The position numbers were made by a program, and so were the translations under genes. A DNA stretch of 64,000 nucleotides from positions 1 through 64,000 of the forward strand of contig NZ_MWQH01000005.1 of assembly GCF_002210295.1 (NCBI RefSeq). Reading direction: 5' to 3'. The notes below the pieces were generated by a model. That model was not told the origin of the DNA. It made no database searches and worked only from the letters and a program-made list of their open reading frames with translations. The DNA is from Fibrobacter sp. UWB5 (lineage in GTDB: Bacteria > Fibrobacterota > Fibrobacteria > Fibrobacterales > Fibrobacteraceae). Numbering within the stretch: the stretch's first letter is position 1; each line of letters starts with the position of its first letter. Below, piece after piece: positions 1-64,000 of the stretch.

Positions 1-55
1 AGCTTGAGGTGCTAGTGGGAGCGATCCCATGACAGTTCAAGTCTGTCCGACCGCA
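1..55 (+). tRNA. tRNA-Leu(GAG), 3' part only
   Basis: The window opens inside the anticodon arm. The loop TTGAGGT gives anticodon GAG and is closed by AGC/GCT. A long variable arm follows (TGGGA/TCCCA with a GCGA loop, 16-29), as in class II tRNAs. The T arm is GACAG/CTGTC around TTCAAGT (31-47). The acceptor 3' strand CGACCGC ends in discriminator A at 55. CCA is not encoded. The 5' half lies outside the window. Confidence 0.9.
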
Positions 56-60
56 GAAGA

Positions 61-88
61 AAGACTCAGTGAAAACTGAGTCTTTTTT
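61..88 (+). terminator. Rho-independent terminator of tRNA-Leu
   Basis: A perfect 10-bp stem AAGACTCAGT/ACTGAGTCTT with a GAAA tetraloop is followed by a run of T. It starts 6 nt after the tRNA end. Confidence 0.9.
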
Positions 89-191
89 CGTTTTATAATG
101 CAGCCAAAATGTTGAGCCGAACGATCTCTATACAAAAAGTCTTCCCAGCACATATGCACTAGGAAGACTCCGTTGGAGGTGTATGTAAGAA

Positions 192-2405
192 TTACTTGGA
201 GGTGTTCACCATGAACTTCTTGCTGCCGTTCACCTGCTTGAGCATGTACACGCCCTTGGCAAAGCCTGCGGCATTGAGAGCCTTGGAGGCAGCCATGCCA
301 GACAGGTCAACCGTACCGACCTTCACGCCGGTGAGGCTGAACACGTTGTAGGACTTTTCGATCTTGTTCTGGAGCTTGATCTGTGCAATAGAGGTCTTGC
401 CCGGATCAGCATCCTTGCCTGCAACAAACTCGATGTAGTCAATGTCCATCCAGTCACCGGTCACGGTGAAGCGGAGGATATGCTTACCAGCAGCAAGCTT
501 GACGTTTGCCTGAACGACGTTATAGTCATCGTAGTTTTCTTCACCGTCATTCTTGGGCACAGCGATTTCTTCGGTGATGTTTTCGCCGTCGATAGCGAGC
601 TGGAAACCAGAAGTTGCATTTGCTGAAGCCACGGAAGCGAACATGGTGTAATCACCAGCTTCGGCCACCTCTACAGTGTATTCAAGCCATTCGCCACTCT
701 GGTTGTAACCCACGACATAGCCATTGTTCTTCTTGTAGATGTCAACGCCAGTGCCTTCGCGATAGCTCTTGCCGCCATTGCTTTCGGCGCCATGGTCGTC
801 GGAATCGTTGTCAGCATAAGAATCGTTGCCAGTGCCATAGCCCGGTTCGTCGAAGTTTTCCATTTCGATCTTGCCCGGAATCGCCCAAGCCTTGCCGCCG
901 AACGGAGTCTGCGGTTCAGGTTCGCGCTTGGCACCCTGGAATTCCCATTCGAGAACACCCATGGTCGAATCCTTTCCGTTATTCTTGAACACGAAGAATA
1001 CCTGGTCGATAACGCCGGTGAGGCCCTTCATTTCGCAATCGTTGTCAACGAAGGTCTTGTTATTGGCGGTTTTTGCAAGTTCGCAAGTACCGGCCAACGT
1101 ACCGCTGGCGCTACCCGTATGGATTTCAATCTTGTTGCCATCACCTACGTTTGCAGCCTTGATACGGAGGTTCTGAGCACCGTTACCGAAGTCCACGCCA
1201 GAAACGCGGATCCAGGATTCGCTACGGCTTGTGAGCGGCAAAAGCACATGCACAACGGGCTTGCCCTGAGTCCAGTCCGTACGGCTACGGATGTTCATCT
1301 GCTTGGAACTGGTCGTTGCCTTGTAGGTCTTGTACGGGTCGAAGTTCTTGATCTGCTTCGGTCCTTCACGGGTGAAGGTGAGCTTGTTCATCTTGTCGCC
1401 ATTCCAGGTGAGTTCGTCGATGGAAACGCTTCTGTGGTTTTCGTAGTTCGGGTTTTCGGAACGCACGCCCGCCTGAGTCGTTGCAGCCGGGTGGTTGTCA
1501 GAGGTCACCAAGCGGCGGTCGTGATACACGGCATACCACTTGTCCTTGAACGGAGCGAAGCCCTGGTGGTTGTTACCACCTTCGCCATGAGCATCAGGCA
1601 CAGAGCCGATTCCCGGAATGACCGTGCCCACAAAGGTATACGGACCCCAAATATTGTTGGACATACCATAGTCAATCACCTGGCTACGGTTGTTGAAGCT
1701 CAAGTAATAGGTGCTACCCTTCTTATGCAGGTAAGGAGCTTCGAAAGAGTTCGGCAAAGAGACCTTCTTCAAGGAATTCTTGTCGAAAGTAATCTTGCCA
1801 TTGCTTTCGGTAAAGCTGATAATGTCGAAGTTGTTGCCGTAGGGACGGCTAGAGCTTTCGCCACCACCGAAAATCACGTAACCCTTGCCATCGTCATCAA
1901 TCAAGATGCCCGGGTCAAAGCAGTGCGCAATGCCGTCGCAACCACCGATAAGGCTGCCACCACCCGCAATTCTATTGACGCCATGGGATTCCTTGACCGG
2001 GTCGGTATAAGGACCATCGATAGCCGGAGCGGTAATCATGCCCACGCCGCTTGCGCCATCAGGGTAAACGATATAGACCTTACCATTCTTGACAGCAATG
2101 CCCGAAGCCCAAGTGTTGTTCGGATAGTTGCCGAATTCACGCTTGGAGCGGAAAATCATGCCGTGATCGGTCCAGTTTTTCATGTCTTCGGACGTAAAGG
2201 CATAAAGACCGACAATGTCGTAGTTCCAGTTCGTCTGGTTGTTGTAGTCATCGACGTCGGTCAAAATGTAGAAGGTATCACCATCGGAGGCGCAAGAAGG
2301 GTCCGCCAGATAGTGGTAAGATGAAATGGGGTTGTCGGCTAAGCCAAACACTGCAAAACCAGCCACAAGACAGGCGGATCTTTTCCACACCTTTTTGTAA
2401 TCCAT
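192..2405 (-). CDS. Secreted glycoside hydrolase family 43 protein with CBM6-like modules and secretion tail
   Basis: Predicted hemicellulase, probably an arabinofuranosidase or beta-xylosidase acting on arabinoxylan (activity inferred from family). A Lys-rich N-terminus and hydrophobic stretch (about 10-23) form a signal peptide. The five-bladed GH43 domain spans about 28-345; the three expected acidic residues are visible as D35 (LADPS), D164 (CFDPG) and E222 (FEAPY). A first beta-sandwich (about 370-490) and a second clear CBM6 (about 505-665, starting IEMENFD) follow. The last 70 residues carry a YNVFSLTG motif typical of C-terminal sorting tails in Fibrobacter. GGAG lies 6 nt before the ATG. 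It is a single-gene unit, divergent from tgt. Subfamily and substrate cannot be set by eye. Confidence 0.9.
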   Translation of the reverse strand: MDYKKVWKRSACLVAGFAVFGLADNPISSYHYLADPSCASDGDTFYILTDVDDYNNQTNWNYDIVGLYAFTSEDMKNWTDHGMIFRSKREFGNYPNNTWASGIAVKNGKVYIVYPDGASGVGMITAPAIDGPYTDPVKESHGVNRIAGGGSLIGGCDGIAHCFDPGILIDDDGKGYVIFGGGESSSRPYGNNFDIISFTESNGKITFDKNSLKKVSLPNSFEAPYLHKKGSTYYLSFNNRSQVIDYGMSNNIWGPYTFVGTVIPGIGSVPDAHGEGGNNHQGFAPFKDKWYAVYHDRRLVTSDNHPAATTQAGVRSENPNYENHRSVSIDELTWNGDKMNKLTFTREGPKQIKNFDPYKTYKATTSSKQMNIRSRTDWTQGKPVVHVLLPLTSRSESWIRVSGVDFGNGAQNLRIKAANVGDGNKIEIHTGSASGTLAGTCELAKTANNKTFVDNDCEMKGLTGVIDQVFFVFKNNGKDSTMGVLEWEFQGAKREPEPQTPFGGKAWAIPGKIEMENFDEPGYGTGNDSYADNDSDDHGAESNGGKSYREGTGVDIYKKNNGYVVGYNQSGEWLEYTVEVAEAGDYTMFASVASANATSGFQLAIDGENITEEIAVPKNDGEENYDDYNVVQANVKLAAGKHILRFTVTGDWMDIDYIEFVAGKDADPGKTSIAQIKLQNKIEKSYNVFSLTGVKVGTVDLSGMAASKALNAAGFAKGVYMLKQVNGSKKFMVNTSK

Positions 2406-2424
2406 ATATCACTCCATGCAAGGG

Positions 2425-2437
2425 CTACAACTTGTAG
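2425..2437. promoter_or_regulatory. Palindrome CTACAA-C-TTGTAG in the GH43 leader
   Basis: A perfect 6-bp inverted repeat with a 1-nt centre lies 20 bp upstream of the GH43 start. It could be an operator, but there is only one copy and no regulator gene nearby. Confidence 0.35.
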
Positions 2438-2548
2438 ACCCATCCAAAGTTAAAGTTACCCCTTTTTGACATCAAAAAACACATTTATATGGGGATTACT
2501 ATGGATAAATTGACAACGGGGCGGCGTAGCCGCAGTAGGCAGAACCTA

Positions 2549-3723
<1,175 letters not shown>

Positions 3724-3750
3724 CTTAAATGTGCAATATTTTAAATGAAA

Positions 3751-3778
3751 AAAACTCCGGTTAAACCGGAGTTTTTTT
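3751..3778. terminator. Bidirectional terminator between tgt and GH5 gene
   Basis: A stem AAACTCCGGT/ACCGGAGTTT with a 3-nt loop is flanked by A-run and T-run, so it can serve the convergent genes on both strands. Confidence 0.9.
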
Positions 3779-3782
3779 AAAG

Positions 3783-3811
3783 GTGACCCCCGCCTTCGCG
3801 GGGATGACAAT
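3783..3811. repeat. REP-like palindrome (CCCCGC...GCGGGG with GATGACA)
   Basis: GTGACCCCCGCC and its inverted partner GGGGATGACA form a GC-rich palindrome. Read on the other strand it aligns with 51689-51717 (TTGTCATGCCCGC...GCGGGCAT). Both look like members of a dispersed intergenic family. Confidence 0.55.
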
Positions 3812-3817
3812 TGAGGA

Positions 3818-6541
3818 TTAGCGGATGCTAATGCGGGCGGTCTGGGCAGCCTTCACGGTCTTGACACGGACCACGTAGTTACCGCGGTTCATGCCTTCGA
3901 GAGACACCTGGTGGTTACCGGCGGCGCTTTCGAGGCGGTTCATGACCATGTTACCCTGCATGTCGAACACCTGGATGCGGGCTGCAGCGGCGGTCGTCAC
4001 GTTGAGCGTAGAACCGTTCACGCTGAGCTTGAGCTGGCCAGCAGACTTGCGAGCCATGCGGACACCAACGCTTGCATCCACGCACTTGAAGTCGTCCACA
4101 AAGAGGAAGTTGATCGTCGGCTGGTATTCAATGTTCTTGTAGCCAATCACTTCCCAAGCGAACTTCTTGATGTTCTTCTTGTTCAAGTCAACCGGTTCGC
4201 CCCAGCTCGGCTGTGCGATATCATCCCAGCTGGCCACAACGGTCGTCCATTCGAGAGCATCTTCAAAGTTGATCTGGTGATAGGCGTAATCAGCCACCTG
4301 ACCATCCTGGACCTTGAAGGTATGAGCACTACCTCTGTAGCGGTAGCTCAAAGCCGAGCAAGCGCTCAGGTCAACACCCTTAGAGGTGTCAGCATGCGTA
4401 TTGAGACCGAGAGCGACAAACGGAGCTTCCTTATAAGTACCCTGGTTCCATTCGATTTCTGTCAAAGCAGCAAAGCCCTTAGTGCCGTTAGCGGCATCGG
4501 CTGTACCCGGGAACACCACGACATAGCCACCGAGGGTGTTGTCATAGACATTGGAAATCTTGGAAAGGCCACCCGGTTCCTTGTCGGTATAGGCATACCA
4601 GGTACCAGTCGTAGAGGCAACTTCATCACCGTCTTCAAAGTCATCGATAACCTTGATGTCGGTAATCACCGGAGCGACAGAAGAAGAAGAAACGGTCGGA
4701 GCAACGCTGGAGCTGGACTTGCCACCCGGAGCAACGCTAGAGCTGGACTTGCCACCCGGAGCAACGCTGGAGCTAGACTTGCCTCCCACAGAAGAAGAAG
4801 ACTTCGGAGTGTCACCGGCACCACCGCTCACAGCGGTGAAGCTGAGGCCATCGCACTTCACATCGTCGATGTAGAGATACGGATACTTGGGCTGGTTCAT
4901 ATCGTCCGGAACCTTTTCGAGGCCCTTGATTTCCCAAGAAAGACGAGTTGCGTGAGCCATGTTGATCGGCTTGGAACGAGAATCGTCACCCCAAGTTTCC
5001 TGCTTCAGCATGTCAGTCGTGATTTCGACTTCCTTCCAGCCTTCGGAGGCATCCTTGTTCACGCGGTGATAGTTGTAGTCAGTAACGTCGGTCGTTTCGA
5101 TTGCGAAGTTGTGGCTTGCACCCTTGTACTTGTACTTGATCGTAGAGCACTTGGAGAAGTCAGCATAAGCCTTCGGAGAATCCTTCTTTTCTTCCTTCAG
5201 GAGAGTGAGGAACATCTTGATGTACGGACCGTAATCGAGAGTACCCTTACCGATCTTCACGTCCTTAAGGGCGGCCATATACTTGGAAGTATTCTTGCTA
5301 TCGCCGCTGACCGGGTAAACAACCTGGTAGGTCGAGTTGCCAAAGTCGTCTTTAATCACGTCGTTAGAAATGGAGCTCTTACCGCCGTTTTCCTGGTCTT
5401 CGACAGCAGCCCATGCACCGCCAAGGTAGCCGTAACGGTTGCCATCTTCCATGTCATCGAGAATGGAAGTGGTAGCACCATTGGCAACGCCCGTAGAGAA
5501 TCCGCTTTCTTCTTCAGCAGAACCGTTCTGGAGGCCGCAATCCTTATAGGTTGCGCCACCGAGCTTGCTCTTCACGTACTTACCGGAGTTGGTGTAAGAG
5601 AAACCGTTTTCAAACACTGCAGAAGAGAATGCTGCAGAAGTTTCGTCCATAGCAGAAGCGTTCCAGTTCGTCCAGGACACGCCCTTCTGAGCCATCCATT
5701 CTACCCACTTGTTACTGGAGTTTTCATCCGGCTGGCCATCACCGTTAGCATTGACGGTACCCCATTCGGTAGCGAACACAGGCACGCCCTTACCCATAGC
5801 AGTTTCAGCAGCCTTGTTGTAACCGCCATCGCCCATATAGTGAGTTGCGGCATAGAAGTGGAGCGTGCAGCCATAGTTCTTGTCGGAGATGCCTGCGTTA
5901 GCGCAAGCATCCGGCTGGCTGGACCATCCCGGGCTACCCACGAGGATGAGGTTATCAGAATACTTACGAATTACCGGAATCACAGCGTCGGCATGAGACT
6001 TCACTGTACCCATATCACCAGTCGGTTCGTTCCAGATTTCAAAAATCACATTGTTATACTTACCGTATTCCTGAGCTGCATACTCAAAGAACTTGACAGC
6101 ATCATCGGTAAAACCGGTAGAACTTTCGATGTGCCAGTCGATAATCACATAAATGTCCTTATCGACAGCGGCGTTCACGACGTTCTTCAAAAGAGCCTTC
6201 TGGAAGCCTTCGCCACCCGTCGTGTAAGAACGGCCCGAGCTGTTAAACTTTTCGTCAGCAGCACCAAGAGCAAAACGAACCACTTCGACGCCCATGTCAT
6301 CGACCAAGCGGTTGATACCCTTTTCAGAGTAGAAGTCGGTAGAATAGGTGTTGCCCGAGCTCCAGAAAAGGCTCATGCCCTTGACCTGGACAGCCTTGTT
6401 GGCATATTCGGGACAAGAACCCGAAAGTTTGCCACCATTGGCCTTAAGTTCGCCGTAAGTGCTAACAGGGCCGACCCTGCTTGCCGTGATTGCCATGGCG
6501 GACACCGCAGCCATAGACATAATCGCAAGAATCTTTTTCAT
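3818..6541 (-). CDS. Secreted GH5 endoglucanase, multi-domain, with Ser-rich linker and C-terminal sorting domain
   Basis: Predicted cellulase of glycoside hydrolase family 5. A signal peptide occupies 1-19. The GH5 barrel spans about 25-330, with catalytic acid/base E172 (WNEP) and nucleophile E259 (ATEWG), plus HFY at 228-230. Two related carbohydrate-binding-like beta domains (each starting DDxEDGxxx and ending YIDDVKC or VDDFKC) flank a linker of three GGKSSSSVAP units. The final 75 residues (QVFDMQGNMV...VSLEGMNRGNYVVRV) resemble a type IX-style sorting domain, common in Fibrobacter. A possible promoter TTGTTC-17-TATGTG and AAAGG lie before the ATG. Exact binding-module family not assigned. 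Confidence 0.93.
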   Translation of the reverse strand: MKKILAIMSMAAVSAMAITASRVGPVSTYGELKANGGKLSGSCPEYANKAVQVKGMSLFWSSGNTYSTDFYSEKGINRLVDDMGVEVVRFALGAADEKFNSSGRSYTTGGEGFQKALLKNVVNAAVDKDIYVIIDWHIESSTGFTDDAVKFFEYAAQEYGKYNNVIFEIWNEPTGDMGTVKSHADAVIPVIRKYSDNLILVGSPGWSSQPDACANAGISDKNYGCTLHFYAATHYMGDGGYNKAAETAMGKGVPVFATEWGTVNANGDGQPDENSSNKWVEWMAQKGVSWTNWNASAMDETSAAFSSAVFENGFSYTNSGKYVKSKLGGATYKDCGLQNGSAEEESGFSTGVANGATTSILDDMEDGNRYGYLGGAWAAVEDQENGGKSSISNDVIKDDFGNSTYQVVYPVSGDSKNTSKYMAALKDVKIGKGTLDYGPYIKMFLTLLKEEKKDSPKAYADFSKCSTIKYKYKGASHNFAIETTDVTDYNYHRVNKDASEGWKEVEITTDMLKQETWGDDSRSKPINMAHATRLSWEIKGLEKVPDDMNQPKYPYLYIDDVKCDGLSFTAVSGGAGDTPKSSSSVGGKSSSSVAPGGKSSSSVAPGGKSSSSVAPTVSSSSVAPVITDIKVIDDFEDGDEVASTTGTWYAYTDKEPGGLSKISNVYDNTLGGYVVVFPGTADAANGTKGFAALTEIEWNQGTYKEAPFVALGLNTHADTSKGVDLSACSALSYRYRGSAHTFKVQDGQVADYAYHQINFEDALEWTTVVASWDDIAQPSWGEPVDLNKKNIKKFAWEVIGYKNIEYQPTINFLFVDDFKCVDASVGVRMARKSAGQLKLSVNGSTLNVTTAAAARIQVFDMQGNMVMNRLESAAGNHQVSLEGMNRGNYVVRVKTVKAAQTARISIR
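4701..4790 (-). repeat. Three tandem 30-bp repeats in the GH5 linker
   Basis: Units at 4701-4730, 4731-4760 and 4761-4790 each encode the decapeptide GGKSSSSVAP. The first two are nearly identical; the third has diverged. Copy number is likely to vary between strains by slippage. Confidence 0.9.
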
Positions 6542-6683
6542 TCTAGACCTTTTGGTTTATGTTAAAAACCAATCCCTTATTAATCCCACATAAAAAATAG
6601 TAATGAGAAGAACAATTTCCTTGTAATATTTTTTTATAGTTTTTTTGAGCCCAATAGCCATCGCGTTTCTAAACATCTTTTTA

Positions 6684-6717
6684 CAAAAAGAAAGCCCAAC
6701 CCGAAGGCCGGACTTTC
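6684..6717 (-). terminator. Terminator of the SDR gene
   Basis: On the minus strand a 12-bp stem GAAAGTCCGGCC/GGTTGGGCTTTC, with wobble pairs and a TTCG tetraloop, is followed by five T. It lies 35 nt after the SDR stop. Confidence 0.85.
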
Positions 6718-6752
6718 TCCATTGTAAAATTTCAAACACCTCGATTTTACAA

Positions 6753-7487
6753 TTACTCCACAGACTTGCCCTTTTCAACAGCGTCGGCAAGGGACATGCC
6801 AGTAAATTCCTGAGCGCTGAACCAACGGCCACTCTTCTTGTCGTCGAGCAAGACAGACACCATGGAACCCGGAATCACGCTTTCGGGGGCGTTAGGAGCG
6901 TTGGGGCCACCGAGATCGGTGCGCAACCAACCCGGATCCATGACGTTCATCATGACATCGGTACCATTCAGCTTGCAGGCAAAGTCCTTGACAAATTTTG
7001 TCAGAGCAGCCTTGGCGCAGGCGTAACCCATGAGTTCGGGTTCGTTGGCGATGCCACTAGTGGTAAGCTGCATACGGCCAAAGCCTCGCTTGATCATGCC
7101 CGGCAAAAAGTGGTAGGCAATCTTGATTGGAGCCAAGAAGTTCACCGCCATGGCCTGGTGGAAGTCTTCCATGGTATTGGTGAGGTAATCGGTAAAGTAA
7201 TGGCTCATGAGGCCGGCGTTGTTGAACACGATATCGACCTGCACGCCCCAGGAATCGATTTCGGCGAGAGCGGCATCGATTTCGCATGCATGTTCGAGGT
7301 TGCAACCCACAGCGCGAACTTCGACACCGTACTTCTTGATTTCGTTCATTACCGGTTCAGCATGGGACTTGTCACGGCCCTGCAGAATAATATTTGCGCC
7401 GAGTTTTGCCATTTCGATGGCGGTAAGGCGGCCCACTCCGCGGCAGCCGCCGGTAATCAAGGTCCATTTGCCCTTTACGTCAATCAT
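6753..7487 (-). CDS. Short-chain dehydrogenase/reductase (SDR)
   Basis: A classical SDR of 244 residues. It has the NAD(P)-binding TGGCRGVG motif (12-19), the structural NNAG, the catalytic Ser in TTSG, and Tyr/Lys in YACAK. The substrate is not indicated. The start is supported by AAAGGATG 5 nt upstream. A small inverted repeat GAGGGT/ACCCTC sits in the leader (about 7510-7527). Monocistronic, with its own terminator, upstream of and unrelated to the GH5 gene. It could act on sugars, lipids or quinones. Confidence 0.9.
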   Translation of the reverse strand: MIDVKGKWTLITGGCRGVGRLTAIEMAKLGANIILQGRDKSHAEPVMNEIKKYGVEVRAVGCNLEHACEIDAALAEIDSWGVQVDIVFNNAGLMSHYFTDYLTNTMEDFHQAMAVNFLAPIKIAYHFLPGMIKRGFGRMQLTTSGIANEPELMGYACAKAALTKFVKDFACKLNGTDVMMNVMDPGWLRTDLGGPNAPNAPESVIPGSMVSVLLDDKKSGRWFSAQEFTGMSLADAVEKGKSVE

Positions 7488-7734
7488 AAGTCATCCTTTG
7501 GTTGTTTGCGAGGGTTACCCCACCCTCTCGGTTTATGGATATAAAGATAGACTCCATCGATACAAAAAGCACCGATTTTTTCAAGAAATCTGTATACAAG
7601 AGTAAATAATCCCGATTGCAAGTGTAATACAAACGCATTTTTATTGTGCCACACAGATTCGAATTCGCTAACGCAAATTCAGAGTCATGCAGAGAAATGC
7701 TAAATTTGTCCCAAAAATTTAAAGGATGTGAAAA

Positions 7735-9387
7735 ATGAAAAGCTCTAGAGACAACTGGGGTTCGAAGCTGGGCGTGATTCTCGCGGTCGCGGGTTCCGCC
7801 GTCGGACTTGGCAACTTTTTGCGTTTCCCGGTGCAGGCAGCCACAAACGGTGGCGGCGCATTCATTATCCCTTACCTCATCGCCTTCTTGCTTTTGGGCA
7901 TTCCGCTTTCTTGGATGGAATGGACGCTTGGCCGCGCAGCCGGTAACAAGCACCACGGTACTGCCCCGGGCGGATTCCACTATATTCTGAACAAGAAGCC
8001 CTGGGCCAAGCACCTCGGTTCGCTCGGGCTCCTGCCCCCGCTGTTCATCAGCTTCTACTATATCTTTATCCAGTCTTGGATTCTCGCGTTTACCTACTAC
8101 TCTGCCACAGGCAAACTGATGGAAGTGGTCGCCGGCGGTTACGAGCCCATGAAGGAATTCTTCGGCAACTACATCATGCTGAACACCAAGATTGGCCCGA
8201 TTCCTGCAGCCATTCTCTTCTTCTTGATTACGTTCGCCTGCAACATGGGACTCCTGTCGTTCGGCGTGCGCAAGGGCATCGAACGCGTGAACAAGATTAC
8301 CATGCCGATTCTTTTGATCATGGGCATTATCCTCGTGGTGCGCGTGCTTACCATTAGCGATATCGGTAAGGGCCTCGCCTTCGTGTGGAACCCGAACCTT
8401 TCCGAAATTCTGAACCCCGCCGTTTGGCTTGCCGCTTCGGGCCAGGTATTCTTTACCATGAGCCTCGGTATGGGCATTGTTTTCTGCTACGCCAGCTACC
8501 TGAAGCCCAAGGAAGACCTGGTGCTTTCGTCTTTGACCGCAGGCGCCACCAACGGCTTTGCCGAAATTATCCTCGGCGGAACGATTGTGATTCCGATGGC
8601 CGTGCTCATTGCCGGCAACAACATCGAAGAATGTGCAAAACTCGGCACCTTCGGCCTCGGTTTCCAGACTATGCCGTTCGTGTTCGGCCAGCTGCCCTTT
8701 GGCGGATTCTTCCAGACGCTGTGGTTTGCGATGCTCTTTATCGCGGGCGTCACTAGCGCCATTTCGATTATCCAGCCGCTGATCAGTTTTTGCGAAGACG
8801 ACCTGAAGTTTAGCCGCAAGGGCTCCATTACCGCCACCGGTACAGTGACCTTCTTGGGAGGCCTTGTGGGTATTTTCGGCCTTGCCGCAGGCGCGGTCGA
8901 CGAGCTCGACTTCTGGGGTGGAAGCTTCTTGCTGGTGGTTCTCGGCACAATCCAGGCATTCATCTTCTCGTTCGTGCTCGGTCGCCGCAAGTCCGACGTG
9001 ATTGGCGAAGACGGCAAGCCGGAATGCGAAGCTTTCGCCTTGATGAACGACGGTGCCGCCTTGAAACTCCCCCGATTCTTTAGGCCGATCATTATGTACG
9101 TGTGCCCGATTTACCTGGCAGTCGTGCTGGTCGCCTGGATGATTCACGACGGCATGGGCGTGCTCCTGTTGAGCAACGTTCCCGCCGCTGCCAAGGTGAC
9201 TTTCCTCGGCAGCGAATTCTCGCAAATTGGCTTTACCTGGGGCGTTCGCGGATTCCTGCTCGCCCTCGTGGTGCTTTTGAACATTGCCATCTACTACGCC
9301 TGGAAGGTGAACGGTCCGGCCAGAAAGACCACCATTCTCCACAAGCAGAACATGAGTATCGGTGATTCCGACAACGAGGAGGCATAA
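7735..9387 (+). CDS. Sodium-dependent symporter of the NSS (SNF) family
   Basis: An inner-membrane Na+-coupled amino-acid importer of 550 residues with about 12 membrane segments. The N-terminal GSAVGLGNFLRFP motif (unwound TM1, substrate and Na+ site) and the NGGGAF following it are diagnostic of the family, as is GMGIVFCYASY. AAAGGATG lies 7 nt before the ATG. The very next gene, with a strong ribosome site inside this one's end, encodes a 33-residue membrane peptide. That pairing is typical of MetP-type methionine/alanine NSS importers, so an amino-acid substrate of that kind is inferred. Confidence 0.93.
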   Translation: MKSSRDNWGSKLGVILAVAGSAVGLGNFLRFPVQAATNGGGAFIIPYLIAFLLLGIPLSWMEWTLGRAAGNKHHGTAPGGFHYILNKKPWAKHLGSLGLLPPLFISFYYIFIQSWILAFTYYSATGKLMEVVAGGYEPMKEFFGNYIMLNTKIGPIPAAILFFLITFACNMGLLSFGVRKGIERVNKITMPILLIMGIILVVRVLTISDIGKGLAFVWNPNLSEILNPAVWLAASGQVFFTMSLGMGIVFCYASYLKPKEDLVLSSLTAGATNGFAEIILGGTIVIPMAVLIAGNNIEECAKLGTFGLGFQTMPFVFGQLPFGGFFQTLWFAMLFIAGVTSAISIIQPLISFCEDDLKFSRKGSITATGTVTFLGGLVGIFGLAAGAVDELDFWGGSFLLVVLGTIQAFIFSFVLGRRKSDVIGEDGKPECEAFALMNDGAALKLPRFFRPIIMYVCPIYLAVVLVAWMIHDGMGVLLLSNVPAAAKVTFLGSEFSQIGFTWGVRGFLLALVVLLNIAIYYAWKVNGPARKTTILHKQNMSIGDSDNEEA

Positions 9388-9388
9388 C

Positions 9389-9490
9389 ATGGAATTTTCT
9401 ACGAGCGGCCTGATTTTTATGACCCTTTCGTGGGCAGGCATTATCGGAATGTGCACCTTCTGTTTTTACAAGGTGTTCAAGAAGAAATAA
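9389..9490 (+). CDS. Small accessory subunit of the NSS symporter (MetS-like)
   Basis: A 33-residue peptide, MEFSTSGLIFMT... ending YKVFKKK: a single transmembrane helix with a lysine-rich cytosolic tail. It starts 1 nt after the symporter stop, and GAGGAGG (9376-9382) lies inside the symporter's 3' end, 6 nt before this ATG, so translation is coupled. Known MetS-type subunits of NSS importers have the same size, topology and position. Too short for automatic callers with a 60-residue limit. Confidence 0.8.
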   Translation: MEFSTSGLIFMTLSWAGIIGMCTFCFYKVFKKK

Positions 9491-9566
9491 GTTGGTAGAA
9501 CTTAGAGAATATTCTAAGATCTAAATTCTAGCTTCAAAGTTCTAAGATCTAAGTTCTAACTGAGGA
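9491..9566. repeat. Intergenic repeat, copy 2, with TTCTAAGATCTAA inverted and direct repeats
   Basis: It begins with the 16-mer GTTGGTAGAACTTAGA shared with 2549-2564. It continues with TCTAAGATCTAA twice and TTAG-N8-CTAA. It fills the whole gap between the NSS pair and the next gene. Confidence 0.6.
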
Positions 9567-9569
9567 ATC

Positions 9570-12500
9570 ATGAAACTTACGAAGTACCAGAGTTCCATTG
9601 CGTACCTGATTTTTGTTTTCTGTAGCATTTTTGTGCAAATGGGCTTGTTTGTTCATTTCCAGCGGTGGCTTTCGTTCTCGTTCGAGGGGTCTGCCTTCTG
9701 GTGGCGCAGCATGCTGTTGCAGGTAGCCATTTTTGCACCGAGCATCTTTATGCTCCCGGCAGCGAGCTACTTTGCGGGCCGATTCCACAAGGGCCACGTC
9801 ATGGCGTGGTCCTCGGTGGGAATGCTTGTCTCGGTAATTGCAGTCGTTGTCTGCTATGTGGCGGGCGCCGAATGGGTTGCCTACGGGCTTCTTGGCTTGT
9901 ACGGTATTTTTCTTGCCGTACTCACTCCGGCAAAGCTTGGCATTATGAAAGAGATGGTCGAAAGCGAGGACTTGGTCAAGATTAACTCTTGGTACATGGC
10001 CCTTTCAGTGCTCGGCACCGCGACCGCGGCCTTCTTTGCCATGGGACTTTCGGGCAGGCCCGATTCCCCCGTAAGCATTGACCTTACATTGTGGATTTAC
10101 CTTGGCTTGAGCGTCGTGACAACCATTGCCGGTTTTTGCATCAAGGTCGGCGAAAGGCATGACAACCTAAAAATGCGCTCCCCCATGCGCAATTTCTCGG
10201 CCACCTGGAGCCACCCGATTGTACGCCTCTCGATTCTCGGTCTTGCCGCCTTCTGGGGCGTGACTCAGATTTTCTTGATTTTGATCCAGAGCATGACCGA
10301 CATGCTGAACACCGCCGTCATTCCGGTTTCGATGTTCATCGTGACCGCCGGCTACGTGATTGGTGCCTTCTCTGCAAGCAAGGCTTCGAAGGGTTTTGTG
10401 GAAACGGGCTTGATTCCGTTCTCCGCAGCAGCTTCCGCCATTACCATGTTCGCCCTTCCGCTGGTACAAAACGGCTGGATTCAAGCGATTCTGTATGGTG
10501 TGATTGGCTGGTGCGCCGGTTCCGCCTTCGTGATTTTGCGTACCGTGATTCAAAACTTTACGCGCCCCGATACCGCAGGCCGTATTCACGCTGTGGCAAA
10601 CGCAATCCAGATGGCATTGCTCGTGCTGATTATGGGCGGTCAGACCCTGCTCTTAATCTTTACGCCGATTACGCTGGATTACTGCTTCATGATTTTGGCA
10701 GTGATTCTTGCACTCTGCTTTATCGCAAACCTCAAGAACAACCCGATGGCCCTTTTGCGTGCCGCACTCCGCTTTGCGTTCGCCTTTGTATTCCGCTACA
10801 AGGTGAAGGTCATGGGCGTGCAGAACATTCCTGAATCGGGCCCGGTTCTTTTGGTGGGGCCGCACTTCAGCTTTATTGACTGGGCTGTGCTCCAGATTGC
10901 ATCTCCTAGACCGCTCCGTATCGCAAGCAACCGCAACACTTTTGCCGACTGGTACCAGCGCTGGTTCTTCCACGGCAACTTCCTGATCAGCATTAACCGC
11001 CGCGATCCGGCGCCCGCTATGGAAGAAATCCACAAGGCCCTCTTGAACGGCGAAGCGGTCGTAATTTTCCCGGAAGGCGAAGTGTCGAAGACTCCGTTCG
11101 TATCGACCTTCTCGCTGGACTATTCCAAGGCAATCGAAGGCACCGAAGCTCCGATTATTCCGTTCTACATTCAAGGCCTTTGGGGCAGCCGTTACAGCCA
11201 CGCCAGCGAAAGCGTGAACCGCCCGCAGTCCTTTAACCGTATCATCAGCGTCGGTTTCTCGAAGCCGCTGCCAACGAACGCGACCGAAAAAGAAATCCGC
11301 CACGACCTGGAACTTTTGGATACCGACATTTGGAACATTGCCATGGACCATTCCGCCTCCATTGTTCCGCTGTGGTTCAAGGCCATGCGCAAGCGTCGCA
11401 GCCGCATGATTTTGATTGACCCCGCCGGCAACCATGTGAACGGTTACGGAATGATTCGTCTTTGCCATTATCTCGGCAAAGTGATTAAATCTGCAACCAA
11501 GAACGACAAGAACGTGGGCTTCATGATGCCCACCAGCCGCGACGCCGCTCTCGGTATCATGTCTATTCTCGGCACCGGCAAGACGACGGTGAACCTGAAC
11601 TACTCCGCTCCGGTGGATACGATTCTCGGATGCATTGAAAAAGCGGACCTTACCACAGTGGTTACGACCCGTCCCTTCTTCGACAAGCTTTGCGGCAAAA
11701 ACCCGGCCTTCGCTCAGATTGCCGGCAAATGCCAGATGATTTACCTGGACGAAGAAGAAGCCAAGATGTCGACGGTTTGCCGTTTTGTTTCGGCATTCAT
11801 TATCCGTGCGTGCCCGGCAGCCATTTTGCGCCGTCTGTGGTTCACCTCGGCCAAACTCGATGACGATGCCGTGATCCTGTTCAGTTCGGGTTCCGAAGGC
11901 ACGCCGAAGGGTGTTGAACTCACCCACAAGAACGTGATTTCCAACGCCCAGCAAGGTGACCACATTATCAAGCTGCGCCGTACCGACGTGATGACCACCT
12001 TGCTCCCGCTGTTCCATTCCTTCGGCTTTACCATGACCTTCATGATGCCGCTGTTGGATGGCGTGCCCATGGTGCTCTGCCCGGATCCGACCGACATCAA
12101 GACGCTCGCCCGCGTGTGCGCCCAGTACAAGACCACTATCATGATGGGTACGCCCACGTTCCTGCGTGCTATCGCCATTAACCGCTGGGTCCACCCGATG
12201 TGCTTGGATTCTCTGCGTTATATTATCGCCGGTGCCGAAAAGCTCCGCCCCGAAATGCGCGAAACCTTCAAGCTCAAGTTCGGCAAGGACATTTACGAAG
12301 GCTATGGTTGCACCGAGCTCACACCGCTAGCAACACTCAACGCCCCGAACGTGTTGCTGGACGACTTCTTGACCATGGAAAAGTGCAGCGACAATTCCAG
12401 TATCGGCATGTCGGTGCCGGGAGCCATTTGCGCCATCATCGATCCGGAAACCAACGAGTTCTTGCCCAATGGCGAAGAAGGCATGTTGGTGGTAACCGGT

Positions 12501-12965
12501 CCGCAGGTGATGAGGGGTTACCTGAAGGACAAGGAAAAGACCGACGCCGTGGTCATCAATATCGATGGCCGCCGCTGGTACAAGACGGGCGACAAGTGCA
12601 AGCTCACCCCGGACGGATTCGTACAGATTCTCGGCCGTTACAGCCGCTTTGCCAAACTCGGTGGCGAAATGATTTCTTTGACAGCCGTGGAACTGCGTAT
12701 TGCAGAATCCAAGGTCATGGAAGACTGCGAATTTGCCGTTACGGCCGTGCCGGATTCCGCCAAGGGCGAAAAGATCGTGCTCCTGGTCAAGGGCAACGTG
12801 AACGCCGAAGACGTTTCCCGCAACCTCCGCAAGGCAGGCATTCCGCCGCTCATGCAGCCGGGTGCCGTATTTGTGGTGGAAAACATTCCGAAGCTGGGTT
12901 CCGGCAAGTGGGACTTCAACGGAATGAAGAAAATGGCCCTGGAGCTTGTCGAAAAGAAAGCCTAG
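9570..12965 (+). CDS. MFS lysophospholipid transporter / acyltransferase / acyl-ACP synthetase fusion (LplT-Aas type)
   Basis: A 1131-residue inner-membrane protein that should import lysophospholipid, charge a fatty acid and re-acylate. Residues 1 to about 400 form a 12-helix major facilitator domain. A PlsC acyltransferase domain follows, with HFSFID (HX4D, H432) and FPEGE (about 500). The C-terminal AMP-binding synthetase has its P-loop FSSGSEGTPKG at about 771-781, then EGYGCTE and YKTGDKCK. In E. coli LplT and Aas are separate proteins; here all parts sit in one chain. It has its own terminator downstream. Substrate direction is inferred from family. Confidence 0.93.
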   Translation: MKLTKYQSSIAYLIFVFCSIFVQMGLFVHFQRWLSFSFEGSAFWWRSMLLQVAIFAPSIFMLPAASYFAGRFHKGHVMAWSSVGMLVSVIAVVVCYVAGAEWVAYGLLGLYGIFLAVLTPAKLGIMKEMVESEDLVKINSWYMALSVLGTATAAFFAMGLSGRPDSPVSIDLTLWIYLGLSVVTTIAGFCIKVGERHDNLKMRSPMRNFSATWSHPIVRLSILGLAAFWGVTQIFLILIQSMTDMLNTAVIPVSMFIVTAGYVIGAFSASKASKGFVETGLIPFSAAASAITMFALPLVQNGWIQAILYGVIGWCAGSAFVILRTVIQNFTRPDTAGRIHAVANAIQMALLVLIMGGQTLLLIFTPITLDYCFMILAVILALCFIANLKNNPMALLRAALRFAFAFVFRYKVKVMGVQNIPESGPVLLVGPHFSFIDWAVLQIASPRPLRIASNRNTFADWYQRWFFHGNFLISINRRDPAPAMEEIHKALLNGEAVVIFPEGEVSKTPFVSTFSLDYSKAIEGTEAPIIPFYIQGLWGSRYSHASESVNRPQSFNRIISVGFSKPLPTNATEKEIRHDLELLDTDIWNIAMDHSASIVPLWFKAMRKRRSRMILIDPAGNHVNGYGMIRLCHYLGKVIKSATKNDKNVGFMMPTSRDAALGIMSILGTGKTTVNLNYSAPVDTILGCIEKADLTTVVTTRPFFDKLCGKNPAFAQIAGKCQMIYLDEEEAKMSTVCRFVSAFIIRACPAAILRRLWFTSAKLDDDAVILFSSGSEGTPKGVELTHKNVISNAQQGDHIIKLRRTDVMTTLLPLFHSFGFTMTFMMPLLDGVPMVLCPDPTDIKTLARVCAQYKTTIMMGTPTFLRAIAINRWVHPMCLDSLRYIIAGAEKLRPEMRETFKLKFGKDIYEGYGCTELTPLATLNAPNVLLDDFLTMEKCSDNSSIGMSVPGAICAIIDPETNEFLPNGEEGMLVVTGPQVMRGYLKDKEKTDAVVINIDGRRWYKTGDKCKLTPDGFVQILGRYSRFAKLGGEMISLTAVELRIAESKVMEDCEFAVTAVPDSAKGEKIVLLVKGNVNAEDVSRNLRKAGIPPLMQPGAVFVVENIPKLGSGKWDFNGMKKMALELVEKKA

Positions 12966-12987
12966 CCCCATATAACGCAGCTCTTAC

Positions 12988-13028
12988 ACGGCAATTTATA
13001 CAGAATGTGTAAATTGCCGTTCTTTTTT
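12988..13028 (+). terminator. Terminator of the LplT-Aas gene
   Basis: An 11-bp perfect stem ACGGCAATTTA/TAAATTGCCGT is followed by TTCTTTTTT. An in-frame ATG at 13005 falls inside this hairpin, which argues against using it as the RidA start. Confidence 0.9.
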
Positions 13029-13067
13029 GCATATAAAATTGTATATTATGTTGCACAGGAGAAAAAA

Positions 13068-13574
13068 ATGGATCAGATTGTTAAAAAGGTTCAAGAATTA
13101 GGATTAACACTCCCCAAATGTCCGGCGCCGCTTGCAGCCTATGTTCCCGCCACCCGCAATGGCGAAACGATTTACGTATCAGGCCAGCTACCTTCGATTA
13201 ACGGAGATTTTTCGGCATTCTGCGGTTCTGTTCCGACTGAAGTTTCTGTTGAGAAGGCTGCCGAAGGCGCCGCCATTTGCCTGATGAACAACGTTGCCGC
13301 CGCACTCACGCTGCTGGAAGAAGACGAAACGCTTCGACTCGTGCAAATGCAGGGTTTTGTGCAGTCTGCCGCCGGATTCCACGAACAGCCGGCCGTACTG
13401 AATGGCGCCAGCGAACTTGCCGTAAAGATTTTTGGTGAAAACGGAAAGCATGCCCGTACCGCTGTGGGCGTATCGAATTTGCCCAAGAACGTGGCGGTCG
13501 AAATCAGCTGCACTTTCCAAGTTTTAAAGGCTGAAGCCAAGTTCAATGGCCGTTACGGCTGGATTGAAGGCTAA
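13068..13574 (+). CDS. RidA/YjgF family enamine deaminase
   Basis: A 168-residue member of the longer YjgF-like branch (classical RidA is about 130). RidA proteins hydrolyse reactive enamine/imine intermediates made by PLP enzymes. The catalytic-site Arg is visible in ARTAVGVSNLP and the C-terminal VAVEISCTFQV strand matches the family. ATG 13068 was chosen because CAGGAGA lies 5 nt upstream and an earlier ATG is inside the preceding terminator. It lies just before ilvBN, whose pathway generates 2-aminoacrylate-sensitive steps, but has its own terminator, so it is not in that operon. Confidence 0.88.
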   Translation: MDQIVKKVQELGLTLPKCPAPLAAYVPATRNGETIYVSGQLPSINGDFSAFCGSVPTEVSVEKAAEGAAICLMNNVAAALTLLEEDETLRLVQMQGFVQSAAGFHEQPAVLNGASELAVKIFGENGKHARTAVGVSNLPKNVAVEISCTFQVLKAEAKFNGRYGWIEG

Positions 13575-13608
13575 AAAAGTCCATTTTTCGTAAAAAACGT
13601 CCTTTTCG

Positions 13609-13639
13609 AGACCCTTTCGGCTTCCGAAAGGGTCTTTTT
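13609..13639 (+). terminator. Terminator of ridA-like gene
   Basis: A 12-bp perfect stem AGACCCTTTCGG/CCGAAAGGGTCT with a CTT loop is followed by TTTTT. Confidence 0.92.
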
Positions 13640-13852
13640 ATTCAAACTTTAGTCCAAAAACACACGATTTACTTTATCCAAAATCAAAAATTTAACAAAC
13701 TTACATCAAAAACACGCCAATTTTCAACAACACAAACAAATACTTTTCCAAAAACAGGTCAAAAACAAGCAAAGTTTTCAGAACGCAACGTACAAAAAGC
13801 CACAACTTTTCAAAAAATCTTAAAAATTTTTAGATATTTTAGAGCAAATCTC

Positions 13853-13881
13853 TTGCCACTAGGGGGTATTCGTTCTATATT
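13853..13881 (+). promoter_or_regulatory. Sigma-70-type promoter of ilvBN
   Basis: TTGCCA and TATATT are separated by 17 bp, with a G5 tract in the spacer. The predicted transcript starts near 13888, leaving a leader of about 40 nt. The 210 bases before it (13640-13852) are A/C-rich and hold no gene; they may act as an UP element. I see no leader peptide rich in Ile/Leu/Val codons and no attenuator hairpin. Confidence 0.7.
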
Positions 13882-13927
13882 TCAGCCATATTTTTAAAAC
13901 AAGAACCTAATTTAGATAGGAAAAGTT

Positions 13928-15646
13928 ATGGCAAATTCTCCATTAAGTGGCGCAGAGGTGATTATTGAATGCCTCAAGCGCGAAGGAATTGATACCATTT
14001 TCGGTTATCCCGGTGGATCGGCCATCCCGATGTTCGATGCCATTCTGGATTCCAATATTAAAGTAGTGTTGACCCGCCACGAACAGGGTGCTACCCACAT
14101 GGCCGACGGTTACGCTCGCCAGACCGGCAAGGTCGGCGTCGCTCTCGTCACCAGCGGCCCGGGTGCCACCAACACCTTTACCGGTATCTACACCGCCCTT
14201 ATGGATTCTAGCCCGATCGTGGTTCTTGCCGCTCAGACGACTACTCCGAACTTGGGTAAGGACGCCTTCCAGGAATGCGATACCAGCGGTATGACTTTTG
14301 CTGCTGTGAAGCATTCTTACTTGGTGAAGGACTCCAACGACTTGCCGCGCATTATGAAGGAAGCCTTCCACATTGCACGCAGCGGCCGTCCGGGCCCCGT
14401 GCTTATTGACTTGCCGAAGGATGTGACTGCAGGCCCCTGCACCGCTCCGTTCACCGACAAGATGGACCTTCCGGGTTACAAGATCCCGAGCTACGCTTCT
14501 ACCGAAAGCATCGAAAAGGCTGCTGAATACTTGAAGAAGTCCAAGAAGCCGCTCTTGCTCGTGGGTCACGGCGCCATGATTTCCGGCGCTAGCCGCCAGG
14601 TGAAGGAACTCGCCGAAAAGCTGAATGCCCCGGTGTGCTGCACCTTGCTCGGCCTTGGCACTTTCCCGACCGACCATGAACTTTCTCTCGGTATGCTCGG
14701 CATGCACGGCACCGTGTACGCCAACAAGGCCGTTCTCGATTGCGACTTGATTCTTTCGATCGGTAGCCGCTGGGACGACCGTATTACCGGTAAGCTTGAC
14801 GTTTTCTGTAAGGACGCCATCAAGATGCACATTGACATCGACCCTGCCGAAGAAGGCAAGGTGTTGCAGCCGGATGTGTTCATGTGCGGCGACGCAAAGC
14901 TCGTTCTGGAACAGCTCTTGCCGCTCGTGGGTAAGCTCGACACCGCCGAATGGGTGAAGACTTGCCAGTCTTGGAAGAAGCGTTTCCCGCTGACCTACCC
15001 GAAGCAGGGCGGTCTCCGTATGCAGCATATTGTTCAGACGGTTAGCGACCTCACGCAGGGCAAGGCCATTGTCACGACTGACGTGGGACAGCACCAGATG
15101 TGGGTGGCACAGTTCTTCCACACCAATTATCCGCGCCAGCTCCACTCCAGTGGCGGTGCAGGCACCATGGGCTTCGGCCTCCCGTCTTGCATTGGCGCCG
15201 CTTTCGGCAACACGACCGGTTGGCCGGTGGTGACCTTCTGCGGTGACGGTGGTTTCCAGATGACCGAAGCAGAACTTGCAACGGCCGCCATCCACAAGCT
15301 TCCCATCAAGATTTTCGTGATGGACAACAAGTACCTGGGCATGGTGCGCCAGTGGCAGGACATGTTCTACGACAAGCGTTACAGCTGCGTGGACATGAAG
15401 GGCAACCCCGACTTCGTGAAGCTCGCTGAAGCTTACGGTATTCTGGGGCTTCGCATCAAGCGTAGCGCCGACGCCGAACGCGTGATCCAGAAGGCTTTGG
15501 AATACAACGAAGGCCCGGTGCTCATTCACTGCGAATGCGAAAAGGAAGACAACGTGTTCCCGATGATTCCGGCCGGTGCTCCGATTACGAGCATGATTAC
15601 CGAACAGCCGAAGACTCAACTTGAAAAGCCCACGGGATCGACCTAA
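13928..15646 (+). CDS. ilvB: Acetolactate synthase large (catalytic) subunit
   Basis: Catalyses the first common step of branched-chain amino-acid synthesis (pyruvate to 2-acetolactate, or with 2-oxobutyrate). 572 residues, normal length. It has the N-terminal GYPGGSAIPMFDA, the catalytic Glu in RHEQGATHMADG, and the ThDP motif starting GDGGFQMTE and ending in the NN-like DNKYLGMV. AGGAAAAG precedes the ATG. It is first in a two-gene operon with the regulatory subunit 11 nt downstream. Confidence 0.97.
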   Translation: MANSPLSGAEVIIECLKREGIDTIFGYPGGSAIPMFDAILDSNIKVVLTRHEQGATHMADGYARQTGKVGVALVTSGPGATNTFTGIYTALMDSSPIVVLAAQTTTPNLGKDAFQECDTSGMTFAAVKHSYLVKDSNDLPRIMKEAFHIARSGRPGPVLIDLPKDVTAGPCTAPFTDKMDLPGYKIPSYASTESIEKAAEYLKKSKKPLLLVGHGAMISGASRQVKELAEKLNAPVCCTLLGLGTFPTDHELSLGMLGMHGTVYANKAVLDCDLILSIGSRWDDRITGKLDVFCKDAIKMHIDIDPAEEGKVLQPDVFMCGDAKLVLEQLLPLVGKLDTAEWVKTCQSWKKRFPLTYPKQGGLRMQHIVQTVSDLTQGKAIVTTDVGQHQMWVAQFFHTNYPRQLHSSGGAGTMGFGLPSCIGAAFGNTTGWPVVTFCGDGGFQMTEAELATAAIHKLPIKIFVMDNKYLGMVRQWQDMFYDKRYSCVDMKGNPDFVKLAEAYGILGLRIKRSADAERVIQKALEYNEGPVLIHCECEKEDNVFPMIPAGAPITSMITEQPKTQLEKPTGST

Positions 15647-15657
15647 GGAGATAAGCC

Positions 15658-16155
15658 ATGTTAAAGGATAAAGCACATTCTATTAGTTTGTTAGTTGCAA
15701 ACCGCCCGGGCGTGCTCGTGCGCATCGCCCTCGTGTTCTCCCGCCGTGGTTACAATATCGATTCCCTGGTGGTCTCCCCCACGCTCGACCCGAACTTTAG
15801 CCGCATGAACATCATCGCTCACGGTAATCCCGAGATCTTGATGCAGATTATCAAGCAGCTCGAAAAGCTCGTGGACGTGGTGCAGGCCAAGGACCATACC
15901 GATACCGACGCCGTGGAAAAGGAACTCGCACTGATCAAGGTGCGTTGCACTCCGGACCAGCGTACCGAAATTCTGCAGCTTTGCGACCACTTCCACGCCA
16001 ATACCGTGGACATGACCGCTACTTCGATGATCATCCAGATCACCGGAAACAGCCAGAAGGTCGACACGCTCAAGAGCCTGTTGCAGAAGTTCGAAATCGT
16101 CGAATATATTCGCACGGGTAAGGTTATCATGTTGCGTGGTGAAGAGCAGACGTAG
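15658..16155 (+). CDS. ilvN: Acetolactate synthase small (regulatory) subunit
   Basis: 165 residues. The N-terminal ACT domain HSISLLVANRPGVLVRIALVF (about 5-25) binds valine for feedback control in the family; a C-terminal ACT-like domain follows. GGAGAT lies 7 nt upstream of the ATG. Partner of the large subunit encoded directly before. The operon ends in a terminator 44 nt downstream. Also called ilvH in some genomes. Confidence 0.95.
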   Translation: MLKDKAHSISLLVANRPGVLVRIALVFSRRGYNIDSLVVSPTLDPNFSRMNIIAHGNPEILMQIIKQLEKLVDVVQAKDHTDTDAVEKELALIKVRCTPDQRTEILQLCDHFHANTVDMTATSMIIQITGNSQKVDTLKSLLQKFEIVEYIRTGKVIMLRGEEQT

Positions 16156-16198
16156 CGGAAAAAAAAAGACCGCTCGGCTCTCACGCCAAGATTTCAGG

Positions 16199-16226
16199 AA
16201 ATCCGCCTCAAAAGGGCGGATTTTCT
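16199..16226 (+). terminator. Terminator of ilvBN
   Basis: A 9-bp stem AAATCCGCC/GGCGGATTT with a 7-nt loop, then T-rich sequence. Confidence 0.88.
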
Positions 16227-16262
16227 TGTATTCGGTCACAGGTTTTTGCAGATTGGCTTTTC

Positions 16263-16291
16263 TTGTAGAAATCCGGGGGGAGTTTATATAT
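16263..16291 (+). promoter_or_regulatory. Promoter of the lipoprotein-radical SAM pair
   Basis: TTGTAG-17-TATATA with a G6 tract in the spacer. AAGGAG (16307-16312) precedes the ATG by 7 nt. Confidence 0.6.
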
Positions 16292-16319
16292 ATTTTGATT
16301 TGATGGAAGGAGTTCTGCT

Positions 16320-17006
16320 ATGAAAATCGAGAAGAAAATCGTCAAAAACAGCGCGAAGCTAAGCCTTGCCGCCAAGAGCGCCATTGCCGCCTCGTTCGGT
16401 ATTGCGGCCGTTGCATTGACTGCTTGCGAAGAAAGTGGCGATGTTGCAGCACCGGACCCGACCGATCTTGAGAAGCCTGAAACAGGGGCTCCCGAAACCG
16501 AGTCTCCCAGCAGCTCTAGCGTTGTCGATATTCCTCTGAGCCACGAGACCCTCAGCAGTTCGGCAGTTGAAGCGCTGTCGTCTGCAGCAGAACCAGATTT
16601 TCCGCCTCAAGCTGGAATCATTCTTCCTGACGAACAATACGTAGAATCCAGTTCTTCTTCCGAAGTCAAGCCCCTGAGCAGTTCTTCTTACGATGAACCG
16701 TATCCGCCTCCTGAAGCAGGCGTTATCGAAGCTCCCGATGAAAGCGACTTCGAAAGCAGTTCTTCAAGCGAAGTGGAAGCACAAAGCAGTTCCGCTGAAG
16801 AACCGGAGCCGCTTCCAGGCGACCCGATTATAGAAGAAAGTTCTTCGAGCGAAGTAGAACAGCCCTCCAGCTCGTCCGTCGATATACATGAAGTATGCCC
16901 GGACAACGACCCGTTCTGCATCCAGGTTCACATGTGTAACAACGAAGATGGCTGCATGGTCGCAAGCATGGTATCCACTTACGAACGATTCGACACCGCC
17001 GGATGA
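16320..17006 (+). CDS. Ser/Glu-rich lipoprotein with Cys-rich C-terminus; candidate substrate of the adjacent radical SAM enzyme
   Basis: 228 residues, function unknown. A signal peptide ends in a lipobox LTAC, with lipid Cys at C36. The middle (about 50-190) is a low-complexity linker with repeated blocks of PPxAGxI, an acidic stretch, then ESSSSSEV; the block occurs about three times. The last 36 residues hold four cysteines (C193, C200, C206, C212) spaced 6, 5 and 5 apart. Its TGA stop overlaps the ATG of the next gene (ATGA), so the two are translationally coupled. Seen: coupling, lipobox, repeats. Inferred: it is the target or partner of the radical SAM protein. Alternatively a plain surface lipoprotein with a spacer linker. 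Confidence 0.7.
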   Translation: MKIEKKIVKNSAKLSLAAKSAIAASFGIAAVALTACEESGDVAAPDPTDLEKPETGAPETESPSSSSVVDIPLSHETLSSSAVEALSSAAEPDFPPQAGIILPDEQYVESSSSSEVKPLSSSSYDEPYPPPEAGVIEAPDESDFESSSSSEVEAQSSSAEEPEPLPGDPIIEESSSSEVEQPSSSSVDIHEVCPDNDPFCIQVHMCNNEDGCMVASMVSTYERFDTAG

Positions 17007-18094
17007 ATTTAGTTCTATGCCTTACGGAACAGTGCAACTTGCGCTGTTCCTATTGTTATTACAAGGACACGCAATCTGCCCGTCATAACGTGATGGACGA
17101 CGAAACGCTCGAGCAGGCAATTCGCATGGGGCTAGAACGTAGCCTGTTTTTCAGGCAGACTTATTTGAACATCACTTTTTTCGGCGGAGAACCGTTACTG
17201 CGCAAAGACGCCATTTTTAAGGGCGTAAACATCGCCAAAGCTTTCGTTGCTGAGGCCATAGACAAAGGCGAAGCGCCAAGCAACTTCAAGCTCAACTTTG
17301 CAGTAAACACCAACGGTACGCTCTTTGACGACTCTTTCTTTGATTATTGCGAGCGAGAGCATTTTCGCATTTACCTGTCGCTCGACGGTCCGGAATACCA
17401 CCACGACATTGCGCGCCGTACCGTAAACAACGGCGGCAGTTTCAAGGACATCGAGAAATACATTCCGCGATTCGTAAAGCTAGGCGCAGTCGCCTTAAGC
17501 ACCGTGACACGCGCCCACATCGAGACCCTTGCCGAAAGCGTGAAGTGGTTACACGAACAAGGATTCAGGAGCCTTACCACAAGCGTCGACTTTGATGGCA
17601 AATGGAGCGGTGAAGACTTTGACAGGCTCGCCTTACAATACCAGAAGATGGCCTTGTACTGGAAGGAATGCCGCGAAAAAGGCGACAAGATGTTCCTGGG
17701 CACGATTCAGGACAAAGTAAAATTATACCTTGCGAATTTGCGGTACAGACAATATTCCTGCCACGTATACAACGGGGCAATTGGAGTCGCGACAAACGGC
17801 AACATGTTCCCGTGCACCAGGTTCATCACCTCAAACGAGAATCCGCCTTACTTACAAGGTAACGTCTTTACCGGATTTAACGAAGAAGCCTGCGAACAAA
17901 TTAGACAGTTCCTGGACAGCGACAAAAAGGAATGCGAAGGTTGCGAAATTCGCTACCGCTGTTGCGCGCACGAATGCGCCTGCACTTCTTTTTACAGTAC
18001 GGGTACGATTGAGGGCGTATCGCCTGAAGTCTGCACGCACGAACGCATGCTCGCAGAGCTCTGTGATAATCTAATGATTAAAAACTTGGATTAG
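17003..18094 (+). CDS. Radical SAM protein with SPASM-type C-terminal cluster domain (putative peptide/protein maturase)
   Basis: 363 residues. The radical SAM cluster motif CX3CX2C is at C11, C15, C18. GGEPLL and the NTNGT strand fit the SAM barrel. The C-terminal third has many cysteines (SCHVYNG...FPC, then CEGCEIRYRCC, CAC and final Cys residues), as in SPASM proteins that carry auxiliary [4Fe-4S] clusters and modify peptides, and in anaerobic sulfatase-maturating enzymes. Coupled by ATGA overlap to the upstream lipoprotein gene. No sulfatase, protease or peptide transporter is adjacent. Named Fibrobacter families such as the FibroRumin maturase exist; membership is untested. Confidence 0.88.
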   Translation: MNLVLCLTEQCNLRCSYCYYKDTQSARHNVMDDETLEQAIRMGLERSLFFRQTYLNITFFGGEPLLRKDAIFKGVNIAKAFVAEAIDKGEAPSNFKLNFAVNTNGTLFDDSFFDYCEREHFRIYLSLDGPEYHHDIARRTVNNGGSFKDIEKYIPRFVKLGAVALSTVTRAHIETLAESVKWLHEQGFRSLTTSVDFDGKWSGEDFDRLALQYQKMALYWKECREKGDKMFLGTIQDKVKLYLANLRYRQYSCHVYNGAIGVATNGNMFPCTRFITSNENPPYLQGNVFTGFNEEACEQIRQFLDSDKKECEGCEIRYRCCAHECACTSFYSTGTIEGVSPEVCTHERMLAELCDNLMIKNLD

Positions 18095-18504
18095 AAACCG
18101 AGAACGGCTTCGGAGATTTCGTTGGCTTCGTCGGAATAATCGTCGGCGTAGTCCGGATTAAATTCGCCCCAGCCATCGCTGACGCCGCAACCCACGCCCA
18201 CATCTAAAGAAGACCACTTGAAGGCGCCATACACGCGTTCGAAGCGATCCATCAAATCGGCAAAGAAATCTTCGGGGAGTTCATCTTCGATGAGTACGGA
18301 ACCATCCATTGCCAAGAGTTCGCCTTCGGGCAATTCTTCGAAGCGGCATTCATATTCATCCATCATGACGTCGTCAACCGAGTACCACTCGCCCGAATCT
18401 TCGCTGGGCAAATCCATTTCTGGATACTGCTCCATCAGGGCATCATAAACGGCGGAAAGTTCATCGGTGGTTCCGACGAAGCGCATCAGTATTCGACAAT
18501 TCAT
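18091..18504 (-). CDS. Acidic hypothetical protein
   Basis: 137 residues, strongly acidic, not recognised. It begins MNCRILMRFVGTTDE and has many Asp/Glu, Tyr and Trp residues near the end (EFNPDYADDYSDEA). ATG 18504 was preferred because GGAG lies 5 nt upstream; an upstream TTG in frame is weaker. It converges on the radical SAM gene and the two stop codons overlap by 4 nt. No signal peptide or membrane segment is visible. Confidence 0.65.
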   Translation of the reverse strand: MNCRILMRFVGTTDELSAVYDALMEQYPEMDLPSEDSGEWYSVDDVMMDEYECRFEELPEGELLAMDGSVLIEDELPEDFFADLMDRFERVYGAFKWSSLDVGVGCGVSDGWGEFNPDYADDYSDEANEISEAVLGF

Positions 18505-18685
18505 AGAATCTCCATTCTTCAAGCAAATATAGCCGTTTTTAGCTCAAAAATGAACTTTTGATTACAAAAGGGGCTTTGAAAGCGTTCAAAACGGCAAAAT
18601 GGAACTTTTTGTACCATGCAAATTTTTTATATCACACATTTTTGACAAAAATAAGAAAAAAGTAAGAAAATATTCAGCAATTACC

Positions 18686-18714
18686 TTGCCGCACCCTTCA
18701 AATTTTTATATCTT
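18686..18714 (+). promoter_or_regulatory. Promoter of the candidate small RNA
   Basis: TTGCCG-17-TATCTT, with a predicted start near 18721. It does not lead into a gene but into a short segment closed by a terminator. Confidence 0.55.
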
Positions 18715-18720
18715 ATGTAC

Positions 18721-18788
18721 CAGAACTCTTTGTTCTCCTCCTAACCCCCAAAAAACTGGTCCGGCTCTGCTGGGCCAGTTTTCTTTTA
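18721..18788 (+). ncRNA. Candidate C-rich small RNA, about 68 nt
   Basis: In order: small hairpin AGAAC/GTTCT (18722-18736), a single-stranded CCTCCTAACCCCC segment that is complementary to Shine-Dalgarno sequences, and an 11-bp terminator hairpin AAAACTGGTCC/GGGCCAGTTTT ending in a T-run. A promoter lies right before it. This layout is typical of regulatory RNAs that block ribosome sites. It fills part of the 18505-18908 gap, which otherwise holds no gene. It could instead be a leader attenuator of the CobW gene. Confidence 0.5.
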
Positions 18789-18908
18789 TAAAAAAGCCGA
18801 ATTTCGCCAATTTTGACGCCTTACGGCGTCCGTGGCTACGGCTCATTAATACGAAAACAAGTTTTCGTGCAACTTCGCCTTGCACACTTTTTCTAATTTT
18901 AGGGTACT

Positions 18909-20204
18909 ATGAAAAAGTCAGTACCTATTACGCTGCTCACCGGTTACCTCGGAGCCGGAAAAACCACCCTCCTCAATTTTGTACTTAATAACCAGCAGGG
19001 TTACCACGTCGCCGTCATCGTGAATGACATCGGCGAAGTGAACATCGACCAGACCCTCATCGAAAAGGGCGGAAACATCACTAAGGAAGACTCCGGCAAG
19101 GTGGTGCCGCTTTCGAACGGTTGCATCTGCTGCAGCCTGAAGACCGACCTCTTGGAACAAATCGCCGAACTTCTGGAAATGGGCAAGTTCGACTACATCT
19201 TGATTGAAGCGAGCGGTATTTGCGAACCCATTCCTATCGCACAGACTATTTGCATGGCCGGCGCCCAGTTGCAGAGCCGCGACGGCCGTCCGCTCCCCTG
19301 CCACCTGGACAACATCGTGTCCGTAGTAGACGTGGCACGTCTCGCCGACGAATTCGCTGGCGGCCAGAAGCTTTTGTCCAAGGATCTTGAAGAAGAAGAC
19401 ATCGCGAACTTGCTCATCCAGCAGATTGAATTCTGCAACACCATCGTGATGAACAAGGTTGATAGTTTGTCCAAAACCGACCTCGAGCACGTGAAGGCCG
19501 TGGTTCGCGCATTGCAGCCCGAAGCCAAGATGATCGAGACGAATTACGGCAAGGTCGAAATGAAGGATATCTTGGACACCAAGCAGTTCGACTTCGAAAA
19601 GGTCGGCAACTCCGCCGCTTGGGCCAAGGAACTCATGAAAGAAACGTCTCCTGAAGACGAAGACGACGATGACCATGACGAGCATGAACACCATCATCAC
19701 GATGATGATCATGACGAACACGAGCATCACCACCATGATCATGATGACCACGACCATGAAGATCACAGCCACTGCGATCACGAACACGGCGTGTGCCATT
19801 GCGGCCACCACCACGACAAGGACCATCCGCATGGTGACGAATACGGCATCAGTACGTTCGTGTACGAACGCCGCCGTCCGCTGATTCGTGAACGCTTCGA
19901 AGTGTTGCTCGACGACTACCCGACCAGCATCATCCGCACCAAGGGTCTCGTGTGGTTCGAAGACGAACGCGATAACAGCTACCTGTTCGAACAGGCCGGC
20001 AAGCAGGCTTCTGCCCAGAATTTCGGACCTTGGTTCGCCAGCGAAAGCGAAGCCGAACAGAAGCGCATTCTGCGCGAAAATCCGGATTTGCTCAAGGTGT
20101 GGGACGAAAAGTACGGCGACCGCATTATTCGTCTTGTCTTCATTGGCCAGCACATGGACAAGAAGAAGATTATCGCCGCAATGGATTCTTGCCTCGGAGA
20201 GTAA
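18909..20204 (+). CDS. CobW/YciC-type GTPase, probable zinc metallochaperone
   Basis: A 431-residue COG0523 protein. Walker A GYLGAGKT (12-19), metal motif CICC (C72, C74, C75), and NKVD guanine specificity (182-185) are visible. A very His/Asp-rich insert (about 256-308, with CHCGHHH) joins the GTPase domain to the CobW C-terminal domain. Family members of this type deliver Zn2+ to client enzymes or store it under scarcity, which is inferred here. It precedes tatA but a REP-like palindrome and a terminator separate them. No Zur box was recognised. Confidence 0.9.
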   Translation: MKKSVPITLLTGYLGAGKTTLLNFVLNNQQGYHVAVIVNDIGEVNIDQTLIEKGGNITKEDSGKVVPLSNGCICCSLKTDLLEQIAELLEMGKFDYILIEASGICEPIPIAQTICMAGAQLQSRDGRPLPCHLDNIVSVVDVARLADEFAGGQKLLSKDLEEEDIANLLIQQIEFCNTIVMNKVDSLSKTDLEHVKAVVRALQPEAKMIETNYGKVEMKDILDTKQFDFEKVGNSAAWAKELMKETSPEDEDDDDHDEHEHHHHDDDHDEHEHHHHDHDDHDHEDHSHCDHEHGVCHCGHHHDKDHPHGDEYGISTFVYERRRPLIRERFEVLLDDYPTSIIRTKGLVWFEDERDNSYLFEQAGKQASAQNFGPWFASESEAEQKRILRENPDLLKVWDEKYGDRIIRLVFIGQHMDKKKIIAAMDSCLGE

Positions 20205-20226
20205 TCAGCGGAATCTTGGATAGCCG

Positions 20227-20250
20227 TCCCGGGTCAAGCCCGGGAAGACA
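20227..20250. repeat. REP-like palindrome after the CobW gene
   Basis: TCCCGGGTCAAGCCCGGGA is a perfect 8-bp inverted repeat with a 3-nt centre, followed by AGACA. It resembles the other GC-rich palindromes at 3783 and 51689 and may add to termination. Confidence 0.5.
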
Positions 20251-20253
20251 TTT

Positions 20254-20290
20254 AAAAACGTCCCGATTATCGAGGCGTTTTTATTTTATA
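20254..20290 (+). terminator. Terminator between CobW gene and tatA
   Basis: AAAAACG/CGTTTTT closes an imperfect hairpin and is followed by TATTTTAT. Confidence 0.65.
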
Positions 20291-20317
20291 TTATATTTCA
20301 TAAAAAAGGAAGGTAAC

Positions 20318-20518
20318 ATGTCTATCGGAATTCCTGAAATCATCTTGATTGTGGTCGTGGTGCTTTTGCTGTTCGGGGCAAAGCGCATTCCTGAACTCGC
20401 CCGCTCGCTCGGCAAGGCCCAGAACGAATACAAGAAGGCAAAGGACGCCCTGAAGGAAGAAGCCGAGGACTTGCAGAAGACTGTCGAGAAGGCTGCCGAA
20501 GCCGAAGACAAGAAGTAA
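20318..20518 (+). CDS. tatA: Twin-arginine translocase subunit TatA/E
   Basis: 66 residues: a short N-terminus with IPEII, one membrane helix (about 8-20), the FGAKRIPELARSLG hinge and amphipathic helix, then a charged tail. It forms the protein-conducting part of the Tat exporter for folded proteins. ATG 20318 follows AAGGAAGG by 4 nt; a longer in-frame reading begins inside the CobW gene and is not supported. tatC starts 11 nt downstream. No tatB is seen, so a minimal TatAC system is likely. Confidence 0.93.
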   Translation: MSIGIPEIILIVVVVLLLFGAKRIPELARSLGKAQNEYKKAKDALKEEAEDLQKTVEKAAEAEDKK

Positions 20519-20529
20519 ATTCGTTTCGA

Positions 20530-21258
20530 ATGCAAGACGCGGAATCTAGTTTAGTTTCTCACCTGGAAGCGCTCCGGCGAGTGCTGATCCGTTCATTTGC
20601 CGCGCTTGCGATTGGCATTGTCCCGCTCTTTTTTGCTTCGCCCTACGTCCTGGACTGGTTTTGCGAACAAATTACCTTACAGAGCGGAATCACGCTGCAT
20701 TACTTTTCTCCGATGGAAGTATTCCTGCTGCAACTTAAGATTGCAGCCCTCCTGGACGTCGTTTTATTTTCTCCTTATATCGCCTGGAACATTTGGCAGT
20801 TCGTGCTGCCCGCGCTTTACGAAAAAGAAAAGCGATTCATCCGCTCGATTGTCGGGCTTACAAGCGCACTGTTTATTGCGGGCGTCGCATTCTGCCTGAT
20901 TGTCTGTTTTCCGTTGATTGTGCAGTTCGGCATGAGCTTTGCGGGCGAAACACTGACGCCTGTATTTGGCGTTTCGAACTTGATTTCGCTTGCGCTCTGG
21001 CTTTCGCTTGCATTCGGCTGTATGTTCCAATTCCCGCTGGTGACGTACGCCTTGATTCGCGGTGGCATCGTGAGCTACGAAACCGTTTGCGATAAGCGGC
21101 CTTACGTTGTCGTCGGGATTCTCGTGGTGGCAGCCCTGCTCACGCCGCCCGATATTGTAAGCCAGATTATCCTGGGCGCGCCGACTTACCTGCTTTTTGA
21201 AGCCGGACTTTTGGCCGCAAGGCGCTTTAAAAAGAAATCTCCTGACCAAAACGCCTGA
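20530..21258 (+). CDS. tatC: Sec-independent translocase subunit TatC
   Basis: 242 residues with six membrane segments; receptor for twin-arginine signal peptides. The N-terminal SHLEALRRVLIRS matches the conserved TatC start (HLxELRxR), and the FSPMEVFLLQLKIA stretch is also typical. Second gene of the tat operon. No strong Shine-Dalgarno is visible before the ATG, in keeping with coupling to tatA. Confidence 0.95.
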   Translation: MQDAESSLVSHLEALRRVLIRSFAALAIGIVPLFFASPYVLDWFCEQITLQSGITLHYFSPMEVFLLQLKIAALLDVVLFSPYIAWNIWQFVLPALYEKEKRFIRSIVGLTSALFIAGVAFCLIVCFPLIVQFGMSFAGETLTPVFGVSNLISLALWLSLAFGCMFQFPLVTYALIRGGIVSYETVCDKRPYVVVGILVVAALLTPPDIVSQIILGAPTYLLFEAGLLAARRFKKKSPDQNA

Positions 21259-21296
21259 TTGCGTTTTCTCATTTCGCCGAGGACCATCCAACAAAT

Positions 21297-21346
21297 GTTG
21301 CATATAGAAAGCAAGTGTTGCATATACACGCCAACCGTTGCATATA
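21297..21346 (+). promoter_or_regulatory. Three phased GTTGCATATA iterons
   Basis: GTTGCATATA occurs at 21297-21306, 21317-21326 and 21337-21346, exactly 20 bp apart (about two helical turns). A fourth, GTTGCATAAA, is at 21407-21416 directly before the -35 box. This is the layout of an operator array for a regulator bound on one face of the DNA. Confidence 0.75.
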
Positions 21347-21406
21347 GAAAATATTTTTAAAATGAATTGCGAAATCTTGTGATTTTTCATAAAAAACTTA
21401 ACTTTT

Positions 21407-21449
21407 GTTGCATAAAACTATTGACAGGGGGATAAAAAAGAGATATATT
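21407..21449 (+). promoter_or_regulatory. Consensus promoter of the TIGR02147-lipoprotein operon
   Basis: TTGACA (21421-21426), a 17-bp spacer with a G5 tract, and TATATT (21444-21449). The fourth iteron (21407-21416) ends 4 bp before the -35 box. Predicted start near 21456; AGGATGG precedes ATG 21474. Confidence 0.8.
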
Positions 21450-21473
21450 CTTGGCATAACAGGATGGAAAACA

Positions 21474-22310
21474 ATGAAACCGATTATCGAATATTCAGAC
21501 TTTCGCCAGTATCTGCTGGACTACTACGAGGAGCGCAAGCGCATTTCCGCTTTCTCGTGGCGCGAATTCTCGAAAGTCGCAGGCTTCACCTCTTCTTCTT
21601 ATATGAAGGTGGTGTGCGACGGAAAAAGCAAGCTCAGCAAGATTGGTGTGGAACGCGTTGCCGCGGCAATAGGACTCACGGGGTTTGAGCTCGACTATTT
21701 CCGCGCGATGGTCAAGTTCGGCCAGGCCGCAAACGAAGAAACCAAGAAAGCCGCGTACCGCGACATGCTCGCGATTGCGAAGGTGCATAAGGTGCGCGTG
21801 TTGGAAGGGGACTTGTTCGCCTATTACGACACTTGGCGCAACCCCATGATGCGTGAACTTGCCCCGCTGATGCCCGGCGCTACCCCGGGCGAGATGGCCA
21901 AGATGTGCTACGCCGAGACATCGGCTCAGGAAGTCCGCGAATCGCTTGATTTTTTGACTAGGACCGGGCTCCTCAAGAAAGAAAAGGACGGCGCCTTCAA
22001 ACAGTCCGAAACGTCTGTGAGCGGCACCCCTGATGCAACCAGGCTTGCACTCCGCGGAATGCACCGCCAGATGGCACAGCTCGCCGCTCCGGCTCTTGAG
22101 TTGCCGGCAACCGAACGCAACTTCAGCGGCGTCACCATGGGAGTGTCTCGCGAGAGCTATGACCGCATTGTCAAGGCACTGGACGATTGCCGCCGACAGA
22201 TTATCGCAATTGCTGCCGAAGACAAAGGCATCGAACAGGTTTACCGTTTGAATTTACAATTATTCCCGCTTACTAAAAGCGTAAAGGAGAGCAAAAATGA
22301 AGAAGCTTAA
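21474..22310 (+). CDS. TIGR02147/DUF4423-like protein (Fibrobacter paralogous family), possible regulator
   Basis: 278 residues. It begins KPIIEYSDFRQYLLDYYEERKR, then FSWREFSKVAGFTSSSYMKVVCDGKSKLS, a helix-turn-helix-like segment at about 28-60. This opening is characteristic of a family expanded in Fibrobacter; recognised from memory. ATG 21474 was chosen for its AGGA site; an upstream in-frame start overlaps the promoter. It overlaps the following lipoprotein gene by 14 nt. With the iterons upstream, autoregulation and control of the lipoprotein are inferred. Biochemical role unknown. Confidence 0.75.
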   Translation: MKPIIEYSDFRQYLLDYYEERKRISAFSWREFSKVAGFTSSSYMKVVCDGKSKLSKIGVERVAAAIGLTGFELDYFRAMVKFGQAANEETKKAAYRDMLAIAKVHKVRVLEGDLFAYYDTWRNPMMRELAPLMPGATPGEMAKMCYAETSAQEVRESLDFLTRTGLLKKEKDGAFKQSETSVSGTPDATRLALRGMHRQMAQLAAPALELPATERNFSGVTMGVSRESYDRIVKALDDCRRQIIAIAAEDKGIEQVYRLNLQLFPLTKSVKESKNEEA

Positions 22311-23862
22311 CATTTGCATCGCGGGCGCACTCGCCCTTCTCTGCACCAACTGCGGAGACTCCAATAGCGTAAACGTTTCGGGCACCTCCGAAGACGTGAA
22401 CGAAATCGCCGACAAGGGTTCCTCCAGCTCGGGCACTCCCGGGGCTGAATCTTCGAGCAGCATCAATGACCAGAAGAATTCCTCTAGTAGCGTAGACGAT
22501 CAGCAGACCAATTCCTCGTCAAGCGGAGACGTTCAGACTCCGCAGATTAACGACGGCTCGCTGGAAGCCTACCTGCAGCAATACGGTCTCGAAACCAAGC
22601 ACCGTTTCGACAAGGCCGTGCTCGCATTTAACAAGAGCGAAATGGTTTCCAGGACTCCGGCTATGGATGGCTCCACAAATTCCACAGAATTTGATGGCGA
22701 AGGTGTCAGCAAGTTTGTACAGCAGAACATCGGCGCTATAGAAGCGCTGTTCCCGAAGGCCGCCGCCAAGTACGCCGACCTGGTTGAAGCCACCAAGAAC
22801 GGCACGAACGAATGTTCGCTCTACTCCTTCAACCTCTACGGTAACGAAAAGTATGCCGGCCACGTGCTGGAATACGTCTCCCCCGACACCATGAAGGTCG
22901 TGGATATCGAAGCCAAGAACTGCGAAGAAAATACGAGCAACCAGATTGTTCGATTCCTGTTCAGCTACTGCGGTGACGTGAGCGAGGAACCGGTCGTTGA
23001 ACGCACCACGGCAAAGTCGGACATCGCCAAGGAAAACTGCCCTGCCAGCAAGACCGACGACGAGTGGGTCAACGTGATTGACTCGAAGGATATCGTCACG
23101 AGTTCCTCTTCGGAAACACCGAGTTCTTCTGCCGCAGAAAATCCGGCATCCAGCTCCAGCAAGGAAATCGAGACATGCCAGCATATTTCCGATTACGACG
23201 GAATGACCGCAAACGGCAACTGCGACAGCAAAACAGACACAAGCATTGTTATCGACTGCGTAACCGGCGAAGAAATGAAATGTGTTGACAATTATTGGAC
23301 ACGCGCAAATGCTTGCGCACCGGGCAGCGACTGTGACGGTGACGGCATTCCTGACGGAGTTCGCAGAATTGACTTGGAGCCCTGCGATACCGACACATTG
23401 CTCTATTTCTACGGACGCAGTTACCAGTGCATTGAAAACAAGTGGGTGTACCTGCCGCCTCCGGGCCCGGACAGCACCTATTCCCAGGCACGTAACGTCT
23501 CGGTACTGCCCCGCCAGGGAATGGCCGTAACCCCGCGTGTCGTGATAGTAAAGAATGCCGACGGAACCGTTTCTATCCGCGATGACGGTTACTACGTCAC
23601 AAACAACTTCGTTATCAAAGATGTTTACACAGAACTTTCTGGTGATACCATCATCGTAGACGTCATCTACCCTGACGGAGCAAACCTACACTCCTACCAG
23701 ATTAGCGCGCTCACGTTTACCGTCAGCAAGGAATACACAAACGTCAAATACCTGAGGTACAAAGACGACGATCGTGTAAAGCCTTTGTTCGAGGAAGACG
23801 AATTGCTCCCCTGCGCAAGCAGTTCTACTTGCCAGGAGTGCGGAGAAGGCCTCGATTGTTAA
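22297..23862 (+). CDS. Ser-linker lipoprotein, function unknown
   Basis: 521 residues. A lipobox LCTNC places the lipid Cys at about residue 19. Four SSSS linkers follow within the first 80 residues and another Ser-rich linker occurs near 270-290. The region 85-260 is a globular domain of unknown type. The region after the second linker has several Cys pairs and a GSDCDGDGIPDG motif like a thrombospondin type 3/calcium loop. The chain ends in a Cys cluster (CASSSTCQECGEGLDC). Its start overlaps the TIGR02147 gene and AAAGGAGAG lies inside that gene, so the two are one operon. Probably surface-exposed. Confidence 0.75.
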   Translation: MKKLNICIAGALALLCTNCGDSNSVNVSGTSEDVNEIADKGSSSSGTPGAESSSSINDQKNSSSSVDDQQTNSSSSGDVQTPQINDGSLEAYLQQYGLETKHRFDKAVLAFNKSEMVSRTPAMDGSTNSTEFDGEGVSKFVQQNIGAIEALFPKAAAKYADLVEATKNGTNECSLYSFNLYGNEKYAGHVLEYVSPDTMKVVDIEAKNCEENTSNQIVRFLFSYCGDVSEEPVVERTTAKSDIAKENCPASKTDDEWVNVIDSKDIVTSSSSETPSSSAAENPASSSSKEIETCQHISDYDGMTANGNCDSKTDTSIVIDCVTGEEMKCVDNYWTRANACAPGSDCDGDGIPDGVRRIDLEPCDTDTLLYFYGRSYQCIENKWVYLPPPGPDSTYSQARNVSVLPRQGMAVTPRVVIVKNADGTVSIRDDGYYVTNNFVIKDVYTELSGDTIIVDVIYPDGANLHSYQISALTFTVSKEYTNVKYLRYKDDDRVKPLFEEDELLPCASSSTCQECGEGLDC

Positions 23863-23874
23863 TCCGCTTTTCTC

Positions 23875-25236
23875 TTAAAGCGAACCGACAACTCGTTTAG
23901 CATCGGCCATGGCGCGGACCACAAGGGACGCGCCATTTGCGCAGTCACCGACTGCGTAAATGTGGCGAGCCGGGTCCGGAATGATCGCGGTACGCGGCGT
24001 AAGTTGCAGGCCCAAATCGTTCACGATGCCTTCTGCCGGGACCCCGGTGAAGCCCATGGCGAGCACCACCAAGTCGGTATCGATGACTTCGGTAGAATTC
24101 GGAACTTCATTCGGCTTGAGCGGGCGGCCCTGCGGGGACATTTCCCATTCCACGCGGACAGCTTCGACACCGGCGACGCGGCCATCTTTCACGATAAACT
24201 GCTTGGAAGACACGTTCCAGCGGCGTTCGCCACCTTCGTGCTGGGCGTAGCTGGTACGCAGCATGTACGGCCAATCCGGCCACGGAGTGGACGGAGAACG
24301 TTCCTCGGGCGGCTTGGGCATGAATTCCACCTGGAGCACGCTTTCGCAGCCTTCGCGGATAGCCTTACCGACGCAGTCGTTACCCGTATCGCCACCGCCA
24401 ATCACCAGAACCTTGCGGCCCTTGGCGCTGAACTTTTCAGGATTCGTTTCGCCGGGCTTGTTTGCGCCGTGCAAGAAGTCGAGCGCGAGGAAGATTCCTT
24501 CGGCTTCGCGGCCCGGGATTTTCAAGTCGCGGGCATTCGGCGTACCGATAGCGAGGAAGACTTCGTCAAAATTCTTGTGGATGTATTCGGCAGAGATGTC
24601 CTTGCCGATTTCGGTGCTGCAGACAAACTTGATGCCCGCTTCTTCAAGGAGTTTGACGCGACGATCGATGACCGACTTGTCGAGTTTCCAGTTCGGAATG
24701 CCGTAGCGTAAAAGACCGCCCACCTTTTCACGTTTTTCGTAAACGGTAACGGCGTAGCCCTTGCGGCGGAGCGCTTCGGCAGCAAAGAGACCTGCAGGAC
24801 CCGAGCCGATAACTGCAGCGGTTTTACCATTCCATTCTGCAGTAGGGAGCGTTACGCGGCCTTCTTCGAAGGCTGTTTCAATGATATACTTTTCAATCTG
24901 GCGAACCATGACGGGGTCGTTATGCACATTGCCCGTACAAGCGGATTCGCAAAGGGCGGGGCAAACGCGGCCCGTAAATTCAGGGAAGAACGCTGTCTTG
25001 CTGATGATGTTGTAAGCGCGTTCGGCATTCCCTGCTGCGACAGCCGCATTGAATTCGGGCACCAGGTTACCCAGCGGGCAACCCGCACCGTGACAGAACG
25101 GAATGCCACACGTATGGCAGCGTGAACCCTGCTGCACGATTTCCAGTGAAGTCAAGCGACGTTCGACTTCATTATTGTCCTTAATTCGCTCTTCGACAGG
25201 GCGGTAAACATCTGCGATTCTTTTAATTTCTTCCAT
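23875..25236 (-). CDS. gltD: Glutamate synthase (NADPH) small subunit
   Basis: 453 residues. It passes electrons from NADPH through FAD and Fe-S clusters to GltB. The N-terminal cysteines CHTCGIPFCHGAGCPLGN hold the clusters. FAD motif GSGPAGLFAAE and NADPH motif GGGDTGND are visible. It starts 7 nt after gltB. It converges on the lipoprotein gene with a 12-nt gap and no terminator seen. Confidence 0.96.
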   Translation of the reverse strand: MEEIKRIADVYRPVEERIKDNNEVERRLTSLEIVQQGSRCHTCGIPFCHGAGCPLGNLVPEFNAAVAAGNAERAYNIISKTAFFPEFTGRVCPALCESACTGNVHNDPVMVRQIEKYIIETAFEEGRVTLPTAEWNGKTAAVIGSGPAGLFAAEALRRKGYAVTVYEKREKVGGLLRYGIPNWKLDKSVIDRRVKLLEEAGIKFVCSTEIGKDISAEYIHKNFDEVFLAIGTPNARDLKIPGREAEGIFLALDFLHGANKPGETNPEKFSAKGRKVLVIGGGDTGNDCVGKAIREGCESVLQVEFMPKPPEERSPSTPWPDWPYMLRTSYAQHEGGERRWNVSSKQFIVKDGRVAGVEAVRVEWEMSPQGRPLKPNEVPNSTEVIDTDLVVLAMGFTGVPAEGIVNDLGLQLTPRTAIIPDPARHIYAVGDCANGASLVVRAMADAKRVVGSL

Positions 25237-25243
25237 ATATACC

Positions 25244-28200
25244 TCAGCCCTTCTTTGCCAATGCGTTACGATAGTCGACCGGGAAGATCTTTACGAACTT
25301 CGGACGTTCGCTGTTCCAGTTTTCAAGGATGCGCTTACCCTTTTCGCTACCCGTTGCCTGAACGTGCTGTTCAATAAAGTCAATGAGTTCGCGTTCGCTG
25401 TCGGTACCGGCAAGCACGCTTTCAAGGTCCACAGAGCCCACATTGCAGCTCAGGTCGAAGTGACCCGTTTCGTCGTACACGTAAGCAAAGCCACCCGTCA
25501 TACCTGCGGCGAAGTTCACGCCTACGCGACCGAGCACGACCACGCGGCCACCCGTCATGTATTCGCAGCCGTGGTCGCCCACGCCTTCGCTTACCAGGAG
25601 CATACCGGAGTTACGGATACCGAAGCGTTCGCCAGCGAGACCGTTGATGAACACCTTACCGCTAGTACCACCGTAACCGATGACGTTACCGGCAATGACG
25701 TTGTCTTCGGCCTTGAAGGTAGCGTTGTGCGGCGGACGCACGATAATCTTACCACCCGAAAGGCCCTTGCCCATAAAGTCGTTGGCTTCGCCTTCCAAAT
25801 CGAGCGTGACGCCCGGAGCGAGGAAGGCACCGAAGCTCTGGCCCGCGACCCCCTGAAGGTGAATGCGGATGGTATCTTCGGGGAGGCCCTTCACGCCAAA
25901 GTGTTCGTCCACTTCGCCGGAAAGTTCCGTACCCACCGTACGGTCGGTGTTGTGCACCACCGTGCAGAGTTCCACGGCAGTACCCTTTTCGAGGGTTTCC
26001 TTGACAAACGGCAAGAGTTCGCGGCGGTCGAAGTTGACCAATTCTTCCTTGACGTAACTCTTGTCGAAGGACTTGACGCCACCCTTGACTGTTTCGAAAA
26101 TCTTGGAGAAGTCGAGGTTCTTTGCCTTGTAGAAGGCGATGGCGGAATCCTTTTCGAGAAGGTCGCTGCGACCGCAGGCTTCTTCGAGAGAGCGGAGACC
26201 GAGGCTTGCGAGGATTTCGCGGACTTCGTCGGCGATGAAGAACAGGAAGTTTTCAACGTATTCCGGCTTGCCAGCGAAGCGCTTGCGGAAGTCGGCATCC
26301 TGCGTTGCAATACCCATGGGGCACTGGTTCGTATGGCACTTGCGGTCCATCACGCAACCAAGGCTAACGAGAAGGTTCGTAGCAAAGCCGAATTCTTCGG
26401 CACCGAGAAGTGCTGCCACCACAATGTCGCGGCCCGTCTTGAGCTGGCCATCGACCTGGAGCTTGATACGACCGCGCAAATCGTTGAGCACTAAGGTTTG
26501 TTCCGCTTCGGCAATACCGAGTTCCCACGGAAGGCCGGCATGCTTAATAGAGGTGAGCGGAGATGCACCCGTACCGCCATCGTGGCCAGAAATCAGCACC
26601 ACGTCGGCATGAGCCTTGGCAACACCAGCGGCAACCGTACCCACACCCACTTCGGACACGAGCTTCACAGAAACACGAGCCTTCGGGTTGGAGTTACGCA
26701 GGTCGTAAATGAGCTGGGCCAAGTCTTCGATAGAGTAAATATCGTGATGCGGCGGAGGAGAAATCAGCGACACATTCGGCGTACTGTGACGGATGCGGGC
26801 CACGAATTCGTTCACCTTGTGGGCCGGCAGCTGGCCTCCTTCACCGGGCTTTGCACCCTGAGCCATCTTGATCTGCAAATCCTTGGCGTGGCGCAGGTAG
26901 TCGATTGTAACACCAAAGCGGCCCGAAGCAATCTGACGAATAGCAGAGCTACGAATGTCACCGTTAGGAGCCGGAGTATCGCGATCCGGGTCTTCGCCAC
27001 CTTCACCGCAGTTGCTCATGGCACCGATGCGGTTCATGGCGATAGCGATGGTTTCGTGTGCTTCGGGGCTCAAGGAGCCAAGACTCATGGCGCCTGCCAC
27101 AAAGTGCTTGACAATGGATTCACGGCTTTCGACTTCGGAAATATCGATCGGAGTCGCTTCCTTGAACTTGAACAAGCCGCGGAGCGTTGCCTGACGTTCA
27201 GACTGGTCGTTAATGAGCTTGCTGTAAACCTTGAACTTTTCGTAGTCGCCGCCCTGAACGGCCTGACGGAAGGCTGCCAAGGACTGCGGAGTCCACAAGT
27301 GCTTTTCGCCTTCTTTGCGGTAAGCGTACTGGCCACCGGACTGAAGAACCTTGCTTGCGTCGGCAAAGGCAATCTTCTGGCGTTCGCCCACTTCGGTAGC
27401 GATTTCTTCGAGACCGATACCTTCGATGCGGCTTGCGGTACCCGGCAAGAACTTTTCGACGAGCTCCTTGTTCAGGCCGACCGCTTCGAAAATCTGGGCG
27501 CTGCGGTAGCTACGGAGGGTAGAAATACCCATCTTCGACATAATCTTGAGGAGACCCTTATCGACAGCCTTCACGTAGTTGGCGGCAGCCGTCACCGGAT
27601 CGACATCGAGGTCGCCGTTGTGGCACATGTTGGTAATGCTCTGGAAGGCCAGATACGGGTTGATGACCGTGGCACCGAAACCGAGCAACAGGGCAAAGTG
27701 CATGACTTCGCGGACTTCGCCGGACTGCACCACCAGACCGATTTCAGGACGCACGCCGGCTTCCACAAGGGCGCGGTTCACGCTGGCCGTGGCAAGTAGC
27801 GACGGAATAGGCACGTAGCCCCAATCGATGTTCTTATCGGTCAGAACGATGATATCGAAGCCCTCGTTCACGGCACGCACGGCATCGCCAGCGAGGTTCT
27901 GCAAGGCGGCTTCCAGGACTTCCCCATTGCCACCGAGCGGGAACTGCATCTTGAGTTCCTTGGCCTTGAAAGCCTTATCGCCAATGTTTTCAAAGCGGCG
28001 GATTTCGTCTTCGGTCACGATCGGGCGCGGAATCTTGATGAGGTGCGCCTGTTCCGGAGTTTCTTCGAGGATGTTGCCGTGGTTACCGATGTAAGTCGTA
28101 AGGCTCATCACCAATTCTTCACGAATCGGGTCAATCGGCGGGTTCGTCACCTGAGCGAACAGCTGCTTGAAGTAGTTGAACAGCGGCTGCGGCTTGTCAG

Positions 28201-29662
28201 AGAGCACGGCGAGAGCGGCGTCGTTACCCATAGAACCAATCGGTTCTGCACCGTTCTTGGCCATGGGCTGCAAAATAATGGAGAGGTCTTCGGCAGAGTA
28301 ACCGAAGCGCTTCTGCTGCACCAGAATATCGTCAGGAACGTCGGCCGGGTTAATTTCGCTAAAGAGGCCACGAACGCTCATCTTGTTTTCGGCGACCCAG
28401 CGGCGGTACGGCTTGCTACGGGCCACGTAAGCCTTCATTTCGGCGTTCTTCAAGATGTGGTGATTTTCGAGGTCGAGGTAGATGATTTCACCGGGTTTGA
28501 GGCGGCCCTTTTCTTCGACTTCGTCATCCTGCAGGTCGAGCACGCCCGTTTCAGAGGCCATCACGAAGAGACCGTCTTTACATAAAGTGTAACGTGCCGG
28601 ACGAAGACCGTTACGGTCGAGGATTGCACCGGCGTTCACACCGTCAGAGAAAGCGACGGCAGCAGGGCCGTCCCACGGTTCCATCAGCATGGATTCGTAT
28701 TCAAAGAAGCCACGCACGTCGCGGCCGAGATAATGCTTCTGGCCCCAAGCCTGCGGCAGGAGCATCATCATCGCATGCGGGAGGCTACGGCCCGCTGCGA
28801 CGAGAAGCTCAAACATGTTATCAAGGCTAGCAGAGTCGCTCTGGCCCGGCATAATGAGCGGCAAGAGCTTCGGCAAATCTTCACCGATGACATCGCTCTT
28901 CAGGAGCGGTTCGCGGGCGCGAAGGCTGTTCAGGTTACCGCGCAGGGTGTTGATTTCACCATTGTGAGCGAGGTAGCGGAACGGATGAGCCAGCGGCCAA
29001 GTCGGGAACGTGTTGGTAGAATAACGCTGGTGAACGAGAGCCAAGGGGCTTTCGAAATCGAGGTCGTTCAGGTCCTTATAGAAGCCTTCGATCTGGCTTG
29101 CAAGCAACAGGCCCTTGTACACAATGCTCTTGCGGCTGCAGCTGCAAACATACACGCCCTTGCAGGTCTTTTCGACCAGGCGGCGCACCACGTAAAGCTT
29201 GATATCGAATTCTTCGTTGGTCTTGAACTTGGAGCCGTCAAAGAACACCTGGCGAATGTGCGGCAGGGTTTCGCGAGCCGTGTGACCGATTGTAGCGGGG
29301 TTCACCGGAACTTCGCGGAACTGGATGACATCGACACCTTCGGATTCGGCAACGTGCTTGATTTCGGCATCCAAAGCATCGGCGGCAAGCGTATTTTCGA
29401 CAAAGTACATGGCCACGCCGTAACGGGCCGGAAGACTCGGATAGAGCTTGCGGAAGAACTTATGCGGCATAGAAAGCAAAAGGCCAGCGCCGTCACCCGT
29501 TTCAGGGTCGCCACCAGCCGCACCGCGGTGCATGAGCCTTTTCAAGACCGTAATACCCTGCAACACAATCTGGTGCGAGGCAACATTATTAATATTGGCA
29601 ACTAGGCCGACACCGCAGGCGTCGTGTTCGTTGGCCGGATCGTAAAGTGCTTGAGCGTTCAT
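25244..29662 (-). CDS. gltB: Glutamate synthase large subunit
   Basis: 1472 residues, full length. It makes two glutamates from glutamine and 2-oxoglutarate. The N-terminal class II amidotransferase nucleophile is C16 (EHDACGVG), with a 15-residue propeptide to be removed. The FMN/synthase domain and its 3Fe-4S cysteines (near CVMDRKCHTNQCPMGIAT), and the C-terminal GXGXG beta-helix, are all present. First gene of gltB-gltD and the main ammonium-assimilation step with glutamine synthetase (not in window). Confidence 0.97.
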   Translation of the reverse strand: MNAQALYDPANEHDACGVGLVANINNVASHQIVLQGITVLKRLMHRGAAGGDPETGDGAGLLLSMPHKFFRKLYPSLPARYGVAMYFVENTLAADALDAEIKHVAESEGVDVIQFREVPVNPATIGHTARETLPHIRQVFFDGSKFKTNEEFDIKLYVVRRLVEKTCKGVYVCSCSRKSIVYKGLLLASQIEGFYKDLNDLDFESPLALVHQRYSTNTFPTWPLAHPFRYLAHNGEINTLRGNLNSLRAREPLLKSDVIGEDLPKLLPLIMPGQSDSASLDNMFELLVAAGRSLPHAMMMLLPQAWGQKHYLGRDVRGFFEYESMLMEPWDGPAAVAFSDGVNAGAILDRNGLRPARYTLCKDGLFVMASETGVLDLQDDEVEEKGRLKPGEIIYLDLENHHILKNAEMKAYVARSKPYRRWVAENKMSVRGLFSEINPADVPDDILVQQKRFGYSAEDLSIILQPMAKNGAEPIGSMGNDAALAVLSDKPQPLFNYFKQLFAQVTNPPIDPIREELVMSLTTYIGNHGNILEETPEQAHLIKIPRPIVTEDEIRRFENIGDKAFKAKELKMQFPLGGNGEVLEAALQNLAGDAVRAVNEGFDIIVLTDKNIDWGYVPIPSLLATASVNRALVEAGVRPEIGLVVQSGEVREVMHFALLLGFGATVINPYLAFQSITNMCHNGDLDVDPVTAAANYVKAVDKGLLKIMSKMGISTLRSYRSAQIFEAVGLNKELVEKFLPGTASRIEGIGLEEIATEVGERQKIAFADASKVLQSGGQYAYRKEGEKHLWTPQSLAAFRQAVQGGDYEKFKVYSKLINDQSERQATLRGLFKFKEATPIDISEVESRESIVKHFVAGAMSLGSLSPEAHETIAIAMNRIGAMSNCGEGGEDPDRDTPAPNGDIRSSAIRQIASGRFGVTIDYLRHAKDLQIKMAQGAKPGEGGQLPAHKVNEFVARIRHSTPNVSLISPPPHHDIYSIEDLAQLIYDLRNSNPKARVSVKLVSEVGVGTVAAGVAKAHADVVLISGHDGGTGASPLTSIKHAGLPWELGIAEAEQTLVLNDLRGRIKLQVDGQLKTGRDIVVAALLGAEEFGFATNLLVSLGCVMDRKCHTNQCPMGIATQDADFRKRFAGKPEYVENFLFFIADEVREILASLGLRSLEEACGRSDLLEKDSAIAFYKAKNLDFSKIFETVKGGVKSFDKSYVKEELVNFDRRELLPFVKETLEKGTAVELCTVVHNTDRTVGTELSGEVDEHFGVKGLPEDTIRIHLQGVAGQSFGAFLAPGVTLDLEGEANDFMGKGLSGGKIIVRPPHNATFKAEDNVIAGNVIGYGGTSGKVFINGLAGERFGIRNSGMLLVSEGVGDHGCEYMTGGRVVVLGRVGVNFAAGMTGGFAYVYDETGHFDLSCNVGSVDLESVLAGTDSERELIDFIEQHVQATGSEKGKRILENWNSERPKFVKIFPVDYRNALAKKG

Positions 29663-29987
29663 AAATAATCCTTGTTTTTACTTTTTTGCGCTCCGTATTT
29701 GCAAAATCCGTGCCAAACAGACAAAACACCCGCCAATTATTGAAAAAGCGGTCAAAAATGTAAAATGAAAGCCGAATCCTAAAATTCAGCCAAATTTTCA
29801 ATTTCAAAATTTGTAAAGAATCGTAGCTATTTTACAAATCTTGTAACAAACAAAGGGAGATGCCTCTCCCTCACTCCAGCCTTGCCCAAAATCATCAAAG
29901 CAACTGATACACGTCACAAACGTCCTAGGGCAAGTCTGCCGTTACCCTCTCGCCTAGGGGGCCACCCCCCCCTAAGACCCCCAATAT
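29663..29987. other. Intergenic region between gltB and feoB
   Basis: No gene seen. From the feoB side (minus strand) there is a run of G followed by GGCCCCC (29945-29985) and a hairpin GGGAGA/TCTCCC (29862-29877), the latter a possible feoB terminator. The gltB side is A/T-rich and should hold the gltB promoter, which I could not fix. Confidence 0.6.
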
Positions 29988-32303
29988 TTATTCGAACACT
30001 TTCTTCTTGCGTTGGTCACGACCGATAAACACGAGGCTCACAACCACACCGGCAAGCAGTGCCACCGAGGTGAAAATCCATGCGGTAGAATGCCCGCAGG
30101 TCACCTGGAAGAACAGCACCGAGAGACTCCAGCCGATGACCGTCTGGAGCACCATCATGAGCGTTCCGTAAAAGCGTCCGAGTTCGCGGAAGGCGGTTCC
30201 CATGGCGGCAAGGCACGGCACATAGAGCAATATAAACAGCAGGTAGGCCAGCACCTGGAAGCGACCGAGGTTGAAATGCGCCTGCATCGTCTTGTACGCT
30301 CCTTCGTTCCCGGCACTTTCGGATTCATCAATCGCGTCCTTGACGCCCAGCGGGTTCGCAATGGAGGTAAAGACTTCCACTAAGTTCGCCGGGATGCTCA
30401 CCAGAGCTTCTTTTACAGTGGATTTGAGGCTAAAGCCATCATCTGCAGCGGGCTCTGCAGCAGCCTCAGTCGCGCCGACCTCCCCCGCCGCATCACCCGT
30501 GCCCTCGATGGCGTACAGCGAGTTGAGCGTACCGACAATCGCTTCCTTCGCGAAAAGTCCCGTAAAGAGCGCCACCGAAGCGGGCCAATTGTCGCGTTCA
30601 ACACCGAAGGGTTCGAACACGGGCGTAATCACCGTACCCACGGCGCTCAGCACCGACTTTTCGTTGTTGTCGTTGCCGAAACTTCCGTCAGTACCGACGG
30701 AACCCATAAAGCCGAGCACCGTCACCATGATGAGCACGACCTTGCCCGCGCGGAAAACGAATTCCTTGAGGCGGAGCCATGCATGGCGGAAAAGGTTACG
30801 CGCCTTGGGCAAATGGTAAGGCGGCAGTTCCATGATAAACGTCGATTCCTTGCCCATGAAAACCGTATGGCGCAAAAGCAGGCCGTAAATCAACGCAATC
30901 ACAATGCCCGTCAAGTAAATTCCGAACACGAGCGTCCCTGCGCTTTCGCCGAAGAACGCCGCGCCAAACAGCGCATACACCGGGAGGCGCGCGCCGCAGC
31001 TCATAAACGGCACCAGAAACAACGTAAGGAACCTTTCGCGCTTGTTTTCGAGCGTACGCGTGCCCATGAGCGCCGGCACCGAGCAGCCAAAGCCCACGAT
31101 CATCGGCACAAAGGCCTTGCCCGGGAGCCCGAGGAACCGCATAAAGCGATCCGCCACGAATGCCGCACGCGACATGTAGCCGGAATCTTCGAGGAACGAA
31201 AGGCAAAGGAACATGAAGAAAATGACCGGAATGAACGTCGATACCGTCTGGATACCCGTACCGATGCCGTTCGCCAACAGCGCCACGACAACGCCTGGCG
31301 CGCCAACCTTCGTCAGGAGTTCCGTCATGCCGTCCACGAAAATTCCACCGAACAGGATGTCGAAGAAATCGATAAACGCGCTGCCGACCTTCACCGCAAA
31401 CCAGAACACCAGATACATGGCAACGAGGAAAAGCGGAATTCCCAGAATGCGGTTCAGGAACAGTTTGTCGAGTTTGTCGGTCCGCGTGCGCTTGGTAGTA
31501 TTGTCGCGGATGACCGCCTTCGCGATATCGCGGGCATAGGAGTAACGGGAATCAGCCAGCGCAAATTCCACCTCTTCGCCCAAGTCTTCTTCAATCTTGT
31601 CGTGCGGGATTTCGACACCGAGCTCGTCGGCAAGTTCCAGCACTCGCCCGCTATGCTCCAGGTACTGCACCGCCGTCCAGCGCGGGCTTGCGCCAAGTTT
31701 GTCGGCTACGGGCTTGAGCGGCACCGCAATTTCTTCAATCAGTTTTTCCAGGACTTCGGAATGCTTGACCGCCTTCGGGAGCGGGAGTTCGCGGCTATTG
31801 TGCAGCAGCTTGTGCAAGTCGTTCACGAATCCTTCGCAGCTCTTGGGCGAAACCGCCGTGAGGCCAATCGCCGTCACGCCGAGGATTTCTTCGAGCTTGT
31901 GCAGATCCACATGGATGCCGCGACTCGCCGCGATGTCCATCATGTTCACCGCCAAGACCATCGGCACGCCCTTTTCCATCAGCTGGCTCGTGAGGAACAG
32001 GTTGCGCTCCAGGTTCGTCGCATCCAAGATGTTCACGACCAAGTCCGCCTCGCCCTTGAGCAGGTAATCGAGGGCGGCACGCTCGTCTTCGGAGTTTGCA
32101 AACAGTGCGTAAATACCCGGCAAGTCCACCACGCGAATCGTGTGGTTGTCGAGCTTAAACTGGCCTTCCTTCTTTTCGACAGTCACGCCAGGCCAGTTGC
32201 CCACAATCTGGTTCGAGCCGGTAAGCGAGTTAAAGAGCGCCGTCTTTCCGCAGTTCGGGTTGCCCGCAATCGCAATCGTGAAAACTTCTTTCTCGATAGG
32301 CAT
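29988..32303 (-). CDS. feoB: Ferrous iron transport protein B, copy 1
   Basis: 771 residues. Imports Fe2+ across the inner membrane. The N-terminal G domain has GNPNCGKTALF (14-24), the NWPGVTVEK switch, DLPGIY and NMMD. The core membrane domain has two Gate motifs (PFMSCGARLPVY and later). A short acidic/Ala-rich stretch (about 580-610) lies between the last Gate region and the final helices. Its start overlaps the feoA stop by 1 nt. It sits in dtxR-feoA-feoB under a double TTAG-N6-CTAA box. Confidence 0.96.
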   Translation of the reverse strand: MPIEKEVFTIAIAGNPNCGKTALFNSLTGSNQIVGNWPGVTVEKKEGQFKLDNHTIRVVDLPGIYALFANSEDERAALDYLLKGEADLVVNILDATNLERNLFLTSQLMEKGVPMVLAVNMMDIAASRGIHVDLHKLEEILGVTAIGLTAVSPKSCEGFVNDLHKLLHNSRELPLPKAVKHSEVLEKLIEEIAVPLKPVADKLGASPRWTAVQYLEHSGRVLELADELGVEIPHDKIEEDLGEEVEFALADSRYSYARDIAKAVIRDNTTKRTRTDKLDKLFLNRILGIPLFLVAMYLVFWFAVKVGSAFIDFFDILFGGIFVDGMTELLTKVGAPGVVVALLANGIGTGIQTVSTFIPVIFFMFLCLSFLEDSGYMSRAAFVADRFMRFLGLPGKAFVPMIVGFGCSVPALMGTRTLENKRERFLTLFLVPFMSCGARLPVYALFGAAFFGESAGTLVFGIYLTGIVIALIYGLLLRHTVFMGKESTFIMELPPYHLPKARNLFRHAWLRLKEFVFRAGKVVLIMVTVLGFMGSVGTDGSFGNDNNEKSVLSAVGTVITPVFEPFGVERDNWPASVALFTGLFAKEAIVGTLNSLYAIEGTGDAAGEVGATEAAAEPAADDGFSLKSTVKEALVSIPANLVEVFTSIANPLGVKDAIDESESAGNEGAYKTMQAHFNLGRFQVLAYLLFILLYVPCLAAMGTAFRELGRFYGTLMMVLQTVIGWSLSVLFFQVTCGHSTAWIFTSVALLAGVVVSLVFIGRDQRKKKVFE

Positions 32304-32542
32304 CAGACTCTCCTCAACTTGAGCACGTTGGCTTCTTGCTTGCGGAGCGAAAGCCTGTACGAAAGCACGCTCACCTCGACCGGGTCGCCGAGCGGTGCCA
32401 CCTGCAAAACCTGCAATACCACACCGCGCACAAGCCCCATCGACAAAAGTTTGGACTTGTACTGAGAATCACCCGTGTTGTATCCAATAATTTCGGCCTT
32501 GTCGCCTTTTTTTAGTTCCGAAAACTTCGGTTCGTTATTCAT
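32303..32542 (-). CDS. feoA: Ferrous iron transport protein A, copy 1
   Basis: 79 residues with the SH3-like FeoA fold (LKKGDKAEIIGY...LLSMGLVRGVVLQV...PLGDPVEVSVLSYRLSLRK). Cytosolic accessory factor of FeoB. It follows the DtxR-like gene by 11 nt and touches feoB. Confidence 0.95.
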   Translation of the reverse strand: MNNEPKFSELKKGDKAEIIGYNTGDSQYKSKLLSMGLVRGVVLQVLQVAPLGDPVEVSVLSYRLSLRKQEANVLKLRRV

Positions 32543-32553
32543 ACACCAACGAT

Positions 32554-32982
32554 TTACTTTTTCGTAGATTTAGCGGCAGTCTTCGACTTTTTTGCCGTCG
32601 CACCCGTACTAGGGGAATTCACAAAATCCTCGATCCTCTCGAGAGTTTCCGCCGAAAGAATGTGTTCCATGCAGCAGGCGTCCTTGTCAGCAATCGCCTC
32701 GGAGATACCGAGCTTGATCAAGAAACTCTTCAGCAGAATGTGACGGTTCAGAATCTGGGACGCCACGAGCGCGCCTTCCGAGGTGAGTTCGATACCGCTG
32801 TACGGCTCCTGCGTCACAAGGCCCAGCTTCTTGAGTTCGATTACCGCCTTGGCAACCGACGGCATCTTGACCTTGAGCGCCGCCGCAATGTCTCGGACAC
32901 GGGCAATCCCGTTCGCAAGGCGCAGCATGTGCACCATTTCCAAGTAGTCTTCAAGGCTCTGACTTAACTTTACTTGTTCCAT
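32554..32982 (-). CDS. DtxR/MntR-family metal-dependent regulator, copy 1
   Basis: 142 residues. A winged helix (SLEDYLEMVHML...AALKVKMPSVAKAVIELKKLGLV) is followed by the metal-binding dimerisation domain with conserved Glu/His (EGALVASQILNRHILLKSFL, CCMEHILS). No C-terminal SH3 domain; instead a Lys/Thr-rich tail. ATG 32982 was chosen because GGAG lies 7 nt upstream and the paralogue at 48559 starts at the same place. First gene of dtxR-feoA-feoB. Likely represses the operon with Fe2+ through the palindromes just upstream. Confidence 0.92.
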   Translation of the reverse strand: MEQVKLSQSLEDYLEMVHMLRLANGIARVRDIAAALKVKMPSVAKAVIELKKLGLVTQEPYSGIELTSEGALVASQILNRHILLKSFLIKLGISEAIADKDACCMEHILSAETLERIEDFVNSPSTGATAKKSKTAAKSTKK

Positions 32983-33020
32983 AGGACGGCTCCGATTAGA
33001 CGAAAAACACACCTTATATA

Positions 33021-33068
33021 TTAGTCAACGCTAAATTTAGAAAGCCTCGGCTAATTAGTAAAGGCTAA
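33021..33068. promoter_or_regulatory. Two iron-box palindromes TTAG-N6-CTAA upstream of dtxR-feoAB copy 1
   Basis: TTAGTCAACGCTAA (33021-33034) and TTAGTAAAGGCTAA (33055-33068), 34 bp apart, with a longer-spaced TTAG-N10-CTAA between them. The same 14-bp pattern recurs before other iron genes. Confidence 0.75.
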
Positions 33069-33090
33069 ACTGCGGAAAATGGGGGTAAAA

Positions 33091-33192
33091 AGGGGCGTTA
33101 CCCGGCTCGTCCCTCGCCGGGTCGGGCTATACTCGCTTCGCTCACCGAGCCTATAGTCTCGGCCCCAAGGGGTCACTATCCCTAACGCGGAA
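33091..33192. repeat. GC-rich intergenic element with nested inverted repeats
   Basis: GGGGCGTTACCCGGC leads into CCCGGC/GCCGGG and GGGCTATA/TATAG-type arms around CTCGCTTCGCTCAC, then GGCCCC and CTAACGC. It looks like a REP/BIME-type unit and lies in the 32983-33300 gap, which has no gene. No second copy is in the window. Confidence 0.45.
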
Positions 33193-33300
33193 CGCGAATT
33201 AACAATTCATTCTATTTCAGCAGACGCACTAATCTAAACTATAACGACATCAAGGACCTAGAGAAAATCTCGACACACTGATGAGCAATTTAATCACCGA

Positions 33301-33795
33301 TTACCCCTGCGAGTTCTTCTTTTTTGCCCTGTATGCGACCTTGCGTTCGCCAACGCAGTTCAAGGCAAGCGCTTTGTTCATGTAGTTCGCGCGTTCTAGT
33401 TCTATTGCGTTGCGCAGAGTCCTTGTAAGAAAATCGTTAGGACTTGAGCCAGCTTCGGCCGCCAACTTTCGTACTGTTTCTTGCAAGTCGTAAGGAACCT
33501 GGACAATCATGCTCTTCATCGGAGTTATGTGCAGTTCGCCGCCGACGGCCTCCGACATCTTCAGCAACTGCTTGTACGAAGGATTCGTTTTCAAGGATGC
33601 AATACGCGAGATAGCGCTTTGCGTCGTGCCCATCTTGTCGGCGACATCTTGCTGCGTGAGCCCCAAGGAATCTTTCAGGAAATCAAAATCCGTCAGGAAG
33701 GCCGACAGCGCCTCGTATGTCTTGGAGTACAAATCCAAACCTTCGTCTTCTTTTTCGAGCGAAGACATAAAGTCGATAACTTGATTCTTTTTCAT
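33301..33795 (-). CDS. XRE-type antitoxin with extra C-terminal RHH-like domain
   Basis: 164 residues. A Cro/C1 helix-turn-helix is clear in LGLTQQDVADKMGTTQSAISRIASLK (about 45-70). The C-terminal half (IVQVPYDLQETVRKLAAEAGSSPNDFLTRTLRNAIELE) looks like a ribbon-helix-helix, an unusual addition. The start is ATG 33795, which overlaps the toxin stop (ATGA). It should neutralise the upstream-encoded toxin and repress the pair through the palindrome at 34220. Confidence 0.8.
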   Translation of the reverse strand: MKKNQVIDFMSSLEKEDEGLDLYSKTYEALSAFLTDFDFLKDSLGLTQQDVADKMGTTQSAISRIASLKTNPSYKQLLKMSEAVGGELHITPMKSMIVQVPYDLQETVRKLAAEAGSSPNDFLTRTLRNAIELERANYMNKALALNCVGERKVAYRAKKKNSQG

Positions 33796-34214
33796 TGCAT
33801 AACTCCCTGTTTGACAAGTTCTCTGTATTGCTTCAGTTTTGCAAATGCTGTCCCGAGTTTCATCGGTTCCTTTTTGTGTTTCAATTCCGCGCATAACAAA
33901 ATGAGCGTGCTGATTTCGTTTATTGCCATGCAGAAATATATTCTAAAAACTCCGCCTTTCGCCTGCTTTGGAATTCGCATCTCGTACAAGCCGTCATATT
34001 CCTTCGGAAACTTGTAAATTTGTTCATTCAGCAAAAAAGGCGACAAATCCATAACAGTCGAAAGGACCTTCAGAAAACTCTTGACCCGTAGATACAAATC
34101 CAGACGATGCCTTGACAGATCCTTTATTTCTTTGCCGACATCTCCTGTTTCGTCTTTGGGGTCTGCTTTTTCTGCCTCAAAAAATTGCACATTCGGAAAG
34201 AACTTGAACTTCAT
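33792..34214 (-). CDS. HigB/RelE-superfamily toxin (phage Gp49-like)
   Basis: 140 residues. The region KEYDGLYEMRIPKQAKGGVFRIYFCM and the C-terminal KLGTAFAKLKQYRELV are typical of HigB/Gp49 mRNA interferases that act on ribosome-bound mRNA. Toxin-first order, as in higBA, and coupled to the antitoxin by ATGA. The N-terminus is longer than in minimal HigB toxins. Confidence 0.8.
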   Translation of the reverse strand: MKFKFFPNVQFFEAEKADPKDETGDVGKEIKDLSRHRLDLYLRVKSFLKVLSTVMDLSPFLLNEQIYKFPKEYDGLYEMRIPKQAKGGVFRIYFCMAINEISTLILLCAELKHKKEPMKLGTAFAKLKQYRELVKQGVMQ

Positions 34215-34219
34215 ATACT

Positions 34220-34243
34220 AAATATAGCATATTTGCTATATTT
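34220..34243. promoter_or_regulatory. Operator palindrome of the toxin-antitoxin operon
   Basis: A perfect 10-bp inverted repeat AAATATAGCA/TGCTATATTT with a 4-nt centre, 6 bp upstream of the toxin start. Probably bound by the antitoxin. Confidence 0.75.
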
Positions 34244-34333
34244 AGTCAATAATTTTTTTTTTTATTTTCTAATAAGGAATTAGTTCTGCAAGTTCGCTTT
34301 GCACAGCGGGGATGCTTGCGTAGTTCAGCTGTT

Positions 34334-35719
34334 CTAATTCTTAATCAATCCTGCTAGTTCACTTTGTGCCGCGGGATTGTTCGCGTAATTCCGCATGACG
34401 GATTTCATATCGAGGAGGATGCAGTGGATTTTGTGGTAAGGCCTTTTGCAGTCTTTCCAATCGCCGTAAATGTAGCCAGCGCGCTTCATTTGGAAGATCG
34501 CAGAGCTCGCCAAAGTGCCTTCAGCTTCCGCGCAATATGGCATAATGAAGGCGTTGTAAATGCTTAAAGTGTCATCCTGAGCGAAGTGTAACGAAGTCGA
34601 AGGATTTTCCTCCATCTTTTCCACATATTCCGCATAAGCTATCTGCTTACACACGGATTCGGCCCCCGGCAAATGCGAATTGAAACCAGTCAAGCCGTAT
34701 TTGTAGTACTTTGAATCAAGGATATACACACCCTCCCCCACAACCATTATCGTATCTGGTCGGAGTGTGGAACGTTTCGGGTCGTTCAGAACTATTTCCT
34801 CTTCGGATTCATCAAGTTTTTCATCGCGGCGTCCGTCATTCCACCGTAAATGCGGATTGAATTTATCCTTGGCAACTCCCTGCGGCAACTTCCCGAAAAT
34901 TCTATCAACCATCGCTTCCCACACAGGGGCGAAGGTGTTTACGCCAAACAACGGCTCGTTTTCACTACCATCTTCGCCACGATTTTCCTCGTTTCCCAAA
35001 TAACGGACCATCTTTAGCATGGCATGGAAAAGTTCCAAATGTTTGTCATTGAATGTTGCCGCAATTTTATCCTGAATTACTTCTGCAAACAATTCGTAAT
35101 CAAACAAAAGTTCCGATTCTTCGACTTCATTTTCTAAAATGCCGTATAGCGAACCAATCAGCCGAGCAGATTCTTTAACGCAAAACTTGTGGACGAGCGT
35201 AATCAAGTTGTCTTCACGGTAACTCGTCTTGCGCGTAATCAAGTTCAGATATACAACCTGATCGTGACCTTCTTCGTCTTTGACGACCTGCGGCTTAATT
35301 CTTTTAATTGTTCGCGGCCAGCTGATTTTGCCGGAGAAACCCTTCTTGTAAATCGTTTCGGATTCCACAAAGTAGCCGAAATCGAGATAGTACCGCAATA
35401 CCGAAAGATACGCGTAGAACGGGAAATCCAGTTGGGATTTTCTCAAGTCTTCTTCGGAGAAATAGCTTTGCAGGGATTTATCGTTCAATACAGCAATAAG
35501 TTGGTAGAAATCCCGCTTGCAAATATCTTCAGAAGGCTTAGACGCACGATACCCCATCGGGAAATAGATCTTAGGTTGATTGTCTTCAATCCTTATCCCG
35601 ACAAACGATTTGTCCTTCTTTTCGTCACTTGAATACCAGGCATCATACACGCAAAAATCCGCAAAAAACGTGAAAGCCTTTTGTGCAGGTTCTGCGATAT
35701 GTTGAGCAAGAGCTGTCAT
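34334..35719 (-). CDS. LlaJI/McrC-like restriction endonuclease subunit
   Basis: 461 residues. A PD-(D/E)XK nuclease core is visible as RPDTIMVVGEGVYILDSKYYKYG (about 320-342). Such proteins pair with McrB-like GTPases; the LlaJI type combines them with cytosine methyltransferases. The ATG directly follows the stop of the McrB-like gene (TAAATG). A stretch ENPSTSLHFAQDDTL, between the nuclease core and the C-terminus, is the translation of a dispersed DNA repeat (34569-34606). Confidence 0.8.
   Translation of the reverse strand: MTALAQHIAEPAQKAFTFFADFCVYDAWYSSDEKKDKSFVGIRIEDNQPKIYFPMGYRASKPSEDICKRDFYQLIAVLNDKSLQSYFSEEDLRKSQLDFPFYAYLSVLRYYLDFGYFVESETIYKKGFSGKISWPRTIKRIKPQVVKDEEGHDQVVYLNLITRKTSYREDNLITLVHKFCVKESARLIGSLYGILENEVEESELLFDYELFAEVIQDKIAATFNDKHLELFHAMLKMVRYLGNEENRGEDGSENEPLFGVNTFAPVWEAMVDRIFGKLPQGVAKDKFNPHLRWNDGRRDEKLDESEEEIVLNDPKRSTLRPDTIMVVGEGVYILDSKYYKYGLTGFNSHLPGAESVCKQIAYAEYVEKMEENPSTSLHFAQDDTLSIYNAFIMPYCAEAEGTLASSAIFQMKRAGYIYGDWKDCKRPYHKIHCILLDMKSVMRNYANNPAAQSELAGLIKN
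34569..34606 (-). repeat. Dispersed TCATCCTGAGCGAAG-type repeat inserted in a coding sequence
   Basis: TCATCCTGAGCGAAGTG...CGAAGTCGAAGGAT is a common intergenic repeat type with an inverted ATCCT/AGGAT frame. Here it lies in frame inside the endonuclease gene and adds about 13-15 residues without a stop. Confidence 0.7.
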
Positions 35720-37834
35720 TTAGGTATTCGCCTGCTTTTGCAACTTTGCCTTATCAACGTCATTCATCTTGAAAATCTTTTCAAAGGACTCAAATCCGAC
35801 AGACGTTTCAAAAGCGTCTATCAAATCCGAAAGCGAGTTGACTTTGTCGTCCTTGACGAAAATCTCGCCAGACTTATTGCGCTTGAAAACGTCGTCCCAC
35901 AGATATTTGAGAACCTTTTCCGCGAAGTCTTCTTTCTTGATTTTATCTACACCGTTAATCTTTTCACCGGTGATAAACCAACCGCCCAGACACTTGTCGT
36001 CAGCCTTCAAAATAGCCGTCTGTGGCAAGAGAATCTTCTCGTTTATCCATTCACGGAAATCGCCCCAGCAAACGCCGGTGTCGTCAATCTCCGTTTTATA
36101 TTGGGCGGAATTTTCGTCCAAGACATTCCGAATCATCTTTGACTTGAAGCGACGCTGGAACGCATTATCCATCGTGAACACGTTCTGGTCATTTGTATTC
36201 ATCGTCGCGTAAATAGAAAGATTCGGCGGCAAGCGCACAGCAGTATTGTTGATAAACTTTATTTCGTTACCGTATGGGACGGAATCGTCGTATTCAATCT
36301 TTTCCGGATTATCCGTACTCTTCTGACGAATATACGCGTTCACATCAATGTTTGTAACTCCGTAAGAACTCCAACCCGTATTGTAGATGTTCCCCGAAAG
36401 TTCTTCAGGGCCATCTTCCGGGCGTATACGGTCCAGTAACTGGAACATTTCCCCAAAAATAGCGGCCGCATTGCCGCGGTTGATTTCCTCGATAACCAAG
36501 AAGAACGGCTCCGCGGGATTGCGATAGGCCCTGCGCACGATTTCCGCAAACGGACCCGGTTTAAAGCGATATTCGACACCGCCGTTGTCCGGCTTCACGT
36601 AAGGATAAATCTGCCCCACGAAATCCGCATTGCAGTATTCCGGGTGGAATACGCAACGAACCTTATGATATTCCTTGTCCGTGACGCCGTATTTATCCAA
36701 TTCGGCGTTGATGACCTTGTTCACTTCGTAGCTCTTGCCGCACCCCGGAACACCGTAGTAGATGGTTTGAGAGGGGATGAAATCAGGAAGTGGCAAAGTC
36801 GGCTGAATATTTTCTGATACACTAGAATTGGTTTCAATTTGATTTGTTGAAATTTCTTTTACAGCACTTGCGTCATGACAAACAATGTTGACTTCATTAT
36901 CTTTCTCGGCACACTCAAAAACCTTTATCGTTTTAGAAATTTCGCCATTATATGTTGTTGGAATGCGATTATCTGTATTATGCTCATTAGCCCATTTTAT
37001 GATTTCTGCGGGAGAGGCTTTGATTTGCTTAAGTACTTTTGAGTATTTAAATCCAAAATAATGCACTCCAGGGTATCCATTTTCCACCCATTCTTGACGT
37101 AAAATTGTTGCCATTTTCTGAATTATTTGCTCGTTATTTAATCCATGAACAAATGATTCGTCAAAAATTGGAAATTCCAAATATTTCTGAAAATCGTATT
37201 TTTCTCGCTCTTTGATTTCCCACGAAGCCCAATCAGTCCATTCAGTTTCTGGCAACTTGAGGTTTTTCCACTGCTCTTTATCATAATTAGCATCTGCATC
37301 TACACAATAGAAATTTAGGGTATCAAAATGCTCTACAAAAAGACCATAACATGTAAGCCTTGTGTTAAAATGTTTCTGAATTCGTTCAAAAGAATCTGAA
37401 TTTTTGGTTGATAGTCCAAAACTTGTATGAGGTGAATACTTTATGGAACGTCTTCCAAAATGAAACTTATTCTCGTCCTGAATTTTTGTAAACAAAAGTA
37501 TGATTGGTATGTCACGAAATGTTTTTACTTCATTTCCACAACGCACAATAATCGTGTCAAACCTACTTGCCAGCTGTATTTCTTGATTTTGCGAACTCTT
37601 ATAAGATTCGCTCGCCGTTACAAAAAATTTTTGTTTTCCCAAAATACATGACACCTCTGCCAATGGAATGGAATTAAAAAACATTCCCTTTAGAAGGTTC
37701 TCATATCCTTCCGCCTTAAAATGATATGGTGGCAGATTTCCATTACCTTCGTGTGACTGACCAAGAGAAGTTTCCCACGAAGGGCATTCTCCATTTTTAG
37801 GTGTGAAAATCAATGATCCCTGATCAAGTCTCAT
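35720..37834 (-). CDS. McrB-like AAA+ GTPase subunit of a restriction system
   Basis: 704 residues. The C-terminal half is an McrB AAA+ motor: Walker A YYGVPGCGKSYEVNK (about 364-378), Walker B and motif EEINRGNAAAIFGE, and the sensor MNTNDQN. It drives DNA translocation for the partner nuclease. The N-terminal 340 residues should hold the DNA-recognition domain; I do not recognise its fold, and its DNA is more A/T-rich than the neighbours. ATG 37834 was chosen: GGAGG lies 6 nt upstream and it overlaps the methyltransferase stop as ATGA. Confidence 0.85.
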   Translation of the reverse strand: MRLDQGSLIFTPKNGECPSWETSLGQSHEGNGNLPPYHFKAEGYENLLKGMFFNSIPLAEVSCILGKQKFFVTASESYKSSQNQEIQLASRFDTIIVRCGNEVKTFRDIPIILLFTKIQDENKFHFGRRSIKYSPHTSFGLSTKNSDSFERIQKHFNTRLTCYGLFVEHFDTLNFYCVDADANYDKEQWKNLKLPETEWTDWASWEIKEREKYDFQKYLEFPIFDESFVHGLNNEQIIQKMATILRQEWVENGYPGVHYFGFKYSKVLKQIKASPAEIIKWANEHNTDNRIPTTYNGEISKTIKVFECAEKDNEVNIVCHDASAVKEISTNQIETNSSVSENIQPTLPLPDFIPSQTIYYGVPGCGKSYEVNKVINAELDKYGVTDKEYHKVRCVFHPEYCNADFVGQIYPYVKPDNGGVEYRFKPGPFAEIVRRAYRNPAEPFFLVIEEINRGNAAAIFGEMFQLLDRIRPEDGPEELSGNIYNTGWSSYGVTNIDVNAYIRQKSTDNPEKIEYDDSVPYGNEIKFINNTAVRLPPNLSIYATMNTNDQNVFTMDNAFQRRFKSKMIRNVLDENSAQYKTEIDDTGVCWGDFREWINEKILLPQTAILKADDKCLGGWFITGEKINGVDKIKKEDFAEKVLKYLWDDVFKRNKSGEIFVKDDKVNSLSDLIDAFETSVGFESFEKIFKMNDVDKAKLQKQANT

Positions 37835-38889
37835 AATTGCCTCCAAATGTGAGCGATCAAAATTCCGACGACATTCACATCCCAGCCGTTGCCTGCTCTT
37901 TTAGACAACTGCGAATACGATTGTCCGTCAAAGTTGATTTCGCATTTCTTTTTATCGCGAGATATGTCAAACCCCATTAAACGGAATTGCTCATGAACAG
38001 ACATTTTCCTAACGATTTCTTTGCCCTTGTTTTTTCCAGTTTTCTTAGGAGGTTCGATAACACGAAGACTATTATGTTCTGGTTGTGTAATCGTTATGCT
38101 GTATCCATCTGTCTTAATCTTCTTGTTATATACGTCAAAACATAATGGCGTTTTCACAACGAAAGAATCAATGTTGTGCTTAACCTTCAAGTGAGCAATT
38201 TGTTCATCAGACAAATAAAGTGTCTTGTCAGGGGCATCATCTAAAAAATCTGCCATTTTCACCTTGCTTTGAATTTTGTCTGGTTTAAGATTGAAGTTTT
38301 CCGGTAATCCACCTAATCGAGCGAACATCCAAAGGCGCTCTCTATTTTGCGGAACCCCATAATCCTTCGAGTTCAGAACAACTTTCGCTAAAGTGTTTTC
38401 CTCTGTCGTACCATATCCCATTTCAATCAGGTCTTTTACAAGTTGATCATGGACGGGCTTAAATTTTCCAGAAGTAAAACCTTTAACATTCTCCAAAAGG
38501 ATATACTTCGGCTTTTTTACTCGACATATTCGAATGATGTGTCCAAGCATTGCTCCTCGACCATAGGGATCTTCTGTCCCCATTTGCATTCCTGCGGAAG
38601 AGAATGGCTGGCAAGGAAAACCGCCTGTAAACAAATCAAAATCAGGCAATTCATTAGGGTCAATCTGTGTGATGTCGCCCCAATTCTTTATAGGATTTCC
38701 TTTCTCGTCTCGATGATTTGCGTCAAAGAGTTTTGAAGCGTATTTATCGAACTCTGAATAACCAACAACAGTGTAATCAAAATTCGTCAAAGCTTTTTTT
38801 GCTCTTTTCAATCCAAAGGATGCTCCGCCATAACCAGCAAAGCCTTCAAAAACCCTGATTACATTCTTCTTCTGTCGAGTCTGGGCCAT
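37831..38889 (-). CDS. DNA (cytosine-5-)-methyltransferase
   Basis: 352 residues. Motif I FEGFAGYGGASFG, catalytic GFPCQPFS (motif IV, Cys about 93), ENV (motif VI), QNRER (motif VIII) and the C-terminal GNGWDVNVV (motif X) are all visible. First gene of a three-gene operon with the McrB-like and LlaJI-like subunits, so it protects host sites from that nuclease. Start set by GGAGCGAT 3-4 nt upstream. Confidence 0.93.
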   Translation of the reverse strand: MAQTRQKKNVIRVFEGFAGYGGASFGLKRAKKALTNFDYTVVGYSEFDKYASKLFDANHRDEKGNPIKNWGDITQIDPNELPDFDLFTGGFPCQPFSSAGMQMGTEDPYGRGAMLGHIIRICRVKKPKYILLENVKGFTSGKFKPVHDQLVKDLIEMGYGTTEENTLAKVVLNSKDYGVPQNRERLWMFARLGGLPENFNLKPDKIQSKVKMADFLDDAPDKTLYLSDEQIAHLKVKHNIDSFVVKTPLCFDVYNKKIKTDGYSITITQPEHNSLRVIEPPKKTGKNKGKEIVRKMSVHEQFRLMGFDISRDKKKCEINFDGQSYSQLSKRAGNGWDVNVVGILIAHIWRQL

Positions 38890-38905
38890 ATCGCTCCATT
38901 TTGAA

Positions 38906-38921
38906 AGTGAACGAGTTCACT
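38906..38921. promoter_or_regulatory. Perfect palindrome before the methyltransferase operon
   Basis: AGTGAACGAGTTCACT is a 16-bp perfect palindrome 17 bp upstream of the methyltransferase ATG. It is a good operator candidate for self-control of the restriction-modification operon. Confidence 0.5.
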
Positions 38922-39114
38922 CTCGCGGGAGCGGTTCTGGCCGATTCGCTTAGCCGGGGTGCAGGCAAAAAAAACGGCGGGGAGCCGACTCACTCCTCGC
39001 CTAAAAGCGCGACATTTTCAAAAGAATACAATACACCCGCAAAAACCCGAGCGGATACACTACGCCCCGGGTACACTACGCCCATGCAACCCACGGGCGA
39101 CGGCGAGTCATTGT

Positions 39115-39451
39115 CTTATTCTCGTATTCGTGAAAGTGTCTAGTTTCCAGATGAAGAACAAGAGCGATACTCAACGAGCGTTCACCCTCGTTCTTGCAGA
39201 CACATCCAAGCTTTTTCTGGATATAAAAAAGGCGTGGAGTTGAATGCACCTATCATCTGGAGGCCTAGACTGCCCGAATACAACAAGCGCAAACAACTCA
39301 CGCCCCATAATAGCCGTTTGCCTACAGGCAGATTTATCAAATATGCATGTACCAAAACGATGCGGCAGGCTTGCGCCGGTCGCAGACGTGAGCGTTCGCC
39401 TTATTCTCCGTATTCATGAAAGTGTCTAGTTTCCAGATGGAGAACAAGAGC
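39115..39451. repeat. Long direct repeat pair (about 51 bp, 285 bp apart)
   Basis: Copies at 39115-39165 and 39400-39451 share CTTATTCTC, then TGAAAGTGTCTAGTTTCCAG, then AGAACAAGAGC, with only a few mismatches. They bracket the candidate structured RNA. No gene is seen in 38922-39695. This is a repeat unit boundary or insertion scar of a mobile element. Confidence 0.75.
39225..39304 (-). ncRNA. Candidate structured RNA or large terminator hairpin
   Basis: On the minus strand GGCGTGAGTTG (39304-39294) pairs with CAACTCCACGCC (39242-39231), closing about 50 nt, and is directly followed by TTTTTT (39230-39225). A second small hairpin TGCCTGTAGGCA lies just upstream (39330-39319). The family is unknown to me. 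It lies between the two 51-bp direct repeats. Confidence 0.35.
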
Positions 39452-39695
39452 AAAAACTCTATTTTCATCCAAAATATAAATTATTCCGGTGTCAAAAGAT
39501 GTCGCCACGCCCGGAAGGCAAGAAAAAAGCGTAAAAATGCAGAATTCAACCGCCTGCAGGGGTCGATTTTCCTCGAAATTGTCAAAATTTCCGCAAAATT
39601 CGCCAATTGTCATAATATGACATTTAAGGAATGTATATTTGCGTCGAGAACACTTTTCCCCGCCTTTTTTGCTTGTAGGCGGATTGGAGTAGAAG

Positions 39696-40138
39696 ATGAA
39701 TGAAGTTGAAAGCAAAATTCTTGTGTTGAGAGATCAGCGAGTTATCCTTGATTGCGATTAGTTAATGTTGCCGAGAAAAAGGAGGTGGTCAAAAATTTTG
39801 ACCACCTTGCCAAGCTAAAATACAGTCCTGTTAATCCAACAGCCTTTACTGAACGCGGTCTCTACATGCTTGCGACAATTTTGAAAGGGCGAGTCGCAAC
39901 GCAAACAACTATCAACATCATCAATACATTCGTAGAAATTCGCGAGTTGTCTCGTGCCATTGCTCGCGTTCCTGAAGTTGTTGATGAAAATGAAAAGAAG
40001 TCTTTGTTGAAAAGAAGCGGCGAAATCATTTCTAATGTCCTCGCCTCGGATTCTACAAGTTTGGAAAGCGAAATGGAAATAGAATTGAATTTGGCGATGG
40101 TCAAGATAAGGCACAAAATAAAGAAAAAGTCAAATTGA
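39696..40138 (+). pseudogene. ORF6N-domain protein remnant (internal deletion and frameshift)
   Basis: It begins with MNEVESKILVLRDQRVILDCD, the usual ORF6N opening, then hits TAG at 39759. After a frame change it resumes as EVVKNFDHLAKLKYSPVNPTAFTERG and a C-terminal helical part to 40138. The middle of the ORF6N domain is missing. Such proteins are phage or mobile-element anti-repressor-like factors. Confidence 0.7.
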
Positions 40139-40206
40139 ATCAGAATGGCAAAAGGTGACAAAAAGGGAGTTTCCTTGCCTTTTTTACTCAGCTTTTTTAT
40201 ACCACA

Positions 40207-40320
40207 GGAAAACTTGGAATCACAAAATGTGATTTCAAGTTGGGGCGGCGACAGGTTTATGCCCTATGTTTTTACGGAACAGGGATTTGCCATGCTTTCA
40301 TCCGTTCTGAAAAGTTTGAT
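40207..40320 (+). pseudogene. Second ORF6N-domain fragment
   Basis: Only ENLESQNVISSWGGDRF followed by MPYVFTEQGFAMLSSVLKS remains, the conserved end of an ORF6N domain. The downstream sequence is the antisense of the methyltransferase gene, so the 3' part is lost. Confidence 0.65.
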
Positions 40321-40324
40321 GCAC

Positions 40325-40912
40325 TCACGCGCACTCTACATAAATCAAATCGATTCGGCCCTTGATAACGCGGTCCATTTTGATTTTCCAGCCGTTCGAT
40401 TCCAAGAAGGCCTTGTATTCCTTTTCGGTCCATTCGTGGGCAAAGCGGATGCCCACGAGGCTCAGGAATTTTTGCCACAGGTTCTTCTTGCCGCCTTCGC
40501 GGAAAAAGAAGTTCGGGGCAATCAGCAAGCCGCCATCCTTTAAGACTCGGCGAATTTCTTCAAGCGCCTTTTCAGGATTCGGAATAATATGGAGCGCATT
40601 CGCGATGACTACAACGTCAAAGAAATTATCCTCAAATCGTAACGACGTCGCATCAGCCACTTCGAAACTCAAGTTATCTGGATTCTTCGCCTTGAGTGCG
40701 GTTTCAATCATCTTCGGCGCAAAATCCGTTGCCACCACGGACTTTGCGGCAGGCGCAATATGCCGCGCAATCATCCCGGGACCAGTTGCAAGTTCAAGCA
40801 CAATCTTGCCCTTGGCAACTTCGCCGATACGCGCATACAGATAATCGTAGATATTCTTCTGCGTGCGCATCGAAAATTCATAAACCGGTGCGAAGAAATT
40901 CCAAATATTCAT
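40325..40912 (-). CDS. Class I SAM-dependent methyltransferase
   Basis: 195 residues of the Methyltransf_11/UbiE-like group. SAM motif LELATGPGMIARHI (about 39-52) and DVVVIANALHIIPNPEKAL (motif II/III region) are visible. Substrate unknown; small-molecule or lipid methylation is more likely than DNA. Its stop lies right at the end of the ORF6N fragment. No operon with the ECF genes: it starts 41 nt downstream of their last gene on the same strand, so readthrough is possible. Confidence 0.85.
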   Translation of the reverse strand: MNIWNFFAPVYEFSMRTQKNIYDYLYARIGEVAKGKIVLELATGPGMIARHIAPAAKSVVATDFAPKMIETALKAKNPDNLSFEVADATSLRFEDNFFDVVVIANALHIIPNPEKALEEIRRVLKDGGLLIAPNFFFREGGKKNLWQKFLSLVGIRFAHEWTEKEYKAFLESNGWKIKMDRVIKGRIDLIYVECA

Positions 40913-40953
40913 ATTTCAAAGATAATTACAAAAAGGTTCAACGACCATTGATA

Positions 40954-42426
40954 TTATACATTCAGCATAGCATCAATCAATTTTTCCTGATTGCCTTGCA
41001 GCAGATACTGTTCCGCGATTTTTCCATGTTCCATGCGAATGACGGACTGGCAACAGTTTAGAATGAATTCGGGATCATGCGTAATCACAAGAAGCGTTTT
41101 TCCGCTTGCGGCAAGTTTCTGGAGAGTCGCCGAAACCGCAAGCATTTGCCTATAGTCAAGACCGCTAGTAGGTTCATCAAACACGACAATCTCGCGGCCG
41201 CTAGAAACGCCGCTGCCGATAGCGACTCGCTGCTTTTGCCCGCCCGAAAGCGCCATCGGGTGGCAGCTAGCGTAATCTTTCAGGTTAAGCCGTTCAAGGA
41301 TTTCTAGGGCAGCGTTTTCATCTTGCGGATTCATGCCCAGCAAGATTTCGTCAAGGACGCTTTCTGTAAACAGCTGGTGGTTTACATCTTGCATAATCAA
41401 GTAAGCACCGTACTTGCGAGTCTTGCGTTTTTGTCGCCAGGTTCCGCGGAGCTCGCACAGCACTTGGGCTAGCGTCGATTTTCCGGCACCATTATGCCCG
41501 ATAATGGCTGTGATTTGATTACGCGGGAGTGAAAGCTCCGAAATGTCTAAAACCGGGAATTTGCGATTGTAGGCGAAATGGAGGTCTTTGAAGACCAATG
41601 ACTCTTTAAGAGTTCGCTTCGCAGGCTCCTTCGAACTTTCCGGCCCTTCGGCAAGCTCAGGGACCTTATTTTTAAGTTGTTCTAAATTCATACAGCGCAG
41701 GCCGAGGCTTGCCGCATATTCCGGGCCTTTCGCTTCGAGTTCCGCAGGAGTCCATTCGTGCGCAATACAGCCATCTTTTACATAGCAAATCCGGTCTGCA
41801 ATGTCTCGCAGGTAATGGATGCGGTGCTCCACGATAATGACGGTCTTGCCGCGAGATTTCCAGAACTTGATGATTCCGGCGAGGTCTGCGACTGTTTTCA
41901 AGTCAAGATTAGCCGAGGGCTCGTCGAGAACGAAAATTTCCGGATCGGTCGCAGAGACCGAGGCGCAGGCGATTTTCTGCTTTTCGCCACCGGAAAGGTG
42001 GAAGATGTTTCGACCCGCCAAATGTTCTATGTGGAATTCCTTCACGACGCGATTCACGCGTTCCCGGATTTCTTCCGGATCCATTCCCAAGTTTTCACAG
42101 CCGAAGGCGATTTCACTGTCGGTATCGATGTTGAAAAACTGCGAACGCGGATTTTGGAAAACGGAACCTACGTGCCTTGAAATTTCTGCAAGCGTCATGT
42201 CGGCGGTATTCTTGTCGTCAAGCAATACGTCACCCGCCATCGTTCCCGATTGATAAAGCGGAATAAGACCGTTAATCAGTTTGGAAATGGTCGTCTTGCC
42301 GCAACCCGACTCCCCCACAAGCACAACGCATTCGCCAGACTTGATTTCGAAATTCAAGTTTTTAATGACGGCATCGTCAAGGGATTCCGTGTAGGAAAAG
42401 GAAACATTTTTTAGCGAGATGTTCAT
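40954..42426 (-). CDS. ECF transporter ATPase with two fused ABC domains
   Basis: 490 residues. Two ABC ATPase units: Walker A GESGCGKTT with signature LSGGEKQK in the first half, and GHNGAGKST with ALSGGQKQRV in the second. It powers the energy-coupling factor importer with the T and S subunits encoded upstream. ATG 42426 was chosen: it overlaps the EcfT stop (ATGA). Last gene of the S-T-A operon. Confidence 0.92.
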   Translation of the reverse strand: MNISLKNVSFSYTESLDDAVIKNLNFEIKSGECVVLVGESGCGKTTISKLINGLIPLYQSGTMAGDVLLDDKNTADMTLAEISRHVGSVFQNPRSQFFNIDTDSEIAFGCENLGMDPEEIRERVNRVVKEFHIEHLAGRNIFHLSGGEKQKIACASVSATDPEIFVLDEPSANLDLKTVADLAGIIKFWKSRGKTVIIVEHRIHYLRDIADRICYVKDGCIAHEWTPAELEAKGPEYAASLGLRCMNLEQLKNKVPELAEGPESSKEPAKRTLKESLVFKDLHFAYNRKFPVLDISELSLPRNQITAIIGHNGAGKSTLAQVLCELRGTWRQKRKTRKYGAYLIMQDVNHQLFTESVLDEILLGMNPQDENAALEILERLNLKDYASCHPMALSGGQKQRVAIGSGVSSGREIVVFDEPTSGLDYRQMLAVSATLQKLAASGKTLLVITHDPEFILNCCQSVIRMEHGKIAEQYLLQGNQEKLIDAMLNV

Positions 42427-43106
42427 GCGCGGGCCCCTATAAACAGCGCTATTACGGCGCAGCAATATAACGCCACGACAACATCTTGAACATGAAACCC
42501 GATTTTGACAATGCAACTGCGTCTCGTTTCTGGCGAAAGTCCGCGCGTCGTCGCCGCCACCGAAAGTTCGTCACCGATTTTTGTGAGCGACACCAGTAGC
42601 GGAATAAGTCTGTATTCCAAAATGGCAAGCGGGTTCTTTAATGTCCGCAGGCTGAACAGGCGAATGCCCCGCATGCGCATTGCGTTTCCGATATCGCGGG
42701 CTTCATCGAATACGGTCGGGAAAAAGCGAATCATCACCGCCAAGGGAATCGTCACTTTGTTAGGAATATGCATCTTCGACATTCCCGCCATGAACTCGTT
42801 CACCTTGGTGGTCGTCATGACATAGTAAAAAATAACGCTTATCGGCATCACATGCGAAACAAGCATCATCGTCGAGACAAACAGCGTGCCCGCCAGCCCG
42901 ACATCCATCGTTTTTAAATAATCAAAACTGAATGCAGATATTGCGTACAAGAAAGAAAAGAGCAGGGAAAACCGCCATCTTTTTTCAAGCACCAATAAAA
43001 CTGCCGGCAAAACAACAATCATGGCGCCGTAAATCACTGGCGCGGAAAGAATGACGCTGTTTCCCGCAATCGTTAAGAACAGTTTTGTCCGAGGGTCCAA
43101 TTTCAC
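42423..43106 (-). CDS. ECF transporter transmembrane T component
   Basis: 227 residues with four to five membrane helices and the cytosolic coupling segment (FDEARDIGNAMRMRGIRL), which contains the A-R-G type motif used to bind the ATPase. ATGA overlaps with both neighbours show a tight operon. Confidence 0.9.
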   Translation of the reverse strand: MKLDPRTKLFLTIAGNSVILSAPVIYGAMIVVLPAVLLVLEKRWRFSLLFSFLYAISAFSFDYLKTMDVGLAGTLFVSTMMLVSHVMPISVIFYYVMTTTKVNEFMAGMSKMHIPNKVTIPLAVMIRFFPTVFDEARDIGNAMRMRGIRLFSLRTLKNPLAILEYRLIPLLVSLTKIGDELSVAATTRGLSPETRRSCIVKIGFHVQDVVVALYCCAVIALFIGARA

Positions 43107-43717
43107 CGGGCAAGACCGATCCGTTCAAAATGCTTTTTCATGATGCGGCGGGCCACGAGTCCACCGATAACGGCACCCAAGATGCCGAAGGTGTAAATTC
43201 CGACCAGGGGCCAGATACTGTTAGAAAGTTCCGCCAATTTCGCAACGTAACCTTCGTCGCACATGCCACGGGTATATTCTAGATATTCCTCGGTATAAAG
43301 CCAAAGCGGAAGCATCATCGAAGAACTCATTAGGCTCAAGACAATGTTTGCCATGTACAAGCCAGCAAAATTTTTCCCTATGATTTTCAGAATTGTTCCC
43401 GACAGTAGCCCAACTGCAAGGCTTATCGCAAACATGATAACGCTCTGGCCCATCACCAGCATTGCTCCCCCGAATATGCCGCAAAAAAGCATACAGCACA
43501 GGATCGGCCTTTCTATTTTCGAATAGAACAGGAACATGGGAACACTCGTCACAAGCGCAATGCTCGCGGTCGAAAAAACAATAAGGGCGGGAATGTAGCC
43601 GATGCTCGACGACATAAAACCAAGCACGATATAAAGCGCCGCAAAAATGCCCACGTTCACTAGGTCACGGACCAAGGTATTCGATGATTTTTTCCCGGTC
43701 GATCTTACATTACTCAT
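43103..43717 (-). CDS. ECF transporter S component, MptD/TIGR02185-like
   Basis: 204 residues, about six membrane helices. DLVNVGIFAALYIVLGFMSSSIGYIPAL and the positively charged C-terminus match the Trep_Strep/MptD family, whose substrate is not settled; in several bacteria it sits beside siderophore-type ABC transporters. ATG 43717 was chosen for the GGAG 6 nt upstream. Operon head; a GGAGTAGAA element lies about 56 nt upstream. Confidence 0.85.
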   Translation of the reverse strand: MSNVRSTGKKSSNTLVRDLVNVGIFAALYIVLGFMSSSIGYIPALIVFSTASIALVTSVPMFLFYSKIERPILCCMLFCGIFGGAMLVMGQSVIMFAISLAVGLLSGTILKIIGKNFAGLYMANIVLSLMSSSMMLPLWLYTEEYLEYTRGMCDEGYVAKLAELSNSIWPLVGIYTFGILGAVIGGLVARRIMKKHFERIGLAR

Positions 43718-43772
43718 AAAAGTCTCCAATAGCAAACAAATGCATGCCAAATAGAGTTTTTAGGCGCTTTTT

Positions 43773-43791
43773 TTTCTACTCCATTTAGACA
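43773..43791 (-). promoter_or_regulatory. GGAGTAGAA regulatory element of the ECF operon
   Basis: On the minus strand TGTCTAAATGGAGTAGAAA. The first G of GGAGT (43782) is 27 bp upstream of a possible -10, TCTATT (43755-43750). The same layout precedes the TonB, lipoprotein and RND genes. Confidence 0.6.
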
Positions 43792-43792
43792 G

Positions 43793-43828
43793 AAAAAGGA
43801 CCGTGGCAAAACGCCACAGTCCCCTTTT
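43793..43828 (-). terminator. Terminator of the porin gene
   Basis: On the minus strand GGACTGTGGCG/TGCCACGGTCC forms a stem with a short T-rich loop, followed by TTTTTCTG. Confidence 0.85.
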
Positions 43829-43847
43829 TGCGCATTATGCGAGGTAA

Positions 43848-45239
43848 TTAGAAGCTGTACACCGTTTCAAGACCGAAACGCAGAGCATTGTCGTCTTCGT
43901 TATCCTGCACGGCAACATCCACCATGCCGAAAGCGGTGATTTCCAGGTTTTCGACCGGAGTGATGTAGACACGGGCACCGACATCGAACGTAGCAGCGGT
44001 ATCGTCATCATCATCCAAGGTGTGCGTGTGGTATTCTACAGGAATACCGAGCTTGATGAATTCTGCAAGCTTGAAAGCCGGTTCGGCATACACGAAGAAG
44101 TATTCCGGAATTTCGCCGTTGTCAAGATCGCTGGCGTCTTCGGTGGCATCGCCCCTATCGATGATGGCATAGAAGGCGGTCGTCTTGATATCGAACATAC
44201 CCACTTCGAAGGTCGGCTCAACCAAGAAGGCGTGAGCGGTAGAAGTCCAATCCTGGCCTTCCACGACATCGCCGTCGTCACCCAGGTAGTCGGCATGGAA
44301 GCCATACACAGCCCTGAAGCCGAAACCACCAAGAGAGAGGCCCGCTTCGACACCGGCATGGAGTTCGTTATGCTGAGTGGTCTGGAAGCTCTTGTAGTCT
44401 ACATACGGACGCAAGTGCTGACCGGCATAGTCGAATTCGTAAGCGGCGTGGACATCATAAACCTTGGCACCTTCTTCATCGGCCCAGTCGTTATCGCCAC
44501 GGCCAAAGCCAAAGCCGAGAATAAAGCCTGCCAAGTCGATTTCAAAACCGCGGATATCGTGTTCCTTCATACCAGCAGCATTGTCGGCAGGATCGTCGTA
44601 GTCATAGTAGGCAACGAATGCACCTTCCGAGAAGGTCAGATCACCCAGCTTGACGGCGAAGAAATCAGCCGGCTGGTACTGAACGTAAGCACCATTGTAA
44701 ATGGCACCCGGATCAGTGGTTTCGCCATCGGCTTCGAGGCCCACGAACGCAGACCACTTTTCGTTGAACTTGACTTCAAAATTCAGGTCGAAGGTAGAAG
44801 CATAGCTGTGGTTCAGGTCATCTTCTGCCCAGACATTGCCTGTGTAAGCATCGAATTCAACTTCGCCATTGTACTTGACTTCCATCTGGGCTTCCGAAGT
44901 GCCTTCGTTCATGCTGGCCTTGAGCATGTCGAGAGCGTTACCGGCAGCGTCAGCCACTTCGCCCGGGTTAGTGTTTTCGGCAGGAGCGGATTCAGCGTTT
45001 TTTTCTTCGGCAGGAGCGGCAGCGACAGGAGTTTCCTGTGCCGGAGCGGCGGCAGGGGCTTCCTGTGCAGGGGCAGGAGCAGCCTGTTCAGCGGGGGCTG
45101 CGGCAGGAGCTTCAGCAGCAGGGGCTGCAGCGGGTGCTTCGGCAGCAGCGGGGGCAGCTTCCTGAGCAAAAGCCGATACGGCGAAGAAGGAAGCGGCTGC
45201 AAGACCGAACAAAAGATTAGACGTCAAACGGTTCTTCAT
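43848..45239 (-). CDS. Outer-membrane beta-barrel porin with Ala/Pro-rich N-terminal segment
   Basis: 463 residues. A signal peptide ends at AFAQ (about 22). A low-complexity region of Ala, Pro and Glu (about 23-80) follows, then a beta-barrel of alternating hydrophobic strands with acidic loops, ending in VYSF as outer-membrane proteins do. Many Asp/Glu loops suggest a cation-facing pore. ATG 45239 follows GGGAGAG. An iron-box palindrome (45388-45401) lies upstream and the gene sits between the ECF and feo operons, so iron control is inferred. Exact family unknown. Confidence 0.8.
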   Translation of the reverse strand: MKNRLTSNLLFGLAAASFFAVSAFAQEAAPAAAEAPAAAPAAEAPAAAPAEQAAPAPAQEAPAAAPAQETPVAAAPAEEKNAESAPAENTNPGEVADAAGNALDMLKASMNEGTSEAQMEVKYNGEVEFDAYTGNVWAEDDLNHSYASTFDLNFEVKFNEKWSAFVGLEADGETTDPGAIYNGAYVQYQPADFFAVKLGDLTFSEGAFVAYYDYDDPADNAAGMKEHDIRGFEIDLAGFILGFGFGRGDNDWADEEGAKVYDVHAAYEFDYAGQHLRPYVDYKSFQTTQHNELHAGVEAGLSLGGFGFRAVYGFHADYLGDDGDVVEGQDWTSTAHAFLVEPTFEVGMFDIKTTAFYAIIDRGDATEDASDLDNGEIPEYFFVYAEPAFKLAEFIKLGIPVEYHTHTLDDDDDTAATFDVGARVYITPVENLEITAFGMVDVAVQDNEDDNALRFGLETVYSF

Positions 45240-45387
45240 TTTTCTCTCCCTTGACGGATTGATTTTCTGTTTTTGTAACACTCCGTCAGGTTTTTTACAA
45301 ATAGTGCTACAAAAACGCTTGGCTATCGCCTTCTGTGTGCTATTGTTGCAAAATGCGTGCCAAGATGTTTTAGTTTAGTTTCAAAAA

Positions 45388-45401
45388 TTAGATTAATCTA
45401 A
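45388..45401. promoter_or_regulatory. Iron box TTAGATTAATCTAA upstream of the porin gene
   Basis: A perfect palindrome of the TTAG-N6-CTAA type, 149 bp upstream of the porin start and after the feoB-2 terminator. Confidence 0.65.
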
Positions 45402-45404
45402 TTC

Positions 45405-45450
45405 AAACTTTTTAATTAAGGGCCGGCAGGTTTTGGGCCTACCAGCCCTT
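45405..45450 (-). terminator. Terminator of feoB copy 2
   Basis: On the minus strand AAGGGCTGGTAGG/CCTGCCGGCCCTT forms a 13-bp stem with wobble pairs and a 7-nt loop (CCCAAAA), then TTAATTAAAAAG. Confidence 0.75.
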
Positions 45451-45472
45451 AATAGTTCTTGATTCGAAAAGA

Positions 45473-48226
45473 TTAGTCTTCGAATCTCTTTTCCTTGTTG
45501 GCCTTCATGCCGAAGAGCTTGAGGAAGATTCCCGTACCCACCAGCGCCACGATGGCAGCGACGATCCACTTGGTATCGCCTCCAACCGGCACCTGATAGA
45601 GGAGAACCGCCACAGCCCAAGCAAGAATCGTCTGAACCGTTGCCATTAGGATAGCAAGGCCGAGGCCGATTTCGCGGGCTACGACACCCATTGCAGCAAG
45701 GCAAGGCACATAGAGCAAGATAAAGATGAGGAATGCGAACACCTGCCAGTTAAAGCCATCCACCGGGTTACCGTTCTTATCCGGGTTGTGGAAGTAAGAG
45801 CGGAGGTTAGCGTAGATGTCGGCGGTTTCGGAAAGGTCGCCTTCTTCGAGAGCACCCATTTCGTCTTCGTTGAGCGTGATGCCAGCAGCAGCGAGCTTTT
45901 CGAACACGGCTTCGCGGGTCTTTTCATCCTCTTCTTCTTCGCCGAAGGTAGCGATGGCAGCGAATTCTTCGCAGGTCAGCACCTTGGCATCAGTAATCTT
46001 GTCGAGAGTTTCTTTCTTGAGTTCGGCAGCTTCCTGGCCTTCCAATTCACCGGCGGTTCCGAGAATGTCGGTGAGCGAGCCGAAGACTTCAGAGAGATTT
46101 GCCGGAATCGAGCCGAGAGCTTCGAGCACGGCACCCTTGATATCGGGAGCGCCACCTTCTTCCTCTTCTTCGGCAGGGCATTCGTCTACACCGGCGATAA
46201 GCACCTTTTCTTCTTCAGCCTTTTCTTCAGCAGGTGCTTCGGCAGCTTCTGCAGGAGCAGCGGCACTGTCAGCGACAACAGCGCTATCCGTTGCAGCGGA
46301 ATCAGCGGCGGCAACTTCAGCAGGTTCAGCAGCAGGTTCTTCAGCCTTCTGCTCTTCAGCAGGAGCTTCCGCATTTTCACCCGCCATGGAATACAGCGAG
46401 TTCATAGTACCGATAACGGCTTCCTTAGCCAACAGGCCCGTAAACAGAGACACAGAGGCCGGCCAGTTTTCCTTCTCGACACCAAACGGCTCGAACACCG
46501 GCGTAATGGCCTTACCGATGGTAGAAAGCAAGCTGTTTTCGGAGTCACCGTTACCGGCAGTGAATTCAAAACCTGCCGGTTCATCGGCCGGAGCATTTTC
46601 GTCCACAGCCTTCTCGACAATACCGAAGCTGTTGAGGAAGCCGAGGATTGCAACGGCAAGCGTAATCACCTTACCGGCGCGCCAGATGTAGTCGCGCAGG
46701 CGCTGCCAGCAGTGAATCATCAAGGACTTGAACTTCGGCAAATGATACGGCGGAAGTTCCATCACAAAGTTGCTGGCCTGGCCCTGGAACAGGGACTTCT
46801 TCAAGAAGAGACCGTAAGCAACAGCGAAGAGAACGCCAGCGAGGTAAAGCAGGAACACGACCGTGCCCGCCATCTTGCCAAAGAATGCAGCAGCGAACAG
46901 CGCATACACAGGAAGGCGAGCGCCGCAGCTCATGAACGGCACCAAGAAGATGGTGAGGAAACGTTCACGCTTGGATTCCAGCACGCGAGAGCCCATAATG
47001 CCAGGCACGCCGCAACCAAAGCCCACCATCATCGGCACGAAGGCGCGACCCGGAAGGCCAAGGAATCTCATGAAGCGGTCTGCAACGAAAGCGGCACGAG
47101 CCATGTAACCCGAGTCTTCCAAGAACGAAAGGCACAGGAACATGAAGAAGATGACCGGAATGAAGGTCGAAACCGTCTGGATACCGGCACCGATACCGTC
47201 GGCGAGAATAGCGGACACAAAACTCGGCGCATGGAGAACATCCGTGAGCACGTAGCCGAGGCCGTCCACAAAAATTGCACCAAACAGTACATCAAAGAAA
47301 TCAATGAATGCAGAACCGATAGTGACTGCTACCCAGAACACCAAATACATGATGACAAGGAAGATCGGGAGCGCCGCCCAGCGGTTCAAAAGCACAGCAT
47401 CAAGCTTATCCGAGAAGGTCTTCTTCTCGCGTGCAGCGACAATTGCCTTGCCCGCCACACTGTGCGAAATGGAATAGCGGTTTTCGGCCATCGCAAATTC
47501 CGGTTCTTCGCCAAGAATCTTTGTAACGTCGGCCTTGTTAATCTTTACGCCAGCTTCGGCAAACTTGTCGGCATAGCTATTCTGGTTGCCCAAATACATG
47601 AGCGAAACCCAACGAGCGTCCGCATCCAAGAGCTTTGCGACGGTCGCCACCTTCGGTTCCAAGACCTTAACGGTTTCTTCAATCTTGTCACCATAAACCA
47701 TCTGTTTCGGGAGCGGCATCGGAGATGCCAGCACATGGCCCATTTGGCTGATAAAGTTAGTGACGCTCTTTTCGCTCACAGCGGAAAGCGGAATGCACGG
47801 CACGCCGTAAACATCAGAAAGTTCATCGAGGTCCAGCTGGATTCCACGATTTTCGGCGATATCCATCATATTGACGGCAATCACCATCGGGATATGCATA
47901 TCGGCAAGCTGACTCGTGAGGAACAGGTTACGTTCGAGGTTCGTGGCATCAACAATGTTGATAATCAGGCTTGCTTCGCGGCTGAGCAAGTAGTCAACAG
48001 CAGCGCGTTCGTCTTCGGCATTTGCGAACAAAGCGTAAGTACCCGGAAGGTCCACCAGGCGAATCTGGCGGTCACCCAGTTCAAAATAACCTTCTTTCTT
48101 TTCGACAGTCACGCCGGGCCAGTTACCCACATGCTGACGGGCACCCGTAAGGGCGTTAAAGAGAGCCGTCTTACCGCAGTTCGGGTTACCGGCAATAGCA
48201 ATCGTCAAAAGTTTTCTAGCAGCCAT
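45473..48226 (-). CDS. feoB: Ferrous iron transport protein B, copy 2, with a large acidic insert
   Basis: 917 residues, about 150 longer than copy 1. The G domain (GNPNCGKTALF, NWPGVTVEK, DLPGTY, NMMD) and membrane core closely match copy 1. Between the Gate 2 region and the last helices (about 615-820) lies an insert that is first Ala/Pro/Glu-rich and then has a helical acidic part (EEEEDEKTREAVFEKLAAAGITL). It starts at the stop of feoA-2 (1-nt overlap). In the second dtxR-feoA-feoB operon under five iron boxes. Confidence 0.95.
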   Translation of the reverse strand: MAARKLLTIAIAGNPNCGKTALFNALTGARQHVGNWPGVTVEKKEGYFELGDRQIRLVDLPGTYALFANAEDERAAVDYLLSREASLIINIVDATNLERNLFLTSQLADMHIPMVIAVNMMDIAENRGIQLDLDELSDVYGVPCIPLSAVSEKSVTNFISQMGHVLASPMPLPKQMVYGDKIEETVKVLEPKVATVAKLLDADARWVSLMYLGNQNSYADKFAEAGVKINKADVTKILGEEPEFAMAENRYSISHSVAGKAIVAAREKKTFSDKLDAVLLNRWAALPIFLVIMYLVFWVAVTIGSAFIDFFDVLFGAIFVDGLGYVLTDVLHAPSFVSAILADGIGAGIQTVSTFIPVIFFMFLCLSFLEDSGYMARAAFVADRFMRFLGLPGRAFVPMMVGFGCGVPGIMGSRVLESKRERFLTIFLVPFMSCGARLPVYALFAAAFFGKMAGTVVFLLYLAGVLFAVAYGLFLKKSLFQGQASNFVMELPPYHLPKFKSLMIHCWQRLRDYIWRAGKVITLAVAILGFLNSFGIVEKAVDENAPADEPAGFEFTAGNGDSENSLLSTIGKAITPVFEPFGVEKENWPASVSLFTGLLAKEAVIGTMNSLYSMAGENAEAPAEEQKAEEPAAEPAEVAAADSAATDSAVVADSAAAPAEAAEAPAEEKAEEEKVLIAGVDECPAEEEEEGGAPDIKGAVLEALGSIPANLSEVFGSLTDILGTAGELEGQEAAELKKETLDKITDAKVLTCEEFAAIATFGEEEEDEKTREAVFEKLAAAGITLNEDEMGALEEGDLSETADIYANLRSYFHNPDKNGNPVDGFNWQVFAFLIFILLYVPCLAAMGVVAREIGLGLAILMATVQTILAWAVAVLLYQVPVGGDTKWIVAAIVALVGTGIFLKLFGMKANKEKRFED

Positions 48227-48510
48227 TATACCCTCCTCAGCTTGAGCACGTTCGCTTCTTCTTTACGGAGCGAGAGTCTATAAGAAAGCACGGCCACTTC
48301 GATCGGATCGCCGAGCGGGGCAGCTTGCAAGACTTCGATCTGGACGCCACGCACAAGCCCCATCGAAAGAAGCTTGGACTTGTAGCGAGAATCGCCTTCG
48401 TTATAGCCGACGATTTCCACCTTGTCGCCCTTTTTGAGTTCCGAGAACTTGGGCTCGGTACTCCACTTTTTCGTTTGCGACTTTCCGCCGCAACCACAAT
48501 TACAGCTCAT
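48226..48510 (-). CDS. feoA: Ferrous iron transport protein A, copy 2, with Cys-rich N-terminus
   Basis: 94 residues. The FeoA fold (FSELKKGDKVEIVGY...) is preceded by MSCNCGCGGKSQTKK, four cysteines absent from copy 1, which could bind Fe or an Fe-S cluster. ATG 48510 was chosen for GAGGA 5 nt upstream. Coupled to feoB-2. Confidence 0.92.
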   Translation of the reverse strand: MSCNCGCGGKSQTKKWSTEPKFSELKKGDKVEIVGYNEGDSRYKSKLLSMGLVRGVQIEVLQAAPLGDPIEVAVLSYRLSLRKEEANVLKLRRV

Positions 48511-48558
48511 ATCATCCTCATATAAAAACGGGAAAACTCTTGAGCGGAGCATTCCTGT

Positions 48559-48996
48559 TTACTTTGTGTTTTTGACAACCCTTAGTTTTTTCACCGAAGA
48601 AACTTTTGCCGAGGCAATCGCATTCGACGGTTTCACAAAATCTTCAATCTTACCGAGCGTTTCTGCCGAAAGAATATGTTCCATACTGCAAGCGTCCTTG
48701 TCGGCAATCGCCTCGGACACGCCCAGCTTAATCAGGAAACCCTTCAGAAGAATATGACGGTTCAAAATCATGGCAGCAACGCGCTCTCCCTCTTCGGTGA
48801 GTTCCACACCGCTATAGGGTTCCTGCCTTACAAGGCCCATTTTCTTGAGTTCAACCATGGCCTTTGCCACCGACGGCATTTTCACGGCGAGAGCGGCAGC
48901 AATGTCTTTGACGCGGGCAAGCCCGTTCGCCAGGCGCAACATGTGCACCATTTCTAAGTAGTCTTCTAAACTTTGAGTCAATTTTGTATGGTCCAT
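48559..48996 (-). CDS. DtxR/MntR-family metal-dependent regulator, copy 2
   Basis: 145 residues, closely similar to copy 1 (SLEDYLEMVHMLRLANG...). Winged helix then metal-binding dimer domain, no SH3 domain; a short basic tail ends the chain. Head of the second dtxR-feoA-feoB operon. Its promoter region holds five TTAG-N6-CTAA palindromes, so it likely autoregulates. Confidence 0.92.
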   Translation of the reverse strand: MDHTKLTQSLEDYLEMVHMLRLANGLARVKDIAAALAVKMPSVAKAMVELKKMGLVRQEPYSGVELTEEGERVAAMILNRHILLKGFLIKLGVSEAIADKDACSMEHILSAETLGKIEDFVKPSNAIASAKVSSVKKLRVVKNTK

Positions 48997-49011
48997 TTCA
49001 ACCAGCCTTAT

Positions 49012-49183
49012 TTAGACGCGGCTAATATAGTTTAATAAATCTAATTAGGCAAGGCTAAAAATATTACCGAATTCGTATTTATTTAGATAAGACTAATTTT
49101 ATAAGAAAAATTTACATCATTTTCGTCATTTTACCCTTGTTTTTGTAGTTAGATTTATCTAACTTTTAGTTAGACAAGTCTAA
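49012..49183. promoter_or_regulatory. Array of five iron-box palindromes
   Basis: TTAGACGCGGCTAA (49012), TTAGGCAAGGCTAA (49045), TTAGATAAGACTAA (49083), TTAGATTTATCTAA (49149) and TTAGACAAGTCTAA (49170). All fit TTAG-N6-CTAA. They occupy most of the 48997-49345 gap upstream of dtxR-feoAB copy 2; the rest of the gap has no gene. Confidence 0.85.
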
Positions 49184-49345
49184 TTCAGAATGTCGCCATA
49201 GCTTTCGGACTCAGGCTTGTTAGGTTGAATCAAAAAATCAATTCCCTCTTTTGTGTCTCTTTGGGAATAAAGGTGCCCCCGCTCAAGTAGCTCTGAGCAG
49301 GGGCATTTTTGTTAATTTAAGCCAATTATTTAGGCGGAGGGGGCC

Positions 49346-51427
49346 CTACACCCGCTTCAACGGCGTCATGCTCTTGGCGCAAATCGCCATGGTCGAGAGG
49401 TTGTGCAGCAGGGCCGAGGTCGAGGGGGCCAAGAAGCCGAAGAAACCTGCGGCCAGGAGCGACGTGTTGAAGGCGACGATAAAGCGGTAGTTCGCCTGGA
49501 TGCGTTCCATGAGCTGCGTACTCAATGTGCGGAGTTCGGCGAGGTCGCGCAGGTCTTCGCTGCGGAGGGTCACGTCGGCGGTTTCGCGGGCAATGTCGCT
49601 GGCATCGCTCATGGCGACCGACACGTTCGCGGCGGCAAGGGCGGGAGCATCGTTGATTCCATCGCCCACCATAATCACGCGGCGGCCTTCGGCCTTCATC
49701 TTTTCCACATAGCGGTGCTTGTCTTCGGGCAACACCTGCGCAAAGAAGGTGTCAATGCCCAAAAGTTGCGCCGTGCGTTCGGCAGCCTTCTGGCTATCGC
49801 CGGTAATCATCGCTACATGCTTGATTCCGCGTTCACGGAGCATGCGAATCGCTTCTGCTGCTTCGTCTCGCGGAGGATCGCTAATGCAAAGCACACCCGC
49901 GAGGTTTCCGCCAATGGCCAGGTAAATCACAGAAGCGGCTCCGGCGAGTTTGTCAATCTTTTTCTGTTCCGCCTCGCCCACTGCAATTTTTTCGTCTTCG
50001 ACTACAAAATGCTTGCTACCGATAACAGCGCGTTCGCCATCGAGAGTCGTCGCAATCCCGTGCGCCACAATGTACTTGACATCGGCGTGTTCTTCTTCGT
50101 GGTCGATTCCCCGTTCGGCGGCACCGCGCACAATGGCGCGTGCCTTGCTATGCGGAAAATGCTCCTCGATGCAGGCCGCAATGCGCAGAATTTCTTCTTC
50201 GCTGCGATTTCCGAACGGAATCACGCGTTCGAGTTTCGGTTCCGCCTTGGTGAGCGTTCCCGTCTTGTCGAAAACGATGGTGTCTGCAAGCGCGAATTCT
50301 TCCAGGTACTTGCCGCCCTTCACGGTCATGTTGCGGTCGGCCGCTTCGCGCAGCGCCGAAATCACCGAAATCGGGGTGGAAAGCTTGATGGCGCAAGAAT
50401 AGTCCACCATCAGAATCGAGACCGCCTTGGTGATGTTGCGCGTAAACAGGAGTGTGAGCCCGAATCCGATAAAGCTGAACGGCACGATACCATCGGCAAG
50501 GCGTTCGGCGCGGCTCTGGATAGAGGCCTTCAGGTCTTCGGAGCGGTCAATGAGTTCGATGATTTTCTGGATCTTGGTATTGCCACTCACGGCACGCACC
50601 GACACGACAATCGAGCCTTCGTCTACGATGGTGCCCGCAAAGACGGATTTTCCAACAGTCTTATGAACCGCCTGCGATTCGCCCGTCATGGTCGCTTCGT
50701 TCACAAAGGCATCGCCTTCGGCAACGGTTCCATCCACCGGAATCATGCTGCCGGAACGTACATGCACAAGATTGCCCACCTGAACGTCCTGCATGCGTAC
50801 CTGAACATCGACGCCATCTCGAACGACCCACACCTTGTCCACCTTCACGGCAAGGCTTGCAGTAAGGGCGGTGCGTGTACGCGCCTTGGTGTAATCTTCC
50901 AAAAGGCTACTTACGTTCAGCAAGAACATAATGGTTCCCGCCGATTCGTAATTGCGCTGCAGGATGCTCGCTCCGATAGCGGCTCCATCTAACACCTCGA
51001 CAGAAAGCTTTCCTTCACCAAGGCAATTCAGGCCCTTCGCCACAAACTTGAGGCCCCTGTAAATCAGGTGCACCGTGCGGATAGGAGCCGGAATAAACAA
51101 CTTGGCCAAGTAACGCCGCGCAATCATGAACGCGAGCTTATTCTTGAAATCAGAATCAAGAGCCTGCAGCTGATATTCGGTATCGGGTTCGATTTCCGGA
51201 AGATTTGCAATGTTCAGATTTCGAACGAAATCAATCACCTGTTCACGATAGCCATCTTCGTATTCCAGCAGAATACCGCCGTTTTCCGAATGGACTACCG
51301 CTTTCTGGACATAAGGTTCACTCACGCATGCCATGTGGATGCGCGGTTCATGCATTTTCTCAAACGCGTAGGCCCCCGCCCGAAAGCGGATTCGCCCCGG
51401 CTGATCGTAAACAATCTTGAATTTCAT
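49346..51427 (-). CDS. P1B-type metal-transporting ATPase with atypical SCAIKL membrane motif
   Basis: 693 residues. The DKTGTLTK phosphorylation site (D387), TGES, GDGINDAPAL and the HP-type EEHFPHSKA are all present. The usual CPC motif of the ion-pathway helix is replaced by DYSCAIKLSTP (Cys about 344). There is no N-terminal HMA CXXC; instead about 80 residues start KIVYDQPGRIRFRAG. Metal unknown; family members of this form are linked to Mn, Zn or Fe export. The upstream gene is a DUF6110-like small protein, 4 nt away. Confidence 0.88.
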   Translation of the reverse strand: MKFKIVYDQPGRIRFRAGAYAFEKMHEPRIHMACVSEPYVQKAVVHSENGGILLEYEDGYREQVIDFVRNLNIANLPEIEPDTEYQLQALDSDFKNKLAFMIARRYLAKLFIPAPIRTVHLIYRGLKFVAKGLNCLGEGKLSVEVLDGAAIGASILQRNYESAGTIMFLLNVSSLLEDYTKARTRTALTASLAVKVDKVWVVRDGVDVQVRMQDVQVGNLVHVRSGSMIPVDGTVAEGDAFVNEATMTGESQAVHKTVGKSVFAGTIVDEGSIVVSVRAVSGNTKIQKIIELIDRSEDLKASIQSRAERLADGIVPFSFIGFGLTLLFTRNITKAVSILMVDYSCAIKLSTPISVISALREAADRNMTVKGGKYLEEFALADTIVFDKTGTLTKAEPKLERVIPFGNRSEEEILRIAACIEEHFPHSKARAIVRGAAERGIDHEEEHADVKYIVAHGIATTLDGERAVIGSKHFVVEDEKIAVGEAEQKKIDKLAGAASVIYLAIGGNLAGVLCISDPPRDEAAEAIRMLRERGIKHVAMITGDSQKAAERTAQLLGIDTFFAQVLPEDKHRYVEKMKAEGRRVIMVGDGINDAPALAAANVSVAMSDASDIARETADVTLRSEDLRDLAELRTLSTQLMERIQANYRFIVAFNTSLLAAGFFGFLAPSTSALLHNLSTMAICAKSMTPLKRV

Positions 51428-51430
51428 GGA

Positions 51431-51655
51431 TTACTTCGCTTCTGCTTCTTTCTTTGCGTCGTTGCAGATGTCAGCAGCCTGGTCCTTCATATCCTGGAAG
51501 GTAGCCTTGGCGTCGGCAGTAATCTTCATGCCTTCGGCAAGTCCCTTGACGGCATATTCGCGGGTTTTGGGAGCCTTGAGAATCTTCTTGATGATAGCCG
51601 GGCCAACGACACCAGCCACCACACACCAGAACTTTTCATTTTTCCATACGGACAT
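51431..51655 (-). CDS. DUF6110-like small membrane protein, partner of the P-type ATPase
   Basis: 74 residues: MSVWKNEKFWCVVAGVVGPAI (a membrane helix), then KKILKAPKTREYAVKGLAEGMK and an amphipathic acidic/basic tail with one Cys. Small proteins of this kind precede P1B ATPases in many bacteria, and the mycobacterial PacL proteins play a similar part. An ATPase stabiliser or metal chaperone role is inferred. Ribosome site AAGGAG. Confidence 0.75.
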   Translation of the reverse strand: MSVWKNEKFWCVVAGVVGPAIIKKILKAPKTREYAVKGLAEGMKITADAKATFQDMKDQAADICNDAKKEAEAK

Positions 51656-51688
51656 AGCTTACTCCTTGTTAATGTTTTTCCACTTTCA

Positions 51689-51717
51689 TTGTCATGCCCG
51701 CACAGGCGGGCATCTCC
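51689..51717. repeat. REP-like palindrome, copy related to 3783-3811
   Basis: TTGTCATGCCCGCACAGGCGGGCATCTCC pattern: GCCCGC/GCGGGC inverted repeat. It lies in the 51656-51909 gap, which otherwise holds short repeats such as AACTTAGTTAG (twice) and no gene. Confidence 0.5.
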
Positions 51718-51909
51718 ATTTCAAGTGGATTTGTTTGTTACTATAAATCTATCTCTTTTTACTTCAAAAAGCAACTTACATACAAACTAATAAACAGACT
51801 TAGAGCCTTAGTCCCATAAGCTTTCCAAGCGACTAACAATGTTGCAAATTTGAAATTTAGTTGACAACTTGCAACTTAGTTAGTAGCGATACAACTTAGT
51901 TAGAAAGAA

Positions 51910-54156
51910 CTACCTAAAACTGTATCTAATCTTAGTCGCGAAAGTGCGTCCCGGTTTAGATTCTCCATACTTATCGTAAACGGTTTCGTCCATAAAGTTA
52001 TCGACTTCAAAGCTCCAAGCGAGTTTGTTTTCCCACACGGAATATTCAATACCTAAATCCTGCGTGAACGATGCATCAATCTTTCTGCTTTGGCGAGAAC
52101 TGACTTTCCAGCCGTAATAGTATTCATCGGTGTAATTTGCGGCCCACCAGAACTTGACAAAATCGTTCTTGTTGAGTATATCACCCATGTGGAATTCGGC
52201 CATATAATTCGTAAAGAACCGCGGAATGTTCGGGATGATTGCATCTTCTAGAATTCCCTGCTTTGCATTATAATCGATATTGCGCAAATCCTGGAAAGTC
52301 CAGTTCGTTCCGAGCAACACCCATTCATTCACATCGAGTTTTACGTCGCCTTCGTAGCCCCAGCCGCGAATCGGGTCCATGTTAAAGTACGGCACCGACA
52401 TTTGTGAAGTACCCATATAATGGATGCGGTTCTTGTAATAGGAATAAAACACGTCTCCGTCAAATCGGAATCGTGCAAACAACGGGATTTCTTGCAAATC
52501 AAGAGACAGGCCCACGTTAAAATTGTCCGCTTCTTCGGGCTTGAGGTTTGTCGCGGCACTCACGCGCACTCCATCGCCAAAGAGTTCGTCAGGCGTGGGC
52601 AAGCGCACCGCATGCTGGTAGGAGCCCTTGACCGAAAGCGGCTTTACAATCCTAAACATCAAGCTTTCATCGTAACTGAAATCCGTATAATCGTTCGATT
52701 CTACAGAAGCCTGCTGCAACAAGCTCGTCGATGTGTTAGAAATTTCAGCCTTCAAGTAGTGAAATTTGAAACCAAGTAAGTTCTGCAACCTAGAATCAAA
52801 GAAATTATCTTCAAGCGAAAGGCCCGTCGTCACAGAAATTGTCTTTCCCGGGAAACCCGCCGTATTGAATCCCACCATTTCAGAGCCCACATCATCTTCA
52901 GGATCTTCCTTATGATACCTGAAAAGAGTATTCCAGTAAACAAACTGATTTTTAATGAACTGATAATCCAAATTCAACAAATTGTTGAAGTCATAAGCCT
53001 GAACAGTCCTCAGTTTCGGGAGTCCCATTGACGAAAGTTCGCCCACATTTTTCTTTGCCGTATCGCAAGCATACCAGTTGCGGCAATGCACTCGGCTCGT
53101 ATCAATGACTTTATTTTCGCCATATCCGAACGAAAAATGGTTTCCAAAATTCAAGTCTTTCACAAAGATATTCTTCTTGTCAAGCCCGAATGTCGCTCCA
53201 AAATTGTACCCTTCGGACATCGCTTCCACAATGCGGTTTGCATCGCCCTGAATTTCCTTCTCAAACGCACCGTAGCTTACACCCAGCGAAACCTGGTCAA
53301 ACCAAGCATTCATCAAGTTTGCAAAAGCCTGTACATTGTAAGAGGTGTAATGGTCGTGATCGCGAACAATGCTCGTGTCTTTGCCCGTAGAACTTTTCAT
53401 ATAAGGCGAAGTAAATTTGTAATCGTTGTCGGAATGGTTAAAATACCCCGACACACCCACTTCCAAGCCTGCGCCACCCACAATACTATCCACCAAGTGG
53501 CTCGCCGTTACAGAAGCCTTGTGCGTATTAAAACTCGAAAGGCTGTAAGAAGCGTCAATCGAATTGGCAGGACGTTTCTTGGTAATGATATTGATAGCAC
53601 CGCCTGCGCCATCCGTTGCAAAACGTGCCGGAACATACCCCTTATAGACTTCGATATCGGCAATTTGATCAATAGGAATATCGTCAAGGCCCAAGTTGCC
53701 CTGTGTTTCGACAGGAACACCGTTCACGAGCACCTTGATATTCTTGCCTTCCATGCCGCGAATGTTGATTTTACCTTCGCTGCCCACGCCACCGGACTTG
53801 CGCACCTTAACGCCCGAAGCGGAATTGACCGCCTTCGAAACAGTCTTGCTGGTATTCTGCATTTCAGCAGCATCAATCGTCGCAACCGATTCGGCCTTTT
53901 TTGCCTGTTTAGCCTGTTCCGCTTCTATTTCAGATTCCACCGATAGTTCATCTAGCTGCGTAACCCCCGACGCACTTACTTGTGCAGGGGCACCTGAATT
54001 CGACACATCGGCAGACTCCGAATTTTCTGGAGCAGTTTCTTCCAGAAAATCGTCTATCGAGGTAATTTCATCATCTTGAGCACGGACCGAAACCGCACCA
54101 ACCGTAGCAAATATAAGGGCAAGCGTGGCCGCCTTGTAAATAAACATCTTTTTCAT
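51910..54156 (-). CDS. TonB-dependent outer-membrane receptor
   Basis: 748 residues. A signal peptide MKKMFIYKAATLALIFATVG is followed by a Ser/Glu-rich region and a plug domain (VLVNGVPVETQGNLGLDDIPIDQIADIEVYKGYVPARFATDGAGGAINI split over about 155-205), then a 22-strand barrel ending IRYSFR. It should carry a siderophore or other iron chelate across the outer membrane. ATG 54156 was preferred for the signal peptide; a TTG 30 nt upstream has a GGAG and is possible. Next to a propeller lipoprotein, like XusA-XusB. TonB/ExbBD are not in the window. Confidence 0.9.
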   Translation of the reverse strand: MKKMFIYKAATLALIFATVGAVSVRAQDDEITSIDDFLEETAPENSESADVSNSGAPAQVSASGVTQLDELSVESEIEAEQAKQAKKAESVATIDAAEMQNTSKTVSKAVNSASGVKVRKSGGVGSEGKINIRGMEGKNIKVLVNGVPVETQGNLGLDDIPIDQIADIEVYKGYVPARFATDGAGGAINIITKKRPANSIDASYSLSSFNTHKASVTASHLVDSIVGGAGLEVGVSGYFNHSDNDYKFTSPYMKSSTGKDTSIVRDHDHYTSYNVQAFANLMNAWFDQVSLGVSYGAFEKEIQGDANRIVEAMSEGYNFGATFGLDKKNIFVKDLNFGNHFSFGYGENKVIDTSRVHCRNWYACDTAKKNVGELSSMGLPKLRTVQAYDFNNLLNLDYQFIKNQFVYWNTLFRYHKEDPEDDVGSEMVGFNTAGFPGKTISVTTGLSLEDNFFDSRLQNLLGFKFHYLKAEISNTSTSLLQQASVESNDYTDFSYDESLMFRIVKPLSVKGSYQHAVRLPTPDELFGDGVRVSAATNLKPEEADNFNVGLSLDLQEIPLFARFRFDGDVFYSYYKNRIHYMGTSQMSVPYFNMDPIRGWGYEGDVKLDVNEWVLLGTNWTFQDLRNIDYNAKQGILEDAIIPNIPRFFTNYMAEFHMGDILNKNDFVKFWWAANYTDEYYYGWKVSSRQSRKIDASFTQDLGIEYSVWENKLAWSFEVDNFMDETVYDKYGESKPGRTFATKIRYSFR

Positions 54157-54189
54157 CGCAGCGCAATTGAGCAAATTTTCGCTCAAAAT

Positions 54190-54206
54190 TCTACTCCAAA
54201 TAGGCT
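54190..54206 (-). promoter_or_regulatory. GGAGTAGAA element of the TonB receptor gene
   Basis: On the minus strand CCTATTTGGAGTAGAAT. The candidate -10 27 bp on (TCAATT) is poor and would give almost no leader. GGAG here could also serve the upstream TTG start. Confidence 0.4.
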
Positions 54207-54237
54207 GCTAAAAACCCGAATAGTTTTTTCCTTTTCA

Positions 54238-54273
54238 TAAAGCAAAATCCGCCCTTGCTTAAGCAAGAACGGA
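54238..54273 (-). terminator. Terminator of the propeller lipoprotein gene
   Basis: On the minus strand TCCGTTCTTGC/GCAAGGGCGGA with TTAA loop, then TTTTGCTTTAT. It separates the lipoprotein and TonB transcripts. Confidence 0.8.
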
Positions 54274-54317
54274 AGTTTGTGTTTATGAGGATATTGAGGT
54301 TTTATGGAGATTTTTTC

Positions 54318-55658
54318 TTACTTGAGTGGCACAATCCACATCGGAATCGGTTCCACCGTAGCAATCTTTTCGGCCTTTTCCGTCTTCGGGTCATAACGGA
54401 AGTAGGCATTGCCGTCTTCTTCGGTAGACACAGCAAAAATCACGGTACCGTCTTCATCAATGTACTTACCATAGCTAGCCCAGCTAGAAGAGTAACCAAT
54501 CGGGAGAGCCTTCATGGTCTTCTTGGCAAGATCGATTTCCACCGGCTTGCAAGTGTTATTGTGGTAGCTATCCATATCAGTCCAAACCTGCTGCAGGTCC
54601 ACCATCACGTTCAAGAATGCATAAACCTTAGTTCCATTCGCGTAGGTAGTGGGGCTCAGGTACTTGAAGTTACCTTTCTTGGTAACATCATCGATAGCGA
54701 CTTCCTTGGTTACGAGCCAAGCATAATCCTTATCGAACTTGGTTTCACCCACCTTGATACGCAGGAAGCCATCAACCTGGCCGGGAGCATAGCCCCAGGA
54801 GGCGTTACTGTAGCAGTAAATGTAGCCATCAGCAACAATGAACGCCTGATTCTGAGAGTCGTCAAGAGAGCCCACAGCAGCAACGCGGTCATCTTCGGCC
54901 ACGGCAATCACGGAATCCTTTTCAACGTCAATGATAGCGACTTGAGCCGTATTACCGGTAGCATAGTCGCTCACGTTCTGCAAGAGGCCAACGTAGAGGC
55001 GACCATCCACAATCACGCCAGTACCCGGGCTCACCACGAGAGCGTCATCACCCTTGTACTTAGAAAGGTCTATTGCGCCGGTGGTTTCCATGGTCTTCGG
55101 ATTGATGATAAGGAGCGAATCAAGCATGCCGCCCAAATAGGCCTTTTCTTCGTTCACAAAGTAAATGTGGTTCGCCCATACGCCCGGGAGCGTGAGTTCA
55201 GCAGACTTTTTACCAATCTTGTTGTTGGCATCGAGGCTGTAGCGGGCAATGGAACCGATGTCAAGGTCTGCAATGAATAGAGATCCATCGTAATAAACGA
55301 CACCTGCGCGGGTGCCGACTTCAATATAGTCCTTGCCCAAATCACCGGTGTGGTCCAGAGACATGGTGCCAATGAACATCGTTTCGCCCGAAGCGATCGA
55401 TGTTGCGAATTCACGCTTGTATTCGCCCTTTTCTTCTTTCTTAGAACTGCTAGAGACGTCCTTGCTATCGCTAGATTTAGCTTCGCTACTGCTAGACTTG
55501 CCCTTACTGCTGCTAGATTTGTCCTTGCTGTCGCCGGACTTTTCAGTCGAAGAGGAAGAGAGTTCCTTGTCGTTGTCAGAGCTTGCCGAAGAGGAATCGT
55601 CGCAAGCAACCAGCATACCGAGCGACACGATGAGCGCCGCCAAGAATCTTTTTTTCAT
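54318..55658 (-). CDS. Surface lipoprotein with beta-propeller-like domain (XusB/DUF4374-like)
   Basis: 446 residues. Lipobox LVAC with lipid Cys C19. A low-complexity Ser/Lys/Asp linker (about 20-75) is followed by repeated blade-like units (e.g. GVVYYDGSLFIADLD, GVIVDGRLYVGLLQ, AFIVADGYIYCYS) typical of a beta-propeller. In Bacteroides, XusB is a DUF4374 propeller lipoprotein that captures xenosiderophores for the TonB receptor XusA; the TonB gene here is the next one. Family assignment is by eye. Regulated through three GGAGT elements upstream. Confidence 0.75.
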   Translation of the reverse strand: MKKRFLAALIVSLGMLVACDDSSSASSDNDKELSSSSTEKSGDSKDKSSSSKGKSSSSEAKSSDSKDVSSSSKKEEKGEYKREFATSIASGETMFIGTMSLDHTGDLGKDYIEVGTRAGVVYYDGSLFIADLDIGSIARYSLDANNKIGKKSAELTLPGVWANHIYFVNEEKAYLGGMLDSLLIINPKTMETTGAIDLSKYKGDDALVVSPGTGVIVDGRLYVGLLQNVSDYATGNTAQVAIIDVEKDSVIAVAEDDRVAAVGSLDDSQNQAFIVADGYIYCYSNASWGYAPGQVDGFLRIKVGETKFDKDYAWLVTKEVAIDDVTKKGNFKYLSPTTYANGTKVYAFLNVMVDLQQVWTDMDSYHNNTCKPVEIDLAKKTMKALPIGYSSSWASYGKYIDEDGTVIFAVSTEEDGNAYFRYDPKTEKAEKIATVEPIPMWIVPLK

Positions 55659-55734
55659 ATTAGCTCCTGAAATGGTGCGGAAAAACCGCGGTTGTTAATT
55701 TTGCGGAGCATTTTAGAAATGTCTTTGGGGCCGT

Positions 55735-55831
55735 TCTACTCCAAACGGAGGTGGAAAAATCCGATTGGATTTTTAAGGGGGAAATCGTCTTTTTCGTTTT
55801 GTTTTAACTCCGTTCAGTCATTTTTCACTCC
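55735..55831 (-). promoter_or_regulatory. Three GGAGT elements upstream of the propeller lipoprotein gene
   Basis: GGAGT (minus strand) at 55742-55738, 55811-55807 and 55831-55827. The last two sit in TGNCTGAAYGGAGT repeats exactly 20 bp apart. The first, TTTGGAGTAGAAC, is 27 bp from TAAAAT (55715-55710), a good -10. This lies in the 55659-55970 divergent gap, which has no gene. Confidence 0.65.
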
Positions 55832-55882
55832 ATTCAGACATTATTGCAATAAAATTTTTCTATTGCCGTCACAAAATTAGCC

Positions 55883-55918
55883 TTGACGAAGTTTTGTTTA
55901 CTAATTAGATTTGGCTTA
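55883..55918 (+). promoter_or_regulatory. araC promoter with overlapping imperfect iron box
   Basis: TTGACG-17-TAGATT (55883-55911). TTAGATTTGGCTTA (55905-55918) overlaps the -10 and matches TTAG-N6-CTAA with one base change. The stretch AAAATTAGCCTTGAC before it recurs in front of the DUF3793 gene. Confidence 0.6.
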
Positions 55919-55970
55919 CTTTTTAAGACTAGACTAACAAAGCCAGTTTAAAGAGATTTTTGAGGGAAAT

Positions 55971-56807
55971 ATGTTGAATATTAACGGAATTGAATGGTTG
56001 CACAAAGTCGGGTGCTACCATACAACGCTTGAAAGGGATCCGCTCCTGGTTCTTGAATTTTGCCGAAAGGGGCAAATCAGCTGGGCCGGCGGAGCACTCC
56101 CCTGCAATCAGCTGAAGGCAGGAGAAATGCTGGTTTACGACGCGTGGACTTCGGGAGCGCTAACGCGTTCCGCCGATTACTGCGGCGACCGCATCTTGTT
56201 CTTTGAAGAATCGATAAAGTACATCCGCGAACATTTTGCAGGTTTTCTGATTGACATCAAGATGCTCGCACAGAAAATGTGCCGACCGGGCCGACCGTTT
56301 ATCGTCCACACCAAGGAAGAAGTCGCCAGCGCCTTCGAAAAGATTGACAACAAGTCAAAGAATTTGCAGGCGGAATATGGCAGGCTCGCCATTTTGGAGC
56401 TTTTGCTCACCCTGAAAAACCTAGACACGCAGCGAGAATCCATTTGCCGCGAATGCAATTTATCTTCGATGCAAATTGAAAAAATCTACTGCATCCGTTC
56501 TTTTATCTGCGAAAACATGGACAGTCATTTCACCATCGAGGAACTTTCCAACAAGTTTGACATGCCGCCTACCGCAATGAAACTCTGCTTCAAGAACGTG
56601 TTCGGTTTGCCGGTATTCACTTACGCTCGCCGCGAGCGCATGAAACTGGCCGCCAAGCAACTTCGCGAGTGCGACCGTGGAATTCTTGAGATCGCAGGCG
56701 AAGTCGGCTACAATAACGGGAGCAAGTTCGCCCACGCCTTCCAGGATGTGATGGGCATGACCCCAAAGGAATACAGGAAAAAATACAGGATGACAAACGT
56801 CGCATAA
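55971..56807 (+). CDS. AraC-family transcriptional regulator (YbtA/PchR-like)
   Basis: 278 residues. The C-terminal 100 residues hold two helix-turn-helices: FTIEELSNKFDMPPTAMKLCFKN and ILEIAGEVGYNNGSKFAHAFQ, ending TPKEYRKKYR. The N-terminal sensor domain probably binds a ligand, in analogy to YbtA and PchR, which respond to ferri-siderophores. Its ATPase/permease neighbours start 2 nt later, so it is the first gene of an araC-ABC-ABC operon. Divergent from the propeller lipoprotein. Confidence 0.88.
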   Translation: MLNINGIEWLHKVGCYHTTLERDPLLVLEFCRKGQISWAGGALPCNQLKAGEMLVYDAWTSGALTRSADYCGDRILFFEESIKYIREHFAGFLIDIKMLAQKMCRPGRPFIVHTKEEVASAFEKIDNKSKNLQAEYGRLAILELLLTLKNLDTQRESICRECNLSSMQIEKIYCIRSFICENMDSHFTIEELSNKFDMPPTAMKLCFKNVFGLPVFTYARRERMKLAAKQLRECDRGILEIAGEVGYNNGSKFAHAFQDVMGMTPKEYRKKYRMTNVA

Positions 56808-56809
56808 TT

Positions 56810-58594
56810 ATGAAAAAGACATTCTCTAAACTCTACGCTTACATGGGATCGCGAAAACCGCTGTTCCCGCTTGCATTGATTCTCTCGGCATTGAGCGCCA
56901 TCGCGGGGCTCGTGCCGTTTTTACTGATGTGGCTCATTGTCCGCGAGGTGATCTCTGGCGGTGACATGACGAACATCAAGATTTTTGACTACTCCATCGG
57001 AGCGGTCCTCGCCTCGGTCACAAGCGTATTGCTCTACTTTGCGGCCCTCGCCTGCTCGCACATGGTTGCATTCAGGCTCGAAGGCGACCTGCGTCGATTC
57101 GCCATGAAAAAGTTGATGTCAGCTCCGCTTGGATTTTTCGACAAGAACCCGACAGGCAAACTCCGCAAGATTATCGACGACAATGCTGCAATTACGCACA
57201 CCTTCGTCGCGCACGAAATGCCCGATATTTCGGGCACCATCCTGATTCCCATCGTGGCGCTTGTGATGATGTTCGTTTTCGATTGGCGACTCGGTCTTGC
57301 CTCTTTGGTGCCTATCGCCTACGCCTTGTTCATTTTGGGCACCCTTGGCCGCAGGGGAACCAAGTTCATGGAACGCTACATGCAGGCCCTCGAAGAGATG
57401 AACTCCGAAGCGGTGGAATACGTGCGCGGAATTCCCGTAGTCAAGGTTTTCCAACAGACGATTTTTTCGTTCAAGAGTTTCTACAACAGCATCGTGACTT
57501 ACCACAAGATGGTCACAGCCTATTCCGACAACTGGAAAGTCCCTTACTGCATCTACACGATTCTCGTGAACGGATTCGTGCTGTTCCTGGTGCCGACGGC
57601 AGCGCTCATTATCGGTAACAACGGCGATGTAAAACTCACCATCGTGAACATGATGATTTACGTGTTGGTAACACCGCTGTTCTCGCAATGCGTGATGCGC
57701 AGCATGTACCTGAGCAATGCCACGAACCAGGCGGGAATCGCGGTTGACCGTATCAACGATATCGCCCGCACCAAGGATTTGGAAGTATGCGACAATCCGG
57801 TGCCGATGCAAAAATTCGATGTAGAATTCCAGAACGTGAACTTCACCTATCCCGATACCGACAAGCAGGTATTGAGCGACATTTCGCTCACGGTACCGGC
57901 GGGCCATACGGTAGCGCTTGTCGGGCCTTCGGGCGGCGGCAAGAGTACAATCGCAAAACTTTTGCCGCGATTCTTCGATGTCGATAGCGGCGAGATTACT
58001 ATTGGCGGTGTTCCCGTAAAGCAGATTGACCCGAAGGAACTGATGAAGAACGTTTCGTTCGTGTTCCAGAACACGCGCCTTTTCAAGATGAGCATTTTGG
58101 ACAACGTTCGCTACGGCATGCCCGATGCAACTCTCGAGCAGGTAAACAAGGCGCTTGATCTTGCGCAGTGCCGCGAAATTATTGACAAGCTGCCGGGCGG
58201 TATCGACACCGTTATCGGGAGCAAGGGAACTTATCTTTCGGGTGGCGAGCAGCAGCGAGTGGTGCTTGCGCGCGCTATCTTGAAGAACGCTCCCATCGTG
58301 GTGCTAGACGAGGCGACCGCCTTTGCTGACCCAGAAAACGAACGCTTGATTCAAGAAGCTTTGCACAAACTGGCCGCAGGCAAGACCGTTCTGATGATCG
58401 CCCACAGGCTTACAAGCGTGGTGAACGCCGACCAGATTATCGTTGTTGAAGATGGCGAAATCGCTGAACGCGGAACGCACGACGAATTACTTGAAAAGAA
58501 CGGCATTTATGCCAAGATGTGGGCCGAATACCAACAGTCTGTCACATGGACCCTCGACAATTCCAAGGATAATGAAGGAGGCGAAAATGTATAA
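56810..58594 (+). CDS. ABC transporter permease/ATPase 1 (YbtP-like)
   Basis: 594 residues: a six-helix exporter-type membrane domain (about 1-310) and an ATPase with Walker A GPSGGGKST, signature LSGGEQQRV, Walker B IVVLDEATAFADPENE and switch AHR. The ATAFADPE form is typical of YbtP/YbtQ and IrtAB transporters, which have an exporter fold but take up ferri-siderophores. It overlaps the next gene by 8 nt and probably forms a heterodimer with it. Confidence 0.9.
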   Translation: MKKTFSKLYAYMGSRKPLFPLALILSALSAIAGLVPFLLMWLIVREVISGGDMTNIKIFDYSIGAVLASVTSVLLYFAALACSHMVAFRLEGDLRRFAMKKLMSAPLGFFDKNPTGKLRKIIDDNAAITHTFVAHEMPDISGTILIPIVALVMMFVFDWRLGLASLVPIAYALFILGTLGRRGTKFMERYMQALEEMNSEAVEYVRGIPVVKVFQQTIFSFKSFYNSIVTYHKMVTAYSDNWKVPYCIYTILVNGFVLFLVPTAALIIGNNGDVKLTIVNMMIYVLVTPLFSQCVMRSMYLSNATNQAGIAVDRINDIARTKDLEVCDNPVPMQKFDVEFQNVNFTYPDTDKQVLSDISLTVPAGHTVALVGPSGGGKSTIAKLLPRFFDVDSGEITIGGVPVKQIDPKELMKNVSFVFQNTRLFKMSILDNVRYGMPDATLEQVNKALDLAQCREIIDKLPGGIDTVIGSKGTYLSGGEQQRVVLARAILKNAPIVVLDEATAFADPENERLIQEALHKLAAGKTVLMIAHRLTSVVNADQIIVVEDGEIAERGTHDELLEKNGIYAKMWAEYQQSVTWTLDNSKDNEGGENV

Positions 58595-60317
58595 GTGGGT
58601 TCAGAATACTTTTGCTCTTTCGGAAGAAGGCTCCCGCACGTTTGTCCGTGGCGTTGTCTGGACATTCCTGCACTTTGTTTCACTTATGTTCCCGATGATG
58701 ATGCTCTTTTATTTTTTGATGGAGCAGATGGGCATTGGTGAATTTGCAGGCAAAACTCCGCACGGAACCTTGTTCTATGTGGGAATTGCTGCAGTCCTGT
58801 TTATCGTGATGCTTGTCATTTACAGGTTTTCGTACAGTGCGACTTACAGCAGCGTGTACGACGAAAGTATGCGCCGCCGCGTCTCGATTGCCGAAAAACT
58901 CCGCAAGTTGCCGCTCTCGTTCTTTGGCAAGAAGAACCTTTCGGACTTGACTTCGACCATCATGGACGATTGCAACGCACTCGAAATGATTTTCTCGCAT
59001 GCGGTGCCGGAACTTTTCGCCGCCATCGGGAGCGTCACCATAATCGGAATCATGCTGTTCTGCTACAACTGGAAAATGTCTATCGCGCTTTTCTGGGTGG
59101 TGCCCGCAGCAGCATTGCTCATTGCGCTTTCCAAGAAAATTCAGGACCGCTGGTTCCAGAGTTCTTACAATGCGCGTCGTGAAATCATGGAAGACATCCA
59201 GGAAGGCCTCGAAAACGTGCAGGAAATCCGTTCCTACTCGGGCGAAGCCGCCTACCTCGACCATTTCGACAAGGACTGCATCAAATACGAAAAAACGCAG
59301 ATGGATTCCGATATCAAGGTTGGCATGTTCCTGAATTCGGCGCAGGGCATTCTCAAGATGGGTCTTGCCACGGTGCTGATTACAGGCGCAAGGCTTTGGA
59401 CCAAGGGCGAAATCGACGTGTTTACCTACCTGGTGTTCATCGTATGCGCGGCAACGGTCTACAATCCGGTTTTCTTGGTGTTCAACAATCTCGCCGAGCT
59501 CTTCTTTGTGAATGTGCGCCTGCGCCGATTCCGCGAAATGGACCAGATGAAACCTCAGGAAGGCGTAACGGCATTCGTTCCCCAGAATTACGATATCGAA
59601 TTCAAGGATGTCGACTTCAATTACAACGAGAACAAGCAAGTCCTGAAAAAAGTTTCGTTCACGGCAAAGCAGGGCGAAATCACCGCACTTGTGGGCCCGA
59701 GCGGCAGCGGAAAGACGACTGCAGCAAAACTCGCGGCACGCTTCTGGGATATTCAAGGTGGCAAGGTGACCCTCGGCGGGCAGGACATCAGCAAGATTGA
59801 CCCTGAAACGCTCCTCAAGAATTTCTCCATCGTCTTCCAGGACGTGGTGCTGTTCAACACAAGCATCAAGGACAATATCCGCATCGGCAAGCGCGATGCC
59901 AGCGACGAAGAAATCCTGAAGGTCGCAAAACTCGCGGGATGCGACGAATTCGTGCAGAAGATGCCGCAAGGCTATGACACTGTCATCGGTGAAAACGGCG
60001 AAACGCTCTCGGGCGGTGAACGCCAGCGCATCTCGATTGCACGCGCCCTGTTGAAAGATGCGCCCATCATCTTGCTCGACGAGGCGACCGCAAGCCTCGA
60101 CGTAGAAAACGAATCCAAGATCCAGCGCGGCATTTCGCAGCTGGTAAAGGGCAAGACTGTCATCATCATCGCGCACCGCATGCGTACCATCGCAAACGCC
60201 GACAAGGTCGTGGTGCTGCAAGACGGTCACATCGCCGAAACGGGCACCCCTGCCGAGCTCAAGGCGAAAGGCGGCCTATTCAGCAAGATGCTCGAATTGC
60301 AAATGAACAAAAATTAA
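58587..60317 (+). CDS. ABC transporter permease/ATPase 2 (YbtQ-like)
   Basis: 576 residues, same architecture as its neighbour. Walker A GPSGSGKTT, signature LSGGERQRI, Walker B ILLDEATASLDVENE, AHR switch. ATG 58587 was chosen because GGAGG lies 5 nt upstream inside the preceding gene; a longer in-frame reading has no ribosome site. Last gene of the araC operon. Confidence 0.9.
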   Translation: MYKWVQNTFALSEEGSRTFVRGVVWTFLHFVSLMFPMMMLFYFLMEQMGIGEFAGKTPHGTLFYVGIAAVLFIVMLVIYRFSYSATYSSVYDESMRRRVSIAEKLRKLPLSFFGKKNLSDLTSTIMDDCNALEMIFSHAVPELFAAIGSVTIIGIMLFCYNWKMSIALFWVVPAAALLIALSKKIQDRWFQSSYNARREIMEDIQEGLENVQEIRSYSGEAAYLDHFDKDCIKYEKTQMDSDIKVGMFLNSAQGILKMGLATVLITGARLWTKGEIDVFTYLVFIVCAATVYNPVFLVFNNLAELFFVNVRLRRFREMDQMKPQEGVTAFVPQNYDIEFKDVDFNYNENKQVLKKVSFTAKQGEITALVGPSGSGKTTAAKLAARFWDIQGGKVTLGGQDISKIDPETLLKNFSIVFQDVVLFNTSIKDNIRIGKRDASDEEILKVAKLAGCDEFVQKMPQGYDTVIGENGETLSGGERQRISIARALLKDAPIILLDEATASLDVENESKIQRGISQLVKGKTVIIIAHRMRTIANADKVVVLQDGHIAETGTPAELKAKGGLFSKMLELQMNKN

Positions 60318-60326
60318 TACAAAATT

Positions 60327-60353
60327 AGCCTTGACAAACATCAAGGCTTTTTT
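60327..60353 (+). terminator. Terminator of araC-ABC operon, overlapping next promoter
   Basis: AGCCTTGA/TCAAGGCT stem with a 6-nt loop, then TTTTT. The TTGACA of the next promoter lies in the stem and loop. Confidence 0.8.
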
Positions 60354-60376
60354 GTATATTTGTTAGAGAAATCTAA
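60331..60376 (+). promoter_or_regulatory. DUF3793-flavodoxin promoter with iron box
   Basis: TTGACA (60331-60336), an 18-bp spacer, TATATT (60355-60360), then the perfect palindrome-like TTAGAGAAATCTAA (60363-60376) right behind the -10, a classical repressor position. Confidence 0.75.
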
Positions 60377-60407
60377 CTTTACAATTTATTTGTAGTTTGA
60401 AATAAAA

Positions 60408-60974
60408 ATGAATCGCCTTTTAGACCACCGTCTCGTTCGCCAATGCGCGCCAACACTCGCCGGACTCAAGGTCGGAAGTTTATTCTGCCTTGAATCTTCA
60501 CCCAGCGAAACGCTGTGCAAACAACTCGCCCACTGGAACAAGGAACTCAACCCTCGCGGCGTGTGCGTGCGCGTTATCGCAGAACGCTGCGGGCGCAGTT
60601 TTATTTACGTCTATCGCGAAGACGCCCTGCAAAAGCTCATTGCCGAACCGGAAATCCGCCATTTTTTGGCTGCCTACGGCTACACAGACTTTAGCACCGA
60701 CTGTGCACTCGCATACATGACGGCGCGCATCCGCAAATGCCACTGTTTTCCGCACGAAGTCGGACTTTTCTTGGGCTACCCCCTCGAAGACGTGAAAGGA
60801 TTCATTATCAACGGCGGCAGGAATAGCAAATATACGGGCTACTGGAAAGTTTACGGCGATGTAACCGAATGCGAAAAACGGTTCGCCTGCTTTCGCAAGT
60901 GCTTCGATGTTTTCAACAAACTATTTGAAAAAGGATATTCGCTGCCGATGCTGACAGTCCGAAACGCAGCGTAA
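60408..60974 (+). CDS. DUF3793 family protein
   Basis: 188 residues. Conserved features of this domain are visible: CAPTLAGLKVGSLFCL near the start, FPHEVGLFLGYPLEDVKGFI in the middle, and a Cys-containing ECEKRFACFRKCFD. DUF3793 genes are often next to flavodoxin and Fe transport genes; function unknown. It heads a two-gene unit with the flavodoxin and is under an iron box, pointing to a role in iron starvation. Confidence 0.82.
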   Translation: MNRLLDHRLVRQCAPTLAGLKVGSLFCLESSPSETLCKQLAHWNKELNPRGVCVRVIAERCGRSFIYVYREDALQKLIAEPEIRHFLAAYGYTDFSTDCALAYMTARIRKCHCFPHEVGLFLGYPLEDVKGFIINGGRNSKYTGYWKVYGDVTECEKRFACFRKCFDVFNKLFEKGYSLPMLTVRNAA

Positions 60975-61016
60975 TCAAACGACATTTACCTCTTTAATTC
61001 ACCTAGGAGAATCACA

Positions 61017-61445
61017 ATGGAAAAAATCGCAGTCATTTATTGGAGCGGAACCGGCAACACCGAACTGATGGCAAAATACGTCGCCGAAGGTGCAAAGGCC
61101 GCCGGCACCGAAGCCGACGTGTTCAGTGTCTCGGACTTTTCGCAGGGCCAGTTGGGCGAATACGCCCGCTATGCGCTGGGCTGCCCCGCCATGGGCGCCG
61201 AGGAACTCGAAGATTCCGAATTCCAGCCCTTCTACGAAGCCGTCAAGCCCGCACTCAACGGCAAGAAAGTCGCCCTATTTGGCTCTTACGGCTGGGGTGG
61301 CGGCGAATGGATGAATCCGTGGAAGGCCGACGCAGAAGCCGCCGGGCTCGTGCTTGTGGCAGACCCGCTCGCCATCGAGAACGCCCCCGATGACGCCGGC
61401 AAGGCCGCCTGCCAAGATCTCGGCAAGGCGCTCGCCACCGCCTAA
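61017..61445 (+). CDS. Flavodoxin
   Basis: 142 residues. The FMN phosphate loop SGTGNTELMA (10-19) and the later FGSYGWGGGEW are clear. It replaces ferredoxin as electron carrier when iron is scarce. AGGAGA lies 7 nt upstream; 42 nt after the DUF3793 gene, so co-transcribed. Confidence 0.94.
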   Translation: MEKIAVIYWSGTGNTELMAKYVAEGAKAAGTEADVFSVSDFSQGQLGEYARYALGCPAMGAEELEDSEFQPFYEAVKPALNGKKVALFGSYGWGGGEWMNPWKADAEAAGLVLVADPLAIENAPDDAGKAACQDLGKALATA

Positions 61446-61484
61446 AAAGACTTTTTCTTTCTTATAGTGTTTTGGATTGAAGCT

Positions 61485-61520
61485 GCCCTGACGGAATCAC
61501 ACTCCGTTGGGGCTTTGCCG
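61485..61520 (+). terminator. Terminator after flavodoxin gene
   Basis: GCCCTGACGGA/TCCGTTGGGGC stem with two wobble pairs and a 7-nt loop, then a moderate T-rich tail. Confidence 0.6.
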
Positions 61521-61570
61521 TCTTTAATTTTCTATCTTTTCACTAGGATTTCTTAAAAACGAGCGATCAG

Positions 61571-62431
61571 ATGGCAAGAGAACTTTCATTTGTCCAAAGC
61601 GTAGAACGGAGCATTTCGAAAACATACCGCGAAAGGCTCTGGACGCCATTCATTACCGCCATCAAGAACTACAAGCTCATCGAAGAAGGCGACAAAATCG
61701 CCGTCTGCATCTCTGGCGGCAAGGATTCCATGCTCATGGCGAAGCTCATCCAGATGCTTCACCGACACAGCGACGTGAAATTCGACGTGGAATACCTGGT
61801 GATGGACCCCGGTTACAACGAAATCAACCGCCAGAAAATCGAAAGCAACGCGAAACTCCTGGAAATTCCCATCACCGTTTTCGAGACGAACATTTTCGAC
61901 GTGGCAAACAACACCGAACGTTCCCCCTGCTACGTTTGCGCCAAGATGCGCCGCGGCCACCTCTACCACAAGGCAAAAGACCTAGGCTGCAACAAGATTG
62001 CGCTGGGTCACCACCTCTCCGACGTCATCGAGACCACCGTCATGGCGATGTTCTACGGTTCGCAACTGCAAGGCATGATGCCCAAGCTCCACAGCCTGAA
62101 TTTCGGCGGCATGGAACTCATCCGCCCCATGTATTGCATCAACGAGCAAGACATCATCAACTGGAAAAATTACAACGGGCTGCAGTTTATCCAGTGCGCC
62201 TGCCGCTTTACCGAAAGTTGCACCGTCTGTGACAACGGCGGTGGCGGTAGCAAGCGGCAAGAAATCAAGATGCTCATCAAGCGCCTCAAGCGCGAAAACC
62301 CGAACATCGAAAAGAGCATCTTCAACAGCCTGCACTCCGTCTGCATCGAGACGTTCCCCGGCTACAAGGCCGGCGGCGAACCGCATTCATTCCTTGAAGA
62401 TTACGAGGATCGCCTACCGCAGAAAGGGTAA
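61571..62431 (+). CDS. TtcA-family tRNA 2-thiolation protein
   Basis: 286 residues. PP-loop ATP motif SGGKDS (about 50-55), cluster cysteines in SPCYVCAKMRRGHLY and CACRFTESCTVC. TtcA makes 2-thiocytidine-32 in tRNA with a [4Fe-4S] cluster. Monocistronic between terminators. Some TtcA-like proteins of anaerobes modify other positions. Confidence 0.88.
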   Translation: MARELSFVQSVERSISKTYRERLWTPFITAIKNYKLIEEGDKIAVCISGGKDSMLMAKLIQMLHRHSDVKFDVEYLVMDPGYNEINRQKIESNAKLLEIPITVFETNIFDVANNTERSPCYVCAKMRRGHLYHKAKDLGCNKIALGHHLSDVIETTVMAMFYGSQLQGMMPKLHSLNFGGMELIRPMYCINEQDIINWKNYNGLQFIQCACRFTESCTVCDNGGGGSKRQEIKMLIKRLKRENPNIEKSIFNSLHSVCIETFPGYKAGGEPHSFLEDYEDRLPQKG

Positions 62432-62443
62432 GCCTCCCGTCCG

Positions 62444-62479
62444 TTTGGAGTAGAAAAAGAGGGCCCGGAACGCTATTTT
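62444..62479 (+). promoter_or_regulatory. GGAGTAGAA-type promoter of the RND gene
   Basis: TTTGGAGTAGAA (62444-62455) with its GGAGT starting 27 bp before TATTTT (62474-62479). The sequence from TCCG to TAGA matches 55735-55749 on the other strand base for base. Confidence 0.6.
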
Positions 62480-62480
62480 T

Positions 62481-62501
62481 CACCCCAAAAAAAGTGGGGT
62501 G
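62481..62501 (+). promoter_or_regulatory. Hairpin that may mask the RND ribosome site
   Basis: CACCCC (62481-62486) pairs with GGGGTG (62496-62501) just before ATG 62505; GGGGTG is the only Shine-Dalgarno-like sequence. If transcription starts near 62486, as the -10 suggests, the 5' arm would not be in the RNA. Confidence 0.35.
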
Positions 62502-62504
62502 CTT

Positions 62505-64000
62505 ATGCAAGTTTCTCGTGTCAACAAGGTTTTTGCCCGGTTAGGGCGTTTTCAGATCAAGTTTCGCTGGTTGATTCTGCTGGTAACGGCAATTGTGACG
62601 TTTTTGGCGTGCCTCGGGCTCCCGCAACTGCAGATGACGAGCAGCGAAGAGGAATGGTTTGACGACTGGGACAAGGTGAAAATTGACCAGGCGCACTTCA
62701 ACGAAAAATTCGGCAGCGACGACGGCTACATGGTGATGGTCCGCGCCGACGACGTATTCGCGCCGGAGGTGTTGCAGGCAATCGACAGGCTTTCACGCAG
62801 GCTCGAAAACGAGGTGCCGTACGCCGACCGCGTGGTTTCGCTGACACACAACTTGTCAATTCCGGTTGCAAATGACGAAGGTTTTGAAGTCATCGACCCA
62901 TTCGAGGGCGGTATTCCCAACGACCCGCAGGAACTGGAATCGAAAAAGCGGCTGATTCTTTCCCGCGAATCGCTGGTGAACAATATCGTCTCGGACGATT
63001 CGAAGGAAACATGGGTTATTCTCTCGCTGAAATCTTACGAGGGCGGCGTCGATTTCGGCAAGGACAGCATCGCGCCTTTCGCCCGCGAAGTCATTTATTC
63101 CGACGAATTCAAGAGCGACAAGTTTGAAATGCTCCCGACAGGCATGAGCTACACCGAGATGGAAGAAAACGAAGTCATTTCGAAGGAATGCGCCATGCGC
63201 ATCGGTTTCGGCTTCCTGGTGATGGTCATTTGCCTTGTTTTGTTTGTACGTTCGTTGCGCGGCGTGGTGGTGCCCGCGATTGCAACAGTCGGCGGCATTG
63301 CCTCGGTGCTTGGCATCAACGCATGGCTAGGCATTATCGGCGATGAAAGCATGGTCGCTCTCCCGGTGCTTTTGGGCATGGCACTTTCAGTAGGCTATTC
63401 CATCCACTATATCAATTCATTCCGCATGCATTTTAGGCGCACGGGCAACCGCCGCGAATCCGTGATTTGCGCCGTCGAAGAAACGGGCTGGCCCATCCTC
63501 TTTACGGTCATTACTACGGTTGCATCGCTGATTTCGTTTCTGTTCGCAGGCATTCGCCCCATCCGCTGGATTGGCGGGATTTCGGCGGGCATCGTCACGA
63601 TGGTTTATCTGTATGTCATCATCCTGATTCCGATTCTCATGAGTTTCGGCAAGAACGCAAAACCGAACCCGACGCAAGTAAAGTCGGCAGGAGCCACTAA
63701 GGCGGACATTCTCTTTGAATTCTTTGGGCGCAAGGTATGCAGGCACAGCGTTATCGTCGCAGTGATTTCGGCGGCAGTAATGTTGCTGCAGATTCCAGGA
63801 ATGATGCGTATCGACGTGAATATGGATTACACTGAGACCATGGGCGAAAAGATTCCCTTCGTGGTGCGGCTCAAGGACATGCTCAGCGGAAAACTCGGAA
63901 GCCTTTACGACTTCAACGTGATGGTGGAATTCGACGATGCAGACGCGCTCAAGGATCCCGCCAACATGAAACGCATCGAGCAACTGGAACAGAAACTCGG
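62505..64000 (+). CDS. RND-superfamily (MMPL-like) permease, 5' part
   Basis: Runs off the window edge; about 498 residues visible. MQVSRVNKVFARLGRFQIKFRW leads into membrane helix 1, a large periplasmic loop (about 45-225), then a cluster of five helices including GMALSVGYSIHYINSFR, the family's conserved TM4-like segment, and a second extracytoplasmic domain begins after about 430. Proton-driven export or lipid/hydrophobe transport is the family role. It carries the same promoter element as the TonB and ECF genes, so a link to siderophore export is possible. Confidence 0.88.
   Translation, partial: MQVSRVNKVFARLGRFQIKFRWLILLVTAIVTFLACLGLPQLQMTSSEEEWFDDWDKVKIDQAHFNEKFGSDDGYMVMVRADDVFAPEVLQAIDRLSRRLENEVPYADRVVSLTHNLSIPVANDEGFEVIDPFEGGIPNDPQELESKKRLILSRESLVNNIVSDDSKETWVILSLKSYEGGVDFGKDSIAPFAREVIYSDEFKSDKFEMLPTGMSYTEMEENEVISKECAMRIGFGFLVMVICLVLFVRSLRGVVVPAIATVGGIASVLGINAWLGIIGDESMVALPVLLGMALSVGYSIHYINSFRMHFRRTGNRRESVICAVEETGWPILFTVITTVASLISFLFAGIRPIRWIGGISAGIVTMVYLYVIILIPILMSFGKNAKPNPTQVKSAGATKADILFEFFGRKVCRHSVIVAVISAAVMLLQIPGMMRIDVNMDYTETMGEKIPFVVRLKDMLSGKLGSLYDFNVMVEFDDADALKDPANMKRIEQLEQKL

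Follow-up and report, generated by a model that had tools for sequence, protein, structure and literature searches.

A lipoprotein gene and the gene for a radical SAM/SPASM enzyme lie joined in the 64,000-nucleotide stretch of Fibrobacter DNA analysed here (the window), and this pair is real and specific to the genus Fibrobacter. Judging from their association, the two genes probably form a RiPP-like protein-modification unit, in which the SPASM enzyme modifies the lipoprotein encoded just before it. The family of such two-gene units is found across the genus and is apparently undescribed.

Results

Structure and surroundings of the gene pair

The upstream gene (16320..17006, + strand), identified by ORF calling, encodes a Ser/Glu-rich lipoprotein of 228 aa, the putative substrate, with homologues 5′ of every enzyme of the clade to which the window enzyme belongs (clade A, below). 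The downstream gene (17003..18094, + strand) encodes a radical SAM/SPASM enzyme of 363 aa without an N-terminal RRE domain. Both reading frames had been reported in the initial annotation of this DNA together with the ATGA that they share (16320-17006 / 17003-18094), and all are present; exactly this 4-base overlap is kept in 47 of the 56 clade A loci counted. From our own reading of the ORFs, we take the genes 5′ of the pair to be ilvB and ilvN, and those 3′ of it to be a small gene on the opposite strand and genes for a CobW-type protein and TatC. Many of the clade A loci having enough flank are likewise adjoined by ilvBN. No dedicated peptidase or exporter adjoins the lipoprotein–enzyme pair, as had also been noted, and the source genome (3.36 Mb) holds a single copy of the enzyme family.

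Motifs, predicted fold and profile scores of the enzyme

The CX3CX2C cluster motif (C11, C15 and C18; 17033..17056, + strand) and the Cys-rich SPASM end (C253, C271, C311, C314, C320, C325, C327 and C344; 17759..18034, + strand) described earlier are both present, and their cysteines are invariant in 67 homologues. The spacings C253-x12-G266-x4-C271 and C311-x2-C314-x5-C320-x4-C325, with C327 and C344, place the protein in the radical SAM/SPASM superfamily; against the pattern used (CX9-15GX4C ... CX2CX5CX3C ... C) it has one x4 spacing, not x3. The Pfam Radical_SAM model gives 58.7 bits, and the best profile is that of PapB (NF047865), which matches over the whole length with 208.2 bits against a cut-off of 340. 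An AlphaFold model (pLDDT 90.5) has CteB as its nearest solved fold (TM 0.79) and anSME as its second (TM 0.78). As modelled, the fold of the enzyme is, like its profile, that of the peptide-modifying SPASM maturases. In anSME the residue after a SPASM Cys is the catalytic Asp; in the window enzyme Thr272 follows this Cys and aligns with the Asp of 4k36, and the family consensus here is Ser or Thr.

Pairing of enzyme and lipoprotein in clade A

Fibrobacter alone, in most of its genomes searched, yielded homologues of the enzyme with about 44% identity or more, and matches outside the genus were weak and generic to radical SAM proteins (best 2e-24, 28% identity). A quick maximum-likelihood tree of 86 enzymes gave supported groups, namely A (n=41, including the window enzyme), A′ (n=3), B (n=18) and C with D (n=24). 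At all 52 clade A loci fetched, which hold about 41 distinct enzymes, a lipoprotein tail ends directly at the start of the enzyme. The tail carries a signature, which in the window consists of the codons for S-M-V-S-T-Y-E-R-F-D (16965..16994, + strand). We scanned 61 whole genomes with a degenerate DNA pattern that encodes SM-V/I-S/T-T-F/Y-E/D-x-x-D; it picked up 32 sites across 37 Fibrobacter genomes, with 0 control matches and 0 outside Fibrobacter. On comparison with the enzyme positions, 32/32 of these sites lie just 5′ of a clade A enzyme on the same strand. The enzyme–substrate pairing put forward in the initial annotation is thus well supported. To the question raised there, whether homologues always sit next to lipoproteins with the same four-Cys tail, the answer for clade A is yes as far as the lipoprotein is concerned; the number of tail cysteines, however, varies.

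The number of tandem lipoproteins per clade A locus ranges from one to four, with up to four consecutively at L055 and L045, and two clade A enzymes occur within one locus at L037 and at L057. These tandem arrangements suggest local duplication of substrates and enzymes.

Leader, repeats and conserved tail of the lipoprotein

The N-terminal leader or signal peptide (MKIEKKIV...LTAC; 16320..16427, + strand) contains an n-region, a hydrophobic stretch and the lipobox LTAC, as expected of a bacterial lipoprotein, and ends in Cys36, the predicted site of lipidation. The lipobox had been pointed out before, and its type is common to the window protein and its homologues. Among 64 clade A lipoproteins the start reads M-[K/N]-I-E-K, the M-K-I-E-K of the window being invariant or nearly so. 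All 64 also carry S-M-[V/I]-[S/T]-T-[F/Y/L]-[E/D]-x-x-D no more than 13 residues from the C-terminus; that S, M and the last T never vary is in part a product of selection, as the proteins had been gathered via SM[VIL][ST]T.

Three PPxAG / PLPGDP blocks with Ser runs between them (16602..16853, + strand; residues ~95, 130 and 163, each followed by a Ser run) form a spacer that may also hold a secondary recognition or modification motif. AG[IVDE] is commoner than in composition-matched shuffles (48 against 7.7 in clade A, 34 against 2.3 in clade B), in a comparison that ignores common descent and repeat expansion. The three repeats are present as described, but their Ser runs are not a distinctive feature and were dropped as such: they also occur in other exported-looking proteins of the window (for example 22297-23862 and 54318-55658) and are generic in Fibrobacter. 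The first of these (+ strand; MKKLNICIAGALALLCTNCG...) is another Ser-rich, lipoprotein-like protein that has neither AG[IVDE] blocks nor the tail motif.

The earlier reading was to be doubted if repeats and cysteines varied freely between strains, and this is half the case. The repeats and tail vary strongly, but in clade A the N-terminal leader MKIEKKKV stays constant and so, within the tail, does the core h-x-h-C-x-D ... SMV[ST]T[FY]ExxD.

Tail cysteines

The four evenly spaced cysteines noted in the window tail (193, 200, 206 and 212) are present, but as a set they are neither conserved nor distinctive. Homologous clade A tails carry 2, 4 or 6, and a conserved four-Cys tail was accordingly rejected. 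A single cysteine is near-invariant, within an h-x-h-C pattern in 61/64 clade A lipoproteins, and the residue at +2 from it is D, E or N in 60 of the 61 matched tails; a second lies either a few residues N-terminal to SM or upstream of the core Cys. CX3[DE] is found at least once in 31/64 clade A partners and in 0/17 of clade B; in the window Cys193 and Cys206 sit in CX3D.

The last 60 residues contain an even number of cysteines in 34/34 distinct tails (19 at less than about 50% identity), and counts over the whole mature protein are odd in 5/64. Even numbers suggest disulphides rather than thioethers, as a sign and not a proof because related tails inherit the pattern and are not fully independent. 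With one near-invariant Cys, an even number in total and few or none in the partners of sister clades, the four cysteines do not stand as the conserved target that had been proposed.

Exchange of the C-terminal cassette

The four cysteines of the window lie in a C-terminal cassette (16816..17003, + strand) that is exchangeable, as seen from block replacement between close strains and from tail Ka. When the DNA of loci L049 and L006 is compared, the last ~55 lipoprotein codons are 34-58% identical and the coding flanks 95-100%, and L034 and L006 share their tails at 98-100% identity. Between close strains the enzyme is 92-95% identical and IlvN 100%. Median Ka rises from 0.011 in the signal segment to 0.13 in the body and 0.49 in the tail, with 0.034 for the enzyme; Ka/Ks is 0.23 for the whole lipoprotein (close strains) and 0.05 for both the signal segment and the enzyme. 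From the drop in identity and the contrast in Ka, it follows that the lipoprotein tip is replaced between strains as a block and that the signal peptide is frozen.

Partners of the sister clades

Tail type tracks enzyme clade (SMV[ST]T[FY]E in A, SM[PA][ST]..GH...P in A′, no SM tail in B). Clade A′ lipoproteins share the clade A leader and end in SM[PA][ST]x[IV]GH...P, and those of clade B start MDIRKxKVEKNREWS..., 10/17 of them having no Cys after the lipobox.

No lipoprotein was seen adjoining the enzyme in clades C and D. Instead, the 24 clade C/D enzymes checked are each followed, at a distance of 14-38 bp, by a partner gene for a Lys-rich protein of 69-183 aa with 0 or 1 Cys. Since Ka/Ks is 0.14-0.34 for closer pairs, these partners behave as real genes. 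Ten of their products matched no family in Pfam and NCBIfam, and the AlphaFold model of one clade C member is largely disordered (pLDDT 57.6). G[ILVM]P occurs 5 times in clade C partners, against 0.5 in shuffles.

Given the small partner gene at every clade C/D enzyme and its Ka/Ks, a small fast-evolving partner is general for the enzyme family and comes in two arrangements. Because clade B lipoproteins mostly lack tail Cys and C/D partners are nearly Cys-free, an obligatory Cys-thioether chemistry for the whole family is unlikely.

Clade C/D units were seen at L062, L065, L080-L082, L084-L088 and L090-L101 (for example L091:2398-2946:- and L093:2659-2931:-), and clade D1 partners have two conserved GG sites. 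In several genomes a hemB-like and a hemL-like gene appear to flank the clade D2 unit (L087, L090, L095, L098 and L100). Chromosomal position seems to be particular to each clade, D2 lying by the hem-like genes and A by ilvBN. Distant radical SAM proteins at 26-29% identity to the window enzyme were seen at L086 (G026:C32), L105 (G030:C30) and L107 (G047:C62), in frames of about 700 aa, one of them near a clade C unit.

Discussion

A model for the lipoprotein–enzyme unit

The window pair has the features expected of a RiPP system, namely a precursor encoded beside the enzyme, a conserved N-terminus and a hypervariable, exchanged tail. In the mechanism that we propose, translational coupling, which is seen in the gene structure, would produce lipoprotein and enzyme together. 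The enzyme, in which a separate N-terminal RRE domain is absent, would recognise as its leader the signal-peptide n-region, with its invariant MKIEKKKV, and would modify a residue in the C-terminal segment while this is in the cytoplasm. The fixed part of that segment is h-x-h-C-x-[D/E/N] ... S-M-V-[ST]-T-[FY]-E-x-x-D, and its invariant tail motif could be for docking instead of being the modified site. To judge by the lipobox, export would be via Sec, with signal peptidase II cutting off the leader and Cys36 becoming lipidated, a route that would make a dedicated peptidase or exporter unneeded. Once exported, the tail cysteines, being even in number, may pair as disulphides, and the Ser-rich spacer would keep the tail off the membrane, a cell-surface location being assumed. 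Selection may favour differences between strains in the variable tail region, whose cassettes are swapped, as would be expected if this region is in contact with competitors, phage or other changing partners.

What the enzyme might do to its partner can be approached through the nearest profile, which belongs to PapB. A ranthipeptide-like thioether between the core Cys and the acidic residue two positions on (C-x-D), at -2 Da per link, fits clade A best by sequence: D, E or N stands at that position in nearly all matched tails, two of the four window cysteines lie in CX3D, and PapB reportedly tolerates spacings of n=0-6 in Cys-Xn-Asp (PMC9413430). Even so, we consider this chemistry rather doubtful, since the enzyme falls short of the PapB cut-off, only about half of the clade A proteins have CX3[DE], most clade B, C and D partners are without Cys, and single thioethers would leave the even parity unexplained. 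Related enzymes using Cys-free partners would be explained if the Gly motif blocks (AGI, AGIP, GDPI and GMP), loosely common to the partners of several clades, were a shared modification site and the tail served for docking only. The enrichment in clades A and B, and of G[ILVM]P in clade C, speaks for such a site, but AG[IVDE] is present in only 28/64 clade A proteins, clade D1 has no enrichment, and the shuffles take no account of shared ancestry or repeat expansion; a Gly motif common to all partners is only partly supported, and the reading is improbable.

Oxidation of the invariant Ser of S-M-[V/P/A]-[S/T] to an aldehyde, of the formylglycine type that anSME carries out on C/S-x-P/A-x-R, is very unlikely. 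Clade A tails do conserve the Ser, the SM[PA][ST] tails of clade A′ resemble the anSME motif and anSME is the second-best fold, yet Thr272 takes the place of the anSME Asp (Ser/Thr in the family consensus), the tail motif lacks the anSME Arg, no sulfatase adjoins the pair, clade B has no such motif, and the sulfatase maturase model (TIGR03942) gives only 88.7 bits against 349. Finally, the genes might merely share an operon, with a structural or antigenic lipoprotein and an enzyme acting on something else. Ser-rich lipoproteins are indeed common in Fibrobacter, but the exclusive linkage of tail and enzyme, a tail type that diverges along with the enzyme clade, and the partner found at every complete locus checked make this quite improbable. 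Modification of the lipoprotein by its neighbouring enzyme is the reading we prefer. We would tentatively extend it, as a possibility held with reserve, to a genus-wide SPASM maturase family in which cytosolic Lys-rich proteins and lipid-anchored proteins have replaced each other as substrates. In the lipoprotein branch the signal peptide would also be the RiPP leader, the modified tip would be exchanged between strains as a cassette, and non-thioether chemistry would yield a membrane-anchored, strain-specific display protein.

Most known radical SAM modification concerns small peptides, from which the leader is cut off and the product released. Here the likely substrate is a lipoprotein of >200 residues that would stay on the cell, and an ordinary signal peptide would serve as leader. 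If true, this would be a cheap route for rumen Fibrobacter to put unusual chemistry on the envelope, and tip exchange between strains suggests that the protein acts where the cell meets rivals, phage or its surroundings. Some 86 natural enzyme–partner pairs with six partner types make the substrate rules of an RRE-less SPASM enzyme directly testable.

Relation to known systems

The window system is a SPASM maturase with an adjacent precursor, unusual in its putative lipoprotein substrate, the exchanged tip and the switch of partner within the family. PapA/PapB (NF047865) resembles it in its SPASM enzyme, the best match over the whole length, and in the Cys closely followed by Asp of clade A partners. 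Identity with PapB was rejected by the curated cut-off, and the partner, in contrast to PapA, is a >200-aa lipoprotein without six CX3D motifs, the repeated CX3D/E of PapB-type substrates not being a feature of a family in which many partners are Cys-free. CteB, the SCIFF maturase (TIGR03974), and anSME (TIGR03942) are alike in fold and cluster layout, but the window enzyme is far under both profile cut-offs, there is no SCIFF peptide, and the anSME catalytic Asp is replaced by Thr.

Bufferins, RiPPs modified by MNIO enzymes, have Sec or lipoprotein signal peptides, and this export signal is believed to take part in recognition; lipoproteins are predicted for about 16% of the Buf2 bufferins (PMC12452194). 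They resemble our proposal in the role of an N-terminal export signal in recognition, but the enzyme is a multinuclear iron oxidase and the precursor unrelated. A literature search on Fibrobacter radical SAM RiPPs, and on TIGR04133 and TIGR04134 by accession, found no relevant paper in the collection available.

The FibroRumin maturases (TIGR04136), SPASM enzymes named for Fibrobacter and Ruminococcus, had been suggested for comparison in the initial annotation; the window enzyme scores 38.7 bits against a cut-off of 400, and this identity was rejected. TIGR04133 (rSAM_w_lipo) is like the window pair in that a radical SAM protein lies beside Ser-rich lipoproteins, and it too occurs in Fibrobacter. 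As an identity for the enzyme it was also rejected, the model not being among the best 25 for the window enzyme and the window locus not among the matches listed over the cut-off of 425. The source genome has a TIGR04133 member with 620 bits at G000:C2:267274-268323, separate from the window locus. Unlike those of clade A, TIGR04133 lipoproteins (L108) have neither the MKIEKKKV leader nor the SMVTTFE tail. In the relative L108 the TIGR04133 enzyme adjoins two lipoproteins that each have many Cys, and one is also Ser-rich.

Follow-up and report, generated by a model that had tools for sequence, protein, structure and literature searches.

How does a dispersed palindromic repeat come to lie, in frame, within the gene of a restriction nuclease, and has this happened once or many times? 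The question is raised by the genome of Fibrobacter sp. UWB5, in a stretch of 64,000 nucleotides (positions 1 to 64,000 of contig NZ_MWQH01000005.1; the whole of this stretch is called the window here). A sequence-only reading had recognised such a repeat in a restriction nuclease gene of LlaJI type, and the comparisons described below bear it out: the copy extends over 34 nt, belongs to a repeat spread through both genome and genus, and leaves the open reading frame (ORF) open.

Bacterial repeats of this general kind have been described as CGTC-tagged REPs, which carry an unpaired tag at one end, CGTC, TGTC or CCTC, an AT stem base and a small hairpin, are dispersed, and have no dedicated transposase (Di Nocera et al., 2013, PMC3733652). 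According to the available text of that study, some copies lie in frame in genes, Rickettsia among them, and different REPs occupy about the same recB site in two Xanthomonas species; families 1 to 4 have stems of 8-9 bp, loops of 4-5 nt and a short unpaired tail that is mostly CCA (PMC3733652). The five phyla with CGTC repeats named there exclude Fibrobacter, a genus with 0 mentions in the text available (PMC3733652). For Rickettsia, every ortholog carries the insert at the site, which leaves the age and number of events open, and the available part of the Rickettsia japonica study likewise leaves open the choice between hotspots and one old insertion (PMC3767692).

In-frame palindromes are thus already known from Rickettsia and other REPs, and no report of them in Fibrobacter was found in the open-access literature. 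A text search of papers with the 15-mer returned 0 hits, the matches listed for Fibrobacter and 'palindromic repeat' held no paper on such repeats, and the RepRanger paper contains 0 mentions of Fibrobacter.

The repeat and its host gene

The features of the locus are collected in Table 1. All 38 bases of 34569-34606 read GTG-TCATCCTGAGCGAAG-TGTAACG-AAGTCGAAGGAT-T, with GTG-TCATCCTGAGCGAAGTGTAACGAAGTCGAAGGAT at 34569-34605, and the repeat proper (34572-34605) corresponds to codons 372-383 of the nuclease ORF. The minus-strand frame through the repeat is unbroken, its peptide ENPSTSLHFAQDDTL forming residues 371-385 of the 461-codon ORF. The ORF is intact and backed by homologues, and its frame is kept across the repeat, as in RPE-like elements; the insert (a peptide including MEENPSTSLHFAQDDTLSIYNAF) is presumably translated. 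Within the window the 15-mer occurs once at up to two mismatches, against 0.13 occurrences expected.

Table 1. Features of the restriction locus and of the repeat sites in its nuclease gene (window coordinates).
Feature	Position	Strand	Basis or remark
Dispersed palindromic repeat, family 'A'	34569..34606	+	TGTC tag and inner hairpin GT-GTA-AC; core TCATCCTGAGCG...CGAAGGAT (34572-34605)
Restriction nuclease subunit that carries the repeat (LlaJI-type, McrC-like; 461 aa)	34334..35719	-	PF09563 RE_LlaJI, E 9.8e-28
McrB-like AAA_5 ATPase partner, 708 aa	35720..37846	-	upstream of nuclease
C5-cytosine DNA methyltransferase, 352 aa	37831..38889	-	upstream of nuclease
Invariant P321 D322 ... D335 K337	34709..34759	-	alignment
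Loop 0, nuclease residues 300-314	34778..34822	-	pLDDT <50; CATTGCGAG-type repeat in three homologues, none in window
Loop 2, nuclease residues 398-410	34490..34528	-	CATTGCGAG or CACTCTGGAG types in ten homologues, none in window
Left flank of locus	38884..39700	.	conserved where cargo is another restriction system; full-length single copy in its genome
Right flank (HTH gene)	33244..33846	.	conserved whether or not the locus has an intact LlaJI system

The adjacent genes for a PF09563 nuclease, an AAA_5 ATPase and a C5 methyltransferase make up what is predicted to be a normal-looking three-gene locus of LlaJI type. These components are shared with the LlaJI and McrBC systems, and BsuMI-like systems are counted with LlaJI in this likeness. 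LlaJI itself has two methyltransferases, whereas one was found adjoining here, and the repeats in the nuclease loops are a further difference. Named relatives of the nuclease come nearly all from Fibrobacter. The locus is adjoined by a small gene and an HTH gene (33301-34214), which may form a toxin-antitoxin pair; the HTH gene is kept in locus L110, which has a different restriction cargo.

The invariant residues P321 D322 ... D335 K337, which we take to be a PD-(D/E)XK motif, likely constitute the nuclease active site. An AlphaFold model of the nuclease (mean pLDDT 78, 38 sequences) found its best Foldseek matches in YDJA-YDIS (9a5m, E 1.5e-19) and McrC (6hz4, E 9.7e-8); a sequence profile run against the PDB gave 0 matches. 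The insert had been placed between the nuclease core and the C-terminus. In the model it falls instead within the nuclease domain, flanked by helix 353-371 and strand 386-395. Mean pLDDT is about 60 at residues 371-380 and below 50 at the two remaining repeat sites, residues 300-314 and 401-404; in the model, therefore, all three loops (0, 1 and 2, the window insert occupying loop 1) are low-confidence, poorly ordered segments of the nuclease domain, and they are probably exposed on the protein. Outside the loops, dN/dS between the window protein and close homologues is 0.07-0.14 (three comparisons), values which indicate that the host gene is under purifying selection.

Repeat families in the genome and the genus

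Genome-wide numbers derive from pattern searches and from the stretches around their matches. The repeat proved to be dispersed, as the sequence-only reading had expected: TCATCCTGAGCGNAG at up to one mismatch is found at 10 places in the window's genome (3.36 Mb, 17 contigs), and at none when the pattern is reversed. The head and tail pattern of the A type occurs in 32 of 60 genomes searched. All 32 belong to the 37 from Fibrobacter and none to the 23 others, and the reversed pattern is absent from every genome. Two further families, CGTCATTGCGAG...GCAATCT and GTCATCCCCGC...GCGGGGATCT, are each present in 8/8 genomes, the latter with 64 copies in one of them, and a fourth, TCAYTCTGGAGCGNAG, is rarer (4/8). 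A GTCAT start is common to all but a few of the repeats.

The inner part of the A and A' types is a hairpin that varies in sequence and not in pairing. The 57 copies contain 30 distinct inner stems, every one of them with at least two pairs (shuffle mean 16.5, maximum 24) and 20 with at least three (shuffle mean 5.0, maximum 11). This pairing and the dispersal fit the REP class of mobile palindromes, as judged from sequence. The unpaired tag is TGTC in the window copy and mostly TGTC or CGTC in the other copies of the genome, and the first two stem positions are AT and complementary (TC-AT...AT) in the A, B and C types. The A family combines a 5-bp outer stem (ATCCT/AGGAT) with the variable inner hairpin and so departs from the stems of 8-9 bp and loops of 4-5 nt given for CGTC families 1 to 4, in which the window copy is therefore not placed. 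The C type does follow that rule, 39 of 61 hairpins having a 4-nt loop and 8-bp arms. The tails read ATCCAG in some copies, ATCT in others and ATTT in the window copy. By eye, most A-type copies have stop-free frames in both orientations.

No gene with PF01797 (Y1_Tnp, RAYT-like) was found in the window's genome, though this genome is complete; the domain is present in 8/28 genomes of the genus. The mobilising enzyme would accordingly be another one, or the insert arrived with the gene, and a RAYT link for the window's genome is unsupported.

A C-type repeat with one mismatch lies at 3783-3810 of the window in the usual setting of such repeats, between genes; its neighbours are presumably a queuine tRNA-ribosyltransferase-like and a cellulase-like gene. 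The A-type pattern was also met in 38 stretches of viral contigs (L293-L330), one of them with five copies, and such contigs are a possible vehicle between hosts.

The same loops in homologous nucleases

The nuclease gene was found at E <=1e-20 in 38 of 80 genomes of the genus. The alignment and tree comprise 44 distinct full-length proteins, and the detector count 46 rows, which add L145/L146. L097/L138 (a faulty ORF call, the near twin L115 being kept) and L096 (cut by a contig end) were left out, as were the orphans L108-L114 from the alignment, not being full length. In the 46 proteins a fixed-pattern detector made 24 exact and 34 near (up to one mismatch) matches, distributed over 19 proteins, of which one near match (L095 residue 444, 62-nt span) looks like chance. 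Reversed sequences gave 0 and 0, and codon shuffling a mean of 0 exact and 1.0 near matches.

Loop 1, from the helix end YAEYVE to the strand IYNAF, holds a repeat in 19 of the 44 aligned proteins, with seven label types. The families are those of CATCCTGAG, CATTCTGAG and CATTCTGGAG and the CATCCCCGC hairpin, the last in another frame. The A type is found in the window, L128, L129 and L092; A' (CATTCTGAG) in L089, L094, L095, L098 and L143; A3 (CATTCTGGAG) in L130 and L100; and the C hairpin in L013, L014, L015, L116 and L118. In addition, L131 carries a double repeat, L125 a decayed one, and L123, from a distant clade, a related hairpin. Loops 0 and 2 hold types of their own (Table 1). Since the reading frame of the A type differs from that of the C type, what recurs is the DNA and not the peptide.

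Close homologues had been expected to lack the insert. The closest full-length one, in assembly G048 (91% identity), instead carries identical repeat DNA at the same site, and the others above 70% have the same or another repeat. The closest homologue with no recognisable repeat, L050 (59-62%), has a loop of similar length and other sequence. A short loop 1 is first met in L093 (52-57%), too distant to serve as a clean empty site that would reveal the exact insertion event. Among the 44 aligned proteins, no homologue without the DNA repeat has the residues of the insert, a finding that would fit the insertion proposed from the sequence alone.

On a tree of the flanking codons, the occupants of loop 1 require at least 11 changes, those of loop 2 at least 7 and those of loop 0 at least 2, counts that overstate independent insertions on one tree because the gene is mosaic. 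Sister alleles can differ, as in L128 of G048 (A) and L013 of G005 (C), which are joined with support 98. Between L011 and L128 the repeat has 0/34 differences where 4.3 are expected from the flanks (P 0.0097), and between L013 and L015 0/22 where 7.0 are expected (P 0.0002); other same-type pairs show a weaker contrast, with P up to 0.28. That repeats of one type are more alike than their flanks suggests recent arrival or conversion; constraint on the repeat itself may also have contributed.

CobA-HemD and other host genes

Among 97 repeat copies in 76 stretches of three genomes, a number that includes neighbours at one locus, about ten lie in frame in other genes; a stricter in-gene score retains 7 of the 97, the window copy included. 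The other hosts are CobA-HemD (two genomes), HrpB, a DUF3418 helicase, RsmG, a NirDL-like regulator, a CbiX/sirohaem enzyme, a GSCFA protein and a TonB receptor. One of 11 in-gene cases, L008, is uncertain, since its repeat may lie ahead of the true start.

CobA-HemD, a core tetrapyrrole enzyme, served as comparison gene; it was found in 72 of 80 genomes, and 70 copies were read (L223-L292). Its length ranges from 497 to 702 aa, and in-frame repeats are present in 53 of the 70 genomes at four sites, occupied in 26, 35, 6 and 15 of them. Here the detector made 54 exact matches and 94 near ones, against 0 and 1 in the reversed control and 0.1 and 3.1 after codon shuffling. On a quick tree of the gene itself the four sites require at least 21, 26, 6 and 13 changes, where shuffled labels give means of 25, 33, 6 and 15, so that repeat labels are only weakly inherited along the tree. 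In L282 and L283 the cores are 95% identical and the repeat types differ. Because CobA-HemD shows the same pattern, we no longer regard the restriction gene as a special target.

Repeats are also found within repeats. The CATCCCCGC-type C hairpin is plain in L240, whereas in L282 an entire CATTCTGGAG-type repeat lies within its loop. A long inner part is present in 15 of 61 C-type hairpins in the loci examined, and 11 of these 15 contain a repeat motif, compared with 1.3% of random windows; some of these hairpins hold short tandem duplications rather than true nesting. In CobA-HemD of L262, a 21-nt half repeat, GATTTCATCTGTCATCCCCGC, occurs several times in tandem at positions 1216-1330, each copy taking up seven codons.

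Origin of the loop repeats

Taken together, these comparisons make it likely that REP-like mobile palindromes with a CGTC or TGTC tag insert in tolerant loops of the nuclease, and that these loops are refilled by different families. A hairpin-forming element, one of a Fibrobacter-wide set of families, would insert mostly between genes. One copy would have landed, in a stop-free frame, in a surface loop of the LlaJI-type nuclease in an ancestor of the window allele, and would have been retained because the loop tolerates about a dozen extra residues; generally, copies in a tolerant loop with an open frame would survive. In related alleles, loop 1 and the two neighbouring loops would have been hit or refilled repeatedly by different families, aided by recombination that shuffles the gene between strains and by new repeats inserting into or beside old ones. 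We infer mobility, the order of events and the neutrality of the peptide; no transposition event was seen in the data compared.

An older repeat may even be a preferred target. More tentatively, new palindromes could land in the hairpins of older ones, or in the loop sequence that these leave, making an occupied loop a self-renewing dock. A few loops, in CobA-HemD and in the LlaJI nuclease, would then be rewritten repeatedly by unrelated mobile repeats while the rest of the protein stays fixed.

The repeats may also act as joints at which recombination swaps restriction cargo in the locus, a reading that we consider unlikely. Three loci (L108, L109 and L110) retain only the 3' end of the nuclease gene, from a C-type repeat onwards, behind a type III system; they share one junction and keep one or both flanks of the window locus. 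In L111, too, a C-type repeat marks the beginning of the 3' end, this time behind an SNF2/ATPase/HNH system, which in L113 is joined within loop 2. However, distinct junctions at a repeat number only two, and the mosaic gene has its main breakpoint near residue 280, a long way from the repeat: residues 1-280 fall into two lineages, with DNA identities of 29-61% between and 78-97% within them in the pairs compared, and parts of the nuclease domain are common to both.

Quite unlikely, too, is one ancestral insertion at the site, later diversified by mutation or gene conversion, which in the available text is one of two possibilities for RPE-4, RPE-6 and RPE-7 in Rickettsia (PMC3767692). It would account for the same orientation and, except in the double repeat of L131, the same frame of A, A' and A3 at loop 1, and for the absence of empty loops among the closest relatives. 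It is at odds with the C type, which has a hairpin of its own (22 nt, with arms of 8 bp), is read in another frame and occurs in the sister of an A-type allele, and with the type of its own in the distant clade of L123 (37% identity). The greater likeness of same-type repeats than of their flanks (for instance in L013 and L015) is the opposite of what old divergence would leave. In CobA-HemD, moreover, occupied and unoccupied alleles alternate on the tree, with 17, 16, 6 and 13 presence/absence changes.

Selection for the inserts themselves, as a means of diversifying the nuclease loops for specificity or for contact with the AAA partner, is very improbable. Three loops of one domain are hit, in a defence gene that is mosaic and exchanged; against this, dense repeats also occur in a core biosynthetic enzyme, the loops that carry them are poorly ordered in the model, and the nuclease core is under strong purifying selection. 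Chance resemblance of an ordinary loop peptide's DNA to the repeat can be set aside in view of the 34-nt match, inner hairpin included, with reversed controls at zero, and of the same DNA at the same site in the second assembly. Repeated insertion of mobile palindromes into tolerant loops thus stays the preferred explanation.

Relation to known repeats and significance

Unlike Rickettsia, Fibrobacter is not known to be intracellular. Its repeats share tag, AT stem base, a small hairpin, dispersal and in-frame copies with the CGTC-tagged REPs as set out in the text available, although recurrence at one site is much denser in Fibrobacter than in the single recB case (PMC3733652). The comparison with Rickettsia made in the sequence-only reading was apt: RPE-4 and RPE-6 are CGTC-tagged REPs (PMC3733652) and have an ATGAC motif such as ends the window repeat (PMC3767692). 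As far as the available text describes them, RPE-4, RPE-6 and RPE-7 also resemble the Fibrobacter repeats in lying in frame in unrelated proteins, with the ATGAC end motif and with different groups at or near one site; Fibrobacter differs in having occupied, unoccupied and differently occupied alleles side by side (PMC3767692).

The alleles compared suggest that some enzyme loops are landing sites filled repeatedly by mobile repeats. A practical caution is that length variation and peptides such as DPSTSLHFAQDD, VIPAKAGIS and VILSE..SKD in Fibrobacter proteins can stem from mobile DNA and not from function. The presence of unrelated families at one site makes the question raised in Rickettsia, hotspot or common origin, a testable one. 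Fibrobacter offers many genomes in which the alleles at fixed loops range from unoccupied through occupied and differently occupied to nested, which would allow the insertion rate, the choice of target and the tolerance of the protein to be measured.
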